64,000 nucleotides of DNA, taken from a virus. The stretch spans positions 62,001 through 126,000 of IMG/VR virus record IMGVR_UViG_3300010885_023630; one strand, written 5' to 3'. How positions within the stretch are numbered: the first letter of the stretch is position 1; each line of letters opens with the position of its first letter. The position numbers and the translations under genes are program-made. This document shows positions 1 to 64,000 of this stretch, piece by piece. Under the pieces are notes generated by a model. That model was not told the origin of the DNA. It worked only from the letters and a program-made list of their open reading frames with translations, and searched no databases.

Positions 1-105
1 TTTATGTACATATTAGGTAAATACTTTGTTCACTCAAAATGAGTAACTCTTGTCGGTACCAAACCGCGGGTAGCCTAGAACGCTAAAATTAAAGGAGAAA
101 TTAAA

Positions 106-546
106 ATGGCAAAATTAAAAATCGCATCTAAAGAATCAAACGGCACATTACATGATCAAGACTCACCGGGCGTGGGTGGCGGTACAGGTGGTGCTAGTCA
201 AGCAATTACAACCACTGGTGTAAAAACAATCAAGGTTGCATATAACACCGCGGCAAATACTCAAATTGCCAATGGTTATATCACAGCACAAAAAGGTGCT
301 CACAAGTTCCGCGTAGTTGATCAATCGGTAGCTAACGCTACCACAGTTACATTGGTAAACACAGCAGTAGCCAATTTAAGAACAGCCAATCAAGGCACCA
401 TTACCGGTTACAACACAAGTAATGTAGCATTTAACGCAACTCGTATTACTAACAAATTTGTTTACGATTTTGCTGGTAACAAAATGCGTTATGTATTAAG
501 CCCATTGGTAGCCGGTAACGGTTTCGCTAACGTAGCTTCATACTAA
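106..546 (+). CDS. Probable virion structural/fibre-associated protein, unknown
   Basis: A 146-residue protein of unknown function. It is rich in Ala, Thr, Asn and Val, with alternating polar/hydrophobic stretches that suggest beta structure, and has a Gly-rich patch near residues 23-30. It has no membrane segment and no recognised motif. The start is supported by an aaaggag ribosome-binding site 7-8 nt upstream. It is the first gene of a fibre block and is followed by a clear intrinsic terminator, so it is probably its own late unit. The structural role is inferred from composition and neighbours only. Confidence 0.6.
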   Translation: MAKLKIASKESNGTLHDQDSPGVGGGTGGASQAITTTGVKTIKVAYNTAANTQIANGYITAQKGAHKFRVVDQSVANATTVTLVNTAVANLRTANQGTITGYNTSNVAFNATRITNKFVYDFAGNKMRYVLSPLVAGNGFANVASY

Positions 547-570
547 TCTAATTTAGATTTGGATAATTAA

Positions 571-590
571 ACCCGCTTCGGCGGGTTTTT
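571..590 (+). terminator. Rho-independent terminator
   Basis: A 6-bp stem acccgc/gcgggt closed by a TTCG tetraloop is followed by a run of five T. It lies 24 nt after the stop of the preceding gene and upstream of a late promoter-like site. Confidence 0.9.
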
Positions 591-618
591 CATTGATTTA
601 AGCATAAGATTCAAACAG

Positions 619-626
619 CATAAATA
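619..626 (+). promoter_or_regulatory. T4-type late promoter core (CATAAATA)
   Basis: Seven of eight bases match the T4 late consensus TATAAATA. It sits between a terminator and the ATG at 648, with an aggat Shine-Dalgarno between, so a leader of about 16 nt is expected. Confidence 0.7.
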
Positions 627-647
627 CTACATAAACAGGATACTTAA

Positions 648-1184
648 ATGAGTACGACTAAGAGAATTTCCGGCGATTATAACTTACAAACGCTAAATCC
701 AACTGATAAGATCAACATCACTAGTAGTGCTGTTACAATCAACGGCAATTTGTTTGTTACTGGTAATAGCCAAAGCGTAGTAACTACAAATAGTGCCATT
801 AGTGATCACGTCATTGTGTTAAATCACGGGTTAAGCAACGATGCGGATCCAAATCCGCTAGGCGCCGCGATTGAAGTAGATCGTGGAACTCGAGCTAACG
901 TACAAATTCGTTGGAACGAAGGGTTGACTCGTTGGGAGTTATCTAACGATGGATCAAGCTATAGTAAAATTATTACTAGCGGCTCGATGGAAAATGCCAA
1001 CGTAAATATCACTGGGTATACAATTTATGACGCAACTGCCAATGTGGCGTTGTACGCAAATACAGTAGCCGGCGGAGGGTCTGGATTATTTGTTAACACA
1101 GGTACAACTCAACCAAACGTTGCTACCAAACAAGAATTAATTACCAAGAGCCGAGCTCTTGCTTTCAGCCTTATTTTAGGATAG
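648..1184 (+). CDS. Tail fibre / virion adhesin protein (short)
   Basis: A 178-residue protein with the 'INGNLFVTGNSQSV' style segment near residues 32-45 and a following stretch (about residues 45-115) that recurs in fibre proteins of marine T4-like phages: a beta strand, an 'isdhvivLNhG' strand and an 'R-x-x-V-x-I-R-W-N-E' strand. The same block appears in longer fibre genes of this window. It is probably part of the tail-fibre or adhesin set. It opens a run of tightly packed genes (10 nt to the next) with a late promoter upstream. The exact position in the virion cannot be told. Confidence 0.65.
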   Translation: MSTTKRISGDYNLQTLNPTDKINITSSAVTINGNLFVTGNSQSVVTTNSAISDHVIVLNHGLSNDADPNPLGAAIEVDRGTRANVQIRWNEGLTRWELSNDGSSYSKIITSGSMENANVNITGYTIYDATANVALYANTVAGGGSGLFVNTGTTQPNVATKQELITKSRALAFSLILG

Positions 1185-1194
1185 GATTATTTAA

Positions 1195-1509
1195 ATGGCA
1201 TTCACTAATACATCAGTAACTACAACAGCTGGTTCAATCTATACCGCATCTAGCGCAAGCGGAAGTATTATTACAACAATTCATTTGTGTAACTATACCA
1301 ACACACCTGTAACAGCAAATATCTACGCTGTACAGAACGGTGGAACACCAAATAACAGTTCTATCATTTATTCAAATGTCAGTATAACCGCATACAATAC
1401 ATTGATCATTAATACAGAAAAATTTATTTTAGAGGCAGGCGATAAGATTTATGCTAACGTAAGCGCAAACGCTAGTGTAACAGCAACAGTGAGCGCATAC
1501 GGAATTTAA
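1195..1509 (+). CDS. Small beta-rich virion protein
   Basis: A 104-residue protein, Ser/Thr/Asn-rich throughout, with regularly spaced hydrophobic strands ending in 'ILEAGDKIYANVSAN', a pattern typical of small jelly-roll-like proteins found next to fibre genes of T4-like phages. It lies between two fibre genes with gaps of 10 and 2 nt, so it is co-transcribed and likely part of the adhesin complex. No enzymatic motif is visible. Function is inferred. Confidence 0.6.
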   Translation: MAFTNTSVTTTAGSIYTASSASGSIITTIHLCNYTNTPVTANIYAVQNGGTPNNSSIIYSNVSITAYNTLIINTEKFILEAGDKIYANVSANASVTATVSAYGI

Positions 1510-1511
1510 CG

Positions 1512-1937
1512 ATGGCACGATTTCTTAAGAACCCAGACCTAGCACCGGGTACCTTGGCGGCCAAACTTCCTATTGCTGGCAATGCCCTAGGCGATGCGCC
1601 AATTACTGGTCTAATCAGATTTAACCAGGACAATAATAGAATTGAATTTTATTACAACAATCAATGGAATCAAGTTGCCAAGATTGGCACAGTACAATTG
1701 GTTGTAGACGACCTAGTAGGTGATGGTACGCAACAAGTATTCCATATGGCACAGGCAGAATCGGATCCTAAAGCTATAGCAGTATTCATTGGTGGCGTTT
1801 ACCAACAACCTAATACCAATTATACGGTCAATGGAACTGAGTACATTACTTTTACTAGCCCGCCACCAGTACCATCTGGTATTAGTCCAAACAGAATTAC
1901 TATAATTCATAATATTAATAGTACCAACGCTACCTAG
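1512..1937 (+). CDS. Fibre-associated protein with G-x-I-R-F...Y-N-x-x-W module
   Basis: A 141-residue protein. Around residues 33-54 it has the 'GLIRFNQDNNRIEFYYNNQW' module (a beta-hairpin ending in Trp) that recurs in other virion proteins of this window. Its second half ('VVDDLVGDGTQQVFHM' to the C-terminus) resembles the segment at residues 380-450 of the fibre gene at 3913 and the C-terminal part of the gene at 5641. It therefore looks like a stand-alone version of a fibre C-terminal region. It starts 2 nt after the previous gene. Confidence 0.6.
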   Translation: MARFLKNPDLAPGTLAAKLPIAGNALGDAPITGLIRFNQDNNRIEFYYNNQWNQVAKIGTVQLVVDDLVGDGTQQVFHMAQAESDPKAIAVFIGGVYQQPNTNYTVNGTEYITFTSPPPVPSGISPNRITIIHNINSTNAT

Positions 1938-1945
1938 GAGCTCGA

Positions 1946-3913
1946 ATGGCAATCGGACGCATTACCGGACCAATGCTATACGGCAACCTGGAACGTCAGG
2001 GTGTTGATTTAGCGATAGACGGAAATTTAGTTTACGCTGACGTAACTAATCGCCGTGTTGGTATTAATACATCCTCTCCTCAGTACGCACTAGATGTCCT
2101 TGGAAACGCTCATATAGGTAATCTATATGTTCAAGGTAATCAATTAACTAGCGACACAGGGATAATCAACTTTGGATTACCTGCTAATATTTCGTTAGCT
2201 GGAGGAACCCCGTACGATGTGTTGTACACAGACGGAAATGGAAATTTAGCATTTGCCAACTTAAACGTAATTTCGGGATTAGATGCGTTTACCGGTAATA
2301 ATATTATCTTAGGATCTAATACAGCCGGTTATATGGTAAGTAATGCTGTAACACTTACTACTAATACAACAGTGACAGACGGATTAGCACAGATAAACTA
2401 TGTACTAGGTAAACTAGTACCACCAAGCCCTCCACCGTTCCCTGGAGCAAACACACTGGCATTAACAACTAGTACCACTTCGGCCTACATGACTAATTAT
2501 GTACAGCCAGATAATTCTGGATGGGGTAATTTAAGTATAGCCGCTGGTGCCGCAGTTAACGCGGTGCGTACAACCACATACGCAACAGGTACAACTATCA
2601 GCGCAGTTGGACCGGGTAACATGGGTACTGTAACAGCATATCTCAACGGCAGAGATGCCGGCAACGTAACCTTAACTGGAACCAGCAGTGGAACATATAG
2701 CAATTTAATTATAGCCAACAACCAAGATTACCACAATGTGGTCAGCACAGTTACGGCCGGTTTCTGGTATAGTTTTGATGCCAGGGCGGCAGGTAATGCG
2801 CCAACTGGTTGGAACAGAGTACACATCAGAGATTCGGGAACAGGTGGCAATACCAACGTAGTAACTTGGTTTTACGATTCGGCTGCTCCAGGAACACCAA
2901 CATTTAGTAATACCAGCATATCGTTAACAACAAATACAGTTACATATTCTAGCACTATACCAATGTTAACCAGTGGTGCTCAGGCAACGCTTAAAGGTAA
3001 TGTGGCGGTACTAAGCGGCAATACCTATCCACAATCAACAAACCTAACATCATCTACAGCTGCAGGTGGTGCGTTTCAAGCACCAACATCTGTAACGTAT
3101 GCCGCTGCCGGTATAACAACACCATTGGCACAAAATTTATATGTAAGCTCAGGTAGCGCATATTTCCAAACAACTTCTAGTATTATCGCATCTGGGTTTG
3201 GGTCAAGTCCCACAGGTCCTTCACTAACAGTTAATAACAGCTACAATACCGGCTCGGCAACATTTAGCCCTGGGGTAACAATACTATATAAAAATGGTAC
3301 TGGTAATAACATTGAAGAAACTAGTATTCCTGTAACCAGTGTGGGCACAGGATCTGGCAATGCTTACCGTATTGTAAATCCTGGTTCAAGCGACACTCCT
3401 GCGTATACAGGAAGCGAAGCGGCATTTAATAGTACAACAGGACCTTTCTACACATACGACGCAACCAACGTAGCCGCAACAATAAAATTTGATCAAACAA
3501 ATTATTCAACTGGGTATTGGCCCGTCGGCCCTAACTTGTCCGCACAAGCGGCCAGTCAGTACTTTACATTTAAGTTTGTGCGTACGGCTGTTAGTAAATT
3601 TAATATTTCCTGGACCGGCACTATTGCCGGCCTATGGGTGGCATTACCTGGACAAAGTAATACCTATTCTGGACTTAACGGATGGTATACTATGAGTAGT
3701 CCTTACGCAGGCTCTGGAATCCCGGGAACAGTTGGCGGTAACGGAAGCAACGGATGTAGTGTGGGCGGATTTAGTTTAACTGGCGGTAGCTACACAGCAA
3801 CATTTGGTACGCTAAGTTCCAGTAACGCAACCGGCAATGAAATTTATGTAAGAATTAAATTAACAAGTGGACAAAGTATTTCTGCTTTAAGCATAGTGGC
3901 GGCAACTAACTAA
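1946..3913 (+). CDS. Tail fibre protein (655 aa)
   Basis: A 655-residue fibre-like protein. The N-terminus carries 'NRRVGINTSSPQYALDVLGN' (residues about 35-54), a motif common in phage tail fibres, followed by 'GNLYVQGNQLTSDTGI'. The remainder is Gly/Thr/Ser/Asn-rich with a proline stretch near residues 157-165 and predicted beta structure. The stop codon overlaps the next start by one base, so the two genes are translationally coupled. It probably binds the host surface, as inferred from fold and context. Confidence 0.75.
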   Translation: MAIGRITGPMLYGNLERQGVDLAIDGNLVYADVTNRRVGINTSSPQYALDVLGNAHIGNLYVQGNQLTSDTGIINFGLPANISLAGGTPYDVLYTDGNGNLAFANLNVISGLDAFTGNNIILGSNTAGYMVSNAVTLTTNTTVTDGLAQINYVLGKLVPPSPPPFPGANTLALTTSTTSAYMTNYVQPDNSGWGNLSIAAGAAVNAVRTTTYATGTTISAVGPGNMGTVTAYLNGRDAGNVTLTGTSSGTYSNLIIANNQDYHNVVSTVTAGFWYSFDARAAGNAPTGWNRVHIRDSGTGGNTNVVTWFYDSAAPGTPTFSNTSISLTTNTVTYSSTIPMLTSGAQATLKGNVAVLSGNTYPQSTNLTSSTAAGGAFQAPTSVTYAAAGITTPLAQNLYVSSGSAYFQTTSSIIASGFGSSPTGPSLTVNNSYNTGSATFSPGVTILYKNGTGNNIEETSIPVTSVGTGSGNAYRIVNPGSSDTPAYTGSEAAFNSTTGPFYTYDATNVAATIKFDQTNYSTGYWPVGPNLSAQAASQYFTFKFVRTAVSKFNISWTGTIAGLWVALPGQSNTYSGLNGWYTMSSPYAGSGIPGTVGGNGSNGCSVGGFSLTGGSYTATFGTLSSSNATGNEIYVRIKLTSGQSISALSIVAATN

Positions 3914-5589
3914 TGACTATATCACAAGCACAAACCGTTGACCTACTAAACAAGAAATTAGCTTCTTTAGCTAAGACTGACGTTTCTACGGCCAAAGGCC
4001 CAAGCAATGAAACAATCGCTAGTCCGCTACTGGTACCCGGCAGTACAATTTGGCAATTAGATTCTCAAATTGTTAGCACACCCACTTTGCCAACCAGTAA
4101 CTCAAGTGTAGTTACCGTATACAGAGACAGTTTAAGCACAACAATCCAATGTACCAGAGATGGGACTGCGTCGGGCACTAATCAGACCTGGTTAACAAAT
4201 CTAATAGATTGGGTACCGCCAAGTTTTGGCTCAGGTTACCAAATCCAATTATATGCAGCACCTGTGGGTTATTCTGCGAATGTAATGACATCGGGGGTAT
4301 CGTTGGCGCAGGCCGGCTCAGGTAATAATGATTCTTGGACATTTGATTATCAAGCCGGGGTTATTAACTTTGCCGATACAACGGTCCCAACATCGGTAAC
4401 ATGGAACGGCACAACAGGCAATGTGGTTTATGCAGTTGGCGCACGTTATACTGGCACCAAAGGTATTGGTAATTTTACAAACGGTATACAAGTTGGTAAC
4501 GTTAGTGTTATTGGTAACGTTATTTCCAGTACCGTTGGTAATTTAGTAATACCACAAGTGACAACAAGCAATATTGGCATTAGCGGTGGATATATTAGTA
4601 ATGTGGCAAACCTTTATGCTACCACAGGTAGTATAACTAATTTTAGTTCCAGTAACGTACAAATTACAGGCGGTAATTTAATTAATATGGCCTTGGAGAA
4701 TATTACTACGCTTCAGGCAACAAACTTTAGTACAGCCAATGCTCAGATCACAGGTGGTAATTTAATTAATATGACCTTGGAGAATGTCACAAGTCTTCAA
4801 GCAACAAACTTCAGTACAGCCAATGCTCAGATAACAGGTGGTAATGTAACAGCTGGTACTATTACAATATCTAATAGTAGTATTAGTAGTCCTGACGTAA
4901 TTACATTTTATTCTGCCGGCGGAGCAATTACTTTACCTGTGGGTGGGAATATTGCTAGACCCAATAGCCCAGTAGCTGGGGAAATTAGGTTTAACACTGA
5001 TTACCAGTCTGTTGAATTTTACAACGGCCAGGGTTGGATTAACATTATCAACAGCATTGATGGGCAAAACTTTTACGGTGATGGTGTTAATAACACATAT
5101 ATATTAAATCACTTTACTACCAGCTCCGGTGTTCTAGTAAGTATTAACGGTACAGTACAGCAACCAGGATTTGCTTATAACATTTCTGGTACACAGATTA
5201 CATTTACAGAAACACCGTTAGCGTCAGACCAAATTGATATACGTTATCTAGCGGCCAGTACGGCCAACGCCAACGATATTACTGTGATTGACACAGGCAA
5301 TGTCACAGTGGGAACAGGAGCAACAACCTTTGATGTATTTCCTACTAATATGTACAGAAGCGTAAAGTACACGTTAAGCAGTACTAATGGAGTTGACCAA
5401 CAAATATCAGACGTTTTAGTAATTCATAACGGAACTAATAGTTTTATAACTACCGTATCAAATTTAAGAACAGGGTCAAATTCCCTAACATTTACTACGT
5501 CTTTAGCTTTGGGCAATGTTACTGTACAAGCCACAGGAACCACAGGAAATAACAAAGTTAGAATACAACGTACATATTTCCAGGTGTAA
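3913..5589 (+). CDS. Tail fibre protein (558 aa) with internal 28-aa repeats
   Basis: A 558-residue fibre protein. Residues about 250-315 contain two and a half copies of a unit of the type 'QITGGNLINMxLENxTxLQA'. A 'GEIRFNTDYQSVEFYNGQGW' module follows near 355-375. The last roughly 110 residues share a beta-rich C-terminal domain ('...YTLSST...VLVIHNGT...') with the fibre genes at 5641 and 23836, suggesting a common trimerisation or receptor-binding end. The start overlaps the preceding stop. Confidence 0.75.
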   Translation: MTISQAQTVDLLNKKLASLAKTDVSTAKGPSNETIASPLLVPGSTIWQLDSQIVSTPTLPTSNSSVVTVYRDSLSTTIQCTRDGTASGTNQTWLTNLIDWVPPSFGSGYQIQLYAAPVGYSANVMTSGVSLAQAGSGNNDSWTFDYQAGVINFADTTVPTSVTWNGTTGNVVYAVGARYTGTKGIGNFTNGIQVGNVSVIGNVISSTVGNLVIPQVTTSNIGISGGYISNVANLYATTGSITNFSSSNVQITGGNLINMALENITTLQATNFSTANAQITGGNLINMTLENVTSLQATNFSTANAQITGGNVTAGTITISNSSISSPDVITFYSAGGAITLPVGGNIARPNSPVAGEIRFNTDYQSVEFYNGQGWINIINSIDGQNFYGDGVNNTYILNHFTTSSGVLVSINGTVQQPGFAYNISGTQITFTETPLASDQIDIRYLAASTANANDITVIDTGNVTVGTGATTFDVFPTNMYRSVKYTLSSTNGVDQQISDVLVIHNGTNSFITTVSNLRTGSNSLTFTTSLALGNVTVQATGTTGNNKVRIQRTYFQV

Positions 5590-5608
5590 CTTAAATGAAT
5601 ATGTTTTT

Positions 5609-5616
5609 GCTAAATA
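5609..5616 (+). promoter_or_regulatory. Possible late promoter core (GCTAAATA)
   Basis: A weak match to TATAAATA (6 of 8). It lies in the 51-nt gap between two fibre genes, 24 nt before the ATG at 5641, with an aggag Shine-Dalgarno between. Position supports it more than sequence does. Confidence 0.4.
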
Positions 5617-5640
5617 CGTTATACCCAGGAGCTCTTTAGC

Positions 5641-8600
5641 ATGGCCAACTTAACAAGAATACAGAATAACCAGATTACCGATAGTACAATCCAGGCCAGC
5701 GCAAAATTGGCGTCCGGGTCAATTACCGGTAATTTACTAGCAAGTACAGTAACGTTTAACAGTAATATTACCATTCTTGGTAATTTAACAGTTGCAAATA
5801 ATTACGTACAATTAAACTCAATTAACACATATATCAATGATCCATTGGTTGTTTTTAACAACGGATACAACGGATCTCCCAGCTACGATATTGGTATTTT
5901 AGTTAATCGTAACTTACAAACACTAAGCGGATACGGTGGGGTTAATACAGCTTTTGTATGGAAAGAAGCAGATTCAGCATTTGAAGCAATTGCCACCACA
6001 GAAACAGGAACACTAGCTGGGTCAATTAATAATTCGGGTTGGGCAAACATTAAGACTGGTAATGCCACAATCAATGGAACAGCCACAATTACTAGCATTT
6101 TGGGAGTGACCGGAGATGCAACATTTACTACAGGTAATATTGCTGGCTTACAAGTTAAAGCTCTTGGTAATGTAACACCCGGGACTGGCGCATTTACAAC
6201 TGTAAGTACTACCGGCAACTTAACTGTTGGCGGCCTGATGTCGATTACCGGCAACATTGTACCAAGCGCAAACGTAACGTACAGTTTAGGTACACCAACT
6301 AACAGATTTAAAGATTTATGGTTAAGTGGAAGCACAATGTATCTAGGCGGCTTTGTGTTGTCTGAAGACGTTAACGGAAATATAAATCTTACAACAAATA
6401 ACGGCAATCGTCTAACAATAGTTGGTACGGTTGCAAACACAGTAATTACAACAGGCAATATTGTAGCACCATACCACTTGGGTAATATAGTAGGTGCTAT
6501 TGCTACTCATACAACCATTACCACTGCTGGACTACAAGCACAGGCAATTGGTAACGTAACAGCAGGAACTGGCGCATTCACAACAGTTACAGCTGGCGGA
6601 TTACAAGCACAGTCAATCGGTAATATAACACCCGGTACTTATGTATTCACAACTGGATCGGTAGCTGGACTACAAGCACAGTCAATTGGTAACGCAACAC
6701 CGGGAACTGGTGCGTTTACTACACTAACAGCAAGTGGCGTTACACAAGTAACAAATGCCACAGCATCTACAGCAACTAATAATGGCGCATTGGTAGTAAC
6801 CGGCGGTGTCGGTATTGGTGGCGATTTAAATGTTGGCGGCCAAACATTGTTAACTGGCAACGTAAGCATTGGTGGTAACTTAACAGTAACAGGTCAAAGC
6901 GTAAGCATTGGTTCTACTTCGTTAAGTATCAATGATCCAATTATTAATTTACATACACCAAGTGATCTAACACCATTAACAAGTAACGATGGTGCTGATA
7001 TTGGTATTAAATTCCATTACTACAACGGAGCCGATAAAGCGGCATTCCTTGGAATGGCCAATGACAGTAAGATGTTAGAATGGTACGACTCTGGTAGCGA
7101 TACTGGTAACGTTTTCTCTGGCACAAACTACGGTGGCATTAAAGCTGGTCGTTTAATATTATCTAATGCGTCGGTACTTGGCGGTGGCCTATCAGCCAAT
7201 ACCGGTACATTCCAAGTTTATGGCGATGGTAGTATCAATGGTAATTTATATGTTGGTGCGGCATTCCTAGCAGGCACAGCAAGTTTTGCCGCTATTAATA
7301 GCACCGTAATTGGTAATATAACACCTGCTGCCGGCACATTTACATACGTAACTGTTACTCAAGGGTTTAGCTCAGCCAACGCTCGCATTGTTGGCGCACA
7401 AAGTTATATTGGTGGTGGCACACAAATTGCTAACGTAAGTGCTCAATATGGTACATTCCCTAATTTATCAAGTACCAACGTATTAGTCAGTGGCGGTAGC
7501 TTAACTAATTTAACACAAGTAACAGCTACAAACGTTGATGCCGGCACAATCGTAACAACAAACCTTGGTTCAGGTAATGCCCGTATCGCTGGCGGTTACG
7601 CAGATAATTTTGCAATTGGTTCTAACACAGCGGCCACAGGTAGATTCACAACATTAACTTCAACTGGTGTAACAACAAGCTCTGGTAATTTGGTTGCTAA
7701 TAGTCAAGTTAACAGTACAAACAGCACAAGCGGAGCATTGACAGTGGTCGGTGGCGCAGGTATTGCCGCTAACGTATTTGTTGGTGGAGCAACAACATTT
7801 GGTTCTAATCAAACTGCTGGCTACGATCACATTGTTATGGGCAAGAATGATGCTACTCTAATGTGGGCACGTAGTGGCGTTGTATATGATCAAGTATTAA
7901 TTGGCAACACCGCAACAGTTTCTAACCTGGTACGTGGTGCTAAGTTGATTGTTAACAGCACAGACTCAATGATACTACCTGCTGGTACTAATGCTCAAAG
8001 ACCAAGCAGTACACTTGGTTCTGACACAGAAGGTATGTTCCGATATAACACAACGGCCCATGCTCCAGAATATTTTAATGGCACAACTTGGCAAAGTATT
8101 GTACCAAACTATACTGTTATTACAGACGAAACATTTACTGGTACTGGATCACAATACAACTTTACACTTGGAGCATCATCAACTACAGCTGGAACCATTG
8201 TAGCAATTAACGGTGTTATACAGTTCCCAACTTTTGCCTACTCGGTAACAGGAGCAACACTAACATTTACTGAAGCACCACTTACTACTGACGTCATTGA
8301 CGTTAGAAGATTAACTACAACAAGTCAAGTTACTACGTTAGCCAGTGTAAACGGATACATGACGATTAGCACTGATAATAACGGGGTATACATTAGCACA
8401 GGAACAGTTGCTCCGGTGGTAACAACGTCTTGGAATACCAGCGGCGCAGAAGTTAACTCCACCGGTAACGCAGTAGTAACCACAGCAAGTACACCAACAG
8501 TGGTTGATAGTTTTGATGCTACACTATACAGCTCGGCAGAATACACAATCACATCAACAATTCAAGGTACAAATGTACGTGAAATTGTCAAAGTATTGGC

Positions 8601-8772
8601 TGTACACAACGGTACATCAGCAAACATAACAAGTTTTAGTCGTTCGACAACATCGGGTAACACACTAACAACATTAACTGGCGCAGTTTCTGGCAGTAAT
8701 TTCCAGTTATCAGCAACAACGACAAACAACAATACTGTATTGAGAATTCGTAAAAATTATCAATCTTTATAA
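5641..8772 (+). CDS. Large tail fibre protein (1043 aa)
   Basis: A 1043-residue fibre. Order of modules: an N-terminal 'NLTRIQNNQITDS' attachment-like segment; a 'yINDPLVVFNNG' domain (about 60-135); repeated 'GLQAQSIGNITPGTGAFTT' units (about 160-370); a 'GALVVTGGVGIGGDLNVGG' repeat; a domain 'DPIINLHTPSDLTPL...DIGIKFHYY' (about 435-510) also present in the genes at 11061 and 13812; another GALxVxGG repeat near 700; a 'GMFRYNTTAHAPEYFNGTTW' module near 798; and the shared beta-rich C-terminal domain. The whole design is that of a long fibrous adhesin. RBS is aggag. Confidence 0.8.
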   Translation: MANLTRIQNNQITDSTIQASAKLASGSITGNLLASTVTFNSNITILGNLTVANNYVQLNSINTYINDPLVVFNNGYNGSPSYDIGILVNRNLQTLSGYGGVNTAFVWKEADSAFEAIATTETGTLAGSINNSGWANIKTGNATINGTATITSILGVTGDATFTTGNIAGLQVKALGNVTPGTGAFTTVSTTGNLTVGGLMSITGNIVPSANVTYSLGTPTNRFKDLWLSGSTMYLGGFVLSEDVNGNINLTTNNGNRLTIVGTVANTVITTGNIVAPYHLGNIVGAIATHTTITTAGLQAQAIGNVTAGTGAFTTVTAGGLQAQSIGNITPGTYVFTTGSVAGLQAQSIGNATPGTGAFTTLTASGVTQVTNATASTATNNGALVVTGGVGIGGDLNVGGQTLLTGNVSIGGNLTVTGQSVSIGSTSLSINDPIINLHTPSDLTPLTSNDGADIGIKFHYYNGADKAAFLGMANDSKMLEWYDSGSDTGNVFSGTNYGGIKAGRLILSNASVLGGGLSANTGTFQVYGDGSINGNLYVGAAFLAGTASFAAINSTVIGNITPAAGTFTYVTVTQGFSSANARIVGAQSYIGGGTQIANVSAQYGTFPNLSSTNVLVSGGSLTNLTQVTATNVDAGTIVTTNLGSGNARIAGGYADNFAIGSNTAATGRFTTLTSTGVTTSSGNLVANSQVNSTNSTSGALTVVGGAGIAANVFVGGATTFGSNQTAGYDHIVMGKNDATLMWARSGVVYDQVLIGNTATVSNLVRGAKLIVNSTDSMILPAGTNAQRPSSTLGSDTEGMFRYNTTAHAPEYFNGTTWQSIVPNYTVITDETFTGTGSQYNFTLGASSTTAGTIVAINGVIQFPTFAYSVTGATLTFTEAPLTTDVIDVRRLTTTSQVTTLASVNGYMTISTDNNGVYISTGTVAPVVTTSWNTSGAEVNSTGNAVVTTASTPTVVDSFDATLYSSAEYTITSTIQGTNVREIVKVLAVHNGTSANITSFSRSTTSGNTLTTLTGAVSGSNFQLSATTTNNNTVLRIRKNYQSL

Positions 8773-8775
8773 GTA
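8768..8775 (+). promoter_or_regulatory. Possible late promoter core (TATAAGTA)
   Basis: Seven of eight bases match TATAAATA; it overlaps the stop codon of the fibre gene and precedes the ATG at 8805, with a caggga Shine-Dalgarno between. Confidence 0.4.
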
Positions 8776-8804
8776 TATAATAGCCAACAGGGAGATATGG
8801 AACT

Positions 8805-9107
8805 ATGGCAAATAGCAACTTTGTAGTACACAACGGACTCACAGTAGGTCCGTTAACAATTGACGCCGCAACTGGTACAGTTAGCACAACCGGCGCTCTT
8901 GGCACAAATTATCTTAATTCATCGCAATCAACATTTCCGGGCAACACCGGTAACATCGATTACATGGTTAATGGTGGCGTTGAGTCTTATGTAGGCGCAA
9001 ACGTAGATCCCTTTGGTGCTTCTCTTAGTACGTTAACTTGGTATGATTGTATGAACCCAAATAACGTATTAGTTACACTAGAATTAGGGTCGAACTCGTC
9101 GATCTAA
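8805..9107 (+). CDS. Short fibre-associated protein (100 aa)
   Basis: A 100-residue protein beginning 'MANSNFVVHNGLTVGPLTIDA', a start that resembles the N-terminal attachment strand of phage fibre proteins, then Ser/Asn/Gly-rich sequence with no repeat. It has a good Shine-Dalgarno (ggga) and sits between two fibre genes. Possibly a small capping or connector protein of the fibre set; no function can be assigned. Confidence 0.55.
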   Translation: MANSNFVVHNGLTVGPLTIDAATGTVSTTGALGTNYLNSSQSTFPGNTGNIDYMVNGGVESYVGANVDPFGASLSTLTWYDCMNPNNVLVTLELGSNSSI

Positions 9108-9115
9108 GATAAATA
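9108..9115 (+). promoter_or_regulatory. T4-type late promoter core (GATAAATA)
   Basis: Seven of eight bases match TATAAATA. It starts just after the stop of the 100-aa gene and lies 22 nt before the ATG at 9138, with an aaggat Shine-Dalgarno between. Confidence 0.7.
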
Positions 9116-9137
9116 ACATTAATAAGGATAATTTAAA

Positions 9138-9806
9138 ATGCCAACACAAGTACAATTTAGACGTGGAACAGCTACCCAAAGTAACGCTTTTACAGGGGCG
9201 GCTGGTGAAATTACAATCGATACAACAGCTCAATCCATTCGTGTACACGATGGTTCAACAGCTGGTGGTAGCCAATTGCTGTCAGCAGGTGGTACACAAA
9301 CATTAACAAACAAAACAATTGGTGCCGCTACTATTTCTGGTAACTTAACACCAAGCTCCAACGTTGCGTTTAACGTTGGTAGCGTAAGTAGCTGGTTTAA
9401 CAACTTTTACGGTTCTGCTGTACACGCATTATACGCTGACTTGGCAGAAAACTACTTGGCCGATGCTTATTATCCAGCTGGTACAGTTGTAAAACTAGGC
9501 GGCTCTGCTGAGATTACTCAAGCTACTAACAATAGTACTGCTGTTTTAGGAGTTGTATCTGCTAACCCAGCATATTTGATGAATGGTGGTTTACAAGGTT
9601 CTTATGTAACACCAGTAGCGTTAGTTGGTCGCGTTATGGTTAACTGCCGTGGACCAGTAAACAAAGGTGACATAATGGTTGCTGGTGACGGTGGCTATGC
9701 TATCCCTAATAACAGCCCAGCAAACGGTGCTATGATTGGTAAAGCGGTTGGTTTTACATCAGCTCCAGGATTTAGCGAAGTTGAGGTTGTAATCGGTAAC
9801 GGTTAA
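9138..9806 (+). CDS. Fibre protein with 'FRRGT' N-domain and AENY/GRV-KGD C-domain
   Basis: A 222-residue protein. Residues 1-45 ('TQVQFRRGT...GEITIDT...RVHDGST') form the virion-attachment domain seen at the N-terminus of major tropism determinant-like and other phage fibres. Residues about 105-222 ('DLAENYLADAYYPAGTVVKL', 'VALVGRVMVN', 'KGDIMVAGDGGYA') form a C-terminal domain frequent in tail fibres of marine T4-like phages and reminiscent of autoprocessing/chaperone ends of tailspikes, though no cleavage residue is claimed. It has its own late promoter and terminator, so it is a single-gene unit, perhaps made in larger amounts than its neighbours. Confidence 0.75.
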   Translation: MPTQVQFRRGTATQSNAFTGAAGEITIDTTAQSIRVHDGSTAGGSQLLSAGGTQTLTNKTIGAATISGNLTPSSNVAFNVGSVSSWFNNFYGSAVHALYADLAENYLADAYYPAGTVVKLGGSAEITQATNNSTAVLGVVSANPAYLMNGGLQGSYVTPVALVGRVMVNCRGPVNKGDIMVAGDGGYAIPNNSPANGAMIGKAVGFTSAPGFSEVEVVIGNG

Positions 9807-9831
9807 TAACTTAACAAGTTTTAAACACAAT

Positions 9832-9860
9832 AAAGGGCGCACCATGCGCCCTTTTCTTTT
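9832..9860 (+). terminator. Rho-independent terminator
   Basis: A 9-bp stem aaagggcgc/gcgcccttt with loop accat is followed by a T-rich tail, 25 nt downstream of the fibre gene stop. Confidence 0.92.
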
Positions 9861-9863
9861 AGC

Positions 9864-9871
9864 GATAAATA
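9864..9871 (+). promoter_or_regulatory. T4-type late promoter core (GATAAATA)
   Basis: Seven of eight bases match TATAAATA. It follows a terminator directly and precedes the ATG at 9896 by 24 nt, with ggaaaa as a possible Shine-Dalgarno. Confidence 0.75.
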
Positions 9872-9895
9872 TATAAAAGATCACGGAAAAAGTAA

Positions 9896-11047
9896 ATGGC
9901 ATTAACCCGTCCCAATTATAACAACTTAAACACTACTATTGAAGTATTGTTAGATCCGATAACGGTCTTAAACGGCAATTCAAAAGCGGCCAATTTAGAC
10001 ATTGGTTTCATAATGAATCGCGACAGCGGTTTAACAGCATCAAATGTCGCATTGTACTGGTCAGAAACAACCCAAAGTTTTGTACACGCCTTTACATCAA
10101 ACTCAGGAATAACAAATACCCCAATTACCGCCAGCAGTTACGCACCTGTCACAGTTGGCGGAATTAATACCTCCGGTAATATATTAACAATTGGCGCAAC
10201 TTTATTACGTCTTGATCAAGACATAAAGTACCCTTACACATTTGATATTGGAACTTACGGTCACTATATAGGTGGCGAAGCTAATACTACAGTACATACC
10301 GGGGTAGTACGCAATCATAATAACGATACCTGGACATTTTTTGGCAATTTAGCAACTGAACCAGTTAACGGAGCAGTAGTTAATTGGAACGATACTACAA
10401 TTATCTATGACCCAATTAAAGCAGGTCAGTTAACTTTAGCAAATACCACAGTAAGTACAAGCTCAACAACAGGAGCATTAGTAGTCGGCGGCGGCGCAGG
10501 CATTGCTGGTAACTTATATGTTGGCGGAAACTTAACAGTAGCCGGCACAGTAACATTTACAAACAGCGTAATAGAAACTAGTACAGAAACTGTACTTGGA
10601 GTAGAAATTGTTGGCGGAAACTTAGTAGCAAATTCTGGAGTAGCAAGTACAAGTACTACAACAGGTGCCTTGGTTGTACAAGGTGGTGTTGGTATTAGCG
10701 GCAATTTAAACGTAGGCGGTACTATTGCTGGTGTCAGTAACGCTTACGTAGACCGAGGCGTCGACTTAAATGACTGGAATACGGTCACTACAATGGGCGT
10801 TTATTTGGTAAATAGAAGTAGTTGGTCTGGAACTAGCAATACACCGTTAAATTCGATGAATTTTTATGGTGCCTTGGAAGTTATAAACTCCGGAAACGTG
10901 AGTATAACTCAAAATTACAGACCTTACGATAGTAGTTCTACTAGCAGTAAAAACGTTTATTGGACTAGGAGCAAGTTCAATAGTACGTGGACCGGATGGG
11001 TAGAAATTATTAACGGAGCAGAAGCATTAGATGGCGGTAGTTTTTAA
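9896..11047 (+). CDS. Tail fibre protein with pyocin-knob-like C-terminus
   Basis: A 383-residue fibre. It has an N-terminal domain related to residues 60-135 of the gene at 5641 ('DPITVLNGNSKAANLDIGF'), two copies of the 'STTTGALVVxGGxGIxGNL' repeat (about residues 181-210 and 243-275), and a C-terminal domain of about 95 residues starting 'VDRGVDLNDWNTVTTMGVYL' that ends in 'STWTGWVEI'. The last has the pattern of the pyocin-knob/receptor-binding domain of tail fibres (D-L-N-x-x-x-x-x-G-x-Y and a final W-x-x-W). A role in host recognition is likely. Confidence 0.78.
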   Translation: MALTRPNYNNLNTTIEVLLDPITVLNGNSKAANLDIGFIMNRDSGLTASNVALYWSETTQSFVHAFTSNSGITNTPITASSYAPVTVGGINTSGNILTIGATLLRLDQDIKYPYTFDIGTYGHYIGGEANTTVHTGVVRNHNNDTWTFFGNLATEPVNGAVVNWNDTTIIYDPIKAGQLTLANTTVSTSSTTGALVVGGGAGIAGNLYVGGNLTVAGTVTFTNSVIETSTETVLGVEIVGGNLVANSGVASTSTTTGALVVQGGVGISGNLNVGGTIAGVSNAYVDRGVDLNDWNTVTTMGVYLVNRSSWSGTSNTPLNSMNFYGALEVINSGNVSITQNYRPYDSSSTSSKNVYWTRSKFNSTWTGWVEIINGAEALDGGSF

Positions 11048-11060
11048 AGGATAAGAAAAA

Positions 11061-12614
11061 GTGGCAAACACAATATTACATAAACGATCGAGTACGCAAG
11101 GTAAAGTACCGTTAACTGGTAACCTGTCGCTTGGTGAATTGAGCATTAACACCTTTGACGGTCGTTTATATACCTTAAAGAACGATGGCTCTGCTACTAT
11201 TGCCGACTTAAGCCAAAATGATAAAATTACCTTAAGCGGCGACGCAACAGGTACAAGTACCAACCCTGCCGCAGGTTCTAATTGGAGTAACTTAGCAGTA
11301 ACATTGGCAAGCACTGGCGTTGTTGCTGGTAACTATGGTAGCCCAACTTCTATTCCGACAGTTGTTGTTGACGCAAAAGGTCGTGTACTAAGCGTAACAA
11401 CAAACGCAATCAGCTCATCAATTACTTTGGGTGCCAGTTCTGGTGCCAATGGATCGGTATCTACTGGTGGTACATTAACACTATTAGGTGCCGGTGGTAT
11501 TACAACCACAGTGGCATCTGGCACATACACAATTACAGCAAGCGGTACATCGCCGACTGCTAACGTTAGCTTATACGATTCAATTAGTACTACTCCTGCG
11601 ACAAGTACTGTTTATTATCCACAGTTGTCAAGCACATTAAATGGCAATACACTAACACAGGCCAACGTTAATTTAGCATTTAACCCTGGCGTTGGCCAAG
11701 GTACGTTATATATTCCGCAAGTTGTTGCTACTACTGTAGTGGCGTCAACAATCGGTAATGCTACCAGTGCCATAATTGGTACAACTGCCGCAATCGGTAC
11801 AGTTAACGCTAACCAAATTAACGCGGCAACAATTGGTAATACTGGAGCAGTAATTACTGGTGCCACAGTTACTACAACAGGTAACGTTGTTGTTGGACAA
11901 AACTTAACAGTTACAGGTAACTTAACTGTACAGGGCCAAAATACTATTATTGGTTCTCAAGATTTAACAATCAATGACTCAGTAATTAATTTACATACCT
12001 TTGCTAACTTGGCACCATTGAGCGGTGACGATGGCAGAGATATTGGTTTAAAATTCCACTACTATAAAACCAGTGACAACCTGGCATTCCTGGGTTGGGC
12101 TAACGATACTGGCTATTTAGAATATTATGCCGCTGGATCGGAAAGCAACGCCAACGTTTTTGCTGCCGGCACATATGGTACAATTAAATCTGGCGAATTA
12201 GTTTTAGCCAATTCAACAGCAAGTACAAGTACAACAACCGGCGCATTGCGTGTTGCTGGTGGAGCAGGCATTGGCGGTGCGTTATATGCTACTCAAGTTT
12301 ATGATAATGGTAATCGTGTATTAACAACCGCAACTACACACGGTAACGCGGCAAGCGGAACAGATGTTACAGTAAGTGGAGCTTATAATAATTTAACGTT
12401 AACATTGGTTAACATAGCTTCAGCCGGAACATATGGTAATGCTACTTATAGTCCAGCTGTTACATTAAACACAAAAGGTTTAGTAACTAGTATTTTGCCA
12501 ACGTTAATTACACCAGCGTGGTCTAGTATTACAGCTACACCAACTACACTAAGTGGTTATGGTATTACAGATGCGTTAAGCACCAGCTCAACAGTTGATG
12601 GTGGTGTTTATTAA
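11061..12614 (+). CDS. Tail fibre protein (517 aa, GTG start)
   Basis: A 517-residue fibre that begins with GTG, preceded by aaaggata. Residues 1-50 ('ANTILHKRSSTQGKVP...GELSIN') form the same attachment domain as in the next gene (12691). A beta-rich stalk follows, then the 'INDSVINLHT...DIGLKFHYY' domain (about 310-390) shared with the genes at 5641 and 13812, a GALRVAGG repeat, and a C-terminal 'WSSITATPTTLSGYGITDA' segment typical of the ends of fibre proteins. Receptor binding is inferred. Confidence 0.75.
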   Translation: MANTILHKRSSTQGKVPLTGNLSLGELSINTFDGRLYTLKNDGSATIADLSQNDKITLSGDATGTSTNPAAGSNWSNLAVTLASTGVVAGNYGSPTSIPTVVVDAKGRVLSVTTNAISSSITLGASSGANGSVSTGGTLTLLGAGGITTTVASGTYTITASGTSPTANVSLYDSISTTPATSTVYYPQLSSTLNGNTLTQANVNLAFNPGVGQGTLYIPQVVATTVVASTIGNATSAIIGTTAAIGTVNANQINAATIGNTGAVITGATVTTTGNVVVGQNLTVTGNLTVQGQNTIIGSQDLTINDSVINLHTFANLAPLSGDDGRDIGLKFHYYKTSDNLAFLGWANDTGYLEYYAAGSESNANVFAAGTYGTIKSGELVLANSTASTSTTTGALRVAGGAGIGGALYATQVYDNGNRVLTTATTHGNAASGTDVTVSGAYNNLTLTLVNIASAGTYGNATYSPAVTLNTKGLVTSILPTLITPAWSSITATPTTLSGYGITDALSTSSTVDGGVY

Positions 12615-12690
12615 GATTTAAAGCCGGGAGATTTTTATCTCTTAGCCGTTGGTTTTTACCGACACATAACGGGCCTTATTAGGTTAGGAA

Positions 12691-13812
12691 ATGGCGAACA
12701 CAGTTTTATTAAAACGTAGTTCGGTGGCCGGTAAGGTCCCACAAACTACAGACTTATCGTATGGTGAACTCAGCATAAACTATGCTGATGGTGTTCTCTG
12801 GTATAAAAAATCCGATAATACAGTCAATCCTCTTAACTCCGTTGTCTACGGAGGAACAGTCAATGCCCTTACCTACACTAATGCGTCAAACGTATTAGTA
12901 AACTCGTCGGCATTAACATTTAACCCAAGCGGTAACATATTAACAGTCAGTGGCAACATAACAGCCGCTAACGTCTCTACGGCCGGATCTATTAGAGCCG
13001 CAGGCCCATTAGGGCAGTCAGCATTTATCAGTGCTGGTAATAACCAACTTGGAGGTGTTGGGTATCATGGCTTCTTAGAAGTTACTAACACGGCTGCAAC
13101 TAATCCTAACAAGTATTTCCGTTTAGATAGTGCTGGTACTATTCAAATTATCAATAGTGCCTATAGTCAAACTATATTCAATTTAACTGACGCAGGCGAT
13201 TTTACAGTTCCGGGTAAAATTACATCTGGTAACGTAATCAGTTCCGGTTACGGATCGTTTGCTGGAACATTTAATGAAAGCACAACCACAGCTGGTGTAT
13301 ATGCTGGTATTGCTGGATCACCACCAGCAAGTCCTCGCATTGGTTTGTTTAACGGTAATAGCGCACAAAATTGGCAAATAGATAACTACAACGGTTCATT
13401 CCGCTGGTTTACTCCTGGTGTGTCAAGAATGTCGTTAGATGGCAATACCGGCCAACTAAGTGTAACAGCTACAGTATCAGCAGACAAATTTACTACTACT
13501 AGTGGTATATTCTGGGCCAACGGAGCCGCATATTCAGCTGGTGGCGGCAGTAGCTTCACTGGTGGTATTATCGCCAGCGATATCTATCCCAATGCCAACG
13601 TAACTGTAAATTTAGGACAAGCGGCCTCGCGTTATTGGTCTAACGTATATACAAGTAATGTAATTGTTAGTAACGGCATATTTTGGGCCAACGGGACTAC
13701 ATTTAGTTCTGGGGCCGCAGATTCGCTAAATAGCTATATTGATGGTGGCGGCGCCACAACTGTATATTATGCAGCAACAGATGTAATACTAGATGCGGGA
13801 GCTTCACACTAA
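12691..13812 (+). CDS. Tail fibre protein (373 aa)
   Basis: A 373-residue fibre. Its first 45 residues ('ANTVLLKRSSVAGKVPQT...GELSIN') closely parallel those of the gene at 11061, so both probably plug into the same site on the virion. The middle ('GFLEVTNTAATNPNKYFRLD', 'RIGLFNGNSAQNWQIDNYNG') is a non-repeat globular-looking region, and two 'GIFWANG' strands lie near the end. The C-terminal 'YIDGGGAT...DVILDAGASH' is Gly/Asp-rich. The stop overlaps the next start by one base. The 76-nt leader carries an aggttaggaa RBS. Confidence 0.72.
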   Translation: MANTVLLKRSSVAGKVPQTTDLSYGELSINYADGVLWYKKSDNTVNPLNSVVYGGTVNALTYTNASNVLVNSSALTFNPSGNILTVSGNITAANVSTAGSIRAAGPLGQSAFISAGNNQLGGVGYHGFLEVTNTAATNPNKYFRLDSAGTIQIINSAYSQTIFNLTDAGDFTVPGKITSGNVISSGYGSFAGTFNESTTTAGVYAGIAGSPPASPRIGLFNGNSAQNWQIDNYNGSFRWFTPGVSRMSLDGNTGQLSVTATVSADKFTTTSGIFWANGAAYSAGGGSSFTGGIIASDIYPNANVTVNLGQAASRYWSNVYTSNVIVSNGIFWANGTTFSSGAADSLNSYIDGGGATTVYYAATDVILDAGASH

Positions 13813-16800
13813 TGGCAACAAGAATTCAGGTTAGACGCGATACACTTGCGAATTGGACATTATTTAATCCAATACTTGCCAACGGTGAAATCACCTATGT
13901 AACAGACACAGCTTTTATCAAAGTTGGTGATGGTACAACAGCATGGAATAGTTTACCGTATGCTACACAAATTGGTAACGTTTCCCTTGGCCCAACCGGC
14001 GCAGTTACTGGCGGATCTGCTACCTTTGTTGCCAACATCACTGGCGGTAACATTATTGCCAACACAGCAACATACAGCGCACAGTATAATTATGCCAACG
14101 GCGTTTCAATCTTAGCATCGTTTAACTCGTTTGCTTCTTATGCCAATGCTAACTTAGGCACAGCAACTACAAACATCTCAGCATTACAAGCCAACGTTGG
14201 CGCATACGAAATTTATGCCAATGCCAACTTAGGTACGGCCACTACAAACATTACTACGTTGTTTAGTAATGCCGCAAGTCAACAGACTACAATAAATTTA
14301 CATGATGCCAATTTAGGCACAGCAACTACAAACATTACTACATTGTTTAGTAATGCCGCGGCACAGGCAACTACCTTAAACATTCATGACGCTAACTTAG
14401 GTACTGCTACTACAAACATTCAAACTTTAAGTGCCAACATTGGCGCTTATGAGTTATATGCCAATACAAGCCTTTCAACACTAACTGCTAATGCCGGTAC
14501 ACAACAAGCATCTATTGACAGTTTAAGAACAACTGCCAATGCCAACACAGCCGCATACTTGGCCGCTGGTGTTGCTACTGTTAAAGTTACAAATAGTACA
14601 GAAGCAACTGGAGCTGCAACCGGAGCATTCCAAGTCACTGGCGGAGCCAGCATTGGTGCTAACTTATACATTGGCGGTAACTTAATTGTTTCTGGTAATA
14701 CATACGAATTACAAACAGAAATTATTAGTCAAAGCGTTGTTGTTGCCGCTAACGTAACTGCTGGCGCATACTTCTACGCAAACGGCACACCATTAAATTA
14801 TGGTAACGTACAAGCTGCCGCTTACTTGGCAAGTAATACTGATCCTACTATCAGTAACCTAAATGGCAATGCCGCGGCCCAGGCAGTATCTATTAACGCT
14901 ATCAATGCTAACTTAGGTACAGTAGTTGCTACAACGATTCCAGCAATCAACGCTAACATTGGTACAATAGTTGCTACTACTATACCTACTATCCAAGCTA
15001 ACCTTGGTGCGTATGAATTCTGGGCTAACACAAACTTTGCCTATGCGAATACAACATTCGCAACAGGCGCAAGCACATCGGCAATACAAGCCAACTTAGG
15101 TGCTTACCAAATTTATGCTAATGCCAATTTAGGCACAGCAACAACTAACATTACTACCCTGTTTAGTAATGCCGCAAGCCAACAAACATCAATTGACAGT
15201 TTAAGAACTGGTGCTAATGCCAATACCACAGCGTTCTTAACTACACTGGCATTTACAGCCCCAACTGCCAACGTCAGTTTGTACGATAGCGTAACTCCTA
15301 CAACTACTAACGCAATTTTCTATCCACAGTTAGTAGATAAAACTTCTGGTAACGTTGCTGGTTATACTGCTGGACTATCATATAATCCAAGTACTGGTTA
15401 CTTGTATGCTAATTATGGCACATTTAATAGTGTCTATGCCGCTGCCTTTGGCAACTTAAACTCAACCTTTACTGGCGCAAGTATTAGCACAACCAACGGT
15501 TACATTGGTACAATTAATGCCTCGACTATCAATGCCGCAACTATTGGTAACACTGGTGCTACACTAACTGGTACTCTATCAACTGCTACACAAAATAGTG
15601 TAACTACAATGACTGGATTGACCTTAATTGGTACAGCCAGTCAAACAACAACAGTAGCAGGCAATTTAACAATTGGCGGCAACTTATCAGTTACAGGTCA
15701 AAGTGTAAGTATTGGTTCAAGTACATTAAGTGTTGCTGATCCAATTATTAACTTACACACAGCTAGTGACTTAACTCCGTTACTAAGTAACGATGGCGCA
15801 GACATTGGTCTCAAGTTTCATTATTATGACACAGCGGATTCGGCAGCATTTGTTGGTCGTGCCAACGATACAGGATTTTTAGAGTGGTACAGTCGAGGTA
15901 GCGACACTGGTAACGTATTCACTGGAACTGCCTACGGCACAATTAAGACAGGCGCACTTTGGTTAGCTAACACAACTGCTAGTACTGGTACAACTTCGGC
16001 TACTGCTGGCGCATTATACGTAGCAGGCGGAGCCGGTATTGCTGGCGCATTAAACGTTGGCGGTACTATTACAGCCGCAGGTGTTAACTTAGTAGCAACA
16101 ATCAATTCCCAAGACGCTAACATCGGTACTATTGTTGCTACTACTATCCCGGCTATTAATGCCAACATCGGTACTATTGTTGCTACTACTATCCCGGCTA
16201 TTAATGCCAACTTGGGTGCGTATCAAACGTTTGCTAACGCCAATGCCGCAAGCCAGCAAACACAGATTAATAACATTGTCACAACTGCTAATGCTAACGT
16301 CGCGGCCAGCTTACAAAACTTTACAACTAATATTGTAAGCACAGCAAACGTTACAGCCAATAACTTTGTGGGCAATAATGCCACAATCAATGGCGCAAAC
16401 AATACTGCCATGACTATTGCTGACGGCGGTACTGGTATTGCAAACTGGACTCTAAAGCGTTACACTCAAGGTAATCCGTTATTCTCTACAGTTGAAGGTA
16501 ACGGTACTGGATTGTTCTTTAAACCTGATGGTACTGTTATGTATTTTTCAGGTCAGACCGGTGACCGTATAAGTGAATATGCGCTGTCAACTCCTTGGGA
16601 TATAACTACTGCTACTAACGTGGCTGCGTCTGGAACAAGTATTCTATCACAGGATACTAGCAATCGTGCTATATTCCTCAAGTCAGACGGTACTAAGATG
16701 TACATGCAAGGCAGTGGCACTCAACGTGTGTACGAATATACGTTGAGTACTGCCTGGTGGAGTAATACTGCCAGTAACGTAGGAGCATTTGTTGGTAACG

Positions 16801-19800
16801 CCTGGTACGGTACTACTCCAAACGGATTACAGTTCAATTCAACTGGTAGTCGGATGTATGTAGCAAACAGCGCAGGTAACATACAGGTATTTTCACTGTC
16901 AACTCCTTGGTCAGTAAACTCAGCCAGCTACAACAGCTATTTCTATGCTAACAACTCAGTAGAAAGCGCATATCAAGGATTTAGCTTCAACAGTTCTGGT
17001 AACAGTTTGGTTCTAGCAGGATCTACTGTCAGTAAAGGATTTGTACAGTATAATCTAGCCACACCGTATGATTTGACTACAGCGGTCTATGCTGGCAGAC
17101 AGTACTACAGAGATCCAGTTGGCGGCGATAATGGTGCTTCTGGTGTATATGGTATATATTATGCCGATTCAGTTAACAGCGTGTTTGCACTGGACCAGAC
17201 CAGTGACGTGGTATCACAATGGAGTACCAATACATCGGGTGTCAAGGTAACCAGCACTGGTACTACATTATTTGACGGTAACATAGTAAACTTAGCCAAC
17301 GTGGTAGTGGTCCAACCAGGTATATCAGCAGGCCAGCCAGGATACGTAAACATATTTGGTAACATCATCGCCAGTGGGGTCACACAAAACCATTACATTG
17401 GCGGCACGATAAATTTTAGTACGATCTCAGGCACATCAGTTTCGGTCACGAATATTACGGCAACTGGTAACAGCACGATCAACAGCGGCACTGGTACCAG
17501 TTTAACTAGCTTGGTTACAGGCGCAGTTGCATCTGGCAGTATAAAACTCGTTAATTTGGCCACCGGTGGTGTAGCAGGTTCTAACAGCAACGTTACAATT
17601 GGACCAACACTAGGTGTTGGTAATGTGTTCTTCCAAACAGCAACAACGGTTAATATTGCCAATGCTACGGCCTCAACAAGTACTACTTCAGGAGCATTTG
17701 TAGTAGCTGGCGGTGTTGGTATCGGTGGCGATGTGTTTAGTGGCGGTAATTATAATATTGGTTCATACAATCGTGCAGTACCAACAATTTATTACAGCAA
17801 TTCGGCAACAGGACAATATTCGGCACATTTAGTACAACGAGCAAACGTTGAGCTTTGGTTAGCTGGTGCTAACCCTTCAGAAAACTATGTTATTAGAAAT
17901 AATGCCACAACAGATTGGCTCACAGTAGCAAACGTCACTGGTAACGTTGTATTAAGTTCAACTACTACAAGCACAAACACAACAACTGGTGCATTGGTTG
18001 TTGGCGGCGGAGTTGGTATTACTGGTTCTCTTTACGCAAGCAGTCTAGGATCGTTTGCTGGTGGGGTTATAACCAACCAACTATCATCAAGTAGCGCATC
18101 GGCAAGACTATACACTGATGTTCAATCTAACGTTACAATTGGTGGAACTACAAGCAACGTTACTATTCTTGGTAACTTAATTGTTTCTGGCAACATCTAC
18201 GAACTACAAACAGAAATTATCAATCAAAGTGTCGTTGTTGCCTCTAACGTGTCAGCAACATTGTTTACCTATGCCAACGGCACTGATATTACAACACAAA
18301 TTAGTACTTTGCGTAGAGGTGCTGGTCTAAGTAACGTAAACATTGCCACAGGTAATGACGTAATTACATTTGGTGTTTACAACCCTTCTACAGGAACAGC
18401 GGCAAACTCATTTACGGTTTGTTCAAACATTGTTCACGTTAACACAAACTTACGTGTATTTAACAACTCACAGTTAGACGGAACTCTTGGCGTTGCTGGC
18501 AATGTTATTGTTAGTAACATTGCTGGTTCAAACTTTACATGGAGCAACGGTGTAAGTATTTTACAAGGAGTCGGCGGCACCTATACCAACTCTAACGTGG
18601 CCGCTTACTTGCCAACTCATACCGGTAACATAACTGGCGCAAACTTTATTGGTAATATTCGTTCACCTGGATTGACCAATATAGTCTACATAACCGGTAA
18701 CCTTATTCCAAGTCAAAGTAACGTATACAGTTTGGGTAGCGCAACCAATTGGTTTACTGGACTATACATCAGCGGTAACACAATTAACCTAGGTGGTCAA
18801 ACAATTAAATCCACATCAACTGGTTTTAGTTTCCAAACAGCAGGTGGTGGACGATTTGACTACGATGATACCTACGGTGGTTTCACAAACTTCTACTCAG
18901 CAGGCGGACAACAACCCGATCCTGCTCAGATGTACAATTTAAAACTGACCGGTGGATACGCTACTCAAAATGCCACAACTGGTGCGTTAGTAGTCAACGG
19001 CGGTATTGGCCTAAATGGCAATCTGTATAGTAGTCAAAACATATTTGGCGCAGATTTTATCTTAACTGGTACCGGGCAATCAATTTCTACCGTTTATGCC
19101 GGCAATACTTATGTTCAGAGTTTAGTCACTACAGCTAACACAGGTGTTGTAAATTATGTAAACACCAAAGTAAATGCTGTACAAGATGGATTAAATTTTG
19201 CCAATGCTTCTCTTACAGCCGCTAACTCAGCAATAATTGTTGCCAACACATCAATGCGTGGTTATGTAGATACTGCCAACACCAGTATGAAAGCGTATGT
19301 TGATGGACAAATTACTGCTCAAAGTACAGCAACAGTCTCGTACGTTGCTGGTGTAAACAATGCCATAACCACAGCAATTAACTCTAACATTACTACAGTT
19401 AACTCTGCTATTACAACTGCCAACGCTGGTGTAGTAAGTTATGTTGATGCTAAATTTGGTAGCTTATCAACTGGAGCTAATGCTAACACGGCCGCTTACC
19501 TGAGTAACTATTCAGGTAATGTTGTAGCTGGTAACATTCTGGCTACTGGATTTTACTTTGCCAATGGAACACCATTTATCAGCGCCAGCGGCGGTAGTGG
19601 AACATATAGCAATGCCAATGTAACAAGTTATCTACCAGTTTACTCTGGTAATATTAGTGCCACAAATGTTAATACTACATCTCTATACGCTACAAACATA
19701 TATTCTACATATAGTAATGCTACGCTAACACAATCGTATCAGCCATATATTACCACAGTTGGTAACTTAGCAAACTTAACAGTTGCTGGAAATATTACAG

Positions 19801-20900
19801 CCACTAATATTGTAGTAGGCACACCACTGCCATACACACAACGTGATGCGGCATTACGCATTGGGGCCAACACTAACAACCGTGCTCAGATTGCTATACA
19901 AAATACCAGCAACGGATACAACGCAACCACAAACTTTGTGGCCTACGCAGACAACGGCGACGACGGCAATGCTTATGTACAAACTGGTATTGTAAGTTCT
20001 GGTTATGTTGTAGGCGGCAATGAATTATTATACCCAGCTGATGCTTATGTAACAGCACGTGGTCCATTGATTCGTCCTGGTAACTTAATTACCCGGGGCG
20101 GTAACTTATTGATCAGCACAGCCACAGCTAGAGATATTATATTCTCTACAAACGGTGCTGGGGTTGCCAACCAAGTTGGTCGTTTTGTGAATACACAAGG
20201 TTTGGTAATTTACCCAACAACACAGTCTGCCAACGTATACACAGGTGCGTTGGTTGTACAAGGCGGCGCCGCAATACAAAAAGATGTTTACGTTGGCGGC
20301 AACTTATTTGTTGCTGGTAATACCACAACCATTAATACATACGTACAAACTGAATATGTAACAGGCAACGAAGTTGTTGCCGGTAACCTTATTGCCAACT
20401 CTGGTATAAGTAGCACAAGCACCACAAGCGGTGCTGTTCAAGTTCTTGGCGGTCTTGGTGTAACTGGTAACGTGTATGCGGGCACAGTTAGAACTGGTTC
20501 AGTATACGCCACTGGATTATATTGGGCAGGCAACGGCAACGTTATTAGCACAGGCGGAACTTCTGGCAATATTACCTTACGCGGCAGTTTAACAGACGTT
20601 GTAATTCAAAATCCAGAGGCAAACGACATTTTAACATGGAATGGTGCCTACTGGGTTAACAATGCGCCGGGTGCGGCGTCTGTTGCCAGTACTATCTTTA
20701 TTCCACAGGCCACAAGCGATCTAGGTTTGGTTACAGACCTTGGAGTCTCGCACACAGAAGACAACGGCACAGTAACCGAAATTGCGGCATTTGCGTATGA
20801 CATGGGCGTTTTAAGATTAGACGGTGTTGTGTCACTAAATAACTTAGACCAATCTGTTAAGTCAGATTATTTAGGTTACTCAATTATTTTTGGATTTTAA
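13812..20900 (+). CDS. Giant tail fibre/adhesin (2362 aa) with embedded propeller-like domain
   Basis: The longest gene of the window. Residues 1-55 ('TRIQVRRDTLANW...GEITYVTDTAFIKVGDG') are the fibre attachment domain. Residues about 100-480 contain many 'ANLGTATTNITTLFSNA' units, probably a helical or coiled stalk. The 'DPIINLHT...DIGLKFHYY' domain is near 640-715. Residues about 885-1145 hold five imperfect repeats of the form 'F-x-x-D/S-G-x-x-M-Y...v-x-x-Y-x-L-S-T-P-W', which look like beta-propeller blades. Several GALVVxGG repeats and further stalk follow, ending in 'FDYDMG-x-L-R-L-D-G-V-V'-like beta sequence. It is almost certainly a long adhesin fibre. The DNA contains an exact 45-bp tandem duplication (16121-16210). 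Confidence 0.8.
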   Translation: MATRIQVRRDTLANWTLFNPILANGEITYVTDTAFIKVGDGTTAWNSLPYATQIGNVSLGPTGAVTGGSATFVANITGGNIIANTATYSAQYNYANGVSILASFNSFASYANANLGTATTNISALQANVGAYEIYANANLGTATTNITTLFSNAASQQTTINLHDANLGTATTNITTLFSNAAAQATTLNIHDANLGTATTNIQTLSANIGAYELYANTSLSTLTANAGTQQASIDSLRTTANANTAAYLAAGVATVKVTNSTEATGAATGAFQVTGGASIGANLYIGGNLIVSGNTYELQTEIISQSVVVAANVTAGAYFYANGTPLNYGNVQAAAYLASNTDPTISNLNGNAAAQAVSINAINANLGTVVATTIPAINANIGTIVATTIPTIQANLGAYEFWANTNFAYANTTFATGASTSAIQANLGAYQIYANANLGTATTNITTLFSNAASQQTSIDSLRTGANANTTAFLTTLAFTAPTANVSLYDSVTPTTTNAIFYPQLVDKTSGNVAGYTAGLSYNPSTGYLYANYGTFNSVYAAAFGNLNSTFTGASISTTNGYIGTINASTINAATIGNTGATLTGTLSTATQNSVTTMTGLTLIGTASQTTTVAGNLTIGGNLSVTGQSVSIGSSTLSVADPIINLHTASDLTPLLSNDGADIGLKFHYYDTADSAAFVGRANDTGFLEWYSRGSDTGNVFTGTAYGTIKTGALWLANTTASTGTTSATAGALYVAGGAGIAGALNVGGTITAAGVNLVATINSQDANIGTIVATTIPAINANIGTIVATTIPAINANLGAYQTFANANAASQQTQINNIVTTANANVAASLQNFTTNIVSTANVTANNFVGNNATINGANNTAMTIADGGTGIANWTLKRYTQGNPLFSTVEGNGTGLFFKPDGTVMYFSGQTGDRISEYALSTPWDITTATNVAASGTSILSQDTSNRAIFLKSDGTKMYMQGSGTQRVYEYTLSTAWWSNTASNVGAFVGNAWYGTTPNGLQFNSTGSRMYVANSAGNIQVFSLSTPWSVNSASYNSYFYANNSVESAYQGFSFNSSGNSLVLAGSTVSKGFVQYNLATPYDLTTAVYAGRQYYRDPVGGDNGASGVYGIYYADSVNSVFALDQTSDVVSQWSTNTSGVKVTSTGTTLFDGNIVNLANVVVVQPGISAGQPGYVNIFGNIIASGVTQNHYIGGTINFSTISGTSVSVTNITATGNSTINSGTGTSLTSLVTGAVASGSIKLVNLATGGVAGSNSNVTIGPTLGVGNVFFQTATTVNIANATASTSTTSGAFVVAGGVGIGGDVFSGGNYNIGSYNRAVPTIYYSNSATGQYSAHLVQRANVELWLAGANPSENYVIRNNATTDWLTVANVTGNVVLSSTTTSTNTTTGALVVGGGVGITGSLYASSLGSFAGGVITNQLSSSSASARLYTDVQSNVTIGGTTSNVTILGNLIVSGNIYELQTEIINQSVVVASNVSATLFTYANGTDITTQISTLRRGAGLSNVNIATGNDVITFGVYNPSTGTAANSFTVCSNIVHVNTNLRVFNNSQLDGTLGVAGNVIVSNIAGSNFTWSNGVSILQGVGGTYTNSNVAAYLPTHTGNITGANFIGNIRSPGLTNIVYITGNLIPSQSNVYSLGSATNWFTGLYISGNTINLGGQTIKSTSTGFSFQTAGGGRFDYDDTYGGFTNFYSAGGQQPDPAQMYNLKLTGGYATQNATTGALVVNGGIGLNGNLYSSQNIFGADFILTGTGQSISTVYAGNTYVQSLVTTANTGVVNYVNTKVNAVQDGLNFANASLTAANSAIIVANTSMRGYVDTANTSMKAYVDGQITAQSTATVSYVAGVNNAITTAINSNITTVNSAITTANAGVVSYVDAKFGSLSTGANANTAAYLSNYSGNVVAGNILATGFYFANGTPFISASGGSGTYSNANVTSYLPVYSGNISATNVNTTSLYATNIYSTYSNATLTQSYQPYITTVGNLANLTVAGNITATNIVVGTPLPYTQRDAALRIGANTNNRAQIAIQNTSNGYNATTNFVAYADNGDDGNAYVQTGIVSSGYVVGGNELLYPADAYVTARGPLIRPGNLITRGGNLLISTATARDIIFSTNGAGVANQVGRFVNTQGLVIYPTTQSANVYTGALVVQGGAAIQKDVYVGGNLFVAGNTTTINTYVQTEYVTGNEVVAGNLIANSGISSTSTTSGAVQVLGGLGVTGNVYAGTVRTGSVYATGLYWAGNGNVISTGGTSGNITLRGSLTDVVIQNPEANDILTWNGAYWVNNAPGAASVASTIFIPQATSDLGLVTDLGVSHTEDNGTVTEIAAFAYDMGVLRLDGVVSLNNLDQSVKSDYLGYSIIFGF
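16121..16210 (+). repeat. Exact tandem duplication of 45 bp
   Basis: Positions 16121-16165 and 16166-16210 are identical base for base. Each encodes a 15-residue unit (NIGTIVATTIPAINA). Diverged copies of the same unit lie near 14915-15000, so the duplication is recent relative to the other repeats. Confidence 0.95.
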
Positions 20901-20909
20901 AGGAAAAAA

Positions 20910-23810
20910 ATGGCACGCCAGCTTATTGAAAAATACGTTTTTACACCCGGAGCAGCCGGTTATGGAACGTTAAAGTTCCCAGGTAAAGTTGACTTAACTC
21001 AACTATTGATTATTGCGAATAAAACAGCGCAGACAAACATCTACGCTATCGGTGATGCCACTCGTAACGGCTCAATCAGTTACGACCCATTTGATACCAG
21101 CTTTACTTCCTATCCAAGTGGACAAAATTATACATTTAATCCGGTTACTAGTGAACTAGCTGGTGTCAGTACTGTAGTATTTGCCGCTGACACTTCTACT
21201 ATGTTGTCAACGGATAAAATTGCGATTTATACTGATGCTCCAAAACACTTAGGCAACATTATTCGTCCGTATGCGTTTGGTGTTGATGCTATTGAGCGTA
21301 TGCGTGTAGCGCAACCACAGTCATTGATCGACGCTGACTTTGAGTACGGTCTACAGCCCACTAAGTGGCAGAACTATTCAGATATTCGAAACATTCCGGG
21401 TATTTACGAAAAGCCGGGCTTGGACTTGTTCGTAACAGCTATCCAAACAGACGGCGGTAACCCAAGTATTATTACAGTTGATTGTAGTCAAGGTCACGGT
21501 TTAAACGTAGGCGATGCTGTTATCATGTTCGGTCTTGGTAATGCTACAGCTTATGCTCGCGCTGAAGGTGCGTTCGTTATTGCTGCCGTACCAAGCTCAA
21601 CACGTTTTCAATTCTATGCCAAAGGTATTGTTGGAACATTAGGACAATCACTATTTGCTGGATCAAGCTACGCACGTCGTGGCGGTTTTTATGCCGGATC
21701 TAACTTGCCTATTACAAACTATTATAGCGATGGCGGCAGTCCAAGTAAAATTACAGTTGTTTGCGGAGCGAACCATGGTTTAGTTCCTGGTGCCCCTGTT
21801 GTTACCGTATTAACATCCTCTGGTACTAACCATGGCTTAGCGGCCGGTAACTTCTTTGCTGAAACAGTTCCGTTTGGTAACACATTTACCTATACAGCTC
21901 GAGTTGGCGGCGCAGTATCTAACACATCAATCGCAGGAAATACATTTACACGCTCAGATGCTTATGTTCAACACAGACCGTTTGACGGTGGCGTTAACTT
22001 GGGTACATTCCTACCAAGTCACGGTGCGTCTATTAGTCGTCAAACTAAAAAATATATGCGTTACCAATCTGGTAAAGGCATTTTGTGGACATCGGGTGTG
22101 CTGTTTAACCCTGTTCTTAACCTAGACCAAATTAGCGCAAGTGGTACCGGCGTCGGCGCAACTATTACAGTTATCACTGAAGTTGACCACGGTATGCAGG
22201 CAGGTGCTATTGTTGAAATTGCCGGTGTTATTACCTCAGGCTACAATGGTACATACGGCGTCCAATCTGTTACCAGTGAAAATACATTTACTGTTACAGC
22301 ATCAAATACATTGGGAAGTGCCAATGCGATTCTTACAACATTGCCTCGTGTTACAGTTAAAGGTTGGCACGGAGCAACCACACGATGCGGGCCATTTGAT
22401 GATCAAAACGGATTGTTCTGGGAATACGACGGCCGAGAACTTGCAGTAGTTAAACGGTCGGCAACATATCAGTTGTCGGGTGTTATTGCTGTTACTCCCG
22501 GAAGCCAAACTGTCGTTGGTACCAACTGCCGTTTTACACAACAGTTAAAGCAAGGCGATCGTATTGTTATTCGTGGCATGACCTATATGGTTGGTACCAT
22601 CGCAGATGATAACAGTTTAACAATCAACCCAGAATATCGTGGGGTTAACGCATCTAGTCAAATTAAGTATACACTAGTAATTGACCAACGCATTCCACAA
22701 AGTCAGTTTAACATTGATAAACTTGATGGCACTGGTATTAGCGGCTATAATTTATATGTTTATAAGATGCAGATGTTGGGTATCAGCTTCAGCTGGTATG
22801 GCGCGGGCTTTATTGACTTTATGTGTCGTGGACCAGACGGTAATATGATTATGGCACACCGCATGAAGCAAAACAACATCAACGACGAAGCGTACATGCG
22901 TACAGGTAACAGTGCAGTGCGTTATCAAGCTATCAACGAATCTGTTAAGGATCGTTTGGCCGTTGCGTTAACAGACTCTGCTACTAGCGTGACCTTATAT
23001 GATGCTAGTCGTTTCCCAGTAACTGGCGGTACAATCTTAGTTGAAAACGAGTTAATTAATTACACAGGTGTTTCGGGTAATACCTTATCTGGATGTACTC
23101 GTGGCGCCAGCTTCAGTATGTTTATCGGTGGATCTAATAAAACTTTTACTGGCGGAGCCGCAAGAGCACACGCAGTGGGCAACGGATACACCGGTGTCAC
23201 CTTAATCAGTTGTACAGCGGCCCCAATTGTTAACCATTGGGGTAGTAGTTATATCATGGACGGTAACTTTGATGAAGATCGCGGTTACTACTTTAACTAT
23301 GCGGCAGTTGGTAATACACTAACTGCTCAACAAAGTAAGTCGGTATTCTTCTTGCGTTTATCCCCATCGGTTAGTAACTCTATTGCGGGTGCGTTCGGGG
23401 ATCGAGACCTTATTAATCGCGCACAGTTGTTGCTACAAAAATTACAGGTACAGTCAGACCAGTCGGTTCAGGTTTATGGTATTTTAAACCCGAGCAATAT
23501 TGACGCTAGCCAATTAACATGGACAAACGTAAATACTACCGGCCTGGGATCACAACCATCATTTGCCCAAATTTCTACTACAGTTAATACAACAGCCCAA
23601 CCGGGCGAACAGAACTTTAGTACACTTGGACAACCGTCGGGATTTAGTGAAATTGACTTGTCAAGTCTTAAAGAATTAACAAATTCCGCTATTGGCGGGT
23701 ACAGTAACTATCCAGACGGACCGGACGTTTTAGCAGTTGTTGTTAAAAATCTGTCAAATAGCACAGTAAACGTAAACGTCAACCTGTTCTGGTCCGAGGC
23801 ACAAGCATAA
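20910..23810 (+). CDS. Large conserved virion structural protein (966 aa)
   Basis: A 966-residue protein starting 'MARQLIEKYVFTPGAAGYGTLKFPGKVDLTQL', a start I associate with conserved large structural proteins of marine T4-like phages. It is beta-rich with several similar domains of the form 'ITVxCxxxHGLxxGxxV' (about residues 190, 290 and 420), which look like repeated small barrels, a segment 'GDRIVIRGMTYMVGTI' near 550, and a C-terminal region of mixed composition. It is not repeat-rich like the fibres. It may be a baseplate- or fibre-linked adhesin. RBS is aaagga. Confidence 0.6.
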   Translation: MARQLIEKYVFTPGAAGYGTLKFPGKVDLTQLLIIANKTAQTNIYAIGDATRNGSISYDPFDTSFTSYPSGQNYTFNPVTSELAGVSTVVFAADTSTMLSTDKIAIYTDAPKHLGNIIRPYAFGVDAIERMRVAQPQSLIDADFEYGLQPTKWQNYSDIRNIPGIYEKPGLDLFVTAIQTDGGNPSIITVDCSQGHGLNVGDAVIMFGLGNATAYARAEGAFVIAAVPSSTRFQFYAKGIVGTLGQSLFAGSSYARRGGFYAGSNLPITNYYSDGGSPSKITVVCGANHGLVPGAPVVTVLTSSGTNHGLAAGNFFAETVPFGNTFTYTARVGGAVSNTSIAGNTFTRSDAYVQHRPFDGGVNLGTFLPSHGASISRQTKKYMRYQSGKGILWTSGVLFNPVLNLDQISASGTGVGATITVITEVDHGMQAGAIVEIAGVITSGYNGTYGVQSVTSENTFTVTASNTLGSANAILTTLPRVTVKGWHGATTRCGPFDDQNGLFWEYDGRELAVVKRSATYQLSGVIAVTPGSQTVVGTNCRFTQQLKQGDRIVIRGMTYMVGTIADDNSLTINPEYRGVNASSQIKYTLVIDQRIPQSQFNIDKLDGTGISGYNLYVYKMQMLGISFSWYGAGFIDFMCRGPDGNMIMAHRMKQNNINDEAYMRTGNSAVRYQAINESVKDRLAVALTDSATSVTLYDASRFPVTGGTILVENELINYTGVSGNTLSGCTRGASFSMFIGGSNKTFTGGAARAHAVGNGYTGVTLISCTAAPIVNHWGSSYIMDGNFDEDRGYYFNYAAVGNTLTAQQSKSVFFLRLSPSVSNSIAGAFGDRDLINRAQLLLQKLQVQSDQSVQVYGILNPSNIDASQLTWTNVNTTGLGSQPSFAQISTTVNTTAQPGEQNFSTLGQPSGFSEIDLSSLKELTNSAIGGYSNYPDGPDVLAVVVKNLSNSTVNVNVNLFWSEAQA

Positions 23811-23813
23811 ATA
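23806..23813 (+). promoter_or_regulatory. T4-type late promoter core (CATAAATA)
   Basis: Seven of eight bases match TATAAATA. It overlaps the stop codon of the 966-aa gene and lies 22 nt before the ATG at 23836, with a gggaag RBS between. Confidence 0.7.
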
Positions 23814-23835
23814 CGTATTATAGGGAAGAAGATAA

Positions 23836-24822
23836 ATGTCAACACAAGTACAATTTAGACGAGGAACAACGACACAGAACAACGCATTTACCGGTGCGGT
23901 CGGTGAACTTACAGTTGATACGGATCTAAAAACCCTACGTTTACACGATGGTTCAACTGCTGGCGGCGGCGCAATTATTGTTAACACTGCAGCGGCACAG
24001 CAATTATTAAACAAAACTATGGCCAGCGGTTCTGTATGGAACGGTACTGCTGTACCTTTGGCATACGGTGGTACTGGTAGCTCGCTAACTGCCACAGCTG
24101 GTGCGTTGATGTATTCAACATCAAGCGGTGCTGGACTTACACTTGCTGGCTTAACTGGTCAGATTTTAGTTTCTGGTGGTACCGGTGCTCCTACTTGGGT
24201 TAACGGTTCTACGTTAACAATTGGTACAGCCCAAACTGCTGTTACTGCTCAAAACATTGCTGGTGGTAGTGCTGGTCAGTTGATGATTCAGTCTGATACC
24301 GGTGTAACATCGTTTATTACTGCTGGCGCAACTGGTACGTTCTTACAGTCCACTGGTGCTGGTTATGCTCCAAGTTGGGCGGCTGGTACAGTTACATACG
24401 GTAATACAACTGTAGCACTTGGCGCCAACAGCCAAGTATTCTACGGAACACAAATTATTCAAACTGGTAACGTATATGCAGCCAACGTTATTCAAGACGG
24501 TGGCGCAATTATTGCCAACAACGCAAACGTCGCTGTCAGTAGCGCAAATACATTAACTGTTTTCGATACATTCTCAACATCACAATACCGTAGCGCAAGA
24601 TATTGGATACAGGCTTCGTATAGTGGTACATATCAAGCTATGGAAGTAATGTTGGTACAAGACGGCACAACACCTGTAGTTAGTACGTTTGGTGTAACGC
24701 GAACAAGTGGTAACTTAGGTACAGTTGCAGCAAATATTGCTAGTGGTAATACTACAATAAGTTTTATTGCCGCTAATGCTAATACTACTGTTCGTGTAAT
24801 GAAAAATTACTTCTCAGTATAA
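23836..24822 (+). CDS. Tail fibre protein with 'FRRGT' N-domain (328 aa)
   Basis: A 328-residue fibre. Residues 1-45 ('TQVQFRRGTTTQNNAFTGAVGELT...LHDGSTAGG') are almost the same attachment domain as in the gene at 9138, sharing much of the DNA as well. A Gly/Thr-rich stalk with 'VPLAYGGTGSSLTATAGALMY' follows, a motif known from fibre proteins. The last roughly 85 residues ('FSTSQYRSARYWIQAS...AMEVMLVQDGT') are the shared C-terminal domain also found at the ends of the genes at 3913 and 5641. The start codon of the next gene overlaps its stop. Confidence 0.75.
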   Translation: MSTQVQFRRGTTTQNNAFTGAVGELTVDTDLKTLRLHDGSTAGGGAIIVNTAAAQQLLNKTMASGSVWNGTAVPLAYGGTGSSLTATAGALMYSTSSGAGLTLAGLTGQILVSGGTGAPTWVNGSTLTIGTAQTAVTAQNIAGGSAGQLMIQSDTGVTSFITAGATGTFLQSTGAGYAPSWAAGTVTYGNTTVALGANSQVFYGTQIIQTGNVYAANVIQDGGAIIANNANVAVSSANTLTVFDTFSTSQYRSARYWIQASYSGTYQAMEVMLVQDGTTPVVSTFGVTRTSGNLGTVAANIASGNTTISFIAANANTTVRVMKNYFSV

Positions 24823-25562
24823 TGCAAAAATTAAAAAAACTTTATCGCTCAAATTATGTTAGCGAAAACGTCATCACCGAACTAAGATATGAAAACGGTG
24901 AATGGACACCTTCAGTTGAAGCAGTACCAAATCAAGTTTTTAATACACATACTACTAGTCAGGCCATTGCTATCGGCAACGGCGAAAGTAGATTACAGTT
25001 TGATCTCGCACATATAGCAAGACACAAGGGCGGACTGTTCGGAGCCGATAGATTACAAAGTTACGGATGTAATGCCCTATACAGAGATTTTACACCAGAT
25101 TTCTTAGTAGCAGTGGGTGATACTATTGTAGAAGAGATTGCCAATTCTGGATTTTGCGATGATCATATTGTTTATGCTCACGGTCAACATTTATCACAAT
25201 ATTCAGAAAAATTTTATTTAATACCGCAAAATGTTAGTTATGATGCCGGCTCTCTTGCTGTGTATCTTGCTTGTTTTGATGGCCACAAGAAAGTGTTTCT
25301 ACTTGGATACGACGGATATGATATGCCGGGCCCGGTCAACAATGTCTATAAAGATACCAACGGCTATCCTGCCGGCACAGAAATACACTCAGAAAACTTT
25401 TGGAATTTATCTTTACTTTCAGTGATTCAAACTTATCAAGACGTTGATTTTGTCAGCGTAATGCCAACACCCAATTGGTATGTTCCAACTGAAATTGCCA
25501 AACAAACAAACTTTAGACAAGTTGATTTTAGAAATTTTGTATTAGAAGCCGATATTAATTAA
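24822..25562 (+). CDS. Glycosyltransferase-like protein (DUF115/sialyltransferase-type fold)
   Basis: A 246-residue protein. The N-half has 'AIAIGNGESR' (about residues 48-57), like the 'GxGxS' nucleotide-binding start of DUF115/MptE-like and CstI-type enzymes, then 'DFLVAVGD'. The C-half has 'DAGSLAVYLACFDGHKKVFL' followed by LGYDGYD (about 140-166), matching the family pattern 'SG...A..lG...I.L.G.D'. I infer a sugar or phosphosugar transferase fold. It is the last gene of the fibre operon, overlapping the previous stop, so it may modify virion fibres or host surface glycans. The 3' end overlaps the convergent Nudix gene by 4 bp. Confidence 0.6.
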   Translation: MQKLKKLYRSNYVSENVITELRYENGEWTPSVEAVPNQVFNTHTTSQAIAIGNGESRLQFDLAHIARHKGGLFGADRLQSYGCNALYRDFTPDFLVAVGDTIVEEIANSGFCDDHIVYAHGQHLSQYSEKFYLIPQNVSYDAGSLAVYLACFDGHKKVFLLGYDGYDMPGPVNNVYKDTNGYPAGTEIHSENFWNLSLLSVIQTYQDVDFVSVMPTPNWYVPTEIAKQTNFRQVDFRNFVLEADIN

Positions 25563-25990
25563 TTTAATATTGATTCTAAAACTTTAATTTTTTTCTTTAC
25601 AATATCAAAATTAAAACTACGCCATAGCCCAGGATGTAACGGTCTTGGATGATCGTTTATCTCAACCCAACAATATCCTCTATGTTCATCGTTAAGTACA
25701 GGTACAAACTCGCTGTCTACGTTAACTAAGAATGTATAATATACAAACTTTCTATTATCGGCTGTAAAAGTTTCCAATGGAATAAATTTTTGTTTAGAAA
25801 AATCTTGTCCAATTTCTTCTTGGATTTCTCTAGTCAAGGCTTGTGTTACTGTTTCTTTGGGTTCAATTTTACCACCAACAATGCCCCAAGACCCTGCGTG
25901 TTTACTTTTATTTCTTAGTAAGAAAAGATATCGATTAGTAGCGCGAGCATATACCAATGCCCCTACCCCTTCAGTATGTGTTTCGCCCAT
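25559..25990 (-). CDS. Nudix hydrolase
   Basis: A 143-residue protein with a complete Nudix box G-x5-E-x7-R-E-U-x-E-E-x-G at residues 40-62 (GKIEPKE...REIQEEIG), preceded by 'HAGSWGIVGG'. It should hydrolyse a nucleoside diphosphate linked to another group; the substrate (mutagenic nucleotide, nucleotide sugar, NAD-type compound or RNA cap) cannot be read from the sequence. It starts immediately after the gp15 stop (TAAATG) on the minus strand and ends in a 4-bp overlap with the convergent glycosyltransferase-like gene. It is probably expressed late with gp14-gp15. Confidence 0.93.
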   Translation of the reverse strand: MGETHTEGVGALVYARATNRYLFLLRNKSKHAGSWGIVGGKIEPKETVTQALTREIQEEIGQDFSKQKFIPLETFTADNRKFVYYTFLVNVDSEFVPVLNDEHRGYCWVEINDHPRPLHPGLWRSFNFDIVKKKIKVLESILN

Positions 25991-27370
25991 TTAGATAATT
26001 AAACTCCAACGTCCAGCTGGATATAATCCTTCGTAGCTCTTGACCCACGACTCCCCAGTCCATCGATATTGAACGGTTGTTTTTAAATTTGAAATGTACT
26101 GGGAATTGGCTTCACGACGGCTGTCAAACGCCACAGTCCAGTAACTACCATTCCACTCAATGATGTCGTTTGCGTTGGCAAGCAATTCTGTGCCCGGTGT
26201 ACCGGCCCATGCTAATGCGCTTTCACTACCAACAGCACCAATTGGGTTTAAAATTAGATAACGTGTACCTGTTGCTGGATTTAAAATATTACTGTCCACA
26301 GTTACATTTTTTGGGTCAATGATAGCATTAACAGGAGGTAACGTATTTGCTGGTAATGTCTCTGGAAAAGCAGTAAACAATAATTGCGTATGATCTGTTG
26401 GGTTATAAGCAACTGTGCCTGCTATTTCGTGTGTACCGTCTGGGTAATCAAATGTTAATCTAATCTGGCTAATACCATTTGTCAACGACCCAAATATGTT
26501 TACAGCATCGGCCCAACTTGCTAGATCACCGTGAATTTGACCATCAACTACACTAGCCCTCTTATATAAAGTTAGTGTATTGCCAACATATACAATTTCA
26601 TAATCAAGCGGAGTAACTCTTTGTCTGCTCATTAAGCCACCTAGTTTTGCAATCAACTCTGGATCTAAGTCACCGTTGGCATCGTACACACTGGCAATAA
26701 TTTGAGCAACAACTCCCATCTTCTTGACCTTGGCAGGCAAGGTTAACCAAATTGGTAATTCAAAACTTAATGTGGCAATGTCGATGCTCTCGTCACCGCC
26801 CATTGGAACAGCACGACTTGTATAGTTTACACCTGTTAATAGCACTACACTTAGACTTGTCCAGTCTACAAAATTATCTGTGCTTTGTATTTCTAATCCG
26901 GGATTAAACAGCGGCAGTATCTGTTCAATCAACTGATGTTTCTGTTCTGTATTACTGGTCCAAATATCAACTTTCATTGACAGTTTGTATGGAGCCGGCA
27001 TCATTCTTTCAACTGTATATAATCCGTCTTGAGTATTTGTGTAATCTTGAGTAGCGTGATCGTATTTGCGTTCGCGCACACGAAGAGAACCTTCAAAGTA
27101 AGGATTTTGTACACGATCTCTTTCGTAGTCCAATGCCGAGATGTAGACAGCCATTGCTGGTACAGAGTTTAATGTGTTTTCGCTGTTACCGCGCAGTATC
27201 ATTGCCGCCTGGCGACTAATATCGCCATAGTACACAGGCACAGTTTGTAAAGCACGTTGGGTACCGTTGGTATTATTACCAAACTCTACTTGAAAGTTTG
27301 ATAGCATACGAATAAATTGTATAACGAATCGGCGAATTTGCTTATCGTATGAAAACTGTACAGGCGCCAT
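25991..27370 (-). CDS. 15: Tail sheath stabiliser and completion protein, gp15-like
   Basis: A 459-residue homologue of T4 gp15 (272 residues). The N-terminal half follows the gp15 pattern: 'IRRFVIQFIRMLSNFQVEFG' (T4: FRRYATLMGDLFSNIQI), 'VPVYYGDISRQAAMIL', 'MPAPYKLSMKVDIWTSNTEQ' and 'LIEQILPLFNPGLEI', then 'ELPIWLTLPAKVKKMG'. In T4, gp15 forms the hexameric ring that closes the top of the tail tube and sheath. The extra 180 or so C-terminal residues contain Trp-rich modules ('WNGSYWTVAFD', 'YRWTGESWVKSYEGLYP') like those in other virion proteins here. Its start overlaps the gp14 stop by one base. Confidence 0.85.
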   Translation of the reverse strand: MAPVQFSYDKQIRRFVIQFIRMLSNFQVEFGNNTNGTQRALQTVPVYYGDISRQAAMILRGNSENTLNSVPAMAVYISALDYERDRVQNPYFEGSLRVRERKYDHATQDYTNTQDGLYTVERMMPAPYKLSMKVDIWTSNTEQKHQLIEQILPLFNPGLEIQSTDNFVDWTSLSVVLLTGVNYTSRAVPMGGDESIDIATLSFELPIWLTLPAKVKKMGVVAQIIASVYDANGDLDPELIAKLGGLMSRQRVTPLDYEIVYVGNTLTLYKRASVVDGQIHGDLASWADAVNIFGSLTNGISQIRLTFDYPDGTHEIAGTVAYNPTDHTQLLFTAFPETLPANTLPPVNAIIDPKNVTVDSNILNPATGTRYLILNPIGAVGSESALAWAGTPGTELLANANDIIEWNGSYWTVAFDSRREANSQYISNLKTTVQYRWTGESWVKSYEGLYPAGRWSLII

Positions 27371-28521
27371 TAATTATCTGCTTTCGGTCTTAGTGCTTGA
27401 CTCAACGGTTGACGTTCGTTAAATGTATTTCCGTTGTTGTCTACATATTGTCTAGTATTATTTACGTAACTCATACGTTGTGTCTTATTATCTGCGCCCG
27501 GAGTTAAGTTTGTACGAACGTTGTCTTCTATCTTGTTCCAACGCATACCATCAAATCTAAATAAACGATTTGGCAAATAGTCTAAGCGTAAGAAATAATC
27601 CCCTTCACCGGCATTGTTAGGAAAGCTAATACCTGACCCGGTAATAATTCCATTTGGCGCCTGTCCGTTGCCGGTTAGGTAACCTTCTACTTTTTGTGTT
27701 GGAGTTGGAGTCGCCTGAACACTAACTTCAAAGTCAACTGTTATATCTGTGTTGTCGGCTAAAATTGAATTGCCAACTTGTACATCTGTAACTGAGTCAT
27801 AATATGGCGTAGTATCGTAACCACTCTTAGGAACGTCTAGTTCTGCTTGCACAACAATAGAATCGTTAATATGTTGGTACGTACTCAGAGTACTTAAAAT
27901 GTCACTGGTTTTAGTACTAGCCGTACCAGCCACAATTTGATTAAGAATGTCTTTGTACTCCTGACTATCTACTAAGGGATTAAGTTTAACTCGCCATAAA
28001 TGTGGCCACCAAGTTGGACTAAAGCCCTCCGAAGCAAAACTAGCATCACCCACTACATAATAACGTTTTAGAGCAATGGGCACATCTTGGTCTAAGGCAT
28101 CGTAATCTTTTAAATGTTGTAACTCTAGTACGTCACCGGCAACTAGTTTACGACCAATTTGATCAACCATGTCACGTAAATGGAATACCATAAAGATAGT
28201 TCCGGTTTGTAAGAACAGGCCAAATTGGCTTAGGTCAAAGTCCTGATCGCCACGTTGATAGATGCCACGCATTTTATAAAGATTGTGGTCATACTTACGA
28301 TCGCGGTTTTCTACCCATAATAAATCTTGGATGTTTTTTTCGCTTTGATTAATGTAATCAGGTACAGTAGCATCTGTGCTACCGGTTTGTTCAACGGTTC
28401 CTAGGTACTTGTTTAAAAGTACACCAGTTCCACCAATGGTAAACATTTCGGATATGCGTCTATCCATAAACTTATAATCATTTGTGTGGGCACCGTCTTT
28501 CCAAAGACTTAAACGTGGCAT
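27370..28521 (-). CDS. 14: Neck protein, gp14-like
   Basis: A 383-residue protein if started at the ATG at 28521, which lies 19 nt after a late promoter core and has an aggat RBS; a longer reading to 28599 would include the promoter. Assignment to gp14 (T4, 256 residues) rests on its place directly before gp15 and on gp14-like features: an N-terminal region, then 'LFLQTGTIFMVFHLRDMVDQ', 'AGDVLELQHLKDYDAL', 'RYYVVGDASF' and 'WRVKLNPLVDSQEYKDIL'. In T4, gp14 with gp13 completes the head-neck. The C-terminal 130 or so residues hold an 'LPNRLFRFDGMRWNKI' module shared with other tail proteins. Confidence 0.75.
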   Translation of the reverse strand: MPRLSLWKDGAHTNDYKFMDRRISEMFTIGGTGVLLNKYLGTVEQTGSTDATVPDYINQSEKNIQDLLWVENRDRKYDHNLYKMRGIYQRGDQDFDLSQFGLFLQTGTIFMVFHLRDMVDQIGRKLVAGDVLELQHLKDYDALDQDVPIALKRYYVVGDASFASEGFSPTWWPHLWRVKLNPLVDSQEYKDILNQIVAGTASTKTSDILSTLSTYQHINDSIVVQAELDVPKSGYDTTPYYDSVTDVQVGNSILADNTDITVDFEVSVQATPTPTQKVEGYLTGNGQAPNGIITGSGISFPNNAGEGDYFLRLDYLPNRLFRFDGMRWNKIEDNVRTNLTPGADNKTQRMSYVNNTRQYVDNNGNTFNERQPLSQALRPKADN

Positions 28522-28540
28522 AGCTAATCCTATATTGTAG

Positions 28541-28548
28541 TATTTATG
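28541..28548 (-). promoter_or_regulatory. T4-type late promoter core (CATAAATA, minus strand)
   Basis: The minus strand reads CATAAATA, with the gp14 start 19 nt downstream. It drives the minus-strand gp14-gp15-Nudix unit and lies just upstream of (and divergent from) a sigma-70 promoter at 28552. Confidence 0.75.
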
Positions 28549-28551
28549 GGT

Positions 28552-28580
28552 TTGACCCATTAAGGGTTTTAATGTATAAT
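28552..28580 (+). promoter_or_regulatory. Sigma-70 promoter, leaderless
   Basis: TTGACC and TATAAT are separated by 17 bp. The ATG at 28587 begins 7 nt after the -10 box, where transcription should start, so the mRNA is predicted to lack a leader. No Shine-Dalgarno is present. Confidence 0.85.
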
Positions 28581-28586
28581 ACCAGT

Positions 28587-28838
28587 ATGGAAGATACAAT
28601 TCGCCGTATAGACGAGCTATTTTTTAAGATTATTACTTGTAAACAAGAGCACCAGCGAGATCTTAAGCGTTTATGGCACCGCTGTAAAGACATAATTACC
28701 GAAATTAGTCGAGAAGATGTAATATGTCGTAGAAAAGGGCGGGACACAGTACGCAAGTTAGAATTGGTAGCGGAATTGGATGAGGCTATAAATACCCTGG
28801 AGCAATACCTTGTATTTGCTACACTTTTAGGCGGTTGA
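28587..28838 (+). CDS. Small helical protein, unknown (83 aa)
   Basis: An 83-residue, strongly charged, helix-rich protein (many Arg, Lys, Glu) with Cys at about residues 18, 28 and 42 and a hydrophobic C-terminus. I do not recognise it. The start at 28587 is chosen because an earlier in-frame ATG at 28572 lies within the -10 region of the promoter and could not be transcribed. The gene has the position of an early host-takeover gene: it is small, has a strong bacterial promoter, and is divergent from a late operon. Confidence 0.65.
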   Translation: MEDTIRRIDELFFKIITCKQEHQRDLKRLWHRCKDIITEISREDVICRRKGRDTVRKLELVAELDEAINTLEQYLVFATLLGG

Positions 28839-28863
28839 CTAAATATTCCCAAAATGCTATACT
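28835..28863 (+). promoter_or_regulatory. Sigma-70 promoter, leaderless
   Basis: TTGACT and TATACT are separated by 17 bp. The ATG at 28871 is 8 nt after the -10 box, so the predicted first transcribed base is at or next to the start codon. No Shine-Dalgarno is present. The -35 overlaps the end of the previous gene. Confidence 0.82.
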
Positions 28864-28870
28864 ATAGATT

Positions 28871-29395
28871 ATGTTGATATTTTTAGATACAGAATTTACA
28901 GATTTTCCTGAGTCCGAGTGCGACTTGATCTCCATTGGATTAGTTGACGAAAACGGTAGGGAATTCTACGCAGAAAGCACACAGTACCGGCAAGAGGCCT
29001 GTAGCCAATTTGTGCGCGATGTGGTAATACCTTTATTGGGTAAACATCACAATCGTGTAGTGGATAACTATTTTGGCATTGCTAAAAAGTTAAATGAATG
29101 GTTAAAGTTTTACGACAATCCACACGATGTTGTTACTATCTGCTTTGACTACAATACAGATTGGGCATTAATGGCTCGTATGCTATTATTGCTACCTGAA
29201 GAAGAATTGTTTGACAACATCCAAGCAAAAAACATTTGGGGCGACTTAGACAAACAAGCCTTAGATTGGTTTTGGATGGAACGAGACACAATAGGCTGGC
29301 AACAGCACATGGCATTATATGACGCACATGGAAATAGATTTGCGTACAAGCCTTTAGTAAGAAATCGTCATAATGAACTTAACGGAGAACAGTAA
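28871..29395 (+). CDS. DEDDh-type 3'-5' exoribonuclease-like protein
   Basis: A 174-residue protein of the size of Rv2179c-like exoribonucleases. The DEDDh residues are visible: D6 and E8 in 'FLDTEFTDF', D93 or D97 in 'CFDYNTDWALM', and H146 with D151 in 'HMALYDAHG'. It should remove nucleotides from 3' ends, probably of RNA; DNA cannot be excluded. It has its own early promoter and its stop overlaps the next start (TAATG), so it may act in early host RNA turnover or tRNA maturation; this role is inferred. Confidence 0.8.
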   Translation: MLIFLDTEFTDFPESECDLISIGLVDENGREFYAESTQYRQEACSQFVRDVVIPLLGKHHNRVVDNYFGIAKKLNEWLKFYDNPHDVVTICFDYNTDWALMARMLLLLPEEELFDNIQAKNIWGDLDKQALDWFWMERDTIGWQQHMALYDAHGNRFAYKPLVRNRHNELNGEQ

Positions 29396-30567
29396 TGGCA
29401 ACAGTAGCTGGTATTAAAATTAAATCCAAGGCAAAAACACAACGCAACCCATTGATGGTTGATGAAAAGTACACAGGCGGTGAGCCAGTCTGGGACACCG
29501 AACGTGCCACAGCATTTGATGATGCCACATTTGACCATTTTATGCGTCAAAGTTTTTACTACTACAATTACTATTACAGCCAAAAAGATTGTAAAAAGTA
29601 TGTGATAGAGTGGATGAAAACACCTGAGCTTAAATTTACAGCCGGGGATATTAAAACATTTCAGCGTAGCCCAGATAAAGCAATTGAAATGACAGCGTGT
29701 AGTCTTATTATGGCAAATCGCGTTGGTATGCCATTCCGTGGACGTCACGTTGAATACATTAAAGGTTGTATTGCTCGAGCAATTACTAGCACAGCCGATG
29801 AAGTTGAAGAAATAGTAGCAGACAAACCTAAAGCATACGTTCCTACTATTCAAGACCGCATGAACGAAAAGACAGCAGATACAATTGGCGAGCTTGAAGG
29901 TCATTATGATGAGTTTATAATGAATTCTAAGTATCAGTTTAAGTGTTATGATTTCTTAGTTGCCAACAACGTGCCGCAAAGTCAGCTTAGTAAATACGAA
30001 GCAGTTTATCAGGCACGATTTGACGAGCTCAAAGCCGCATACGAAAAACAAGATCCTCAATTGGTTGAAGGCTACAGCCACCTGAAGGCCGCAGACTTTA
30101 AACGGTTCTTTACTTTCCTTGATCAAATCTTAAACGACATACAACAATATCGTGGAGTCAAGAAAGCCACCAAAAAAGTACGTGCGCCCAAGTCTATTAG
30201 CAAGGAAAAAGTAGTTAGCAAACTCAAGTATGCCAAAGAAGATAAAATATTGCGTCTTGTAAGTGTGAACCCAGTTGATATCATTGGCGCCCAAGAGCTT
30301 TGGGTGTTTAATATTAAAACTCGTAAACTGGGCAAGTATGTTGCTGATAGTTTACAAGGACCATTGCGTATTAAAGGTACCAGTGTCGAAGGATTTGATC
30401 CTTTTAAATCTAACAGCAAAACATTGCGTAAGCCCGAAGAAAAGCTCAAGGAGTTTGCCAAGGCTACAAAAGTCCAATTACGCAAGTTCCTGGAAGATAT
30501 TAAAGCCACTGAAACTAAACTCAATGGGCGTATTAGCACAGATGTAGTGCTACTTAAAACGGCATAA
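29395..30567 (+). CDS. Conserved phage protein of unknown function (390 aa)
   Basis: A 390-residue basic protein. The N-terminal 60 residues are followed by a Tyr-rich run ('FYYYNYYYSQKD', about residues 53-64), a helical middle, a Lys-rich linker ('KKATKKVRAPKSISKEKVV', about 255-275) and a compact C-terminal domain containing 'LWVFNIKTRKLGKYVADSLQ', 'IKGTSVEGFD' and 'LRKPEEKLKEF'. I associate this C-terminal block with conserved hypothetical proteins of T4-like marine phages but know no function. It is coupled to the exonuclease-like gene by a one-base overlap. A nucleic-acid role is possible from its basic character. Confidence 0.65.
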   Translation: MATVAGIKIKSKAKTQRNPLMVDEKYTGGEPVWDTERATAFDDATFDHFMRQSFYYYNYYYSQKDCKKYVIEWMKTPELKFTAGDIKTFQRSPDKAIEMTACSLIMANRVGMPFRGRHVEYIKGCIARAITSTADEVEEIVADKPKAYVPTIQDRMNEKTADTIGELEGHYDEFIMNSKYQFKCYDFLVANNVPQSQLSKYEAVYQARFDELKAAYEKQDPQLVEGYSHLKAADFKRFFTFLDQILNDIQQYRGVKKATKKVRAPKSISKEKVVSKLKYAKEDKILRLVSVNPVDIIGAQELWVFNIKTRKLGKYVADSLQGPLRIKGTSVEGFDPFKSNSKTLRKPEEKLKEFAKATKVQLRKFLEDIKATETKLNGRISTDVVLLKTA

Positions 30568-30575
30568 CGTTCTTG

Positions 30576-30598
30576 TGTACAGTAATAAATACTGTACA
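30576..30598. promoter_or_regulatory. Perfect inverted repeat enclosing a late promoter core
   Basis: Arms TGTACAGTA and TACTGTACA (9 bp, perfect) flank ATAAA. The late core AATAAATA (30584-30591) lies across the centre. It could act as an operator, a DNA cruciform or an RNA hairpin. ATG of gp13 is at 30611. Confidence 0.8.
30584..30591 (+). promoter_or_regulatory. T4-type late promoter core (AATAAATA)
   Basis: Seven of eight bases match TATAAATA. It lies 19 nt before the gp13 ATG, with ataggaa as RBS, and is centred in a perfect inverted repeat. Confidence 0.7.
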
Positions 30599-30610
30599 TA
30601 GGAACTAATA

Positions 30611-31525
30611 ATGGCCACCCCATATCCAAACACACCAACTGCTGAACCCGGCTTTGATATACACAATAACTTCACAGCCAAGAGTTTATTTAACCCTGCC
30701 ACAGGTAGTCAAAGTGGCCCACATATCGCCTTTGATGGATCGGTTTTAAGCAGTAACGACGCCCAAAGAGCCGCAATTACAGACTACATACGTATGCGCT
30801 TAGGCGACGGCATCGTTGATGTTGAATTAGACAAAGAACACTATGAAATGGCAATCAATCAAGCACTGATTAAGTATCGCCAAAAAGGACAAAATTCTGT
30901 AGAAGAAAGTTACGCAAGTTTACAGCTTCTACCGGAAACACAAGAATACATACTGCCTAAAGAAGTACAAAACGTTAGAGCAATTTATCGCCGGGGTATC
31001 GGTAGCGTAACAGGAACAACAGCAAGTCAATTTGAACCGTTCAGTTCTGGCTACTTGAACACTTATATGTTAGTAGCCGGTCGTGTTGGCGGCCTGGTAA
31101 ACTACGAACTGTTTGTGGACTACCAGAAACTAGCGATGAAGATGTTTGGCGGTTATATGAACTTTACATTTAACCCAGTAACAAAGAAACTTACTATTAT
31201 ACGTAAGATGCCTTTCCAGGGTATAAACCCTCCCTTAGATCAGCAAGAGTCTGTATTGCTTTGGTTATACAACGTCAAACCAGATCAAATGATTTTCAAT
31301 GACACTTATGCGTTTCCTTGGATACAGGAATATGCTTACAGTTTTGCCAAACGCATTGTAGGTGAAGCACGTAGTAAATTTAGCAGTATTGCCGGCCCAC
31401 AGGGTGGCACTACAATGAATGGCGATGCTTTAAAGCAAGAAGCCACGGCCGAAATGGAAAAGCTAGAAGACGAATTAAAAACCTACATTGATGGCTCGGT
31501 TCCACTAACTTGGGTAACGGGATAA
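30611..31525 (+). CDS. 13: Neck protein, gp13-like
   Basis: A 304-residue homologue of T4 gp13 (309 residues). Matching features: 'IRMRLGDGIVDVELDKEHYE' followed by a helical 'AINQALIKYRQKG' (T4: ILRRLGAPIINVEL...AIQRALELY), a beta segment 'EYILPKEVQNVRAIYRRGIGS', and a C-terminal 'WIQEYAYSFAKRIVGEARSK' then 'MNGDALKQEATAEMEKLEDE'. In T4, gp13 joins the packaged head to the tail with gp14. Here it is separated from gp14-gp15, which lie on the opposite strand 2 kb away. Confidence 0.85.
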   Translation: MATPYPNTPTAEPGFDIHNNFTAKSLFNPATGSQSGPHIAFDGSVLSSNDAQRAAITDYIRMRLGDGIVDVELDKEHYEMAINQALIKYRQKGQNSVEESYASLQLLPETQEYILPKEVQNVRAIYRRGIGSVTGTTASQFEPFSSGYLNTYMLVAGRVGGLVNYELFVDYQKLAMKMFGGYMNFTFNPVTKKLTIIRKMPFQGINPPLDQQESVLLWLYNVKPDQMIFNDTYAFPWIQEYAYSFAKRIVGEARSKFSSIAGPQGGTTMNGDALKQEATAEMEKLEDELKTYIDGSVPLTWVTG

Positions 31526-31528
31526 GTA
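31521..31528 (+). promoter_or_regulatory. Late promoter core variant (GATAAGTA), leaderless
   Basis: It overlaps the gp13 stop. It ends exactly 5 nt before the ATG at 31534, so the T4-type start site (6 nt after the core) falls on the A of ATG. No Shine-Dalgarno is present. Confidence 0.65.
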
Positions 31529-31533
31529 TTACT

Positions 31534-31902
31534 ATGAAAATTACAGAAATTATTGTTGAATCAAGATTGCCTTTGGACCAGGTTTCTGCAACCCCTGGTA
31601 TGAAAATTCATAAAGAGTTACAAAGTTCAGACCCGTATAATTCTTACAAGTTTGGTGTAAACTTAGCCGGCGCCCCGGAGTTCCACCACCCACCCGATTT
31701 AGAAGGTCCAGCTGGGCAGGCATTGGTTACAGTTGCCTACACAGATGCTTGCGAAGCCATCATTGATGCTACAGAAAAAGCCCACGGTGTATCGAGCAAA
31801 CGTATTAGCCCACGCGGAAGCCAAGAAGCCGCTGACGTACACAAGGTTAGTCCGCACCGTTCGGTTGGCCCGATTGCACTTAACCGTAAATCCAAAAAAT
31901 AA
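31534..31902 (+). CDS. Small conserved phage protein (122 aa), unknown
   Basis: A 122-residue protein starting 'MKITEIIVESRLPLDQ'. This start is of the type seen in many proteins of marine T4-like phages ('MKI-x-E-I-I...'). The middle has 'DPYNSYKFGVNLAGAPEF' and the C-terminus is basic with several Ser-Pro/Arg pairs. An earlier TTG at 31510 would extend it into gp13; the ATG at 31534 is chosen because it lies 5 nt after a late promoter core. It may be a late virion or assembly protein; function is unknown. Confidence 0.65.
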   Translation: MKITEIIVESRLPLDQVSATPGMKIHKELQSSDPYNSYKFGVNLAGAPEFHHPPDLEGPAGQALVTVAYTDACEAIIDATEKAHGVSSKRISPRGSQEAADVHKVSPHRSVGPIALNRKSKK

Positions 31903-31903
31903 T

Positions 31904-31931
31904 TTGACTTAACCAGCAATTTATGTAATAA
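31904..31931 (+). promoter_or_regulatory. Sigma-70 promoter for dNMP kinase gene
   Basis: TTGACT and TAATAA are separated by 16 bp (or AATAAT at 17 bp). The leader carries an actaaggg RBS before ATG 31959. Confidence 0.7.
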
Positions 31932-31958
31932 TGCTCTTACTAACTAAGGGCATTTTTT

Positions 31959-32573
31959 ATGATCATCGGTATCTGCGGATTTATTGGTAGCGGTAAAGAC
32001 ACTATAGCTGACTATTTGGTTAACTTCCACGAGTTTAGACGTGATAGTTATGCCGGAACTCTCAAAGATGCTGTAGCGGCTGTATTTAACTGGGATCGTG
32101 AGCTATTAGAAGGACGCACCAAACAAGCCCGCGAATGGCGAGAACAAGTAGATCCCTGGTGGGCCAACCGCTTGAACATGCCTACCCTAACCCCTAGACT
32201 AGTACTACAGCTCTGGGGAACGGAAGTGTGCCGTAAAGGGTTCCATGACGATATTTGGATTGCTAGTGTAGAGAACAAACTGCGTACCAGCCGGGATAAT
32301 ATTGTTATTAGCGATTGTCGTTTCCCTAACGAAATTAAAAGCATTAAACAGGCCGGCGGCAGAGTCATCTGGGTTAAACGAGGAGAATTGCCTAGCTGGT
32401 ATATTATGGCAGGCAAAGCCAATACAGGTGATATAGTAGCTCAGGCCAAACTCAAAGAGCTTGGTGTACACATCAGTGAAACTGCCTGGGTAGGCACAGA
32501 GTTTGATGCGGTCATTGACAACAACGGTAGTATTGATGATCTATATACAGCAGTTAAAAGTCTGGTACAATAG
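31959..32573 (+). CDS. 1: Deoxynucleoside monophosphate kinase, T4 gp1-like
   Basis: A 204-residue P-loop kinase. The Walker A motif is at residues 7-15 (GFIGSGKDT), directly followed by 'IADYL' as in T4 gp1 and related dNMP kinases. Further supporting segments are 'PRLVLQLWGTEVCR', 'WIASVENKL' and 'IVISDCRFPNEI' (the last is a family signature with Asp and Arg). It should phosphorylate dNMPs for phage DNA synthesis. It has its own early promoter and a good RBS. Its last 20 bp overlap the convergent zinc-protein gene. Confidence 0.9.
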   Translation: MIIGICGFIGSGKDTIADYLVNFHEFRRDSYAGTLKDAVAAVFNWDRELLEGRTKQAREWREQVDPWWANRLNMPTLTPRLVLQLWGTEVCRKGFHDDIWIASVENKLRTSRDNIVISDCRFPNEIKSIKQAGGRVIWVKRGELPSWYIMAGKANTGDIVAQAKLKELGVHISETAWVGTEFDAVIDNNGSIDDLYTAVKSLVQ

Positions 32574-32931
32574 GGGCAGGTTTCCACGCAACCTTGGATT
32601 TATACAGCTCTTGCTGACAATTTAAACAAACAGTTTTATAGTTAATCCAATTGTTATTCTTTAAATTCCCATCGACATAAAACACATTAGACTGTGATGC
32701 TAACTTAAATTTAAAGTTACACAACTCACAACGATCCTTCTTTTTATAACCTGATTTAACCCATGCCGGTGCTTCGGGTTTATTTTTCCTGCCAGACCTA
32801 ATACAACCAGCACAACTATTTCGATAGTGTGTTATACCTTCGCGGATATAGTTAACAGCCACAGGGTTTTTGGTACATATAGGGCATAAATCACGTTTCA
32901 GCATATAGCTATTTAAGTCAAACCTTCCCAA
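32554..32931 (-). CDS. Zinc-ribbon-like protein with four CxxC pairs
   Basis: A 125-residue protein with four cysteine pairs: CPIC near residue 16, CAGC near 40, CELC near 69 and CLNC near 103. Two zinc sites are expected. It is Lys/Asn/Arg-rich between them, suggesting nucleic-acid binding; there is no HNH His-Asn pattern, so nuclease activity is not claimed. The likely start is a TTG at 32931 with aggag 5 nt upstream; an ATG at 32904 is the alternative. It ends in a 20-bp overlap with the dNMP kinase gene. Confidence 0.7.
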   Translation of the reverse strand: MGRFDLNSYMLKRDLCPICTKNPVAVNYIREGITHYRNSCAGCIRSGRKNKPEAPAWVKSGYKKKDRCELCNFKFKLASQSNVFYVDGNLKNNNWINYKTVCLNCQQELYKSKVAWKPAPIVPDF

Positions 32932-32966
32932 AGGCTCCTGTAAACGGCATCATTTTGAACCTTTAG

Positions 32967-32974
32967 AATAAATA
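32967..32974 (+). promoter_or_regulatory. T4-type late promoter core (AATAAATA)
   Basis: Seven of eight bases match TATAAATA. It lies 31 nt before the tail-sheath ATG, with an aaagga RBS. Confidence 0.7.
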
Positions 32975-33005
32975 ACTTTAACATGTATTATAAAGGAAAA
33001 TAACC

Positions 33006-36000
33006 ATGGCACTAGTATCCCCAGGAATTCAAATTTCCGTAAACGATCAGAGTCAGTACGTTAACAGTAACGTAGGATCTGTACCATTAGTAGTACTAGC
33101 AACAGCTCAAGATAAGACCTATAACGGCCAAATGGCTACAGGAACTACTAAAGCAAATGCTGGAAAATTAATGAGCTTTACAAGTCAACGAGACTTAGTA
33201 ACAGCGATGGGAACACCTACTTTCCAACTTAGCGCCGCTGGCACACCATTACACGGTAACGAACTAAACGAATACGGTTTGTTAGCCGCTTACTCGGCAT
33301 TAGGCCTAACTAACCAGTTATATGCTATCCGCGCCGACATAGATTTAAATCAATTAACAGGTACAAGTAACCGCCCAATTGGTATGCCAATTGACGGACA
33401 GTATTGGTTAGATACTGCCAATAGCGAATTTGGTCTATACGAATTAGCAACTAACGCAACAACGTTAGCACAAGGATTTTCCCATATTGATCCTTTGGAA
33501 ATTACAGATTCAAAACAAGTATCAAACGACAATGCTTATGCTTATGCCGTTCCAACTCCTCTTGCTAGTGTGGGACAAGTTGGTAGCTATGCTTTAGTTC
33601 TAGTTAATACAGACGGAACAACAGCAACTACAATTCGTTTGTTTTACAAAGCAACATCAACATCGGTTGCTGGATTATCTAATTCTTGGGTACAAGTTGG
33701 TTCTACTGCTTGGCAAAAAACTCGCCCAGTGGCAACTGGTACTACTGCCAGCCCAACAATTCCGTTAGGAAGTATTTTAACTTTTGCTAACTACAGCCCA
33801 ATTACAACTACAAGTAACACAACAGTTTCTGGATTAGCAACAGACATTAACAACGCGGCTATTCCGGGTGTATTTGCCAACGTAGACAGCACAGGTCACT
33901 TGATGCTGTTTGTAACTAGTGCTGCAAAGAGCGCAGGTAATAGTGCTACAGCCGACGGTAAAATTACAATTACTTCATTCTTATCTAACACAGGTGCTAA
34001 TTTATTAACAGCCACAACAGGCGTTGGTATTGCTGCCGGTAGCTATTATTGCCCATATTTCTTTTATGGCACATACGCACAACAACCAAGCGGTGGCTGG
34101 TATTCTACAGATGCTCAACCACGTCCAAACGGTTCTATCTGGTTTAAAACAACCTCAACAGGTCAGGGTTTTAATTTAGCATACAAACAATGGAATGGTT
34201 CGTTGGAAAAATGGGACGCATTAACAGTTCCGTTATACACATTCCAATCTGACGCTATCTATGGTTTAGATCCATCGGGCGGCGGTATTAATATCCCACA
34301 CGGTCAAGTTATAGCCATAGTTGGTGTTACTGATACTACTGCTAACGGCATTAAATTACAAGCACAATTGCCACAAACAGTGGCCACAGGTAAAGGCGGC
34401 CAGTTAGCATCGGCCACAGCATTTACAGCTGGTAATAGCTTTAACTTAGTATCAACTACGCCTGGAGATGCTAATACAAGAACTTATACTATTACTTTAG
34501 CCGGCACAGGCGCAACAGATTTTGTTAGCGCAATTTTAGCGGCTAATATTCCGTACGTAACAGCTCAATTTAATAACGCAGACGGCCCATACGGCAGTAT
34601 TAGTATTTCGCACACAGCCGGTGGCACGATTAACTTAACCAACGTAACTGGTACTCCATTGACAGCGGCACAATTTGTAACAAACAAAGGTAGTGGTTTT
34701 ATTGTAAATACGCTACTTGCTACGCCAACAGTTTCTATCAGTAACTGGACACAGTTATTGGCAACTACTAAAATTGGCGATAGCGCACCATACACATCGC
34801 CAGACGATGGTACAATGTGGTATTATAGCAATTTAGCCGAAGTTGACATCATGGTCAACGACAATGGTTGGAAAGGCTACACACAAGTTGTATCAGACGC
34901 ACGTGGATTTAACCTAACTAACACAGACCCAGCAGGTGTTATTGTTAGCGCAGGTTCTGCTCCAGTATTACAGAGCGATGGCACACAATTAGTATCAGGC
35001 GATTTATGGTTAGACAGTAGCGACACAGTAAACTACCCAGCATTGTATCGTTACAACGCAATAACAAGAGCGTGGACAAGTATTAACAATACAGACTCTG
35101 TTTCGTCAAATGGTATTGTATTTGCTGATGCTCGTTGGGACGCAGGCGGTACTGCTGACGTTATCAGCGGCAGCTTACCAACAGTGGCATCGTTGTTAGC
35201 AAGTAACTACACAGACCTAGATGCTCCAGATTATCGTTTATACCCACGTGGAGCATTGTTGTTTAACACACGTCGCTCAGGATATAACGTTAAGAAGTTT
35301 GTAAGCAACTACTTTAACAGCACATCGTTCCCTAACGCAAGTCTCCCAGCAATTAAAGATACTTGGGTAAGTGCTAGTGGTTTAGCAAATGATGGTTCAA
35401 TGAACGCAGGCGGTAATGCTCAACGTTCAATGATTATACACGCACTACGTAGCGCAATTGACAGCAACTTAACAGCTCGTGAATTAATTTACGGTTTTAA
35501 TTTGTTAACTGTTCCCGGTTATCCAGAAGTTACAAGTAACTTGGTAACACTAAACAACGATCGTGCTAACACAGGTTTTATTATTGCTGACACACCAATG
35601 TCGTTGAAGCCAAACGCAATTGATATCACGTCATGGGTTTCAAATTCAACAGGCAAAGGTTTGCCAAAAGTAACAGCATCTGATCCATACACAGCAATTT
35701 ACTACCCAGCAGGTTTAACAAATGACTTAGCAGGTAATAGCGTAGCTGTACCAGCTAGCCATGCGGCATTACGTACATTCTTGTACAATGACCAAGTTAG
35801 CTATCCATGGTTTAGTCCAGCTGGCGCAAACCGCGGTTTGGTAAGCAATTTAAACGATGTTGGTTACATTGATTCGGCAACAGGATCATTTGTACACAAC
35901 GGCGTTAACCAAGGTCTACGTGACGCACTACAGCCATTGAAGATTAACCCAATCGCTCAATTGCCAGGAACTGGTATTGTAATTTGGGGACAGCTAACTC

Positions 36001-36356
36001 GTTCTGCAGACACTACTGCACGTGGTAGTGTTAACGTAGTTCGTTTAGAAAACTACTTACGTACAATCTTTGCTTCTATATCAAATGGTTACTTATTTGA
36101 GCCAAATGATCAACAAACAAGAACAAGTATTGCTCGCCAAATTGAAGGTGCGTTACACGACGTACTAAGCAAGCGTGGTGTATACGACTTCTTGGTAATA
36201 TGTGATAGTAGCAATAATACACAAAGTACGATTGCTAATCAGCAGTTGTATGTAGACATAGCTATCGAGCCAATGCGTGATGTTGAATTTATTTACATTC
36301 CGATTGCGCTATATAACCCTGGTGAGATTTCGACCTTCCAGGCGGCATCCACTTAA
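33006..36356 (+). CDS. 18: Tail sheath protein, gp18-like (enlarged)
   Basis: An 1116-residue contractile tail sheath subunit; T4 gp18 has 659. The N-terminus 'ALVSPGIQISVNDQSQYV' and the C-terminal third ('LYPRGALLFNTRRSGYNVKK', 'RGLVSNLNDVGYIDSATGSF', 'RLENYLRTIFASISNGYLFE', 'ALYNPGEISTFQAAST') show the sheath family; the C-terminal domain forms the sheath core. The middle 700 or so residues hold added domains, including at least four Trp-containing modules ('GQYWLDT', 'GSIWFKT...KWDAL', 'GTMWYYS...GWKGY', 'GDLWLDS...AWTSI'), likely displayed on the outside of the sheath. It is driven by a late promoter and a strong RBS. Confidence 0.92.
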   Translation: MALVSPGIQISVNDQSQYVNSNVGSVPLVVLATAQDKTYNGQMATGTTKANAGKLMSFTSQRDLVTAMGTPTFQLSAAGTPLHGNELNEYGLLAAYSALGLTNQLYAIRADIDLNQLTGTSNRPIGMPIDGQYWLDTANSEFGLYELATNATTLAQGFSHIDPLEITDSKQVSNDNAYAYAVPTPLASVGQVGSYALVLVNTDGTTATTIRLFYKATSTSVAGLSNSWVQVGSTAWQKTRPVATGTTASPTIPLGSILTFANYSPITTTSNTTVSGLATDINNAAIPGVFANVDSTGHLMLFVTSAAKSAGNSATADGKITITSFLSNTGANLLTATTGVGIAAGSYYCPYFFYGTYAQQPSGGWYSTDAQPRPNGSIWFKTTSTGQGFNLAYKQWNGSLEKWDALTVPLYTFQSDAIYGLDPSGGGINIPHGQVIAIVGVTDTTANGIKLQAQLPQTVATGKGGQLASATAFTAGNSFNLVSTTPGDANTRTYTITLAGTGATDFVSAILAANIPYVTAQFNNADGPYGSISISHTAGGTINLTNVTGTPLTAAQFVTNKGSGFIVNTLLATPTVSISNWTQLLATTKIGDSAPYTSPDDGTMWYYSNLAEVDIMVNDNGWKGYTQVVSDARGFNLTNTDPAGVIVSAGSAPVLQSDGTQLVSGDLWLDSSDTVNYPALYRYNAITRAWTSINNTDSVSSNGIVFADARWDAGGTADVISGSLPTVASLLASNYTDLDAPDYRLYPRGALLFNTRRSGYNVKKFVSNYFNSTSFPNASLPAIKDTWVSASGLANDGSMNAGGNAQRSMIIHALRSAIDSNLTARELIYGFNLLTVPGYPEVTSNLVTLNNDRANTGFIIADTPMSLKPNAIDITSWVSNSTGKGLPKVTASDPYTAIYYPAGLTNDLAGNSVAVPASHAALRTFLYNDQVSYPWFSPAGANRGLVSNLNDVGYIDSATGSFVHNGVNQGLRDALQPLKINPIAQLPGTGIVIWGQLTRSADTTARGSVNVVRLENYLRTIFASISNGYLFEPNDQQTRTSIARQIEGALHDVLSKRGVYDFLVICDSSNNTQSTIANQQLYVDIAIEPMRDVEFIYIPIALYNPGEISTFQAAST

Positions 36357-36359
36357 AAT

Positions 36360-36367
36360 GGTAAATA
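36360..36367 (+). promoter_or_regulatory. Late promoter core variant (GGTAAATA)
   Basis: Six of eight bases match TATAAATA. It lies between sheath and tube genes, 18 nt before the ATG at 36386, with a caggaga RBS. Confidence 0.5.
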
Positions 36368-36385
36368 AGAGTACAGGAGAATAGT

Positions 36386-37000
36386 ATGGCCATAGCAAGT
36401 TTAAATAAATTTACAGTTCCGTTATCAACAGATCAAAGTGCTGGACACCAAGGTTTGTTGATGCCAAAATTAAAGTATCGCTTCCGTGCGGTATTTACAG
36501 GATTTGGCGTTGACAAAACAACAACAGAACTAACAAAACAAATCGTTGATATTAAGCGTCCAAACGTAAACTTCAACCCAATTACAATTGATGTTTACAA
36601 CAGCAAGGTATTTTTACAAGGTAAGCCAGAATGGCAAGAAACTACGGTTAACTTCCGTGATGATGCTACTGGTGCTGTAAGCAAGTTGGTTGGTCAACAG
36701 ATCCAGAAGCAGTTCGACTTTATGGAACAAGCAAGTGCAGCAAGTGGCGTTGATTATAAGTTCTCAATGACATTTGAAATGTTAGACGGTGGTAATGGTC
36801 AAACAACTCCAACTGTACTAGAAGCTTGGGACCTAGAAGGTTGCTTCTTAAGTTCTGTAGACTACGGCGATATGGCTTACAACAGCAATGATCCTGTACA
36901 AATTGCTTGTAATATTAAGTTTGATAACGCTGTCCAAACAGCCGGACAAGGTGTTGGTACTACACTAAACGTACCACGCACAAACGGTCCAGTAAACTAA
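36386..37000 (+). CDS. 19: Tail tube protein, gp19-like
   Basis: A 204-residue homologue of T4 gp19 (163 residues), placed directly after the sheath gene as in T4. Features: 'MPKLKYRFRAVFTGFG', 'VDIKRPNVNFNPITIDVYNS', 'WQETTVNFRDDATGAVSKLV' and 'WDLEGCFLSSVDYGDMAYNS', the last being the typical 'W-x-L-x-G-C-x...v-x-y-g-d-l-d-y-x-s' of tail tubes. It forms the inner tube through which DNA passes. A terminator follows. Confidence 0.92.
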   Translation: MAIASLNKFTVPLSTDQSAGHQGLLMPKLKYRFRAVFTGFGVDKTTTELTKQIVDIKRPNVNFNPITIDVYNSKVFLQGKPEWQETTVNFRDDATGAVSKLVGQQIQKQFDFMEQASAASGVDYKFSMTFEMLDGGNGQTTPTVLEAWDLEGCFLSSVDYGDMAYNSNDPVQIACNIKFDNAVQTAGQGVGTTLNVPRTNGPVN

Positions 37001-37023
37001 TATTCACTTTATTGAGTAAGAAG

Positions 37024-37051
37024 CCCGGTCATAAAAACACCGGGTTTTTTT
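37024..37051 (+). terminator. Rho-independent terminator
   Basis: Stem cccggt/accggg (6 bp) with a 9-nt loop, followed by seven T. It closes the sheath-tube unit and lies directly before a late promoter core. Confidence 0.92.
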
Positions 37052-37054
37052 ACG

Positions 37055-37062
37055 GATAAATA
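37055..37062 (+). promoter_or_regulatory. Late promoter core (GATAAATA), leaderless
   Basis: It follows a terminator and ends exactly 5 nt before ATG 37068, so the predicted start is the A of ATG. No Shine-Dalgarno is present. The terminator upstream makes a promoter here necessary for the gene. Confidence 0.78.
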
Positions 37063-37067
37063 ATAAT

Positions 37068-38570
37068 ATGAGCATTAACCATTTACTTCGTCAGCAAGGT
37101 AGTACTACTATACGTACATATCGTCATGCGGCGAGAATCTTTACTGATAGTAATTTTCGTTTAAGTCCCAAGTATGGATTTTTATATTATGTTGAATTTG
37201 ACTTGAACAAAGACATTACCAGTATTAGTAATCTCCAGGCCCAAGAAATGGGAATGATTGTTAAAAGCGTTAACCTGCCAAAGTTTACAATGCAGGTCAA
37301 AGAACACAATGCTTACAATCGTAAAAACTATGTTCAAAATAAAATTACATACGATCCAGTAAACATTGTATTCCATGATGACCAAGCAGATAATGTAAGA
37401 AGTTTCTGGTACGACTATTATAGTTTTTACTATAGAGATCCAGACTATGCTGACTCTACATATACTGCCTCACACAAATATCAAAGTCGCCCTACATTCA
37501 ATTGGGGTTATACTCCGAGACCTACTGTGGGTTATAATAACGCATATGGCAATCAACCGTATCAATATATTTTAGCAATACGTATCTACAGTTTATATCA
37601 AAAGAATTTTAGCGAATACGAATTAATTAATCCTATTATTACTAAGTTTGGACACGGCGAACACAATGCCAGCGAAGGACAATCTCTACTAGAGAATTCA
37701 ATGAGCATTCAATTTGAAACTGTCAAGTATCTAACAGGGTATGTGACAGAAAACACAGTTGGTGGTTTTATTGATCTACACTATGATAGAACCAACAGCC
37801 CTATTGCTCCTAACGAAGGAGTAAACATCATCGACAACGGTCAAGGTGGTTACACACAAGCAACAGATAAAATAACAGACTTGGCAATCAATGCGGCAAC
37901 CTATGTACAACTAGCTCCACCGTTATTTACTCCATTGGGTATAGTTGGTCCTGGCGCATTTTCAACACAACTCGGTAATGGCGTTCAAGCGTCAGTGGTC
38001 AACGGAATTTCAAATTCAGGAGGCTTTGCTATACCAAGTCTTGGTGGATTAACAAATGGATTAACTGCTGGTGCTGTGTTATCGCAACAGCTAACTGCCG
38101 CAACAGCAAGTATTGCCGGAACTATTACCAGCCAGGCTACTAACGCAGTAGTAGGCGGCATTGCTAAAGGGCTTGGTCCAAATGGTAGTGCCATTGTTGG
38201 ACTTGTTGCTCAGGCAATAGCCAATCCTAAGTTGGCATTGGTAACCGTAGAGAACATGGCAATTTCTTATGCTGTAAATCAAATTTCATCTAAAATTATT
38301 AGCAGTACAGGCACCTTCTTTACTGGTCTTGGTAACGATATAGCTAACAGTGCATTTTTAAAGAGTATAACTGATAATGTTACAACTCCAATCAGCAATT
38401 GGTGGAGTACTACTATTTTTAATCCATCCAATTGGTTTACGCCAGCTTCTACTACAACAAGCAGTATAGTACCAAATCTTGATGTAGCGGCATTTGAGCT
38501 TGGTGGTGGCGCTGGCGCTGTAGTATTGTCAGACACACCGTCTATAGCGTCTACAATATTTGAGGCATAA
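37068..38570 (+). CDS. Tail-tube-like virion protein (500 aa), possible baseplate tube initiator
   Basis: A 500-residue protein. Its first 250 residues show the tail-tube pattern: 'YGFLYYVEFDLNKDI', 'VKSVNLPKFTMQV' (interface strand), 'NKITYDPVNIVFHDDQADNV' and 'NPIITKFGHGEH'. In T4, gp19-like domains also occur in gp48 and gp54, which start tube polymerisation on the baseplate, so a similar role is possible. The C-terminal half is hydrophobic, Ala/Gly/Ile-rich ('AVVGGIAKGLGPNGSAIVGL'), and could enter membranes or the tube lumen. It is apparently expressed from a leaderless late mRNA. Confidence 0.65.
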   Translation: MSINHLLRQQGSTTIRTYRHAARIFTDSNFRLSPKYGFLYYVEFDLNKDITSISNLQAQEMGMIVKSVNLPKFTMQVKEHNAYNRKNYVQNKITYDPVNIVFHDDQADNVRSFWYDYYSFYYRDPDYADSTYTASHKYQSRPTFNWGYTPRPTVGYNNAYGNQPYQYILAIRIYSLYQKNFSEYELINPIITKFGHGEHNASEGQSLLENSMSIQFETVKYLTGYVTENTVGGFIDLHYDRTNSPIAPNEGVNIIDNGQGGYTQATDKITDLAINAATYVQLAPPLFTPLGIVGPGAFSTQLGNGVQASVVNGISNSGGFAIPSLGGLTNGLTAGAVLSQQLTAATASIAGTITSQATNAVVGGIAKGLGPNGSAIVGLVAQAIANPKLALVTVENMAISYAVNQISSKIISSTGTFFTGLGNDIANSAFLKSITDNVTTPISNWWSTTIFNPSNWFTPASTTTSSIVPNLDVAAFELGGGAGAVVLSDTPSIASTIFEA

Positions 38571-38571
38571 T

Positions 38572-38958
38572 ATGTCTAATCAAATCACAACAGCAACTAA
38601 TTTATCTGGTCCAGATATTTCTGTATCTCAAGACAACAGTAGAAAATATTTTAATAATTTTTACAGTATTGACTTTGCTACTTCAAGTGAAGCCAATGAT
38701 GCTATTGTAGCATTTTTTGAACAGTCAACTGGTAATAAAGAAACAGCAAAAAATATGGCCGCGGCAGTGATTTATACAGCACTGGCACAAGGCAATGATC
38801 CATTAAAGATTTTAGATGACTTTCAAAAATTAGCACCGGGTGCTTTAAGCAACTATCTGGCAGGATTTTTAAACATCAATAGAAGTCCTACTAGTGTTCT
38901 AGCAGTAAGAACCACAAAGGTAAACAATCCTTATATAGCCAGAAGTATAATGGTGTAA
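38572..38958 (+). CDS. Conserved virion/assembly protein (128 aa), unknown
   Basis: A 128-residue protein starting at the ATG at 38572, just after the previous stop, with gagg as RBS; an upstream TTG at 38560 is in frame but overlaps the preceding gene. Helical middle ('DAIVAFFEQSTGNKETAKNM' then 'AAAVIYTALAQGNDPLKILD') and a basic end 'NNPYIARSIMV', a C-terminus I associate with conserved small proteins of T4-like marine phages next to gp4. Function is unknown; probably structural. Confidence 0.6.
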   Translation: MSNQITTATNLSGPDISVSQDNSRKYFNNFYSIDFATSSEANDAIVAFFEQSTGNKETAKNMAAAVIYTALAQGNDPLKILDDFQKLAPGALSNYLAGFLNINRSPTSVLAVRTTKVNNPYIARSIMV

Positions 38959-38959
38959 C

Positions 38960-39394
38960 ATGAGCAAATATGCCCAAGGCAAATATCAAATATTAAATCC
39001 AGCAAAATATGTAGGCAACAAAAGTCCAACATATCGTTCAAGCTGGGAACATGTCTTTATGAAGTTTTGTGACAACAACCCAAATATTATACAATGGGCA
39101 AGCGAGGCTGTACATATAAATTATCGTAACCCATTGACCGGTAAAAATACCATATACGTACCGGATTTTCTTATTACATACGTTGATGCCAGCGGTAATC
39201 AAAGTGCCGAAGTAATTGAAGTAAAGCCTCGAAAAGAGACCACATTAGAAGGTGCTAAGAACATTCGTGATCAAGCGGCGGCAATACTTAATATGGCAAA
39301 ATGGGAAGCGGCCCAACGTTGGTGCGCGGCACACGGATTAAAGTTTCGGGTAGTTACGGAAGATATGATTTTCCACCAGGGTCGCGGCAAATAA
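38960..39394 (+). CDS. 4: Head completion protein with nuclease fold, gp4-like
   Basis: A 144-residue homologue of T4 gp4 (150 residues). Features: 'YQILNPAKYVGNKSPTYRSS' then 'WEHVFMKFCD', and a PD-(D/E)xK arrangement with E30, D69 in 'VPDFLITY' and E87/K89 in 'VIEVKPRKE', the TnsA-like nuclease core. In T4, gp4 is needed to finish DNA-filled heads so that tails can attach. It begins 2 nt after the previous stop without a visible RBS, so translation is probably coupled. Its stop lies inside the next late promoter core. Confidence 0.9.
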   Translation: MSKYAQGKYQILNPAKYVGNKSPTYRSSWEHVFMKFCDNNPNIIQWASEAVHINYRNPLTGKNTIYVPDFLITYVDASGNQSAEVIEVKPRKETTLEGAKNIRDQAAAILNMAKWEAAQRWCAAHGLKFRVVTEDMIFHQGRGK

Positions 39395-39397
39395 ATA
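39390..39397 (+). promoter_or_regulatory. Late promoter core (AATAAATA), leaderless
   Basis: It overlaps the gp4 stop codon. It ends exactly 5 nt before ATG 39403, placing the predicted start on the A of ATG. No Shine-Dalgarno is present. Confidence 0.72.
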
Positions 39398-39402
39398 TTG
39401 CT

Positions 39403-39894
39403 ATGACTAAGAAACTTGAAGAACTTTTTAACCTACCGTCGGTCGATGCTACCCCAGAAGAAGCAGAACAAGCCATTGCTGAAAACCGTGAATTAATCAC
39501 AGAAGTTGATTTAGCAATAGACAAAATAGATGCCGCACTTCCTACAGTACGCGATCTAGACACAGCAGATAGCGAATTAGATGAGCTTGCTACACTAGCC
39601 AAAAGTAAAGCAGAAGATTTAATAGATTTAGGCATGAATGTAGAGCCACGCTTTAGTGGAGTTATACTACAAACAGCTGGTATGCTATTGGGTCATGCTA
39701 TTACAGCTAAAACTGCCAAACTAGACAAAAAGTTACGTATGGTTAATTTACAGCTACAAAAAGCCAAATTAGATCATCAAATTAAAAAAGATGCTGGCAA
39801 AGCACAGGATGACGTTGGCACAATCGATGGGCAAGGTATTGTTTTAGATCGCAACGATCTACTAAAACAGATACTTGCCAACAAGGACAAATAA
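39403..39894 (+). CDS. 16: Probable small terminase subunit, gp16-like
   Basis: A 163-residue protein (T4 gp16 has 164). It starts 'MTKKLEELFNLPSVDA', has an acidic N-terminal third, then a long helical coiled-coil-like middle ('ATLAKSKAEDLIDLGMNVEP', 'GVILQTAGMLLGHAITAKTA', 'KLRMVNLQLQKAKLDHQIKK') and a C-terminal helix. This helical layout fits the ring-forming small terminases of T4-like phages that regulate gp17. The ATG at 39403 is preferred because it follows a late core by 5 nt; earlier in-frame starts lie within gp4. It is about 4 kb from gp17. Confidence 0.7.
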   Translation: MTKKLEELFNLPSVDATPEEAEQAIAENRELITEVDLAIDKIDAALPTVRDLDTADSELDELATLAKSKAEDLIDLGMNVEPRFSGVILQTAGMLLGHAITAKTAKLDKKLRMVNLQLQKAKLDHQIKKDAGKAQDDVGTIDGQGIVLDRNDLLKQILANKDK

Positions 39895-39928
39895 CCCAAT
39901 TGGGCTAAATATTGAATATAGGAATATA

Positions 39929-40516
39929 ATGATGAAACCGTTTCAAACTTACATTTTTGAACTAAACAAACCGTACGAGTTTCGTATTAAACTTGCTGGC
40001 GTCGAGCCCAAGGGCGAAACAATGGACCATATTAAAAATGCTCTCGAAGCATATCAACTTGAGAGCATATCAGCAGTAAAAAGTTTACCGATTCAAGAAC
40101 ACCGTGAATTCCCACAATGGGGCGGTGCGTGTGAGTGCTGGACATTTGACATCAAACTTGCTTATCCAGCAACAACAGTAACAGTACGTCAATTGATTAA
40201 AGAACGTGCTCGCATTAATGCTGATTGGATTAGTGTGCGTAATTTAAATGAAGCAATTGATACCGACGAAGCCGAAGCACGTGGTCAAGACCAGGTTGGC
40301 GCCTTGCTAGACGAAACAGAATTAAAAGATGCGCCTAACGCACAAGAACTGGCCGGTCAAAGTCGTATTGGTAGTTTATTAAAAGAATTAGAATCACGTA
40401 AGTTTGAATTTGCTCAAGAAAGCAAAGAAGCAGGCAAAACAACAAACGATGCGTCAATGGGCAACAAGAGTCCAATGGGAACAACGCAAAATAAAGTTTA
40501 TAAAGCAAAAGGTTAA
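39929..40516 (+). CDS. Conserved phage protein (195 aa), unknown
   Basis: A 195-residue protein starting 'MMKPFQTYIFELNKPYEFRI', with a second ATG 3 nt later; atagga is the RBS. The first 110 residues look like a compact alpha/beta domain ('DHIKNALEAYQLESISAVKS', 'WGGACECWTFDIKLAYPAT'). The rest is acidic and then basic and probably disordered, ending 'NKVYKAKG'. It lies 4 nt before the large AT-hook gene and is likely made with it. It may belong to the head assembly set; not recognised further. Confidence 0.6.
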   Translation: MMKPFQTYIFELNKPYEFRIKLAGVEPKGETMDHIKNALEAYQLESISAVKSLPIQEHREFPQWGGACECWTFDIKLAYPATTVTVRQLIKERARINADWISVRNLNEAIDTDEAEARGQDQVGALLDETELKDAPNAQELAGQSRIGSLLKELESRKFEFAQESKEAGKTTNDASMGNKSPMGTTQNKVYKAKG

Positions 40517-40520
40517 GAAA

Positions 40521-43013
40521 ATGAGCAAGAATCATCCACACGACAACATGTATTCCATTCTTGGAAAACTAGCGGCACTACAGCCAACACCTCAAGAAAA
40601 GCATGATGCTAAAGTACAGCAGATTCGCGAAAGCGTTGAAAGTCAAGGATCTATACTTAAAGGTCTACGTGATGTTAGCTCAACAGAAGCTCGACTAGCC
40701 AAACAATTTGCTGAAAGTGATTTTAGTAAACTAAGCAACAAGATTCAAAAGTCTGGTAAGAGCAAAGATTCAGCTGATGCTATTGCCGCTACTATTGGTC
40801 GTGAAAAGCTAGGACAAAAAGAAATGACACGTCGTAGTGTTGCTGGTCGTAAAGATGAAGCAGTTCGTATTGCTGGTAACACCAAAGGTCCAGTTGGTCA
40901 CTACTCACAAATGAAACACGTTGGTAAAGATGGTAGCCCTGAAGCACAAGCACATCGTGATGCTACTGCCGGCATGGCCAAGTCGGCACGTGCCGCTGGT
41001 AGCAAATTACCTTTTAACAAAACTACAGAGCCAACGGGCAAACTTGCCACTGGCGGTTATAATGCTATGACCAAAGGTGTAACACCTATTAGAACTAGCG
41101 CAGAAGAATGTGCTATGTGCGAATCTGGTACATGTACAGAGCATATGAACGAAGACTTACAAGCCGACGCCGGACAGTACTATACAAATGCAGCCGACTT
41201 CTTTGGTAAATTTGAAGCAGATACATTTGACAGCACAAAAGAAAGTCCTGATGGCATGCAGGTTCATGGTTATGTTGATGGTCAGTGTGTGATGGCATGG
41301 CAGTACAAGACCGCAAAGAAAATTGGCGGCTGGGGTAACTATAACTCACAGATGTTGGAAGCAGAAAACCAGGGTTTAGTAGCTGGTAAGTTTTACCTTG
41401 TTAGTGATTATGGCAACGGAGTTGGTAGCCATGTATTTAATAGTTATGATGAGGCCAGAAACCATTGGGGCACCTTAGGCGGTCGCGCACAAGACGAATA
41501 CTATATTGCTCAATTTGATGGAAAAAACTTAAATTCCCAAGATGGCAGCGAGCAAGACCTGCCAGAAGGCGAAATTACACACAAGCCTGGTGTAACAACA
41601 CACCGTAAAACAGATTTCCCAGGTTATCCAACTGATGATGGTGACGACATCGAAGACGCAAACAAAGGCAAGCGCGGCCGCCCACGCAAGCATGCCGTTA
41701 AAGTAGCTAAGACTGATGCCGAAGGCAATAAACTAGGACGCGGTCGTCCAAAGAAAGATGCCGCACCAGTGTACAGCAAAATGAATGATCCGTTTGGTCG
41801 TGTACCAAACAAAGCACCTAAGACTAAACTCAAAGGCCGCACACATACAATGGCAGAAGCAATGGACAAGTTAAGTCAGCGTTTCTCTCGTATTAGCGAA
41901 GGTATTAACTTTGCTGAATTGTTAAAGTCCAAGCATCAAACAGTCGATGAAATGTTGTCAGAGTTACAACAAGACATCAAACAATTTAAAGACACAGGTC
42001 ACTGTTCTGAACTATTAAAAGATTGTATGGAAATCAAAGGCTACCACGGTAAAGTAGTTGCCGATGAAGCAACTAATCCAAGTAACCCATTTTATAAAAA
42101 ACAGAATGACTACAACTTACCACCAGCAATGCGTGGGCACGGTACAGCAGATTATACATTACCGGACGTAAAAGCACATGACAATATTGAACGCGATCAT
42201 TATCGCGATCGTGCCGGACTTCCTCCACTAGATACATCATTGGAAGAGGAATTATCCGAACTAGCTAAGTTAGCTGGATTAAGCGAAGTTAGCCGCGGCG
42301 ACTATATCAAACAAAAAGACACAGAAGCAGAACATTCTGGCAAAAACAAATTTCAAGCATTTGGTCAAGAGTTTGATACCGATGAGATCACCGAAGAACC
42401 CAACGAAGGCAATACATTTACCAAAGGTTTAGAAGACGACGATGTTGAAATTGGCGACAAAATTCCTGGTACTAACGCTGTTAAAAAAGTAGACATTGAC
42501 GAATCAGTTGAAGATACTATTAATGTTGCTACAAACATGAGTAGCAACGGTGACAAGAATGTAACAGTTACAGCCAATGGCAGTCAAGCGGCAGAGCTAT
42601 TACAAATGTTACGTATTGCCGGTTTAGGCAATGGACAAGCCGCACAAAATTTACAAGGTCAAGCCGACACTCCAATCAATGCTCAAGTTGACGGCGAAGA
42701 AGGTATTGAAGTAATCGAACTACCAGCTCAAGAACCCGAAGTAGACGAAGCTGAAACTCACGTTGATGATGCTGGTGCTAACCCAGTTAATGCTCCTAAC
42801 GAGAAATATATGTCAATGAAGGGTTCTACAATGGGCCCAGGCGAAGGTGACTCGGGTGAAAAGGCAATGAATCCAGATCGTCCAACCAAGAACAACGGTG
42901 ACAACGCATTGGCAACTCCTCCAACACGAGCACAAAAAACTCTTATCGCAGTTTCTGCTTTAGAGTCCAAGTTGGCCGCTGAATACGAAAGTATCAAAAA
43001 ACTTTCTGCTTAA
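40521..43013 (+). CDS. Large acidic protein with two AT-hooks (830 aa), unknown
   Basis: An 830-residue, mostly hydrophilic protein. The ATG at 40521, just after the preceding stop, is preferred over an earlier in-frame ATG inside that gene. Around residues 380-412 it has two AT-hook-like motifs (GKRGRPRKH and GRGRPKKD), which bind the minor groove of AT-rich DNA. It also has a cysteine pair region 'ECAMCESGTCTEHM' near 195-210, a helical 'INFAELLKSKHQTVDEMLSE' segment near 465, 'LSELAKLAGLSEV' near 580, a second LxxLRIAGL near 695 and a very acidic C-terminal quarter. It may be an internal head or DNA-associated protein; this is inference. Confidence 0.6.
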   Translation: MSKNHPHDNMYSILGKLAALQPTPQEKHDAKVQQIRESVESQGSILKGLRDVSSTEARLAKQFAESDFSKLSNKIQKSGKSKDSADAIAATIGREKLGQKEMTRRSVAGRKDEAVRIAGNTKGPVGHYSQMKHVGKDGSPEAQAHRDATAGMAKSARAAGSKLPFNKTTEPTGKLATGGYNAMTKGVTPIRTSAEECAMCESGTCTEHMNEDLQADAGQYYTNAADFFGKFEADTFDSTKESPDGMQVHGYVDGQCVMAWQYKTAKKIGGWGNYNSQMLEAENQGLVAGKFYLVSDYGNGVGSHVFNSYDEARNHWGTLGGRAQDEYYIAQFDGKNLNSQDGSEQDLPEGEITHKPGVTTHRKTDFPGYPTDDGDDIEDANKGKRGRPRKHAVKVAKTDAEGNKLGRGRPKKDAAPVYSKMNDPFGRVPNKAPKTKLKGRTHTMAEAMDKLSQRFSRISEGINFAELLKSKHQTVDEMLSELQQDIKQFKDTGHCSELLKDCMEIKGYHGKVVADEATNPSNPFYKKQNDYNLPPAMRGHGTADYTLPDVKAHDNIERDHYRDRAGLPPLDTSLEEELSELAKLAGLSEVSRGDYIKQKDTEAEHSGKNKFQAFGQEFDTDEITEEPNEGNTFTKGLEDDDVEIGDKIPGTNAVKKVDIDESVEDTINVATNMSSNGDKNVTVTANGSQAAELLQMLRIAGLGNGQAAQNLQGQADTPINAQVDGEEGIEVIELPAQEPEVDEAETHVDDAGANPVNAPNEKYMSMKGSTMGPGEGDSGEKAMNPDRPTKNNGDNALATPPTRAQKTLIAVSALESKLAAEYESIKKLSA

Positions 43014-43014
43014 C

Positions 43015-43407
43015 ATGAAACAATATCGCATAACCAGTGAACACTTTGTTCACCAAGGTGAAACTGGTGATGCGGATGCTGTCATGGATTCCACAGACTT
43101 ATATCAATTAAAAAAGTTGGCTGGTATTACTGGCTTGTTTGAAGCTGAAGCTGGAATGTACACTGGTAATAACACAGTACCACAAGCCGCCGAAACCGGA
43201 ATTGAAAGTCCTGTGGGTAGCAATATTAGTTTTACAGCGCAAGAACGTAATGCGCTACTTAAAGAATTTCACGTAATGCCAGGAACAGATCTTTGGTTTA
43301 TTATTAATTTTACTAAACCATTCTTCAATGGTAGCCTACGCAGTAAAGTTGATGAATACTTAAAGCAACATCCTGAGTATCGCCCAAAACCCGATCCTGG
43401 CAGTTAA
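43015..43407 (+). CDS. Small phage protein with LKKLAGI motif (130 aa), unknown
   Basis: A 130-residue protein starting 2 nt after the AT-hook gene. Residues about 31-44 read 'LYQLKKLAGITGLF', matching the 'LxxLAGI' motif in the preceding protein and at the C-terminus of the gene at 45574. The C-terminal part has hydrophobic strands ('FHVMPGTDLWFIINFTKPFF') and a Pro-rich tail. Its stop region overlaps the convergent HNH gene by 4 bp. Function is unknown. Confidence 0.6.
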   Translation: MKQYRITSEHFVHQGETGDADAVMDSTDLYQLKKLAGITGLFEAEAGMYTGNNTVPQAAETGIESPVGSNISFTAQERNALLKEFHVMPGTDLWFIINFTKPFFNGSLRSKVDEYLKQHPEYRPKPDPGS

Positions 43408-43931
43408 GCCGCTTCTTTTTCCCTGCCTAAGTATTTGTACCACGAATCTTGTTTAACATTAAACGGCATTTGCTTCCATGTGTTAACAAGACGATAGTAA
43501 TCTGGCTTGTAAGGTTTCATTTTAGGTTTGATTAACTTACTACCCTTGGCGTGGTTACAGCTCTTACAGCTGGTAACACAGTTCTCCCAAACCGTTTTCC
43601 CGCCAGACATACGCGGAATAACATGATCAATAGTTAGTTCTTCGTAATCAAATACTTCTTCACAATATTGACATTGAAATAAGTCTCTCATGTATAAGTT
43701 ATAACGGCTGAACTTGACATTTTTTTTATAATGGAAGTAATCCTTGGTCACACAGACACTAGGAACATTTATTGCTAAACGTTCGCTATGAATTATCCAA
43801 TTTGGATAAGTTTCAAGCACATGAACACGGCCCAGGTACATTAACTTGATGGCATGTTGCCAGTTAATAACGCTTAGGGGTAATACACTAATTGGTTCGT
43901 AATTACTATTGAGTAGTAGAGTGTCGGACAT
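43404..43931 (-). CDS. HNH endonuclease
   Basis: A 175-residue protein with an HNH domain at residues 87-130: zinc cysteines C87/C90 and C122/C125, catalytic D102-H103 ('LTIDHVIPRMSGGKTVWENC'), N117 and H127. The N-terminal 85 residues form a basic domain with 'PLSVINWQHAIKLMYLGRVH', common in stand-alone HNH proteins. It lies on the minus strand, directly divergent from the large terminase gene. HNH enzymes next to terminases help packaging in some phages; homing cannot be excluded. Confidence 0.92.
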   Translation of the reverse strand: MSDTLLLNSNYEPISVLPLSVINWQHAIKLMYLGRVHVLETYPNWIIHSERLAINVPSVCVTKDYFHYKKNVKFSRYNLYMRDLFQCQYCEEVFDYEELTIDHVIPRMSGGKTVWENCVTSCKSCNHAKGSKLIKPKMKPYKPDYYRLVNTWKQMPFNVKQDSWYKYLGREKEAA

Positions 43932-43997
43932 TTGATAAACCGTTTGTAAATTGAAGTTAAATATACTTATACCTACAAGTATAACACAAATAAGACA

Positions 43998-45560
43998 ATG
44001 AGTAAAGATTTAGAAACAGCAATTATCAAGGCACCGTATAAACGGATGTCTTACACCGAACACCAAATACAGGAACTAGCCCGTTGTGCGGATCCTGTAA
44101 ATGGACCGCGGTATTTTATGAGCAACTACTTCTTTATTCAACATCCGACTAAAGGTAGTATTCAATACCACCCGTTTGAGTATCAGTGCCGACTAATCGA
44201 TGCTTATCACACTAATCGTTATAGTATATCATTAATGCCCCGACAGACTGGCAAAAGTACCAGTGCCGCGGGCTACTTGTTGTGGTATGCTATGTTTGTT
44301 CCAGATTCGACTATTCTAGTGGCCGCACACAAATATATTGGCGCCCAAGAAATTATGCAACGTGTTCGTTATGCCTACGAAAATTGCCCAGATTTTATTC
44401 GAGCAGGTGTGACCAGTTATAACAAAGGATCATTGGACTTTGAAAACGGATCACGTATAGTAAGTCAAACAACAACAGAAAATACAGGTCGTGGTATGTC
44501 TATATCACTCTTATATTGTGACGAGTTTGCGTTCGTTCGACCTACTATCGCTAGTGAGTTCTGGACTTCTATTACACCTACCCTGGCAACTGGTGGTAAA
44601 TGTATTATTACATCAACACCTAACTCAGACGAAGACCAATTCGCACAAATCTGGCGTCAAGCTAATAATTGCTTTGATGAATTTGGCAACGAAACCCCAT
44701 TGGGTAAAAATGGCTTTAAGGCTTTCCGTAGTAACTGGCGCGAACATCCTGATCGTGACGCAAAATGGGCTGCAGAAATGTTAGCCCAGCTCGGCGAAGA
44801 ACGCTTCCGCCGTGAAATGGAATGCGAATTTATTATTTTCGACGAAACATTAATTAATCCGTTGTTCCTAGCAGAGATGGGTGGCATAGATCCCATTGAA
44901 AAGCAAGGGCAAATACGTTGGTATAAAAAGCCCGAGCGCGACAAAACCTATGTGGTAGCACTAGATCCAAGTTTGGGCACAGGATCAGATCCCGCGGCAA
45001 TACAAGTGTTTGAAATGCCCGGACTTAAACAAGTAGCTGAGTGGAGTCATAATAAAACGATCGTACAGCGACAGGTTGTTATACTTAAAGAAATTTGCCA
45101 GTACCTGGCTGATGTATCTGGTAGCAATAATATATATTATAGTGTTGAAAACAATACCTTAGGTGAAGCCGCTTTGGTATGTATTAGCGAGCTGGGAGAA
45201 GAAAACATTCCAGGAACATTCCTAAGCGAACCTAAAAAAGGTGCCGCTGGACATCGCTACCGCAAAGGGTTTACTACAACAAACAAGAGCAAACTAAGTG
45301 CATGTAGCAAGTTAAAGAGTCTAATAGAAACACGTAGACTAGTTATTGCTAGTAAAACTTTAATTAGCGAATTAAAGACATTTGTAGCAAGTGGTAACAG
45401 TTTTGCGGCAAAAATAGGCGAACACGACGACTTGGTAATGAGCGCATTGTTGGCTATACGCATGATTATGCTTTTACAACAGTTTGATTCCGGGCTAGAT
45501 AATGAACTCAAAGACAGCATAGATAACTTCATTGAACCCATGCCCTTCATTATGATTTAA
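43998..45560 (+). CDS. 17: Terminase large subunit, gp17-like
   Basis: A 520-residue packaging motor; T4 gp17 has 610. ATPase: Walker A at 81-88 (PRQTGKST), Walker B ending in catalytic Glu at 172-177 (LYCDEF), and a coupling motif near 'TSTPNS' (205-210). Nuclease: D323 in 'ALDPSLGTG', E384 in 'SVENNTLGE' and H476-D477-D478 in 'GEHDDLVMS'. It cuts concatemeric DNA and pumps it into the prohead using ATP. The start has no clear RBS; a weak late-like core (GTTAAATA) lies at 43956-43963. The region shared with the HNH gene is 66 bp and divergent. Confidence 0.96.
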   Translation: MSKDLETAIIKAPYKRMSYTEHQIQELARCADPVNGPRYFMSNYFFIQHPTKGSIQYHPFEYQCRLIDAYHTNRYSISLMPRQTGKSTSAAGYLLWYAMFVPDSTILVAAHKYIGAQEIMQRVRYAYENCPDFIRAGVTSYNKGSLDFENGSRIVSQTTTENTGRGMSISLLYCDEFAFVRPTIASEFWTSITPTLATGGKCIITSTPNSDEDQFAQIWRQANNCFDEFGNETPLGKNGFKAFRSNWREHPDRDAKWAAEMLAQLGEERFRREMECEFIIFDETLINPLFLAEMGGIDPIEKQGQIRWYKKPERDKTYVVALDPSLGTGSDPAAIQVFEMPGLKQVAEWSHNKTIVQRQVVILKEICQYLADVSGSNNIYYSVENNTLGEAALVCISELGEENIPGTFLSEPKKGAAGHRYRKGFTTTNKSKLSACSKLKSLIETRRLVIASKTLISELKTFVASGNSFAAKIGEHDDLVMSALLAIRMIMLLQQFDSGLDNELKDSIDNFIEPMPFIMI

Positions 45561-45568
45561 GATAAATA
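45561..45568 (+). promoter_or_regulatory. Late promoter core (GATAAATA), leaderless
   Basis: It follows the gp17 stop at once and ends exactly 5 nt before ATG 45574. No Shine-Dalgarno is present. Confidence 0.75.
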
Positions 45569-45573
45569 GTTTT

Positions 45574-47031
45574 ATGTCTAAAGAAATAGAATCCATCTCA
45601 TCCGCGTTATTTGATAAAATACGCTCACGTTTTCCTAACGTAACGTTGGGCAACGAAAAAGCTCAGGCTGAAACAGACCCCACTGAAGCACGTTTTTTTA
45701 ATTTTACTTACACCGGTAAGGACGGTGCTGAGTTCGGTACAGTAACAATTAGTCTAATAGACGAAACTAGTTTAAAAGTATATTACGGACAAAACATTTC
45801 TTCCGAAATGGACCGAGAACACCGCAAAGAATGGTACGAATTTTTACGCAATTTAAGAATGTTTGCCAAGCGCAATTTGCTTACATTTGACACCAGAGAT
45901 ATTAACAAATCAAACTTAGATTTAAAAGACATTAAGCAACAAGCTAAAGTAGACGACGTATCAACAACGCAAGATGTGCCAATGACGGAAAGCAAGTTGT
46001 ATGGCACATCACGTAACAGCTACGCAGATATGGATCAATGTCGTTTATTGATCAAACACGAAGGTTTAGTTAGTGACGAAAAGCGCGGTGACCGCACAAG
46101 AAAAATTAAAGAAATTTTTATTGAAACACCAATTGGCGAACGTTTACTAGTACCATTTAAAAACCTACATGGTGCCCGCGCCATGTGTCGCCATATTAAC
46201 GAAGGCGGCACAACACATGATGATATGGCAGAGTACATTATCAACATTGTAAAAGAAATGTCTGCTATGCGTCATTTTGTTCGTGCTACAAAAAACCGTC
46301 AATTTGAAGATGCTGAGACAGCAGAAATGTCCCAGGCGGCTATTCAACACTATAGCGAATTAAAAAGCACACTAAAACATTTACACAGCAAACATCACTA
46401 TGACGAGTTTATGGAAACATTTGTTCCGGAAGCTCTAGAAGAAGATAACATTGATGTTGACGCACTACGCGAACGTTTTGTTAAAAAAGTATACGACGAT
46501 AGATTTACTGAAGCATTACCAATTGTATATAAAGCACATAAACGTCTCAAGGCACAGCCGCATGGACAACTAGGCAATGAACTAGAAGAGTGGGCAGATA
46601 CGGTGTACGAAGATACTTGGACTCGTCCAGACTCTGAAGATAAAATTAAAGCACTACAACAATTTTTACAAACGCCCAAGGCTGTTGGAATTGACGGTAT
46701 AGATGCTTTGGCTGACATAGAACAAATCATTGGCGACGATGACTTACACGATGCCATTTATCAATTAGCACAAGGACAAGGTCCGGATGCTGACGCTCGT
46801 AGCCTGGTCAAAACATGGCTAGAACACAACATGCCCGACCTTTTAAACCAATTGGCAATTGGCCCAAAAAATGTTGATGCGGCCCATACAAACACTCCAC
46901 CGGTGAGTCCGGCACAAGCACACCCTAATGATACATATGGCGCAAGTTCATTAGATGAGCCAAACGTAAATGAATCCAACGACAGTCTGGACTTTATCCG
47001 CAGTTTAGCAGGAATTACTCGCACACGTTAA
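45574..47031 (+). CDS. Conserved phage protein (485 aa), unknown, C-terminal LAGI motif
   Basis: A 485-residue protein. The N-terminal domain (1-110) is alpha/beta ('FFNFTYTGKDGAEFGTVTIS', 'WYEFLRNLRMFAKRNLLTFD'). A domain near 145-240 contains 'LIKHEGLVSDEKRGDRTRKI' and 'RLLVPFKNLHGARAMCRHIN', then come helices and an extended C-terminus ending 'LDFIRSLAGITRTR'. I recognise the type as conserved in marine/freshwater T4-like phages but know no function. It lies between terminase and the sugar gene set, on an apparently leaderless late mRNA. Confidence 0.6.
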   Translation: MSKEIESISSALFDKIRSRFPNVTLGNEKAQAETDPTEARFFNFTYTGKDGAEFGTVTISLIDETSLKVYYGQNISSEMDREHRKEWYEFLRNLRMFAKRNLLTFDTRDINKSNLDLKDIKQQAKVDDVSTTQDVPMTESKLYGTSRNSYADMDQCRLLIKHEGLVSDEKRGDRTRKIKEIFIETPIGERLLVPFKNLHGARAMCRHINEGGTTHDDMAEYIINIVKEMSAMRHFVRATKNRQFEDAETAEMSQAAIQHYSELKSTLKHLHSKHHYDEFMETFVPEALEEDNIDVDALRERFVKKVYDDRFTEALPIVYKAHKRLKAQPHGQLGNELEEWADTVYEDTWTRPDSEDKIKALQQFLQTPKAVGIDGIDALADIEQIIGDDDLHDAIYQLAQGQGPDADARSLVKTWLEHNMPDLLNQLAIGPKNVDAAHTNTPPVSPAQAHPNDTYGASSLDEPNVNESNDSLDFIRSLAGITRTR

Positions 47032-47037
47032 TACTAC

Positions 47038-47045
47038 GATAAGTA
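47038..47045 (+). promoter_or_regulatory. Late promoter core variant (GATAAGTA), leaderless, in an inverted repeat
   Basis: It ends exactly 5 nt before ATG 47051. It is flanked by arms AATACTAC (47030-47037) and GTAGTGTT (47043-47050), 8 bp with one T-G mismatch, around GATAA. No Shine-Dalgarno is present. Confidence 0.65.
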
Positions 47046-47050
47046 GTGTT

Positions 47051-48079
47051 ATGGAGATAATAAAATCAACTAACGGCTTTCCGTATTCTTGGAAAGCCGG
47101 GCGTGTCGAACAATTAATACGCAATATATTAGAAACTAAATGTCGCACTCAACTCGACGTTGACCGTGTGATGTTTATTAATCCCACTTGGCTACACGAA
47201 AATGATATTACCCAAAATATCAGAGATGCTGACCCAGAGTTTATTATATGTCATAACTTTGTCGACCCAGCAGTACCAAAAATATTTGAAGCAATCGAAC
47301 AATCGGGGATACCATATCTTATTATTGGTAATGCCGCACAATGTCGTCTAGACTTTTGGGCAATGGTATGTGACTTGTATTTTCAAAACTACGAAGAACA
47401 TGATGTTGCTATACTACCAACAGCACGTAAGTATATCTGCTTAAATCGTAAACCACATCCACATCGCATTGCTATAGTAGATCAACTGTTGGCCAATGGT
47501 CTGCGTGACGAAGGATTTGTAAGTTTAGGATTGCCCGGCAACCGAGCTATTACAATAGATGAAACATTTGAAGATAGTCAAGGTATTCGAGATGAATATG
47601 GCAACTTAGGCGTTGATGAAACTTTTGTAAGTCGTAAAATACTAAATGATATCTTTAGTGTTGGCAGTCCAACGGTATGGAATAACAGTTTGCTCTGTTT
47701 AGTAACAGAAACAGAATTTAGTAACACATACCCACAAAATTTCTTTACCAGTGAAAAAACATTTAAGCCTATAATAGGCATGCGCCCGTTCTTTGTGTAC
47801 GGGCAAGCACCATTACGTCAGTATCTCAAAGAACAAGGTTTTGATATATTTGAAGACGTATTTAATTATAAAAGCATTAATGAAAATGCCCACGATCCTG
47901 AACGTTATGTACAATACTCGCAAGTGGCAATGGACGCAATACGTAAAATTAAAAACCCTGCTGAAGAATATAAAAAATATTTTGGTCGTTGTCAAAATAA
48001 TAAAAGACGATTTCGCACATACGTATACGAGCAATGGGATCGTTTAAACAATTTAGATCTAACACAATATGTCAAGTGA
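47051..48079 (+). CDS. Glycosyltransferase-like protein, 'TEKTFKPI' family (342 aa)
   Basis: A 342-residue protein. Central 'KYICLNRKPHPHRIAIVDQL' is followed by a C-terminal half with 'LVTETEFSN', 'FFTSEKTFKPIIGMRPFFVY' and 'YLKEQGFDIFEDVF'. That arrangement (E-T-E, then S/T-E-K-x-x-x-x-x, then G-x-P-F) matches the C-terminal domain of fucosyltransferase/exostosin-like enzymes seen in large phages. It probably transfers a sugar from a nucleotide donor; donor and acceptor are unknown. It is first in a chain of overlapping genes (11-bp overlap with the next) and has two relatives in this window (48833 and 51499). Confidence 0.72.
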   Translation: MEIIKSTNGFPYSWKAGRVEQLIRNILETKCRTQLDVDRVMFINPTWLHENDITQNIRDADPEFIICHNFVDPAVPKIFEAIEQSGIPYLIIGNAAQCRLDFWAMVCDLYFQNYEEHDVAILPTARKYICLNRKPHPHRIAIVDQLLANGLRDEGFVSLGLPGNRAITIDETFEDSQGIRDEYGNLGVDETFVSRKILNDIFSVGSPTVWNNSLLCLVTETEFSNTYPQNFFTSEKTFKPIIGMRPFFVYGQAPLRQYLKEQGFDIFEDVFNYKSINENAHDPERYVQYSQVAMDAIRKIKNPAEEYKKYFGRCQNNKRRFRTYVYEQWDRLNNLDLTQYVK

Positions 48080-48833
48080 TGTACTAAAAGTTCCTGACTG
48101 GTCGATGATTGATAATCCAATATCATTCAAGCACCGTAGTGACACGCTATTAATTACAGTAGGTGATTCGTGGACCTACGGCGATAGTTTAGGAAATACT
48201 AAGGTACGCAATGGCGTTGATGATACTGAGTATAGATTAAATCATGTGTTTGGAAATATCATGTCTGAAGCAATGGATGCTAGTTGGTACAATATAGCAT
48301 TACCTGGTGGCTCTAATTTTTTAATGCTAACATGGTTAGAAGAAATAATTATGATGGGTCTACATCCATACAATGAAATTACCTGCGTTGTTACCCTAAC
48401 AGAATCAGGCCGCCATGAAGAATTAAAAATGATGAATAGATCATTGATTACTCAACAGGCAGTATTAAATGATATATTAGCAAGAACATACTATGTAATT
48501 AAAGTATTAGCCAAACGATATCCTAATATACATTTTATTACAGCACATAATTTTACAGATGGCAACAATAGCACTATAGATTTATGCGAACTAAGTTGGT
48601 TAGAAGTACTGTTAGACAAAACAATACAAAACGATACACGTATTGTAATCAGTGATCACATTGAGCAAATGAATTATGATGCACGTTACCCTGATGTATT
48701 TGATATTATTGATCGTGCCAATGCCAGAATTGATTTGCTAGACTCTTGTGTGTATTGTAACAAAGAAGACAGTCGACATCCAACCGAAGAGGGACATGCC
48801 TTGTGGGCAGAATATTTACTTAATCAACTATAA
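48069..48833 (+). CDS. SGNH-type hydrolase (254 aa)
   Basis: A 254-residue SGNH/GDSL-like hydrolase. Block I is 'LLITVGDSWTYGDS' with Ser34; block II may be 'NIALPGGSN'; the final block is 'DSRHPTEEGHALWAEYL' with the Asp/His pair. The oxyanion block normally GxND is replaced by a 'VVTLTESGR' segment. Such proteins in phages are predicted esterases/deacetylases on sugars. It overlaps the genes on both sides and sits between two glycosyltransferase-like genes, so a glycan substrate is likely. Confidence 0.75.
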   Translation: MSSDVLKVPDWSMIDNPISFKHRSDTLLITVGDSWTYGDSLGNTKVRNGVDDTEYRLNHVFGNIMSEAMDASWYNIALPGGSNFLMLTWLEEIIMMGLHPYNEITCVVTLTESGRHEELKMMNRSLITQQAVLNDILARTYYVIKVLAKRYPNIHFITAHNFTDGNNSTIDLCELSWLEVLLDKTIQNDTRIVISDHIEQMNYDARYPDVFDIIDRANARIDLLDSCVYCNKEDSRHPTEEGHALWAEYLLNQL

Positions 48834-49792
48834 TGGAACAAGCAATTACAGTAACCGATAACGAAATAGTTATCCTAGCACAGTTCTTCATACACAAGGA
48901 CTATTCTATTACTAGAAAAGATTTGCTACTAGATATCATTAGCAAATATTATCGTGGACAAAAAATACGAGTTAAGCTACTTGATGGCGAAAATCATCGC
49001 TTTAGTGGGTTTGAAGAAGCATTGCGATATGTTTGTGGAGCATTATTAATTCCTTACAGCCATGTAACGTTAGAAACACATTGTCCAGACGACGGGATAT
49101 TCAATACAGAAGTTTTAAGATTGGGAATTTTTATTAGTGTCGGCAGATATCTACCGGCAGATTTTGATCGTAACATAGACAATGCCAAGTTCATTGGAAC
49201 TACATTGGGTAGATACAATGTTAGTCGTTTACGTCTAGCATATGAATTAGATACTGCTTTCCCAAACGATTCATTTATCACGTTTCAATCTAAACCACAT
49301 TTTATAAATGACCAGTACAGGCATTTTAGCGATGTATACCAAGCAGAACTAGAATGGTTTAATCAAAAAACATTTGATCAAGATTTAATTAGCAATCATT
49401 ACATGGGAATGATTGATTGGCAAACAGCCTGCTCTCATTATGGTAACATTTGGAACAAATACCAAATTGAAGTCATTTCCGAAACTGACTGTATGGACAA
49501 TTTTTGGTTTACTGAAAAGACCGCTAACTGTTTAGCAACCGGCAAACCGTTTGTGTTGGTCAGCGGACAAGGCAGTTTAAAAAGATTAAAGATGATGGGT
49601 TTCCAAACATTTGATGAAATTTTGGACGAATCATATGACACAGCACCGGATCCATATGCTAGAATTAAGAGGTTGACACAAAGTCTACAAGTGCTGTATA
49701 CTAGCCCAAGTAAAGCAGATTTAATCAGTCAGCTTTACCAAAAGGCACACCAAAATATTGAACTCTATCAACAATACTGTAAACGGCAATAA
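48833..49792 (+). CDS. Glycosyltransferase-like protein, 'TEKT' family (319 aa)
   Basis: A 319-residue relative of the genes at 47051 and 51499. The C-terminal half has 'IEVISETDCMDNFWFTEKTA', 'CLATGKPFVLVSGQGSLKRL' and 'MMGFQTFDEILDESYDTAPD', the full family pattern of a GT-B-like C-terminal domain (E of SET, E-K of TEKT, G-x-P-F, 'S-L-K-x-L-x-x-x-G-F-x-T-F'). It likely uses a nucleotide sugar. Its start overlaps the SGNH stop by one base. The gp32 promoter follows its stop. Confidence 0.75.
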   Translation: MEQAITVTDNEIVILAQFFIHKDYSITRKDLLLDIISKYYRGQKIRVKLLDGENHRFSGFEEALRYVCGALLIPYSHVTLETHCPDDGIFNTEVLRLGIFISVGRYLPADFDRNIDNAKFIGTTLGRYNVSRLRLAYELDTAFPNDSFITFQSKPHFINDQYRHFSDVYQAELEWFNQKTFDQDLISNHYMGMIDWQTACSHYGNIWNKYQIEVISETDCMDNFWFTEKTANCLATGKPFVLVSGQGSLKRLKMMGFQTFDEILDESYDTAPDPYARIKRLTQSLQVLYTSPSKADLISQLYQKAHQNIELYQQYCKRQ

Positions 49793-49808
49793 AAGTTTAA
49801 ATTATTGT

Positions 49809-49836
49809 TTGACAAAGCTAAATATAATAGTATACA
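49809..49836 (+). promoter_or_regulatory. Sigma-70 promoter of the gp32 gene
   Basis: TTGACA and TATACA are separated by 16 bp. The leader to ATG 49901 is about 55 nt and contains a hairpin at 49851-49865. Confidence 0.8.
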
Positions 49837-49850
49837 CTACGGTGTGTGCG

Positions 49851-49865
49851 TTGAGACAATCTCAA
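49851..49865 (+). promoter_or_regulatory. Leader hairpin of gp32 mRNA
   Basis: TTGAGA and TCTCAA (6 bp) enclose a 3-nt loop CAA, 35 nt before the start codon; aaagg at about 49888-49892 is the RBS. In T4, gp32 represses its own translation by binding its leader from a 5' structured element, so this is a candidate site; the similarity is in arrangement only. Confidence 0.5.
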
Positions 49866-49900
49866 AACAATCATGGCACATTTTATAAAGGAAAAACATC

Positions 49901-50875
49901 ATGGCAATGACATTAGCAGAAATTAGATCGAAGTTACAAGCAAACGAAAACCGCGGTAGCGGCAATCAATCAGGTGGCGACAACGCCATTTATCCACATT
50001 GGAATATAGCAGAAGGCACAACTTCTCGTTTACGGTTCCTTCCAGACGGTAATACAAAAAACAGTTTCTTTTGGGTAGAACGAGCAATGATTCGTTTGCC
50101 ATTTGCTGGCATCAAGGGCCAAGCAGATAGCAAGCCTGTAGTTGTACAAGTACCTTGTATGGAAATGTATGGCGAAGCCTGCCCAATCTTGGCAGAAGTT
50201 CGTCCATGGTTTAAAGATCCAGCTCTAGAGGAAATGGGTCGTAAGTACTGGAAGAAAAAATCTTACTTGTTCCAAGGTTTTGTTCGTGAGAACGCACTTG
50301 GTGATGATAAGACTCCGGAAAATCCAATCCGTCGTTTTGTTATTAGTCCACAGATTTTTAATATCATTAAAGCGGCTTTAATGGATCCAGAGATGGAAGA
50401 ATTGCCAGTTGATTATCAACGTGGCTTGGATTTCCAGATTGTTAAAACAAGCAAAGGCGGCTACGCCGACTACTCAACAAGTAAGTGGTCACGTAAAGAG
50501 TCGGCATTGAATTCCGACGAAGCTGGCGCAATTGAACAGTTTGGATTGTTTAACTTGTCAGACTTTTTGCCTAAGAAACCAGGCGAAGTAGAACTTAAAG
50601 TTCTTAAGGAAATGTTTGAAGCATCAGTAGATGGTCAACCATACGACTCTGACAAGTGGGGTGCTTACTTTAAGCCGGCTGGATTCCAAGGCGGCAATGA
50701 AAAAGCATCATCGGATGATACTCCTGCTCCGGTGGCAAAAGCCGCTCCGGCACCAGTTGTAGCCGAAGATGAGGACGAAGCTCCTGCTCCAACAGCACCG
50801 GTTCAAGCCGCGAAACCTTCTAGCGCAAAAGCTGAAGATATTTTGGCAATGATCCGTAATCGCAAAACACAGTAA
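49901..50875 (+). CDS. 32: Single-stranded DNA-binding protein, gp32-like
   Basis: A 324-residue homologue of T4 gp32 (301 residues). The core OB-like region has 'WNIAEGTTSRLRFLPDGNTK', 'FFWVERAMIRLPF', 'KKKSYLFQGFVRENAL' and 'LPVDYQRGLDFQIVKTSKGG'. The C-terminal 65 residues are Ala/Pro-rich with an acidic stretch (EDEDE), typical of the partner-binding tail. The zinc motif is degenerate: C86 and C94 are followed by 'PIL' where T4 has a further Cys, and the T4 His is not apparent. It covers ssDNA during replication and recombination with UvsX/UvsY nearby. Confidence 0.93.
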   Translation: MAMTLAEIRSKLQANENRGSGNQSGGDNAIYPHWNIAEGTTSRLRFLPDGNTKNSFFWVERAMIRLPFAGIKGQADSKPVVVQVPCMEMYGEACPILAEVRPWFKDPALEEMGRKYWKKKSYLFQGFVRENALGDDKTPENPIRRFVISPQIFNIIKAALMDPEMEELPVDYQRGLDFQIVKTSKGGYADYSTSKWSRKESALNSDEAGAIEQFGLFNLSDFLPKKPGEVELKVLKEMFEASVDGQPYDSDKWGAYFKPAGFQGGNEKASSDDTPAPVAKAAPAPVVAEDEDEAPAPTAPVQAAKPSSAKAEDILAMIRNRKTQ

Positions 50876-50889
50876 TCGATTACTAAGTA

Positions 50890-50913
50890 ACACAAGGGGG
50901 AAACCCCTTGTGT
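50890..50913 (+). promoter_or_regulatory. GAAA-tetraloop hairpin sequestering RBS and start codon
   Basis: A perfect 10-bp stem ACACAAGGGG/CCCCTTGTGT closed by GAAA. The Shine-Dalgarno-like AAGGGG is in the 5' arm and the GTG start (50910-50912) is in the 3' arm. There is no T-run after it, so it is not a normal terminator. It may block translation of the acetyltransferase or protect the end of gp32 mRNA. Confidence 0.85.
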
Positions 50914-51506
50914 CCTCTATCGTGCTAATCGACTATAACCACAACAAACCTTTATATATCATCGGAGACGGTGTAGTTACTGATGGGCTTGTTGAGTATA
51001 TTCAACGAGAAACATACAGCCAAGTTAAGGCTATAACTAAAGAAGAATTTTTAACATTAGACGCTGATAGTCAATGTATAGTTGGCTTTTGGAATTTTGA
51101 ATATCGTAAAAACTTTTTTAGTTATGCCCTTACATATCCACGTAAATGGCCAATATATATACACAAAGACGCCTTTGTTGCTGATTCAGCACAGATGGGA
51201 CGTGGAACAGTTATCTATCCAATGGCTAGTATTCTAAACAGCGCAGTTATAAATGACTTTGGCCTAATAGGATGTAATACACATATCGGTCACGGAACCA
51301 ACTTAGGCAATAATAATATTTTAGCGCCAGGAACTATTATTGGCGGAAGTACAAGAACAGGCAACAACATATACTATGGAATGTCTAGTTCAGTTAAAGA
51401 TAAACTGTTGGTATGCGACAATGTTAAATTTAACATGACCAGTCGTGTTACTAAAGACGTACTAGAACCGGGTACATATTTTAATAATAGGAAGTTACAT
51501 GACTGA
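50910..51506 (+). CDS. Hexapeptide-repeat acyltransferase, NeuD/PglD-like
   Basis: A 198-residue protein with a Rossmann-like N-terminal 80 residues ('PLYIIGDGVVTDGLVEYIQR') and a left-handed beta-helix of hexapeptide repeats at about 90-175 ('VADSAQMGRGTVIYPMASIL', 'INDFGLIGCNTHIGHGTNLG', 'NNILAPGTIIGGST'). This is the layout of PglD/NeuD sugar O- or N-acetyltransferases. The catalytic His is probably in 'THIGHG'. The GTG start lies within a strong hairpin after gp32. It overlaps the next gene by 8 bp. Confidence 0.85.
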   Translation: MSSIVLIDYNHNKPLYIIGDGVVTDGLVEYIQRETYSQVKAITKEEFLTLDADSQCIVGFWNFEYRKNFFSYALTYPRKWPIYIHKDAFVADSAQMGRGTVIYPMASILNSAVINDFGLIGCNTHIGHGTNLGNNNILAPGTIIGGSTRTGNNIYYGMSSSVKDKLLVCDNVKFNMTSRVTKDVLEPGTYFNNRKLHD

Positions 51507-52470
51507 GTTAGTTGAACATTCCTTCCCTCCACGTCCCGGGTATCCTAACGTATTTGAATTAACTACAATACCAAACGAAATTTGGATCGGCGACCATTGT
51601 AACGGTTTCCTGCCTGATAGAACAAACGCAGTATTCAACTATGTATCTGCTATGGCTAAACAGCCAACTACAGTACACTATTGTCAAGTATTTGACGAAT
51701 CAGTTAAAAGCAAATATCCTAATTTAAATTTTAAATTTAGAATGTTTAACCCGATGTGGCAAGCATTTGAAAATTACACAGCTAAACCTGATCACGAGTT
51801 TAAAAATTTTGTTTGTAGCTTTAATGGCAGTCCACACGCATCACGTAAATTACTAACTGCTGGCCTACATAAGTTTGGGTGGTTTAATCCTACATACTGT
51901 AGTAAAAATTTTATAGCTTCTCGTAATGAAATTGATGGCGAAATACAAAATCATTGCCCCGCTGAATTAGAACCTATATATCGTAAATTTATTCTTAGTG
52001 ACAGACCTGATGCTGATCAATTTTACAATACATCAAGCGGGTTTGGGTTTGTTAGACAAGACCACGGCTCTAATGTAAAAGGTTTACAAAACAAATTAAC
52101 ACAATCATTTGTACACGTTGTTAGTGAAACAGTTGGGCATAGTTATTATCCTTATGTTACTGAAAAGTTTTTATATAGCGTAGTAACACGTGGATTATTT
52201 GTTGCCTATGCTCAACCAGGGTGGCACAAACACCTGGCACAATACTACGGATTCAAACCTTATACACGATTGTTTAATTATACATTTGATTCAATTGAAA
52301 GTCCTGTGGTACGTTTAGTTGAGTTGTTTAGTATGTTATCTAAGTTTAGTAAATTATCAGAATACGATTGTCACGACCTATACTTAATGGAACAAGATAC
52401 TATTAACTATAACTACAATCACTATTTTACTAAAGGCTATTTAAAGGTGCTACATGACCAATTACAATAG
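51499..52470 (+). CDS. Glycosyltransferase-like protein, 'TEK' family (323 aa)
   Basis: A 323-residue protein. The N-terminal half has 'FVCSFNGSPHASRKLLTAGL' (about residues 108-127, a family strand-loop), and the C-terminal half 'FVHVVSETVGHSYYPYVTEK' and 'FLYSVVTRGLFVAYAQPGWH', with 'YYGFKPY'. That is the SET...TEK...GF pattern of the two other family members here, with G-L-F instead of G-x-P-F. A nucleotide-sugar-dependent transferase is inferred. It overlaps its neighbours on both sides (8 and 17 bp), so the three genes from 50910 are one unit. Confidence 0.7.
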   Translation: MTELVEHSFPPRPGYPNVFELTTIPNEIWIGDHCNGFLPDRTNAVFNYVSAMAKQPTTVHYCQVFDESVKSKYPNLNFKFRMFNPMWQAFENYTAKPDHEFKNFVCSFNGSPHASRKLLTAGLHKFGWFNPTYCSKNFIASRNEIDGEIQNHCPAELEPIYRKFILSDRPDADQFYNTSSGFGFVRQDHGSNVKGLQNKLTQSFVHVVSETVGHSYYPYVTEKFLYSVVTRGLFVAYAQPGWHKHLAQYYGFKPYTRLFNYTFDSIESPVVRLVELFSMLSKFSKLSEYDCHDLYLMEQDTINYNYNHYFTKGYLKVLHDQLQ

Positions 52471-53257
52471 CACTAATCCTGTTATACTACAGTTTACTAG
52501 ATTTGCTGGTGGTAAGTTCTTTGGACAATGTTTAGCATTAAGCAGACACGCAGTACCACAAGATAGAAAAATGGCAGAATACCTAATGGAAAATCCGTTA
52601 GACTACGAGTATAGGATTAACTGTTTAAAAGTAACGCTACCACCAAGCCGCGAAGAAATGGGCAATTGGATTAACAAATATGAGTTAGGTGATACTCAAC
52701 TATTTGGCCCATCACATGAACAATGGAAGGATAAAGGTAAACGTGAAGCCAATACAGTAACTGAACGTTTATCTAATAGCAAGTACAAGTTTTTTATTGT
52801 AAACCACGCCTATGAAAATTTACCAAATTTATTAAATGTTTGGCCCAACTCTACAATAATATTGTTTACTAATTTTAGAAAGTTCTTTGACGTAGCATCA
52901 GTTCTTAAATCTAAGAGACCAGAAACAATAGCAGAACACGCAGGCAATTACTATGAAGAACATTACAATATGTTAAAAGGCCCAAGTTGGCCTGTGTGGA
53001 AAGAATTTGAAACCGCGTTGTTTGACACACGCAATCTAGTAGGATACGAAACGGCAGTACTTGAGGATATCAACAAGTACTACAAAATGAATCAAGTTAA
53101 TGCACCTGTTATTAACTTTGATGTTGACGGGTGTATATTTGATGGAGACCGATTTACTGAAGAAATAAAACGGTTATACGATATTCTGGGATTTGATGAT
53201 TTTAACTCAGAATTAATCACGAGCATTTGGAAATCATATATAGCTTTACACCGTTAA
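52454..53257 (+). CDS. Possible sulfotransferase-like protein (267 aa)
   Basis: A 267-residue protein beginning 'VILQFTRFAGGKFFGQCLAL', which has the place and some character of the 5'-phosphosulfate loop of sulfotransferases but lacks a clear signature. 'WPNSTIILFTNFRKFFDVAS' would fit the 3'-phosphate strand, and the end 'LYDILGFDDFNSELITSIWK' resembles the 'Y..LG' tail of those enzymes. I regard the call as tentative. It shares a 17-bp overlap with the glycosyltransferase gene and precedes the uvsX promoter, fitting a sugar-decorating unit. Confidence 0.5.
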   Translation: MTNYNSTNPVILQFTRFAGGKFFGQCLALSRHAVPQDRKMAEYLMENPLDYEYRINCLKVTLPPSREEMGNWINKYELGDTQLFGPSHEQWKDKGKREANTVTERLSNSKYKFFIVNHAYENLPNLLNVWPNSTIILFTNFRKFFDVASVLKSKRPETIAEHAGNYYEEHYNMLKGPSWPVWKEFETALFDTRNLVGYETAVLEDINKYYKMNQVNAPVINFDVDGCIFDGDRFTEEIKRLYDILGFDDFNSELITSIWKSYIALHR

Positions 53258-53259
53258 GG

Positions 53260-53288
53260 TAGACTTAAATCAAAAACAGTAGTATACT
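53260..53288 (+). promoter_or_regulatory. Sigma-70 promoter of uvsX with palindromic -10 region
   Basis: TAGACT and TATACT are separated by 17 bp. The -10 box sits in a perfect 12-bp palindrome GTAGTATACTAC (53279-53290), a possible repressor or activator site. RBS is atagga before ATG 53312. Confidence 0.7.
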
Positions 53289-53311
53289 ACATAAAACTTA
53301 TAGGAACAATT

Positions 53312-54436
53312 ATGGCAATCACAAAACCTTTTGATGTATCAAAATTTCGCAAAAGCATTACTAAAAGCATCGACGGTATCTCCGTTGGCTTTACTGATCC
53401 TACAGACTGGATCAGCACAAACAATTACGCATTAAACTATTTGATCAGTGGAGACTTTAACAAAGGTGTTCCGCTAGGTAAAGTTACTGTGTTTGCTGGC
53501 GAGTCTGGCGCAGGTAAAAGTTTTATCTGTTCGGGTAACTTGGTTGCTAACGCACAGAAGCAAGGAATTTATGTTATCCTGGTAGATAGCGAAAACGCAC
53601 TTGATGAAAAGTGGTTACACGCACTTGATGTGGACACAAGCGAAGACAAACTTCTCAAACTTAACATGGCCATGATTGACGATGTGGGCAAGATGATTAG
53701 CGAGTTTGTTAAAGAATACAAAGTACTACCAGAAGATCAACGTCCCAAGGTTTTGTTTGTAGTTGACTCGCTAGGTATGTTGTTGACACCAACAGACGTT
53801 AACCAGTTTGAAGCAGGTGACATGAAAGGTGACATGGGTCGTAAGCCCAAGGCACTGGCTGCACTTGTACGTAATTGTGTAAATATGTTTGGTAGTTTAA
53901 ATATTGGTTTAGTAACAACAGCACACACATACGCAAGTCAGGATATGTTTGATCCTGATGACAAGATCAGCGGTGGACAGGGTTTTATCTACGCTTCCTC
54001 TATTGTTGTAGCTATGCGTAAGTTGAAGTTGAAAGAAGACGAAGATGGCAACAAGATCTCAGAAGTTAAAGGCATCCGTGCCGCTTGTAAGATCATGAAA
54101 ACACGTTACGCTAAACCTTTTGAATCAGTACAGGTTAAGATTCCGTATGAAGAAGGTATGAATCCCTACTCTGGTCTAGTAGACTTGTTTGAAGGAAAAG
54201 ATCTTCTGAAGAAGGAAGGTAATAGTTTGGTATATACATTAGCCACAGGAGAAATCATTAAGAAGTTCCGCAAGGCATGGGAACGCAATGATGATACTTG
54301 TCTAGATCAAGTAATGGCCGACTATGTTGCTAATCCACATCAGAAACAATCTGTTGTTGATGAAATTGAAGCTGAAGTAGAGGCTATTGTTGAAGAAAAA
54401 CCAAAGAAGTCTAAAAAAGAGGAAACAGCAGAATGA
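53312..54436 (+). CDS. uvsX: RecA-like recombinase UvsX
   Basis: A 374-residue homologue of T4 UvsX (391 residues). Walker A at residues 63-70 (GESGAGKS) after 'GVPLGKVTVFA', Walker B at 'PKVLFVVDSLGMLL', and 'GLVTTAHTYASQDMFDPDDK' with 'KISGGQGFIYASSIVV' as the DNA-binding loop region. The C-terminal tail is acidic then Lys-rich. It catalyses strand exchange in T4-type recombination-dependent replication with gp32 and UvsY, both in this window. Its stop overlaps the next start (ATGA). Confidence 0.96.
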   Translation: MAITKPFDVSKFRKSITKSIDGISVGFTDPTDWISTNNYALNYLISGDFNKGVPLGKVTVFAGESGAGKSFICSGNLVANAQKQGIYVILVDSENALDEKWLHALDVDTSEDKLLKLNMAMIDDVGKMISEFVKEYKVLPEDQRPKVLFVVDSLGMLLTPTDVNQFEAGDMKGDMGRKPKALAALVRNCVNMFGSLNIGLVTTAHTYASQDMFDPDDKISGGQGFIYASSIVVAMRKLKLKEDEDGNKISEVKGIRAACKIMKTRYAKPFESVQVKIPYEEGMNPYSGLVDLFEGKDLLKKEGNSLVYTLATGEIIKKFRKAWERNDDTCLDQVMADYVANPHQKQSVVDEIEAEVEAIVEEKPKKSKKEETAE

Positions 54437-54669
54437 GTATAGATATTGATGTACTAAGCGAAATGTATACTGTGCTAAAGCAGTATATTCCAGTTAAAGA
54501 TCGTCAAGAAGCCGCCGATAATCTTATGAGCATAATGGTTGATATGTTGGGCGATATTGAACTTAAAGAGTTTGGCGCAACAGACTCTATCTTACAACGT
54601 GCTCTTAAAGAATATACAGCATCTGATACGGACGAAGACGAAGACGAACCTTACGACTACGAAGATTAA
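54433..54669 (+). CDS. Small acidic protein downstream of uvsX (78 aa), unknown
   Basis: A 78-residue protein with a helical first 50 residues ('EMYTVLKQYIPVKDRQEAAD', 'NLMSIMVDMLGDIELKEF') and a very acidic C-terminus (DEDEDEPYDYED). Small genes of this type are found next to uvsX in T4-like marine phages; function is unknown. The acidic tail could bind recombination proteins. Overlaps: ATGA with uvsX, TAATG with the next gene. Confidence 0.65.
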   Translation: MSIDIDVLSEMYTVLKQYIPVKDRQEAADNLMSIMVDMLGDIELKEFGATDSILQRALKEYTASDTDEDEDEPYDYED

Positions 54670-55124
54670 TGTGGTATAATAAGGTAGTTGGTAACCTAGG
54701 CGAGATTCCCGAGTTCATTGAATACTATGAAGGGGAACTTGCTTCAGCACGGGGTGATGTAAAGATTCGTGGCAAAGTTGAAAAAGAACTCAGCAACTTA
54801 CCTGGCGAAACAGAACATAGATTTAATCAATTACAGGAAATTGAAGCGGTATTAGAATTTTTAAATATTCAACTACGTAAAATTCGACAAAAGCATTATA
54901 AAAAATATTTAGAAGGCTACGCCAGAGCATTAACAAGTCGCGATGCTGAAAAGTATGCCGAAGCCGAGGATGAAGTAATTGATATGGAAACAATTATTAA
55001 CGAAGTTGCGCTACTACGTAACAAGTGGCTAGGTGTAATGAAAGGCATTGAAAGTAAAAATTTTATGCTAGGACACGTGGTTCGTTTAAGAACAGCAGGC
55101 ATGGAGGATATTACAGTATCATGA
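54669..55124 (+). CDS. uvsY: Recombination mediator, UvsY-like
   Basis: A 151-residue helical protein (T4 UvsY has 137). The C-terminal 80 residues follow the UvsY pattern: a basic Tyr-containing run 'HYKKYLEGYARALTSRDAEK', 'YAEAEDEVIDMETIINEVAL', and 'WLGVMKGIESKNFMLGHVVR' (T4: YWGILLDFCSGALDAIKSRGFAIKHIQDMR). It would help UvsX displace gp32 from ssDNA. Directly in the uvsX operon, one base overlap on the left and ATGA overlap on the right. Confidence 0.8.
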   Translation: MWYNKVVGNLGEIPEFIEYYEGELASARGDVKIRGKVEKELSNLPGETEHRFNQLQEIEAVLEFLNIQLRKIRQKHYKKYLEGYARALTSRDAEKYAEAEDEVIDMETIINEVALLRNKWLGVMKGIESKNFMLGHVVRLRTAGMEDITVS

Positions 55125-55375
55125 CAGACTGGAAAGCTCGAGCAGATCAACTACTAGAAGAATTTAATTTGTGTATCAAAGCAAAACCAAAAAATAATGC
55201 TATCAGTATACAGCTAGAAAAAGACTCTGTGGCAAAATTTGCGTATCATCTAAGTACGCAACGCTCGTGGGGCGGCGAAAATGAAATAGCCGAAGCATGT
55301 CATCAACTTGAACCAAGATTAGAAGAACTTAAGAAAAAATTAATTATAGAAATATTACAACATGGCCCTATTTAA
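55121..55375 (+). CDS. Small helical protein (84 aa), unknown
   Basis: An 84-residue, helix-rich protein ('WKARADQLLEEFNLCIKAKP', 'AYHLSTQRSWGGENEIAEAC'). Not recognised. It lies in the uvsX-uvsY operon with ATGA overlap before it and a 14-bp overlap with the methyltransferase gene after it. Confidence 0.6.
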   Translation: MTDWKARADQLLEEFNLCIKAKPKNNAISIQLEKDSVAKFAYHLSTQRSWGGENEIAEACHQLEPRLEELKKKLIIEILQHGPI

Positions 55376-56117
55376 AAATCAATACGAAAGCCACGAGCAT
55401 AGCTTAGAATTACTGAATGCTATCTACGGGTACGATACATTCTTAGACAATGTAACCACTGTAGCAGATATGGGGTGCGGCGCAGGACTTGATACCGAAT
55501 GGTGGGCCACATTAAAAACACGTGACGAACCACCGGAACCACGCAACTATAAAGTTTATGCTGTTGATCAAAACATAAATCAAATTGAGCCCGATATACT
55601 TGCCGCCAACCCTAATATTATTCCAATTGGTGGCAACTTTGAAGAACGTCGTGTACCGGTTGCTGTTGATTTAATTTGGAGCCATGATAGTTTTCAGTAT
55701 ACTCGAGATCCTGTTAAGTGTCTAACTGCATGGAGGAATACTTTAAATCTTAACGGTATGCTACTACTAGCAATTCCTCAAACTACCTTTATACAGAATA
55801 ATCGATTGGTAATAAGCAATCATAGTCATCAATATTATAGTTATAATATTCTAAACTTAATGTACATGTTGGCCATTGCTGGCTTTGATTGTAGAGATGC
55901 GTATTTCTATCGCAAAGAAAACACTCCTTGGTTATACGCGGCGGTATATGCCAGCCCATACGGCCCTTTAGAAGGCCACGCAACATGGTATGATCTAGCA
56001 GAACGTAATTTAATCAATGACAGCGTAATTAACAGCGTAAACAAATACGGATATGCTCGTTTAGAAGATGTTGTAGTAAGTTGGTTGGATAAAAATTTAT
56101 ATCAAATAGTAAGCTAA
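55362..56117 (+). CDS. Class I SAM-dependent methyltransferase
   Basis: A 251-residue methyltransferase. Motif I is 'VADMGCGAG' (34-42); acidic residue of motif II in 'VYAVDQN' (about 67-73); 'VDLIWSHDSFQYTRDP' as motif IV; 'NGMLLLAIP' as motif VI. This is the layout of small-molecule or sugar methyltransferases of the UbiE type rather than DNA methylases (no N/D-P-P-Y/F). It overlaps both neighbours and precedes a sugar nucleotide enzyme, so a glycan or sugar substrate is plausible. Confidence 0.88.
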   Translation: MALFKNQYESHEHSLELLNAIYGYDTFLDNVTTVADMGCGAGLDTEWWATLKTRDEPPEPRNYKVYAVDQNINQIEPDILAANPNIIPIGGNFEERRVPVAVDLIWSHDSFQYTRDPVKCLTAWRNTLNLNGMLLLAIPQTTFIQNNRLVISNHSHQYYSYNILNLMYMLAIAGFDCRDAYFYRKENTPWLYAAVYASPYGPLEGHATWYDLAERNLINDSVINSVNKYGYARLEDVVVSWLDKNLYQIVS

Positions 56118-56869
56118 TGAAAATTGTTATAGTAACTGGCGGCTTTGACCCAATACATTCTGGGCATATTAGCTATTTAAATCATGCCGACCATCTAGGC
56201 GACCATGTTGTGGTTGGACTAAATTCGGACTCTTGGCTAGAGCGTAAAAAAGGTCGTGCGTTTATGCCCTGGCGCGAACGTATGATAGTATTAGACAATC
56301 TTCACATGGTAGGAGAAGTTGTCGAATTCAATGATGACGATGGATCTAGCGTAGATGCCATACGTAAAGTAAAAGAAAAATACCCCAACGACCATATTAT
56401 ATTTGCCAATGGTGGCGACCGTACAAAAGATAACATTCCCGAAATGGTATTCGATGATGTAGAGTTTGTATTTGGTGTAGGCGGAGAAAACAAAGCCAAT
56501 AGTAGTAGCTGGATTCTTGAAGAATGGAAAGCACCTAAGACAGAACGTCCTTGGGGTTACTATCGTGTACTACACGAAGTAGTTGGGACTAAAGTTAAGG
56601 AATTAACAATTAATCCTGGGCAAAGTATAAGTTTACAACGACATCAATTCAGACATGAATTCTGGCACGTTTCTGAGGGTGCTTGTACAGTAGAACAACG
56701 CATGGCCAGCGGATACGTATTGCCCAGTATAGAAATGACTAAACATCAACAGATTAGCATAGCAGTAGGGGACTGGCATAGGATATATAATCCATATGAT
56801 GTACCTTGTAAAATAGTAGAAATACAGTATGGCGCACAATGCGTCGAGGCTGATATAGAACGTAAGTAA
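56117..56869 (+). CDS. Cytidylyltransferase-phosphomannose isomerase (type II, cupin) fusion
   Basis: A 250-residue fusion. Residues 1-135 are a nucleotidyltransferase with the HxGH motif in 'GGFDPIHSGHISYL' (8-21) and 'FANGGDRTKDNIPE', like RfaE C-domain or glycerol-phosphate cytidylyltransferases. Residues 142-250 are a cupin of the ManC/PMI type: 'ERPWGYYRVL', 'VKELTINPGQSISLQRHQFR', 'HEFWHVSEG', 'ISIAVGDWHRIYNPYDVP' and 'IVEIQYG'. In ManC the cupin is joined to a different, GDP-mannose pyrophosphorylase domain. The protein probably makes an activated sugar for the nearby transferases; the exact reaction is unknown. Confidence 0.82.
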   Translation: MKIVIVTGGFDPIHSGHISYLNHADHLGDHVVVGLNSDSWLERKKGRAFMPWRERMIVLDNLHMVGEVVEFNDDDGSSVDAIRKVKEKYPNDHIIFANGGDRTKDNIPEMVFDDVEFVFGVGGENKANSSSWILEEWKAPKTERPWGYYRVLHEVVGTKVKELTINPGQSISLQRHQFRHEFWHVSEGACTVEQRMASGYVLPSIEMTKHQQISIAVGDWHRIYNPYDVPCKIVEIQYGAQCVEADIERK

Positions 56870-56875
56870 TAAATA
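56868..56875 (+). promoter_or_regulatory. Late promoter core (AATAAATA)
   Basis: It overlaps the previous stop codon and lies 7 nt before ATG 56883; no Shine-Dalgarno. The spacing is 2 nt longer than at the five strict leaderless sites. Confidence 0.65.
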
Positions 56876-56882
56876 CTATACT

Positions 56883-58343
56883 ATGAGATATACACAGTTT
56901 AAAAAAATTGACGAAACTCCCGAGCAAGTTCGCGCTGAGATCGAGAAAAAGATTGAAAAAATCCCAGACGAGCCAGACTTGGTTGATGTATTAAAGTTTA
57001 CCAACAAGTTTGCCCTTAAAAAGGACGTCTCAGCATTTACTACATTACGTAACTACAAAGATTTAGTTGCTAATGTATTCTTACAGGCCCTGGCGAATGC
57101 CAACTTGGACGAGCCCACAGTTAAAAAGTTTTTAAATAAATTAAGCACCGATGGCATCCTAAACGAAAAACTATTAATGACTCCGGGTAAAGTAAACACT
57201 TACACAGAGTTAATTGATAAAGAATGGCAAACTACTTTTAATTTAATTAAAGGAGATTTGTTTGAAAAGATTTCTGGTAAGATTGGTGAAATGGGCGATG
57301 TTGGTAAAGGCGAGTACTTGTTAGATATTATTAGCCCACATGTTAATCGTCGTGGCGCACCTGGTGACTTGGATGTAGGTGGCGTTAAGATAGAATTAAA
57401 AGCTGGTGAAAGCGGTCGTGTTGGTCCTGCTGGCAGTCAAAGTCTAGTTGGTCGTTTCCAGCGTGAGTTCTTGCCTGCTGTTAAACACCTAGTACCTGCT
57501 TCGAGGTTAAAGATGATCCCCAAGGACAGTACAGAATTGGGCAAGATGTTTAACTTAAAACAAAACATGAGTGGCTTTACTGCATTCTTTGGCAACGCCA
57601 AAGCAGTCAAAGAAGCATTAGCAGTGGCATTAAAAATGCACTACCCAGATTACAATGTAAAGACCATTGCCAACGCGGTAGTTGATGGAGCAGGTAACAT
57701 CGATGGACAAAAACTCAAAGCAGAAATGCTTAAAGCATCGTTTACGGTATATCGTAATGCCAAAGAGTTTGATGGTATTATCATTATGGATAGTGCTGTT
57801 ACTAAATTCCTATACATTGACAGTCCCGAGTCTATGTACAATGCGGCTCCTATGCTTACTGTATCATTCCCAAGTTGGGTAGAAACACAAAGTAACGCAA
57901 TGAAAGTTACATTGGGTGTCAACGCCGGTGTTGAAAAACTAGAAGTACCTAGCTTACCTCCACAGACTGCTAAGAAACCTAGTGCCGCCAAACAACAAGA
58001 ACAATTGAGTCAGTTAGCAGCCAAGGTCCAAGACTATTGTACAAAACTTGCCGCTCAGTATAAAGTAACTGACCTACAAACTATACAGTCGATGATAGAA
58101 TTTGTAGTTAGTGAACTTACACGTGGTGTTGATGCTACTAAGATTAGACCAAAACTAGTTAAACGATTTGAGTTGGCCAAGAATCTTGCGGCACAAACAG
58201 AACCACCGGCGGCCGCACCAGACCAAATTGTTGCCGCACCAGCGCCAGCACCCGGACAAAGTCCAAATGTAATGGCACCATCTGATCAAGTAGCACAAAG
58301 ACAAAAACGAACTGCCCCACAAGCGGTAAGAGAACGTCGATAA
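56883..58343 (+). CDS. Putative PD-(D/E)xK nuclease-like phage protein (486 aa)
   Basis: A 486-residue protein. After a helical N-terminal 130 residues, residues 140-180 hold 'GKGEYLLDI' and then 'GAPGDLDVGGVKIELKAGES': D162/D164, E171 and K173 form the core of a PD-(D/E)xK nuclease, as in many restriction enzymes. The middle is alpha/beta; the C-terminal 130 residues are Ala/Pro/Gln-rich and probably unstructured, ending with many Arg. Large proteins of this kind are conserved in T4-like phages of water bodies. Nuclease activity is inferred from the motif. Confidence 0.6.
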   Translation: MRYTQFKKIDETPEQVRAEIEKKIEKIPDEPDLVDVLKFTNKFALKKDVSAFTTLRNYKDLVANVFLQALANANLDEPTVKKFLNKLSTDGILNEKLLMTPGKVNTYTELIDKEWQTTFNLIKGDLFEKISGKIGEMGDVGKGEYLLDIISPHVNRRGAPGDLDVGGVKIELKAGESGRVGPAGSQSLVGRFQREFLPAVKHLVPASRLKMIPKDSTELGKMFNLKQNMSGFTAFFGNAKAVKEALAVALKMHYPDYNVKTIANAVVDGAGNIDGQKLKAEMLKASFTVYRNAKEFDGIIIMDSAVTKFLYIDSPESMYNAAPMLTVSFPSWVETQSNAMKVTLGVNAGVEKLEVPSLPPQTAKKPSAAKQQEQLSQLAAKVQDYCTKLAAQYKVTDLQTIQSMIEFVVSELTRGVDATKIRPKLVKRFELAKNLAAQTEPPAAAPDQIVAAPAPAPGQSPNVMAPSDQVAQRQKRTAPQAVRERR

Positions 58344-58348
58344 AACAC

Positions 58349-58377
58349 TTGACACACAATCCTGTTTAATATACAAT
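58349..58377 (+). promoter_or_regulatory. Sigma-70 promoter before tRNA-Ile(CAT)
   Basis: TTGACA and TACAAT are separated by 17 bp. Flanks (aaaacac before, tttaata before the -10, aagaactta after) are shared with the promoter at 60270. Confidence 0.88.
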
Positions 58378-58386
58378 AAGAACTTA

Positions 58387-58463
58387 GGGCCTATAGCTCA
58401 GTTGGTTAGAGCAGAGGACTCATAATCCTTTGGTCCCTGGTTCGAGTCCAGGTGGGCCCACCA
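58387..58463 (+). tRNA. tRNA-Ile (CAT anticodon, lysidine type) or Met
   Basis: Acceptor GGGCCTA pairs with TGGGCCC; anticodon stem gagga/tcctt with loop ctCATaa; T-loop GGTTCGAGTCC; encoded CCA. The anticodon region and variable loop (TTGGTC) resemble the E. coli tRNA-Ile2, which reads ATA after lysidine modification, so Ile is favoured over Met. Confidence 0.85.
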
Positions 58464-58474
58464 AATTGAAAACT

Positions 58475-59245
58475 ATGTTTTACGAAAAATTACCATTTAC
58501 CATTGACGTTGAGCGAGCTAGATATGATTTAAATCATACTATATTGCCTCTTGGTGAACCTGTAATGCAAGGTGCCGAATACAACAGCACAGAGTATCAT
58601 GGTTTTGGTGGGTACAGCGTTTTAAGCAGGACTGGAGATTGGCGCGATGGTTGGGAAATGGGACATATTGCTCACTCAGAAGCAAGACAGTATGTTTACC
58701 CAGACGGTATTCCTAACTATCGTGCGTTAAAGTATTTGAATTTTTCGCATGGGTTTGAACACAATACACCTACACAGGCGTATGTGGGAGAGATTCAGCG
58801 AATTGTTGAACAGTTGGCCAATAATGGATTTTATCCTAGACGGGCTCGTATAAGTTTAATGAAAGCAGGAGCAGTAACAACAGTACATCAGGACGGATCA
58901 ATTGATTCGTATATGGCAAGAGTTCATATACCTATTGTAACAAATGACGCTTGTATACATAGTTGCGAAGGAATAGATCTTCATATGCCGGCTGATGGTA
59001 GCGTATATATAATGTGGGTTAATCGGTTACATCAAGCAGTGAATACATCCACGCAAGATAGATATCATATATTGATGGATGTGTATGATACAAATGGATT
59101 AACAGAAAATTTTAAATACGCAAAGGACATAAGTATACTACAACAAGAAGCAGATGCGTTTAGGCAAAAACTTGATGTTATTACTTTATCTCCGGAAGAA
59201 ATTGTAACATACGACGCTATAAAAGCTCAATTTATAAAGAAATAA
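58475..59245 (+). CDS. Aspartyl/asparaginyl beta-hydroxylase-like 2-oxoglutarate oxygenase
   Basis: A 256-residue protein (start at 58475, 11 nt after the tRNA end; earlier in-frame start lies in the tRNA). The Fe(II)-binding triad is visible as H138-x-D140 ('VTTVHQDGS') and H186 ('RLHQAVN'), with R197 ('RYHILMDVYD') for 2-oxoglutarate. This fits the Asp_Arg_Hydrox/aspartyl beta-hydroxylase family. The target could be a protein side chain, nucleotide or metabolite. No RBS is visible; after tRNA 3' processing the mRNA would start shortly before ATG. Confidence 0.8.
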   Translation: MFYEKLPFTIDVERARYDLNHTILPLGEPVMQGAEYNSTEYHGFGGYSVLSRTGDWRDGWEMGHIAHSEARQYVYPDGIPNYRALKYLNFSHGFEHNTPTQAYVGEIQRIVEQLANNGFYPRRARISLMKAGAVTTVHQDGSIDSYMARVHIPIVTNDACIHSCEGIDLHMPADGSVYIMWVNRLHQAVNTSTQDRYHILMDVYDTNGLTENFKYAKDISILQQEADAFRQKLDVITLSPEEIVTYDAIKAQFIKK

Positions 59246-59246
59246 T

Positions 59247-59331
59247 GCCCCGATGGTGGAATTGGTAGACACGCTGGTCTTAGAAGCCAGTACCGCAAGG
59301 TGTGCGAGTTCAAGTCTCGCTTGGGGCACCA
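59247..59331 (+). tRNA. tRNA-Leu (TAG)
   Basis: Acceptor GCCCCGA pairs with TTGGGGC; anticodon loop ctTAGaa in stem gctgg/ccagt-type; long variable arm; T-arm GCGAGTTCAAGTCTCGC; encoded CCA. It begins 1 nt after the hydroxylase stop codon. Confidence 0.95.
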
Positions 59332-59349
59332 ATCAAATAGGAAACTGAT

Positions 59350-59751
59350 ATGTTAGAATGTTTAATCGCAGGCGATTCAATAGCAGTTGGGGTTGCCAAT
59401 GTAAGAAAAGAATGTGTCGCTTATGCCAAGGGTGGGATAAACTCCAAACAATGGCTAGATACAAATATTCAAAATACTCCTTTAATGGCCAAACATGTAA
59501 TTATTAGTCTTGGCTCAAATGATCACAAGTATATTAAAACTGAAGAAGAGTTGCGTACCGTCAGACAGCTAACCAAAGCTGATAGAGTATACTGGGTATT
59601 ACCCAGTACTAAATTTCCAGTTCAACGTGATGCTATTTGGCGAATTGCCAACGAGTACCACGATACCGTACTTAAAACTGAACGTATGCAAGCAGACAAC
59701 GTCCACCCAAGTTGGGCCGGATACAAGGAAATAGCCAAGGCATCCGAATGA
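59350..59751 (+). CDS. Small SGNH/GDSL hydrolase-like protein (133 aa)
   Basis: A 133-residue compact SGNH hydrolase: Ser10 in 'LIAGDSIAVG' (block I), G29 in 'KGGIN' (block II), N57 in 'ISLGSNDH' (block III) and D116/H119 in 'ADNVHPSW' (block V). All four blocks are present, so an esterase or deacetylase activity is likely. It is shorter than most family members. RBS aggaaa before ATG 59350. The stop overlaps the AhpD-like start (ATGA). Confidence 0.85.
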   Translation: MLECLIAGDSIAVGVANVRKECVAYAKGGINSKQWLDTNIQNTPLMAKHVIISLGSNDHKYIKTEEELRTVRQLTKADRVYWVLPSTKFPVQRDAIWRIANEYHDTVLKTERMQADNVHPSWAGYKEIAKASE

Positions 59752-60260
59752 AATGGGTTTCTGTAATACAGGAAATGATACCTGAGTACGCCAAGGATGC
59801 TAAGATAAACCTTGACACAGTACTTAACAATGGCACAATACCCGCTGATGAATCTGAGGGTATAGCACTATCAGCGGCTCTTGCTACCGGTAATACCAAG
59901 TTAACAGCACTTATACAAAGCGATATGGAAAACGCAGTAGAGCGTGATGCGGCCTTGGGCATCGGTGTTTTAATGGCACAAAACAATGTATGGTATTCGT
60001 ATGTTGATATGACACGAGATTTACAATTATCAGCATTGCCGGCTATGTTGCGTATGAGTATTACTGCCAACAACGGTGGAACAACTAAAGAACGTTTTGA
60101 AGCATACAGCTTGGCCGCAAGTATTGTGGGAAAATGTCAATTTTGTACTAAAACGCACTACGACAACTTAAAAAAGTTAGGATATACAGTAGAGCAACTT
60201 CGTGATCTTGGACGTATTGTGGCTACCATTAATTCAATAGCAAAAGTTCTAAATAGCTAA
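59748..60260 (+). CDS. AhpD-like alkylhydroperoxidase (170 aa)
   Basis: A 170-residue protein. The CxxC at C130/C133 in 'GKCQFCTKTHYD', with E118 and H137, gives the AhpD active-site set; in the well-known mycobacterial enzyme E118, C130, C133 and H137 are at the same numbers, whereas H132 is here Phe. AhpD-type proteins reduce peroxides or recycle a peroxiredoxin. A possible role is protecting infected cells from oxidative damage. The start at 59748 overlaps the SGNH stop; longer reading starts lie within that gene. Confidence 0.85.
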   Translation: MKWVSVIQEMIPEYAKDAKINLDTVLNNGTIPADESEGIALSAALATGNTKLTALIQSDMENAVERDAALGIGVLMAQNNVWYSYVDMTRDLQLSALPAMLRMSITANNGGTTKERFEAYSLAASIVGKCQFCTKTHYDNLKKLGYTVEQLRDLGRIVATINSIAKVLNS

Positions 60261-60269
60261 CAAAACACA

Positions 60270-60298
60270 TTGACACAGTATAGCGTTTAATATACAAT
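60270..60298 (+). promoter_or_regulatory. Sigma-70 promoter before tRNA-Leu(TAA)
   Basis: TTGACA and TACAAT are separated by 17 bp, with flanks nearly the same as the promoter at 58349, suggesting duplication of a promoter-tRNA unit. Confidence 0.88.
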
Positions 60299-60322
60299 AA
60301 GACTTTAGTTAGCATACAAAAT

Positions 60323-60409
60323 GCGAGTATGGCGAAATAGGTAGACGCAAGAGACTTAAAATCTCTCGGGGGAGACCCCATGCCAGTTCGATTCTGGCTA
60401 CTCGCACCA
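60323..60409 (+). tRNA. tRNA-Leu (TAA)
   Basis: Acceptor GCGAGTA pairs with TACTCGC; anticodon stem agaga/tctct with loop ctTAAaa; long variable arm; T-arm GCCAGTTCGATTCTGGC; encoded CCA. Confidence 0.96.
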
Positions 60410-60415
60410 TAAATA
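60408..60415 (+). promoter_or_regulatory. Possible late promoter core (CATAAATA) overlapping the tRNA CCA end
   Basis: Seven of eight bases match; two bases are the CA of the tRNA 3' CCA. It lies 86 nt before the TRAP protein start; the core at 60465 is closer. Confidence 0.4.
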
Positions 60416-60464
60416 TACTGTATAAAGCCCGGGATAAACACGCTCGGGTTAGCTAAAACGGCTA

Positions 60465-60472
60465 AATAAATA
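60465..60472 (+). promoter_or_regulatory. T4-type late promoter core (AATAAATA)
   Basis: Seven of eight bases match. It lies 29 nt before ATG 60502. The Shine-Dalgarno ggga is in a 10-bp palindrome ctcccgggag (60483-60492). Confidence 0.7.
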
Positions 60473-60501
60473 CATATATACACTCCCGGGAGAATTCCAA
60501 G

Positions 60502-61476
60502 ATGACAACACCAAGAAAAGTACGCTGGCTAATCGCACATGAGCCACAAGAGCTATTTGTACGTACAGCTCGAGCTTTTTCACAAGAATTAGAAAAGCGT
60601 ATTCCAGGACAGATCGCAATTGAAATTGTAACAGTTCCAGAGTACATTAAAGAACACGAAGGTTCTAAGAACCTACAAACAATTCTAGACGAAAATCTAG
60701 ACAAGCAAGGTGTAGCAGTTGAAGCCCTTTTTGATGCGTTACGTGACGATATCCAAATGAGCCAAACACAGGTTAGCGTAGTTGGTTACAAAGACCGTGC
60801 TTTCCACGCATTGGATTTACCATTCTTATTTGACAATCATGAACACGTTAGCCGTGTACTAGAAGGTCCAATTGGTGAAGAAATTTGTGCCAACTTAGAA
60901 AAAGTTAGCGATGTTAAAGGCCTAGCATTTACATACTCGGGCGGTTATCGTGTGGTTGGTTCTAACCACAAGATTGAAGACCTAGCCGACTTGGCTAGCC
61001 AAAAGGTTATTGTTAGCAACCGTGGTCCACGTGCCGATACATTTGAATCAGTTGGTGTAGAGCCTGTTGTTGTTAGCCCACATTTGTGGGGCGGATACGA
61101 CACAGTTCCAGAAGGTGGTGCCGCTAATGCTATTGAAACTACATACTTACGTTTTAAAGGTACACACATCCTTAAAACTAATCACAGTATTTTCATGACA
61201 ACCATCTTGACCAACAAGGCATTTTGGGAAAGTCTAACAGCAGAACAGCAGACAGCATTTGAAGAAAGTGCTAAAATTACAGCACGTATTGAACGTCAGT
61301 GGGCCATTGCCGATGCTGAGAAGTTCGAACAAGACGCATTAGCAAATGGCATTGAGATCACTGAACTATCAGAAGAAGATACAAAGACAATGAAGCACAA
61401 GTCACGTTACACTTACTTGAAGTTTGATGCGGAAAATAATCGTAGTGATTTGATCAAAAGAATCCGTTTAAGCTAA
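60502..61476 (+). CDS. TRAP transporter solute-binding protein (DctP-like), no signal peptide
   Basis: A 324-residue DctP/TAXI-type solute-binding protein. It starts at what would be the mature N-terminal strand ('KVRWLIAHEPQELFVRTARAF') with no signal peptide or membrane anchor, so it should stay in the cytoplasm or in the virion. Family features: 'ALDLPFLFDNHEHVSRVLEG', 'GLAFTYSGGYRVVGSNHKIE', 'FESVGVEPVVV' and 'THSIFMTTILTNKAFWESLT'-like C-terminus. No TRAP membrane subunits are in the window. It has its own late promoter, strong RBS and clean codon pattern, so it is probably made in quantity late in infection. It may bind a dicarboxylate-like ligand. Confidence 0.8.
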   Translation: MTTPRKVRWLIAHEPQELFVRTARAFSQELEKRIPGQIAIEIVTVPEYIKEHEGSKNLQTILDENLDKQGVAVEALFDALRDDIQMSQTQVSVVGYKDRAFHALDLPFLFDNHEHVSRVLEGPIGEEICANLEKVSDVKGLAFTYSGGYRVVGSNHKIEDLADLASQKVIVSNRGPRADTFESVGVEPVVVSPHLWGGYDTVPEGGAANAIETTYLRFKGTHILKTNHSIFMTTILTNKAFWESLTAEQQTAFEESAKITARIERQWAIADAEKFEQDALANGIEITELSEEDTKTMKHKSRYTYLKFDAENNRSDLIKRIRLS

Positions 61477-61482
61477 TAGAGG

Positions 61483-61511
61483 TTGACAACAAAAGGTAAA
61501 TAAACTACAAT
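61483..61511 (+). promoter_or_regulatory. Sigma-70 promoter upstream of tRNA/RNA cluster
   Basis: TTGACA and TACAAT are separated by 17 bp. A late-like GGTAAATA lies in the spacer (61495-61502). No equally good promoter is seen before the structured RNA. Confidence 0.8.
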
Positions 61512-61521
61512 AGATACTATT

Positions 61522-61653
61522 ATGAAACTAAGAACTTGTAAACATTCCATAAGTAACCAGCCACAATTAGGCGTGTCAGCCTATTGGCCTACTTTTGCGA
61601 TGTCAACAATTATTAGTGATAATCGTGAACCACTAGTCGGGGGTCTCAGTTAA
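61522..61653 (+). CDS. Possible leader peptide (43 codons)
   Basis: An ORF of 43 codons starting 'MKLRTCKHSI' and ending 'EPLVGGLS', about 4 nt after the predicted start of transcription and without an RBS. Its stop codon TAA lies in the 5' arm of a 12-position helix that overlaps the next terminator. It may be a leader peptide that couples translation to read-through; it may also be only part of a structured leader. Confidence 0.4.
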   Translation: MKLRTCKHSISNQPQLGVSAYWPTFAMSTIISDNREPLVGGLS

Positions 61654-61686
61654 CGTATAGTACCTAACAGTATTTTAACTAAGACC
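61642..61686 (+). promoter_or_regulatory. Attenuator-like hairpin overlapping a terminator
   Basis: GGTCTCAGTTAA (61642-61653) pairs with TTAACTAAGACC (61675-61686), 11 of 12 positions. The 3' arm shares ACC (61684-61686) with the terminator stem, so full formation of both is not possible. Confidence 0.6.
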
Positions 61687-61718
61687 TCGGAACTAAACAC
61701 TCCGAGGTTTTTGTTTTT
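61684..61718 (+). terminator. Rho-independent terminator in the leader of the tRNA cluster
   Basis: Stem ACCTCGGA/TCCGAGGT (8 bp, 9-nt loop) followed by ttttgttttt. It lies before the two small genes and the RNA/tRNA cluster, so expression of these needs read-through or another promoter. Confidence 0.88.
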
Positions 61719-61732
61719 ATAAGGAAAAGAAA

Positions 61733-61885
61733 ATGTTGAAAACTGATAAACCAAAAGTTTTGCCTAGTCAGTATACAATAACGCAGGCACAAAAACTTGC
61801 GTTGATAGAAGGCAAACTACAACGAGCCGAAGCTCACGTTAAGGCATTAACAGAAATTGTTGAAAAGCTGGAACGTAAGAAGTAA
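61733..61885 (+). CDS. Tiny helical protein (50 aa), unknown
   Basis: A 50-residue protein with aagga 7 nt before ATG. The second half is a charged, heptad-like helix ('LIEGKLQRAEAHVKALTEIV'), likely a coiled coil. Not recognised. It directly follows the terminator and precedes structured RNA A. Confidence 0.6.
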   Translation: MLKTDKPKVLPSQYTITQAQKLALIEGKLQRAEAHVKALTEIVEKLERKK

Positions 61886-62230
61886 GCTCAAAGTGTGTAA
61901 GGGAAACGAGGTCCCAGTCTGCACTTAAAACATGGACAAACGGGCGGACAGTATGATGAAAGCGTTGGCGATAACACGTGAGTAAAACTACTGGTCAGGG
62001 TATTAACCCTGTCTATGGCTTGGCAACAGGCCATATCTTAAAGCGTATTAGACGAGAGCGTCCAAAGGTCCTGAACACCTTGTGGGGCAGGGCACGGAAT
62101 CACCGTGACACTAGTATGCTTTAAGATACACTTTAGAAGAACATGCCTAAGCACCACATTGATAAAGTGGATTGCCAGAGCAGCCGGATATAAACGGAAA
62201 GTAGGTTGACAATCCTACCACTAAAGTGTA
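61886..62230 (+). ncRNA. Structured RNA A, unassigned (possible GOLLD-like 5' part)
   Basis: No ORF spans these 345 nt. Direct reading shows many compatible helices: an 18-bp stem with two G-U pairs (62034-62051 with 62111-62128); an adjoining 8-9-bp stem (62129-62136 with 62221-62228); hairpins at 61996-62011 (cagggt/accctg), 62015-62034 (atggc/gccat), 62051-62062 (gacg/cgtc) and 62093-62107 (cacgg/ccgtg); and a 6-bp stem 61917-61922 with 61944-61949. The two long stems abut and could stack. It ends 14 nt before tRNA-Tyr. Boundaries and family are not certain. Confidence 0.7.
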
Positions 62231-62243
62231 AAATTGTTTTATT

Positions 62244-62330
62244 GGAGATGTAGGAAAATTGGTAACCCCAGTGGACTGTAAATCCGCCGCCCGCAAGGCA
62301 CTACTGGTTCAACTCCAGTCGTCTCCACCA
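62244..62330 (+). tRNA. tRNA-Tyr (GTA)
   Basis: Acceptor GGAGATG pairs with CGTCTCC; anticodon stem gtgga/tccgc with loop ctGTAaa; long variable arm as in bacterial tRNA-Tyr; encoded CCA. Confidence 0.95.
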
Positions 62331-62339
62331 ATTTAATTT

Positions 62340-62416
62340 CGGAGTGTAGCACAGCCTGGTAGTGCGCCTGGTTTGGGACCAGGAGGTCCAAGGTTCGAAT
62401 CCTTGTACTCCGACCA
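62340..62416 (+). tRNA. tRNA-Pro (TGG)
   Basis: Acceptor CGGAGTG pairs with TACTCCG; anticodon stem cctgg/ccagg with loop ttTGGga; T-arm AAGGTTCGAATCCTT; encoded CCA. Confidence 0.96.
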
Positions 62417-62424
62417 TGTTTTAT

Positions 62425-62500
62425 TGGCCTATAGCTCAGTTGGTAGAGCACTTGACTGTTAATCAAGGTGTCCCTGGTTCGAGCCCAGGTTGGCCAGCCA
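62425..62500 (+). tRNA. tRNA-Asn (GTT)
   Basis: Acceptor TGGCCTA with TTGGCCA (one T-T mismatch); anticodon stem cttga/tcaag with loop ctGTTaa; discriminator G as expected for Asn; encoded CCA. Confidence 0.94.
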
Positions 62501-62801
62501 AATTTAGTCCCGCAAAGGCTATGACGTTCAATCCCTAGAATGTTATCCTCAAACTTGCGAGGCGGGTGTAAGTCCCGTCATTAAAAACTGATACACAGGA
62601 TGGCGTTGTGTACAGCGGATATTCAGCCTGAGGACTGTCGTCCAATAGTTAAAAGACTATATGATATCACTTTAGGGAGTGATGCCATATAAAAACACAT
62701 CTATGATCTGGGATATGCGAATGCGTACATAGAAACTAAGATCCCACTTGTTAGTGGGTACGGGAGTGAAAATCTCCCTAGGTGTGTTTTTATATGTCTA
62801 T
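62501..62801 (+). ncRNA. Structured RNA B, unassigned (possible GOLLD-like 3' part)
   Basis: No ORF spans these 301 nt. Helices read directly: a perfect 14-bp stem 62686-62699 with 62783-62796 that encloses a hairpin-rich loop; hairpins 62743-62758 (cccact/agtggg) and 62762-62778 (gggag/ctccc); a possible pseudoknot from 62700-62705 with 62728-62733 and 62709-62714 with 62741-62746; upstream a hairpin 62666-62683 (atcact/agtgat), a stem ctga/tcag with tacaca/tgtgta (62588-62626), and cccgc/gcggg (62509-62513 with 62562-62566). Some helices are alternatives to each other. It ends 5 nt before tRNA-Ile(GAT). Confidence 0.7.
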
Positions 62802-62878
62802 GCCACCATAGCTCAGTTGGTTAGAGCACCGTCTTGATAAGGCGGGGGTCCATGGTTCAAATCCATGTGGCGGCACCA
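62802..62878 (+). tRNA. tRNA-Ile (GAT)
   Basis: Acceptor GCCACCA with TGGCGGC (one A-C mismatch); anticodon stem ccgtc/ggcgg with loop ttGATaa; encoded CCA. Confidence 0.93.
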
Positions 62879-62887
62879 GTATATTAA

Positions 62888-62895
62888 GATAAGTA
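62888..62895 (+). promoter_or_regulatory. Possible late promoter core (GATAAGTA) directly before tRNA-Ala
   Basis: It ends 6 nt before the tRNA 5' end, so a T4-type start would fall at 62901-62902, at the mature tRNA start. Same variant as at 31521 and 47038. Confidence 0.4.
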
Positions 62896-62901
62896 AACAA
62901 T

Positions 62902-62977
62902 GGGGGTATAGCTCAGCTGGGAGAGCAGTAGCTTTGCAAGCTAAAGGTCGTCGGTTCGATCCCGTCTACCTCCACCA
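62902..62977 (+). tRNA. tRNA-Ala (TGC)
   Basis: Acceptor GGGGGTA pairs with TACCTCC (one G-T); anticodon loop ttTGCaa in stem gtagc/gctaa, with one G-A mismatch at the outer pair; encoded CCA. Confidence 0.93.
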
Positions 62978-62995
62978 AACACAAGGAGAAGCTGT

Positions 62996-63139
62996 ATGTC
63001 AAAGAATGAAGACACTTTAAACAAAGCATACGGCAACATGCCTAAGGACGTTGGTTTTATTGTTGATCTTGATTGGTTACCTACGTGGAGAGGCTTTAAG
63101 TATTACTACTATAAGTTAATACGTAAAGCAACAAGATAA
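62996..63139 (+). CDS. Tiny protein (47 aa) among tRNAs, unknown
   Basis: A 47-residue ORF with aaggag 7 nt before ATG. It reads 'MSKNEDTLNKAYGNMPKDVG' then an aromatic/basic C-terminal half with four consecutive Tyr and a Lys/Arg-rich end. The good RBS makes it likely to be expressed from the tRNA transcript. Not recognised. Confidence 0.6.
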   Translation: MSKNEDTLNKAYGNMPKDVGFIVDLDWLPTWRGFKYYYYKLIRKATR

Positions 63140-63145
63140 GATTTT

Positions 63146-63232
63146 GGAGGGTTGGCCGAGCGGTAAGGCAACAGATTGCTAATCTGTCATCCAGCAATGG
63201 GTGGATTGGTTCGATTCCAATACTCTCCGCCA
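63146..63232 (+). tRNA. tRNA-Ser (GCT)
   Basis: Acceptor GGAGGGT pairs with ACTCTCC; anticodon stem acaga/tctgt with loop ttGCTaa; long variable arm; discriminator G; encoded CCA. Confidence 0.95.
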
Positions 63233-63237
63233 TTTAT

Positions 63238-63313
<76 letters not shown>

Positions 63314-63318
63314 AGTTT

Positions 63319-63394
63319 GGGTCGTTAGCTCAGTTGGTAGAGCGTCTGCCTTACACGCAGAATGTCGGCAGTTCGAACCTGTCACGACCCACCA
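63319..63394 (+). tRNA. tRNA-Val (TAC)
   Basis: Acceptor GGGTCGT pairs with ACGACCC; anticodon stem tctgc/gcaga with loop ctTACac; encoded CCA. Confidence 0.96.
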
Positions 63395-63400
63395 GTTTAT

Positions 63401-63477
63401 GGCTCGGTAGTTCAGTCTGGCAGAACGTTGGTCTCCAAAACCAAATGTCGGAGGTTCAAATCCTTCCCGGGTCGCCA
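63401..63477 (+). tRNA. tRNA-Trp (CCA)
   Basis: Acceptor GGCTCGG with CCGGGTC (two G-T pairs); anticodon stem ttggt/accaa with loop ctCCAaa; discriminator G; encoded CCA. Confidence 0.93.
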
Positions 63478-63487
63478 ATATAACTAT

Positions 63488-63565
63488 AGTGCGGTGCCAG
63501 AGTGGTCCAATGGGTCGGATTGCAAATCCGTAAAGCCGTGAGTTCAAATCTCACCCGCACTTCCA
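63488..63565 (+). tRNA. tRNA-Cys (GCA)
   Basis: Acceptor AGTGCGG pairs with CCGCACT; anticodon loop ttGCAaa in stem cgga/tccg; discriminator T as expected for Cys; T-arm GTGAGTTCAAATCTCAC; encoded CCA. Confidence 0.92.
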
Positions 63566-63571
63566 ATCTTA

Positions 63572-63647
63572 GGTAATGTAGAACAATTGGTAGTTCACCT
63601 CCTTCATACGGAGACTGTTACTGGTTCGAGTCCAGTCATTACCACCA
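63572..63647 (+). tRNA. tRNA-Met (CAT), elongator type
   Basis: Acceptor GGTAATG pairs with CATTACC, including a normal first pair, so it is not an initiator; anticodon loop ttCATac in stem ctcc/ggag; encoded CCA. Confidence 0.9.
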
Positions 63648-63649
63648 CA

Positions 63650-63726
63650 CGGCCCTTAACTCAATTGGATAGAGTGCTAGTCTTCGAAACTGGAAGTTGG
63701 GAGTTCGAATCTCTCAGGGCTGACCA
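63650..63726 (+). tRNA. tRNA-Arg (TCG)
   Basis: Acceptor CGGCCCT with AGGGCTG (one G-T pair); anticodon stem ctagt/actgg with loop ctTCGaa; encoded CCA. Last tRNA of the cluster. Confidence 0.92.
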
Positions 63727-63785
63727 TACTTGAGTAGTAGAATATTTTCACATATATAACATAATTAAATTTTAAGGAGTCGTTG

Positions 63786-64000
63786 ATGGAAGTTCATATA
63801 GATGCTAGTCCAAAACTGAGTAAGTATATAGAATCGTTGCTTCCATCCTTAATGGAACAGACTGGATTAAACAGAAGTAAAAAATTTCTATACATCAAAA
63901 CAGATAAAGATATAGATGCAGCTGGGCAAACAATTCCATTACCTGGTATTGACACATACCTTATTGTGTTATGTCCTACTAGAAACTATATTGAGTTGGG
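63786..64000 (+). CDS. Partial gene running off the right end, unknown
   Basis: At least 71 codons are open from ATG 63786 to the end, with aaggag 7 nt upstream. The visible part begins 'MEVHIDASPKLSKYIESLLP' and contains hydrophobic strands ('IDTYLIVLCP'). It lacks a recognisable motif. The stretch 63727-63785 before it contains only an AT-rich leader. Confidence 0.7.
   Translation, partial: MEVHIDASPKLSKYIESLLPSLMEQTGLNRSKKFLYIKTDKDIDAAGQTIPLPGIDTYLIVLCPTRNYIEL

Follow-up and report, generated by a model that had tools for sequence, protein, structure and literature searches.

Positions 61890–62228 of a 64-kb stretch of viral DNA (the window, meaning the whole stretch analysed) belong to an undescribed family of structured phage RNAs, here called the ornate RNA, whose family membership, structure and position are shown by sequence. 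The family is new and well supported, with well over 100 homologous loci in IMG/VR, and it very probably represents a conserved structured RNA that stands at the head of phage tRNA arrays. Upstream of it lies a transcription attenuator, whose parts are likewise shown, including a leader peptide that contains all 20 amino acids. That this is a ribosome-mediated, pan-amino-acid attenuator is likely; its switching in vivo is inferred, and there are no transcript, translation or phenotype data. The combined reading, in which the ornate RNA serves in cis as the leader module of a tRNA operon under attenuator control and the failure of any aminoacyl-tRNA would open that operon, is only slightly more likely right than wrong, both the switching in vivo and the function of the RNA being inferred.

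An earlier sequence-only reading of the window had claimed a structured RNA at 61886–62230, and this claim held: the RNA is conserved among relatives, which preserve its helices and not a reading frame. The minimum free energy (MFE) of these 345 nt is −110.7 kcal/mol; 100 dinucleotide shuffles give −88.3 ± 4.8, and not one of them reaches so low a value (z = −4.67). The MFE fold shows the two helices that had been described, one of 18 bp (Pe in Table 1) and an adjoining one of 8 bp (Pf), as well as several hairpins. The accompanying statement that the stretch is without any ORF is not literally true, as 48-aa ORFs exist on both strands. The best conserved part had been overlooked, namely the first ~100 nt, a pseudoknotted core that many phages share with almost no change in sequence, and the operon leader with its pan-amino-acid attenuator upstream had not been visible to that reading. 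Homologues without covariation were named there as a finding that would refute the claim; covariation is present, and the claim is not refuted.

No Rfam family reaches its gathering score over 61886–62230, and permissive Rfam scans of the window and two homologues return only tRNAs and chance matches. Covariance models of T-boxes and riboswitches have no match in the same sequences, and a weak permuted-tmRNA match (18 bits, cut-off 47) falls on the tRNAs downstream of the ornate RNA. The ornate RNA is therefore not a tmRNA, RNase P RNA, group I intron or GOLLD RNA. These scans uphold the earlier statement that the first three are not matched, and they include the GOLLD check that had been proposed with it. 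As for the suggested likeness to large ornate RNAs, the setting in phage tRNA islands agrees but the sequence does not, and with about 170–340 nt the RNA is also smaller.

Table 1. Features of the attenuator, the ornate RNA and the tRNA array in the window.
Feature	Position	Strand	Description	Basis
Promoter	61483..61511	+	sigma70-type, TTGACA-17-TACAAT	sequence
Leader ORF	61522..61653	+	43 codons, MKLRTCKHSISNQPQLGVSAYWPTFAMSTIISDNREPLVGGLS, all 20 amino acids	
Antiterminator 5' strand	61640..61653	+	last codons and stop of leader ORF; limits approximate	fold
Antiterminator 3' strand	61675..61688	+	overlaps terminator 5' arm; limits approximate	
Intrinsic terminator	61684..61718	+	ACCTCGGA-9 nt-TCCGAGGT then TTTTTGTTTTT	
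Small ORF	61733..61885	+	50 aa, between attenuator and ornate RNA	
Pseudoknotted core	61890..61994	+	P1, P2, P3, Pc, Pd	covariance models R1, R2
P1	61892-61896 with 61921-61925	+	AGUGU/GCACU	98.8% of cells paired in alignment A4
P2 hairpin	61901..61915	+	GGGA/UCCC around conserved 7-nt loop AACGAGG	
P3, pseudoknot with P1	61917-61920 with 61934-61937	+	GUCU/GGAC	
Covarying loop contact	61911..61941	+	G61911 (last base of P2 loop) with C61941 of AACGGGCGG	
Pc	61949-61953 with 61989-61993 (span 61949..61993)	+	CAGUA/UACUG, encloses Pd	
Two extra hairpins	61996..62035	+	CAGGGTATTAACCCTG; TATGGCTTGGCAACAGGCCATA	MFE
Pe, long arm	62034-62051 with 62111-62128	+	18-bp helix, TATCTTAAAGCGTATTAG / CTAGTATGCTTTAAGATA	
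Pf, closing hairpin	62129-62136 with 62221-62228	+	8-bp helix, CACTTTAG / CTAAAGTG	MFE
tRNA-Tyr(GTA)	62244..62330	+	first of downstream array	
Rest of array	62340..63726	+	tRNAs Pro, Asn, Ile, Ala, Ser, Gly, Val, Trp, Cys, Met, Arg	

The core comprises about 100 nt in the order P1, P2, P3, then AAYGGGCGG, Pc and Pd. Across the family, P1 has the consensus AGUGU/RCACU, with its outer A-U pair also occurring as C-G and U-A, while P2 is 100% paired, with double-sided changes in three of its four pairs and a loop of consensus AACGAGR. P3 pairs the joint between P2 and P1 with the joint behind P1. In a test run outside the covariance model it reaches a mean of 3.7 Watson-Crick pairs versus 2.1 with swapped partners, and none of 1000 shuffles scores as high. 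The contact between the last base of the P2 loop and the Y of AAYGGGCGG is G/C in 25 loci and A/U in six; the two exceptions carry an insertion at that site. Double-sided changes affect all five pairs of Pc and 10 of 11 pairs of Pe, which directly follows the core in most loci and is paired in 230 of 231 cells across 21 loci (best of 1000 shuffles, 204). An extra helix lies at the place equivalent to the extra hairpins of the window in L153, L155, L156, L159 and L163–L165. Pf takes the form of a short hairpin in most relatives, with the sequence ACACATTC-GCAA-GAGTGTGT or a variant of it.

In alignment A4 (33 loci), 98.4% of cells are paired, with double-sided changes in 13 of 18 pairs; its covariation score is reached by none of 500 shuffles, and slid partners pair in 32–41% of cells. 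The fitting of A4 to the R1 structure biases this alignment in favour of that structure. In alignment A2, which was aligned without structure, 100% of cells are paired and double-sided changes occur in 11 of 22 pairs. Two candidate interpretations were rejected. Pf has no consistent U-run and is not an intrinsic terminator, and a pairing of the 5' GUGUGU with ACACAC of Pf is not tenable, the partner being absent in L119 and L121 and P1 being paired in 98.8% of cells. As a separate observation, the first tRNA-like element (acceptor and T arm) directly behind Pe in L119 and L121 seems to be interrupted by an insertion of ~100 nt or more.

The window belongs to a 126,980-bp IMG/VR virus record, and the terminase encoded there shares 54% identity with its counterpart in jumbo phages, among them PA5oct. 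An exact 18-mer of the ornate RNA (GGAAACGAGGTCCCAGTC) occurs in 14 IMG/VR contigs, 13 of which are clear homologues, and two further sequence patterns enlarged this set. Among 50 records of terminase relatives, 15 contain the RNA according to covariance model R1 (E < 1e-4). A degenerate pattern scan returned at least 119 stretches, and model R2 accepts 98 of the newly obtained loci (E < 1e-8), of which 87 differ from one another over their first 100 nt. The window itself matches R1/R2 with 86 bits (E about 1e-19). Twelve candidate loci found by pattern (L087, L097, L098, L100, L102, L105–L108, L110, L111, and L115) were dropped for want of any likeness beyond the pattern, as were the weak model matches L140–L142 and window 45563. 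Three pattern matches in bacterial genomes were rejected because the rest of the RNA is absent and no array lies behind them, and the pattern scan of the bacterial genome collection revealed no copy of the ornate RNA. Among isolated phages, BLASTN with the window RNA, L086, L133 and a 71-nt consensus core returned nothing meaningful. The five isolated jumbo phages close by terminase (PA5oct, Phosso, Atu_ph07, Vibrio 2.275.O and Munch) lack the ornate RNA, and no pan-amino-acid leader was found in their examined tRNA regions. The neighbouring DctP-like and 486-aa proteins, used as bait, have no detectable relatives in IMG/VR.

Nearly every copy of the ornate RNA lies on the same strand as a phage tRNA array and 0.1–1.5 kb upstream of it. 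In the first set, same-strand tRNAs follow downstream at all sites with enough sequence (33 of 36; the remaining three are cut within 280 nt), the first of them being most often tRNA-Tyr or tRNA-Gln. Among held-out sites, a same-strand tRNA occurs within 1.5 kb in 68 of 72 and is absent in four. Some loci also have tRNAs 0.3–1.4 kb upstream. A near-consensus promoter ends 17–47 nt before the ornate RNA in the tRNA-Gln-type loci (L099, L150, L103, L116, L117 and L120), in L148 copy 1 and in L154. The window array is followed by two more tRNAs in the record. Overall, the arrays are long, 3–8 kb, and mostly untranslated. In the loci scanned, where an array can hold up to 31 tRNAs, no intrinsic terminator was detected before the last tRNA, which agrees with a single long transcript.

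Further elements were observed in and around these arrays. Between tRNA-Asn and tRNA-Ile, window positions 62501–62800 are non-coding and structured-looking and contain a tRNA-like 3' half, TTTGGTTCGAGTCCAAA, which ARAGORN does not call and which may be an interrupted or degenerate tRNA or another RNA. Just behind tRNA-Gln, L099 and L103 share an element, AAGTGGAAAGCAAGAGCCACAAAGTAA, followed by possible hairpins; this element may represent another conserved non-coding RNA within the arrays. At window positions 58387–61476, three single tRNAs (Met, Leu, Leu) alternate with metabolic-looking genes, which are aspartyl/asparaginyl hydroxylase-like, carboxymuconolactone decarboxylase-like and DctP solute-binding.

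We infer that the ornate RNA probably acts in cis, because it heads the tRNA blocks and because the arrays are long, largely untranslated and without intrinsic terminators up to the last tRNA. It is also possible that a stable RNA cut from the tRNA precursor acts in trans, for example by serving as a scaffold, by diverting tRNA nucleases as a decoy, or in association with the ribosome. The models for such a role are RNA C and RNA D of T4 and the GOLLD and ROOL nanocages, which may be such cases. In its favour, GOLLD and ROOL, both of unknown function, are also neighbours of phage tRNA islands (PMC12286853), two stable RNAs are encoded beside the tRNAs of T4, and the strongly conserved loops and joints would suit a binding surface. 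By R2, moreover, 24 of 26 carrier records have a single copy. Against it, the ornate RNA almost always heads a tRNA block, and in the other two records (G086 and G088), which have two copies, each copy heads a block of its own, an arrangement unneeded in trans; in addition, the T4 tRNA region has no R2 match.

A second possible alternative is processing of the precursor or protection of its 5' end, where the pseudoknot and a hairpin near the first tRNA would block exonucleases or place RNase P or RNase E cuts, leaving the polymerase unaffected. Pseudoknots occur in exonuclease-resistant RNAs. In many loci, among them L151, L093 and L152, Pf ends a short distance from the first tRNA, and in tRNA-Gln-type loci the ornate RNA lies near the transcript 5' end. 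However, the spacing before the first tRNA is not constant, ranging from about 140 nt to more than 1 kb, and no Pf is apparent in L119 or in L148 copy 1. It is unlikely that the RNA is a second sensor, i.e., a riboswitch or T-box-like element that reads a ligand or uncharged tRNA and gates the array after the attenuator. The leader position would agree with this, as would the conserved joints and the covarying loop contact, both common in ligand-binding RNAs; however, Rfam yields no T-box or riboswitch match, and without a consistent U-run in Pf there is no obvious expression platform behind the RNA.

The attenuator of the window spans 61483–61718, ahead of the ornate RNA (Table 1). Its leader ATG lies 10 nt behind the -10 box, and the mRNA is therefore probably leaderless or near-leaderless. 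A scanner for a leader followed by a terminator, applied to both strands of the 64-kb window, finds this leader ORF as its sole match. The same layout recurs upstream of homologous loci: a promoter, a short ORF, a GGGTCC-like element and a GGACCC that overlaps a terminator with a T-run. The leader peptides are 38–58 aa long and contain 20/20 amino acids in 26 of 33 loci and 18–19 in the rest. Held-out loci, which had not been used to notice the pattern, reach 20/20 in 53 of 78 cases and at least 19 in 61 of 78. This count takes the best candidate per site, and the control follows the identical rule: at 2,590 random positions in the same contigs, a 20/20 leader with a terminator was never found and one with 19 amino acids twice. 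The scanner found no leader with terminator in 10 of the 78 held-out loci, and in both G086 and G088 one of the two copies lacks the pan-amino-acid leader and terminator.

A referee may object that such leaders arise by chance or composition and that the short peptides are kept for some other reason, which we consider very unlikely. In support of the objection, the loci are related by descent and their counts are not independent trials, and 2% of simulated 44-mers with the leaders' own composition reach 20/20 (0.3% of simulated 44-mers otherwise; 17 of 2,322 44-aa windows of the window's own proteins). Against it, the 20/20 composition recurs in both sets despite leader sequences that differ widely (e.g., L084, L153, L156, L157, L165 and L277), and the control gave 0/2,590. 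The presence of all 20 amino acids fits a tRNA operon. The idea that leader codons are chosen for the phage's own tRNAs was not borne out, such codons not being enriched.

A promoter lies within 140 nt upstream of 87 of 93 leader ORFs in homologous loci, and in 26 of these 87 the ATG follows the -10 box by 6–10 nt (within 12 nt); these 26 leader mRNAs, which would serve as sensors, are likely to be leaderless, an inference from sequence alone. In 89 loci, the antiterminator 5' strand lies at a median of 27–0 nt before the end of the stop codon, and its 3' strand overlaps the terminator arm in 89/89. The antiterminator duplex has an energy of -24.2 kcal/mol, versus -18.4 with swapped and -12.0 with letter-shuffled partners. 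When folded with the leader end free, most loci form the long antiterminator, and with the leader end covered they form the terminator. Two features of a ribosome-mediated attenuator are present: a promoter and short leader ORF upstream of an operon, and a mutually exclusive antiterminator and intrinsic terminator with the antiterminator 5' strand at the ORF end.

The tRNA-Gln-type loci have a second promoter between attenuator and ornate RNA, and the switch therefore cannot be the only control there. These loci also lack the ORF of 50–58 aa that many other homologous loci have at this place, for which no Pfam or PHROG match was found (two proteins tested). The small protein of the window is similar to its equivalents in many of L084–L095, L112, L152, L156, L157 and L163. 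L119 and L148 (copy 3261–3361, minus strand) present a different arrangement, in which two tandem consensus promoters lie up to ~230 nt upstream of the RNA and a second conserved putative RNA, CTGCCCGAGTAGC...CAGCCTGATAGCTGACAGGC, between them replaces the pan-amino-acid leader.

In the mechanism proposed here, a ribosome that completes the leader ORF would cover the antiterminator 5' strand, so that the terminator folds and the array stays off. If any aminoacyl-tRNA is lacking, possibly after the destruction of host tRNAs by anticodon nucleases, the ribosome would stall and leave the 5' strand free, the antiterminator would form, and the polymerase would pass through the ornate RNA into 3–8 kb of tRNA genes. 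According to attenuation theory, fast reading of the regulatory codons leads to the terminator and a slow ribosome to read-through, and modelling indicates that few regulatory codons confer low sensitivity to mild limitation (PMC1183508). Each amino acid occurs once or a few times in the leader peptide, and the low sensitivity expected from this is a point against the proposal; the sensor should miss mild limitation and react when a tRNA is almost completely lost. Such a response would fit nuclease attack.

The ornate RNA itself would most likely keep the mostly untranslated transcript alive, a function that is inferred. It may do so by making the polymerase resistant to Rho and pausing, like the put, nut and rrn boxA RNAs, or, alternatively, by protecting or processing the transcript 5' end. 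Antitermination specifically is an inference without assay data, and we would rather doubt than assert it. Internal terminators that would demand it were sought and not found, which removes one reason for an antiterminator; antitermination would therefore have to act on Rho or pausing. A bolder reading, toward which we lean slightly, is that of a universal aminoacyl-tRNA sensor, in which one leader of 38–58 codons opens when any of the 20 pools collapses and the ornate RNA then sees the long tRNA precursor to completion.

Ribosome-mediated attenuation is already known, while a pan-amino-acid leader on a tRNA operon is likely to be new. A search of the openly licensed literature revealed neither a 20-amino-acid leader peptide nor an attenuator on phage tRNAs, and to our knowledge no earlier attenuator senses all 20 amino acids; if the mechanism is true, this leader would be the first. 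The reason why phages carry tRNAs has been debated for decades. If the proposal is true, these phages do not merely express tRNAs; they use a single peptide to gauge the failure of any tRNA pool and respond by turning on replacements, and this would be evidence that they regularly encounter tRNA loss during infection. The view of phage tRNAs as an answer to tRNA-targeting defence would then become testable by reporter assay, and the function of the ornate RNA can be approached through mutation of a defined pseudoknot.

Several known systems resemble parts of this arrangement. GOLLD and ROOL are likewise phage-borne, elaborate and pseudoknotted, lie near tRNA islands and have no known function (PMC12286853). 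The ornate RNA differs from them in having no covariance-model match, also at permissive E-values, and in standing at the array head behind an attenuator; many GOLLD members exceed 800 nt, compared with about 170–340 nt here. RNA C and RNA D of T4 are also phage non-coding RNAs encoded beside tRNAs, but they lie at the downstream end of the T4 cluster and measure 119–139 nt, and homology to either is not seen, R2 having no match in T4 69–75 kb (L289). HK022 put, lambda nut, rrn boxA and EAR are cis-acting antitermination RNAs. The likeness to these is confined to the suggested function, a leader RNA that lets the polymerase cross long stretches; no homology in sequence or structure has been shown, and there is no Rfam match. 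Phage tRNAs have been reported to replace host tRNAs lost to nucleases and so to counter tRNA-targeting defences (PMC10264068, PMC11555353). Both studies concern the tRNAs themselves; by word search, PMC10264068 mentions neither a leader nor an attenuator nor a promoter. A parallel in layout is offered by the trp, his and ilvGMEDA attenuators, which share the promoter, the short leader ORF, the antiterminator 5' strand at the ORF end, the overlapping terminator and the operon. Known attenuator leaders carry at least two codons for the amino acid that their operon produces (PMC1183508), whereas in the phage leader every one of the 20 amino acids appears once or a few times, and the operon behind it makes tRNAs instead of biosynthetic enzymes.

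Follow-up and report, generated by a model that had tools for sequence, protein, structure and literature searches.

The stretch of DNA analysed here (64,000 nucleotides; hereafter, the window) represents positions 62001–126000 of a 126,980-base virus record. Among cultured phages, the nearest relatives of its terminase are found in PA5oct-like phages and other large myophages (~54% identity), and terminase relatives of the window phage in IMG/VR possess rich tRNA arrays. ARAGORN identified fifteen tRNA genes in the window, spanning 58387–63726. Within this array, a spacer of 301 nucleotides, home to an RNA that we call R3, separates tRNA-Asn(GTT) (62425–62500, + strand; ARAGORN and Rfam tRNA) from tRNA-Ile(GAT) (62802–62878, + strand; ARAGORN). 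No plausible open reading frame spans the spacer and a protein-coding reading was rejected, as the compensatory changes described below indicate RNA.

A sigma-70-like promoter sequence (TTGACA-17-TAAAAT; 62206–62234, + strand) lies directly 5′ of tRNA-Tyr and scored 11/12 in a consensus scan; such a match is not proof of function, and we regard it as a candidate promoter for a transcript running through tRNA-Tyr, tRNA-Pro, tRNA-Asn, R3 and tRNA-Ile. As a scan of 61400–63800 found no terminator-like site on the + strand after this promoter, co-transcription of R3 with these four tRNAs appears likely.

The array includes other elements of note. At 60502–61476 lies a gene for a protein that resembles, by eye only, DctP-type (TRAP) substrate-binding proteins; this neighbour gene retrieved no related loci when used as a search query. 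The start of the array (61477–61733) is a conserved non-coding stretch, the third in the region, with similar sequences in many related arrays; it contains a promoter-like sequence (TTGACA-17-TACAAT; 61483–61511) and, near 61683–61716, a hairpin with a U tract that looks terminator-like by eye but is absent from the scan listing, and is possibly a leader or attenuator. Another structured RNA, R2 (61878–62243; the first of two in an earlier note on this DNA), is conserved in about 40 loci, with compensatory changes at 18 of 32 predicted pairs (n = 10 sequences), and is built like R3, with a terminal hairpin followed by a clamp helix (62034–62129).

Fold and conserved core of R3

The spacer has a predicted folding energy of −98.9 kcal/mol (z = −5.15), with none of 100 shuffled sequences equally stable, and its 3′ part (62686–62796) folded alone gives z = −7.65 (0/200 shuffles). 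Relatives of the part upstream of this 3′ region were first retrieved with nhmmer and their alignment revealed a conserved core whose loops are fixed and whose stems vary; a motif scan added more. Matches to the core motif in genome contigs were dismissed as chance, scoring ≤15 bits with the covariance model, and an exact-sequence pattern drawn from the helix described below had no matches. From 15 sequences aligned with MAFFT, without structure and not fitted to any model (alignment A1), RNAalifold predicted 44 pairs, of which 27 show compensatory changes.

The covariance model, R1, recovers 30 copies, 25 of them distinct members (including the window), of which ten lie outside the seed and score 59–109 bits. 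In the window the core, ~185 nt long, occupies 62502–62684 (+ strand; 164.9 bits), and the clamp helix P8 follows directly behind it. In an alignment of the 25 members (A3)—fitted to the model and thus biased towards it, although the structure-free A1 agrees—95.5% of cells are paired, and 34 of 49 pairs and 260 cells have changed on both sides. The covariation score of the core is 0.58, against 0.195 when shuffled (0/500) and 0.08 with slid partners (n = 25).

These results bear out much of the earlier note, which had proposed a structured RNA of 301 nt packed tightly between the two tRNAs. The spacer has that extent, tRNA-Asn ends 1 nt before the RNA model starts and the last helix ends 5 nt before tRNA-Ile, with a similar arrangement in many relatives; a perfect 14-bp stem predicted at 62686–62699/62783–62796 is present exactly there; and covariation was found in both the core and P8, so that together with fold stability relative to shuffles it confirms the structured RNA. 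On this comparative evidence, we consider it almost certain that R3 is a conserved structured RNA family. It is a previously unlisted family of structured phage non-coding RNA in tRNA arrays, represented in the window by 62502–62796.

All helices of the core lie on the + strand. The 5′ domain is closed by P1, a long-range pairing of GUCC (62507–62510) with GGAU (62617–62620) in which three of four pairs show double changes. P2 (62516–62550), a hairpin with the invariant loop UCCCUA (62532–62537), has double changes at all 11 pairs, while the P3 hairpin (GGCGGG-UGUAAGU-CCCGUC; 62561–62579; double changes at 3/6 pairs) is missing from two sub-families and a helix at 62589–62593/62609–62613 pairs poorly in the window. 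P5 (GGAC-UGUC-GUCC; 62632–62643), a helix in the 25-member alignment, is nearly invariant. The P7 hairpin (62666–62683), with the loop UAGGG(A) at 62673–62678, covaries at 6/6 pairs, and P7b, formed by 62658–62663 with 62686–62691, is paired in 98% of cells, with double changes at 4/4 pairs. The window thus shows each of the features by which members are recognised: P1, P2 with its UCCCUA loop, P5, P7 with its UAGGG loop, and P7b. Besides its long-range helix, the core has about 45 invariant positions.

The P2 loop (UCCCUA) and the P7 loop (UAGGGA) are complementary, essentially invariant and paired in 25/25 members. Their contact is a candidate kissing loop that probably closes the core; as both loops are invariant, it comes without proof from covariation.

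Distribution among phages

Beyond the window, R3 has 24 further distinct members in IMG/VR and one in a cultured phage, Limnohabitans phage DC31 (PQ492658). Searching cultured phages by blastn with the 301 nt yielded nothing useful, and DC31 was found with a better-conserved relative as query; its copy matches the model at 113 bits (E 9e-34). Immediately 5′ of that copy is an unannotated tRNA-like sequence with a CCA end, identified by eye as a tRNA, and the 3′ end of the copy directly precedes the Shine–Dalgarno sequence of a coding gene. Six tRNA genes are reported for DC31 in the covered passages of its description, which do not mention the RNA (PMC12195039). Among the 25 members, about eight cores start ≤5 nt from an upstream tRNA and about nine P8 helices end ≤14 nt from a downstream one, and the neighbouring genes vary from member to member.

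The complete DC31 record holds no detectable relative of the window phage's terminase. No such relative was detected either in five of seven other R3 records tested, several records being fragments, and two of the seven gave only a marginal, partial match of 15 bits. To judge from these searches, R3 is distributed across phages that lack a similar terminase. The R3 model found no match in five cultured phages tested or in 32 records, many of them fragmentary, whose terminase is related, and these absences point to R3 being dispensable.

The clamp helix, its inserts and an alternative pairing

The A-rich 5′ arm of P8 (62686–62703) and its U-rich 3′ arm (62779–62796; both + strand) were delimited by helix search and pairing probabilities, together with covariation for the former and comparison of members for the latter. 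They extend the 14-bp stem to 18 pairs (62703/62779), one of which is G·U, and the first 17 pairs have a pairing probability >0.93 in the window fold. P8 lies directly behind P7 in 23 of 25 members, including the window, with 12–19 Watson–Crick pairs; the two members without it have a longer P7 instead. Covariation is seen at 13 of 16 pairs, although the arms were located by complementarity search, which makes the percentage paired partly circular; a P8-like helix arises by chance at about 0.1% per site, as estimated from a mispaired control.

AU-rich inverted repeats are common and the 3′ arm contains U5, features that might suggest a chance fold or a transcription terminator. With the covariation, the z-score of the spacer and the lack of any + strand terminator-like site from 61400 to 63800, such an origin is extremely improbable: covariation refutes a chance fold, and a terminator was rejected since the U tract sits inside the stem. 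MITE-like terminal repeats were also rejected on covariation.

Between the arms, P8 holds an insert (62704–62778, + strand) that, by member comparison and insert clustering, is variable and not conserved. Inserts range in length from 12 to 188 nt and their sequence differs from member to member. Clustering of all inserts produced 25 families with at least three sequences, some of them common to R3 cores and plain tRNAs (Lys, Glu, Gln, Leu), and one family, aligned separately, shows compensatory changes in an inner hairpin. Because inserts vary among members and their families are common to R3 and tRNAs, the insert is a replaceable module.

The earlier note had treated the spacer as a single structured unit of about 300 nt. 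It is structured, but conservation in the alignment is confined to the core and the clamp, so that one conserved fold for the whole 301 nt was rejected in favour of a conserved core followed by a clamp with a replaceable insert. Most of the hairpins and the H-type pseudoknot that the note had proposed fall inside the insert. The letters for the pseudoknot exist (UCUAUG 62700–62705/CAUAGA 62728–62733; UGGGAU 62709–62714/AUCCCA 62741–62746), but the proposal is not supported: its first stem overlaps four P8 bases (62700–62703), and its second clashes with the hairpin 62743–62758, which has a pairing probability of 0.95–1.0 in a calculation unable to model pseudoknots. The window's insert sequence is common to no relative, hence covariation is silent on the pseudoknot. 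The note's idea of two alternative states accordingly finds no support as pseudoknot versus hairpin, but does find evidence elsewhere, at P7b versus P8.

In many other phages, ordinary tRNAs carry a clamp of this kind at their CCA end, and arms of the 14-bp helix recur in the terminase relatives of the window phage in IMG/VR. A helix-only pattern that allowed any sequence between the arms matched >100 contigs. Among 140 elements (the pattern-found loci plus three earlier ones), 138 lie ≤3 kb from tRNA genes, 93 have a 5′ arm beginning at the end of a tRNA (the CCA end) and 79 have a tRNA ≤20 nt downstream. When loci were chosen regardless of the helix, a clamp of at least 16 bp was present on 6 of 307 tRNAs (mispaired controls, 0.0). 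Inverted repeats of at least 12 bp numbered 373 in the fetched loci against 36 in local shuffles, a roughly tenfold excess that is biased upward, as most of these loci had been selected by the helix pattern.

Could clamp and insert, sometimes with the core, be a mobile or recombining cassette, selfish or exchangeable, spread through recombination at the ends of tRNAs and without a role for the carrier phage? The recurrence of the same insert families behind Lys, Glu, Gln and Leu tRNAs and R3 cores would fit, as would the presence of R3 at varied tRNA positions in phages without a similar terminase. We think this improbable, however, as many compensatory changes in the arms have left their pairing intact, whereas repeats bound by a recombinase should hold one sequence; in addition, the core displays strong RNA covariation and there is no protein gene inside.

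Several other clamped elements were observed. Two clamp-closed RNAs of about 230–300 nt look alike by eye between different phages, one at L095:11243-11471 and L108:3699-3936, the other at L097:3834-4129 and L099:2736-2994. Clamped inserts in loci L117, L130, L136, L224, L258 and L143 contain a sequence resembling a tRNA T arm (GGTTCGAATCC), as if degenerate tRNAs had been captured within the clamp. At L113:7963-8072, clamp-like arms surround a whole tRNA-Glu in an order inverted from that of other clamps, the U-rich arm coming before the A-rich one.

The first six bases of the P8 5′ arm (62686–62691) can pair either with 62658–62663 (P7b) or with 62791–62796 (P8). Both pairings covary and they are mutually exclusive at these six bases, while the remainder of P8 is compatible with P7b. 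In the window ensemble P8 dominates (≥0.93) and P7b is minor; forcing P7b costs 4.9 kcal/mol, as computed without coaxial stacking or loop contact. This strand exchange is the best-supported site for alternative states, and with it the RNA would be able to open and reclose its own 3′ end.

That P7b and P8 both covary for one strand also suits the main rival to a role in trans, a processing or expression switch acting in cis in the array. In this reading P8 and the P7b/P8 exchange would control how the 3′ end of the RNA upstream, or else the tRNA or gene that follows, matures, and the core would not be an independent trans-acting RNA. P8-like arms often start in the upstream tRNA CCA end and end beside the next tRNA, as counted above; the basal strand of the neighbouring R2 hairpin likewise starts an A-rich arm; and in DC31 the RNA stands directly before a Shine–Dalgarno sequence. 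In a pure processing hairpin, however, a 185-nt core that includes a long-range helix and ~45 invariant positions would be superfluous, as would structured insert families recurring across different phages, and the flanking genes vary among members, so we hold this reading to be unlikely. Also doubtful, if conceivable, is a modular device, in which a covarying helix would clamp exchangeable structured inserts onto the 3′ end of any preceding RNA (tRNA, R3 core or R2 core) and a conserved strand exchange with the last helix of the host RNA would serve as a maturation switch.

Known RNAs of tRNA islands and a possible role

At gathering score, tRNAs were the sole window matches in a search against Rfam 15, as proposed in the earlier note; at E ≤ 5, the region 61450–63150 gave tRNAs and weak, chance-level matches, with no GOLLD. 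RNAs C and D of phage T4 (rnaC/rnaD, species 1 and 2) resemble R3 in adjoining tRNA genes, at a spacing of 1–6 nt, and measure 119–139 nt; we know of no function for them. Homology finds no support, as the R1 model has no match in the whole T4 genome, rnaC ends, unlike R3, in a tRNA-like T arm, and both rnaC and rnaD lack the long clamp helix of R3.

GOLLD (RF02032), a phage and prophage RNA found near tRNA islands, and ROOL, a phage RNA often found there, are comparable in setting (PMC12286853). The function of GOLLD is unknown and many of its members exceed 800 nt, while ROOL is abundant and non-essential, with no known function, and its env-120 representative is 659 nt long and forms a nanocage (PMC12286853). 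The conserved 3′ domain of GOLLD was unmatched in the window at the Rfam cut-off and its conserved motifs differ from those of R3; ROOL did not match the window region in the Rfam 15 scans. In kind, R3 belongs with the structured RNAs of phage tRNA islands, and is not GOLLD, ROOL or T4 RNA C/D. A GOLLD RNA with a tRNA in its linker does occur in a terminase relative of the window phage (L095:10025-10489, − strand; 214 bits).

By analogy with these RNAs, we lean towards R3 being a released RNA that acts in trans. It would probably be freed by tRNA-processing enzymes, with maturation of the tRNA-Asn CCA end creating its 5′ end and an RNase P cut at the 5′ end of tRNA-Ile its 3′ end. P8 would return the 3′ end to the core, protect the ends and keep the insert displayed, and the freed RNA of ~300 nt, with its ends paired, would act in trans during infection, as is supposed for T4 RNAs C and D, GOLLD and ROOL. 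On the model of GOLLD and ROOL (PMC12286853), R3 may serve infection as an abundant accessory RNA.

Phage tRNA islands were already known for large RNAs of unknown function, including GOLLD, ROOL and T4 RNAs C and D. What is new is the R3 family, with its well-defined fold, and a modular clamp that it has in common with ordinary tRNAs. As DC31 is in culture and infects an abundant freshwater bacterium, the role of tRNA-linked phage RNAs is now testable, and our findings suggest that the spacers in the tRNA arrays of large phages are packed with unannotated structured RNAs.
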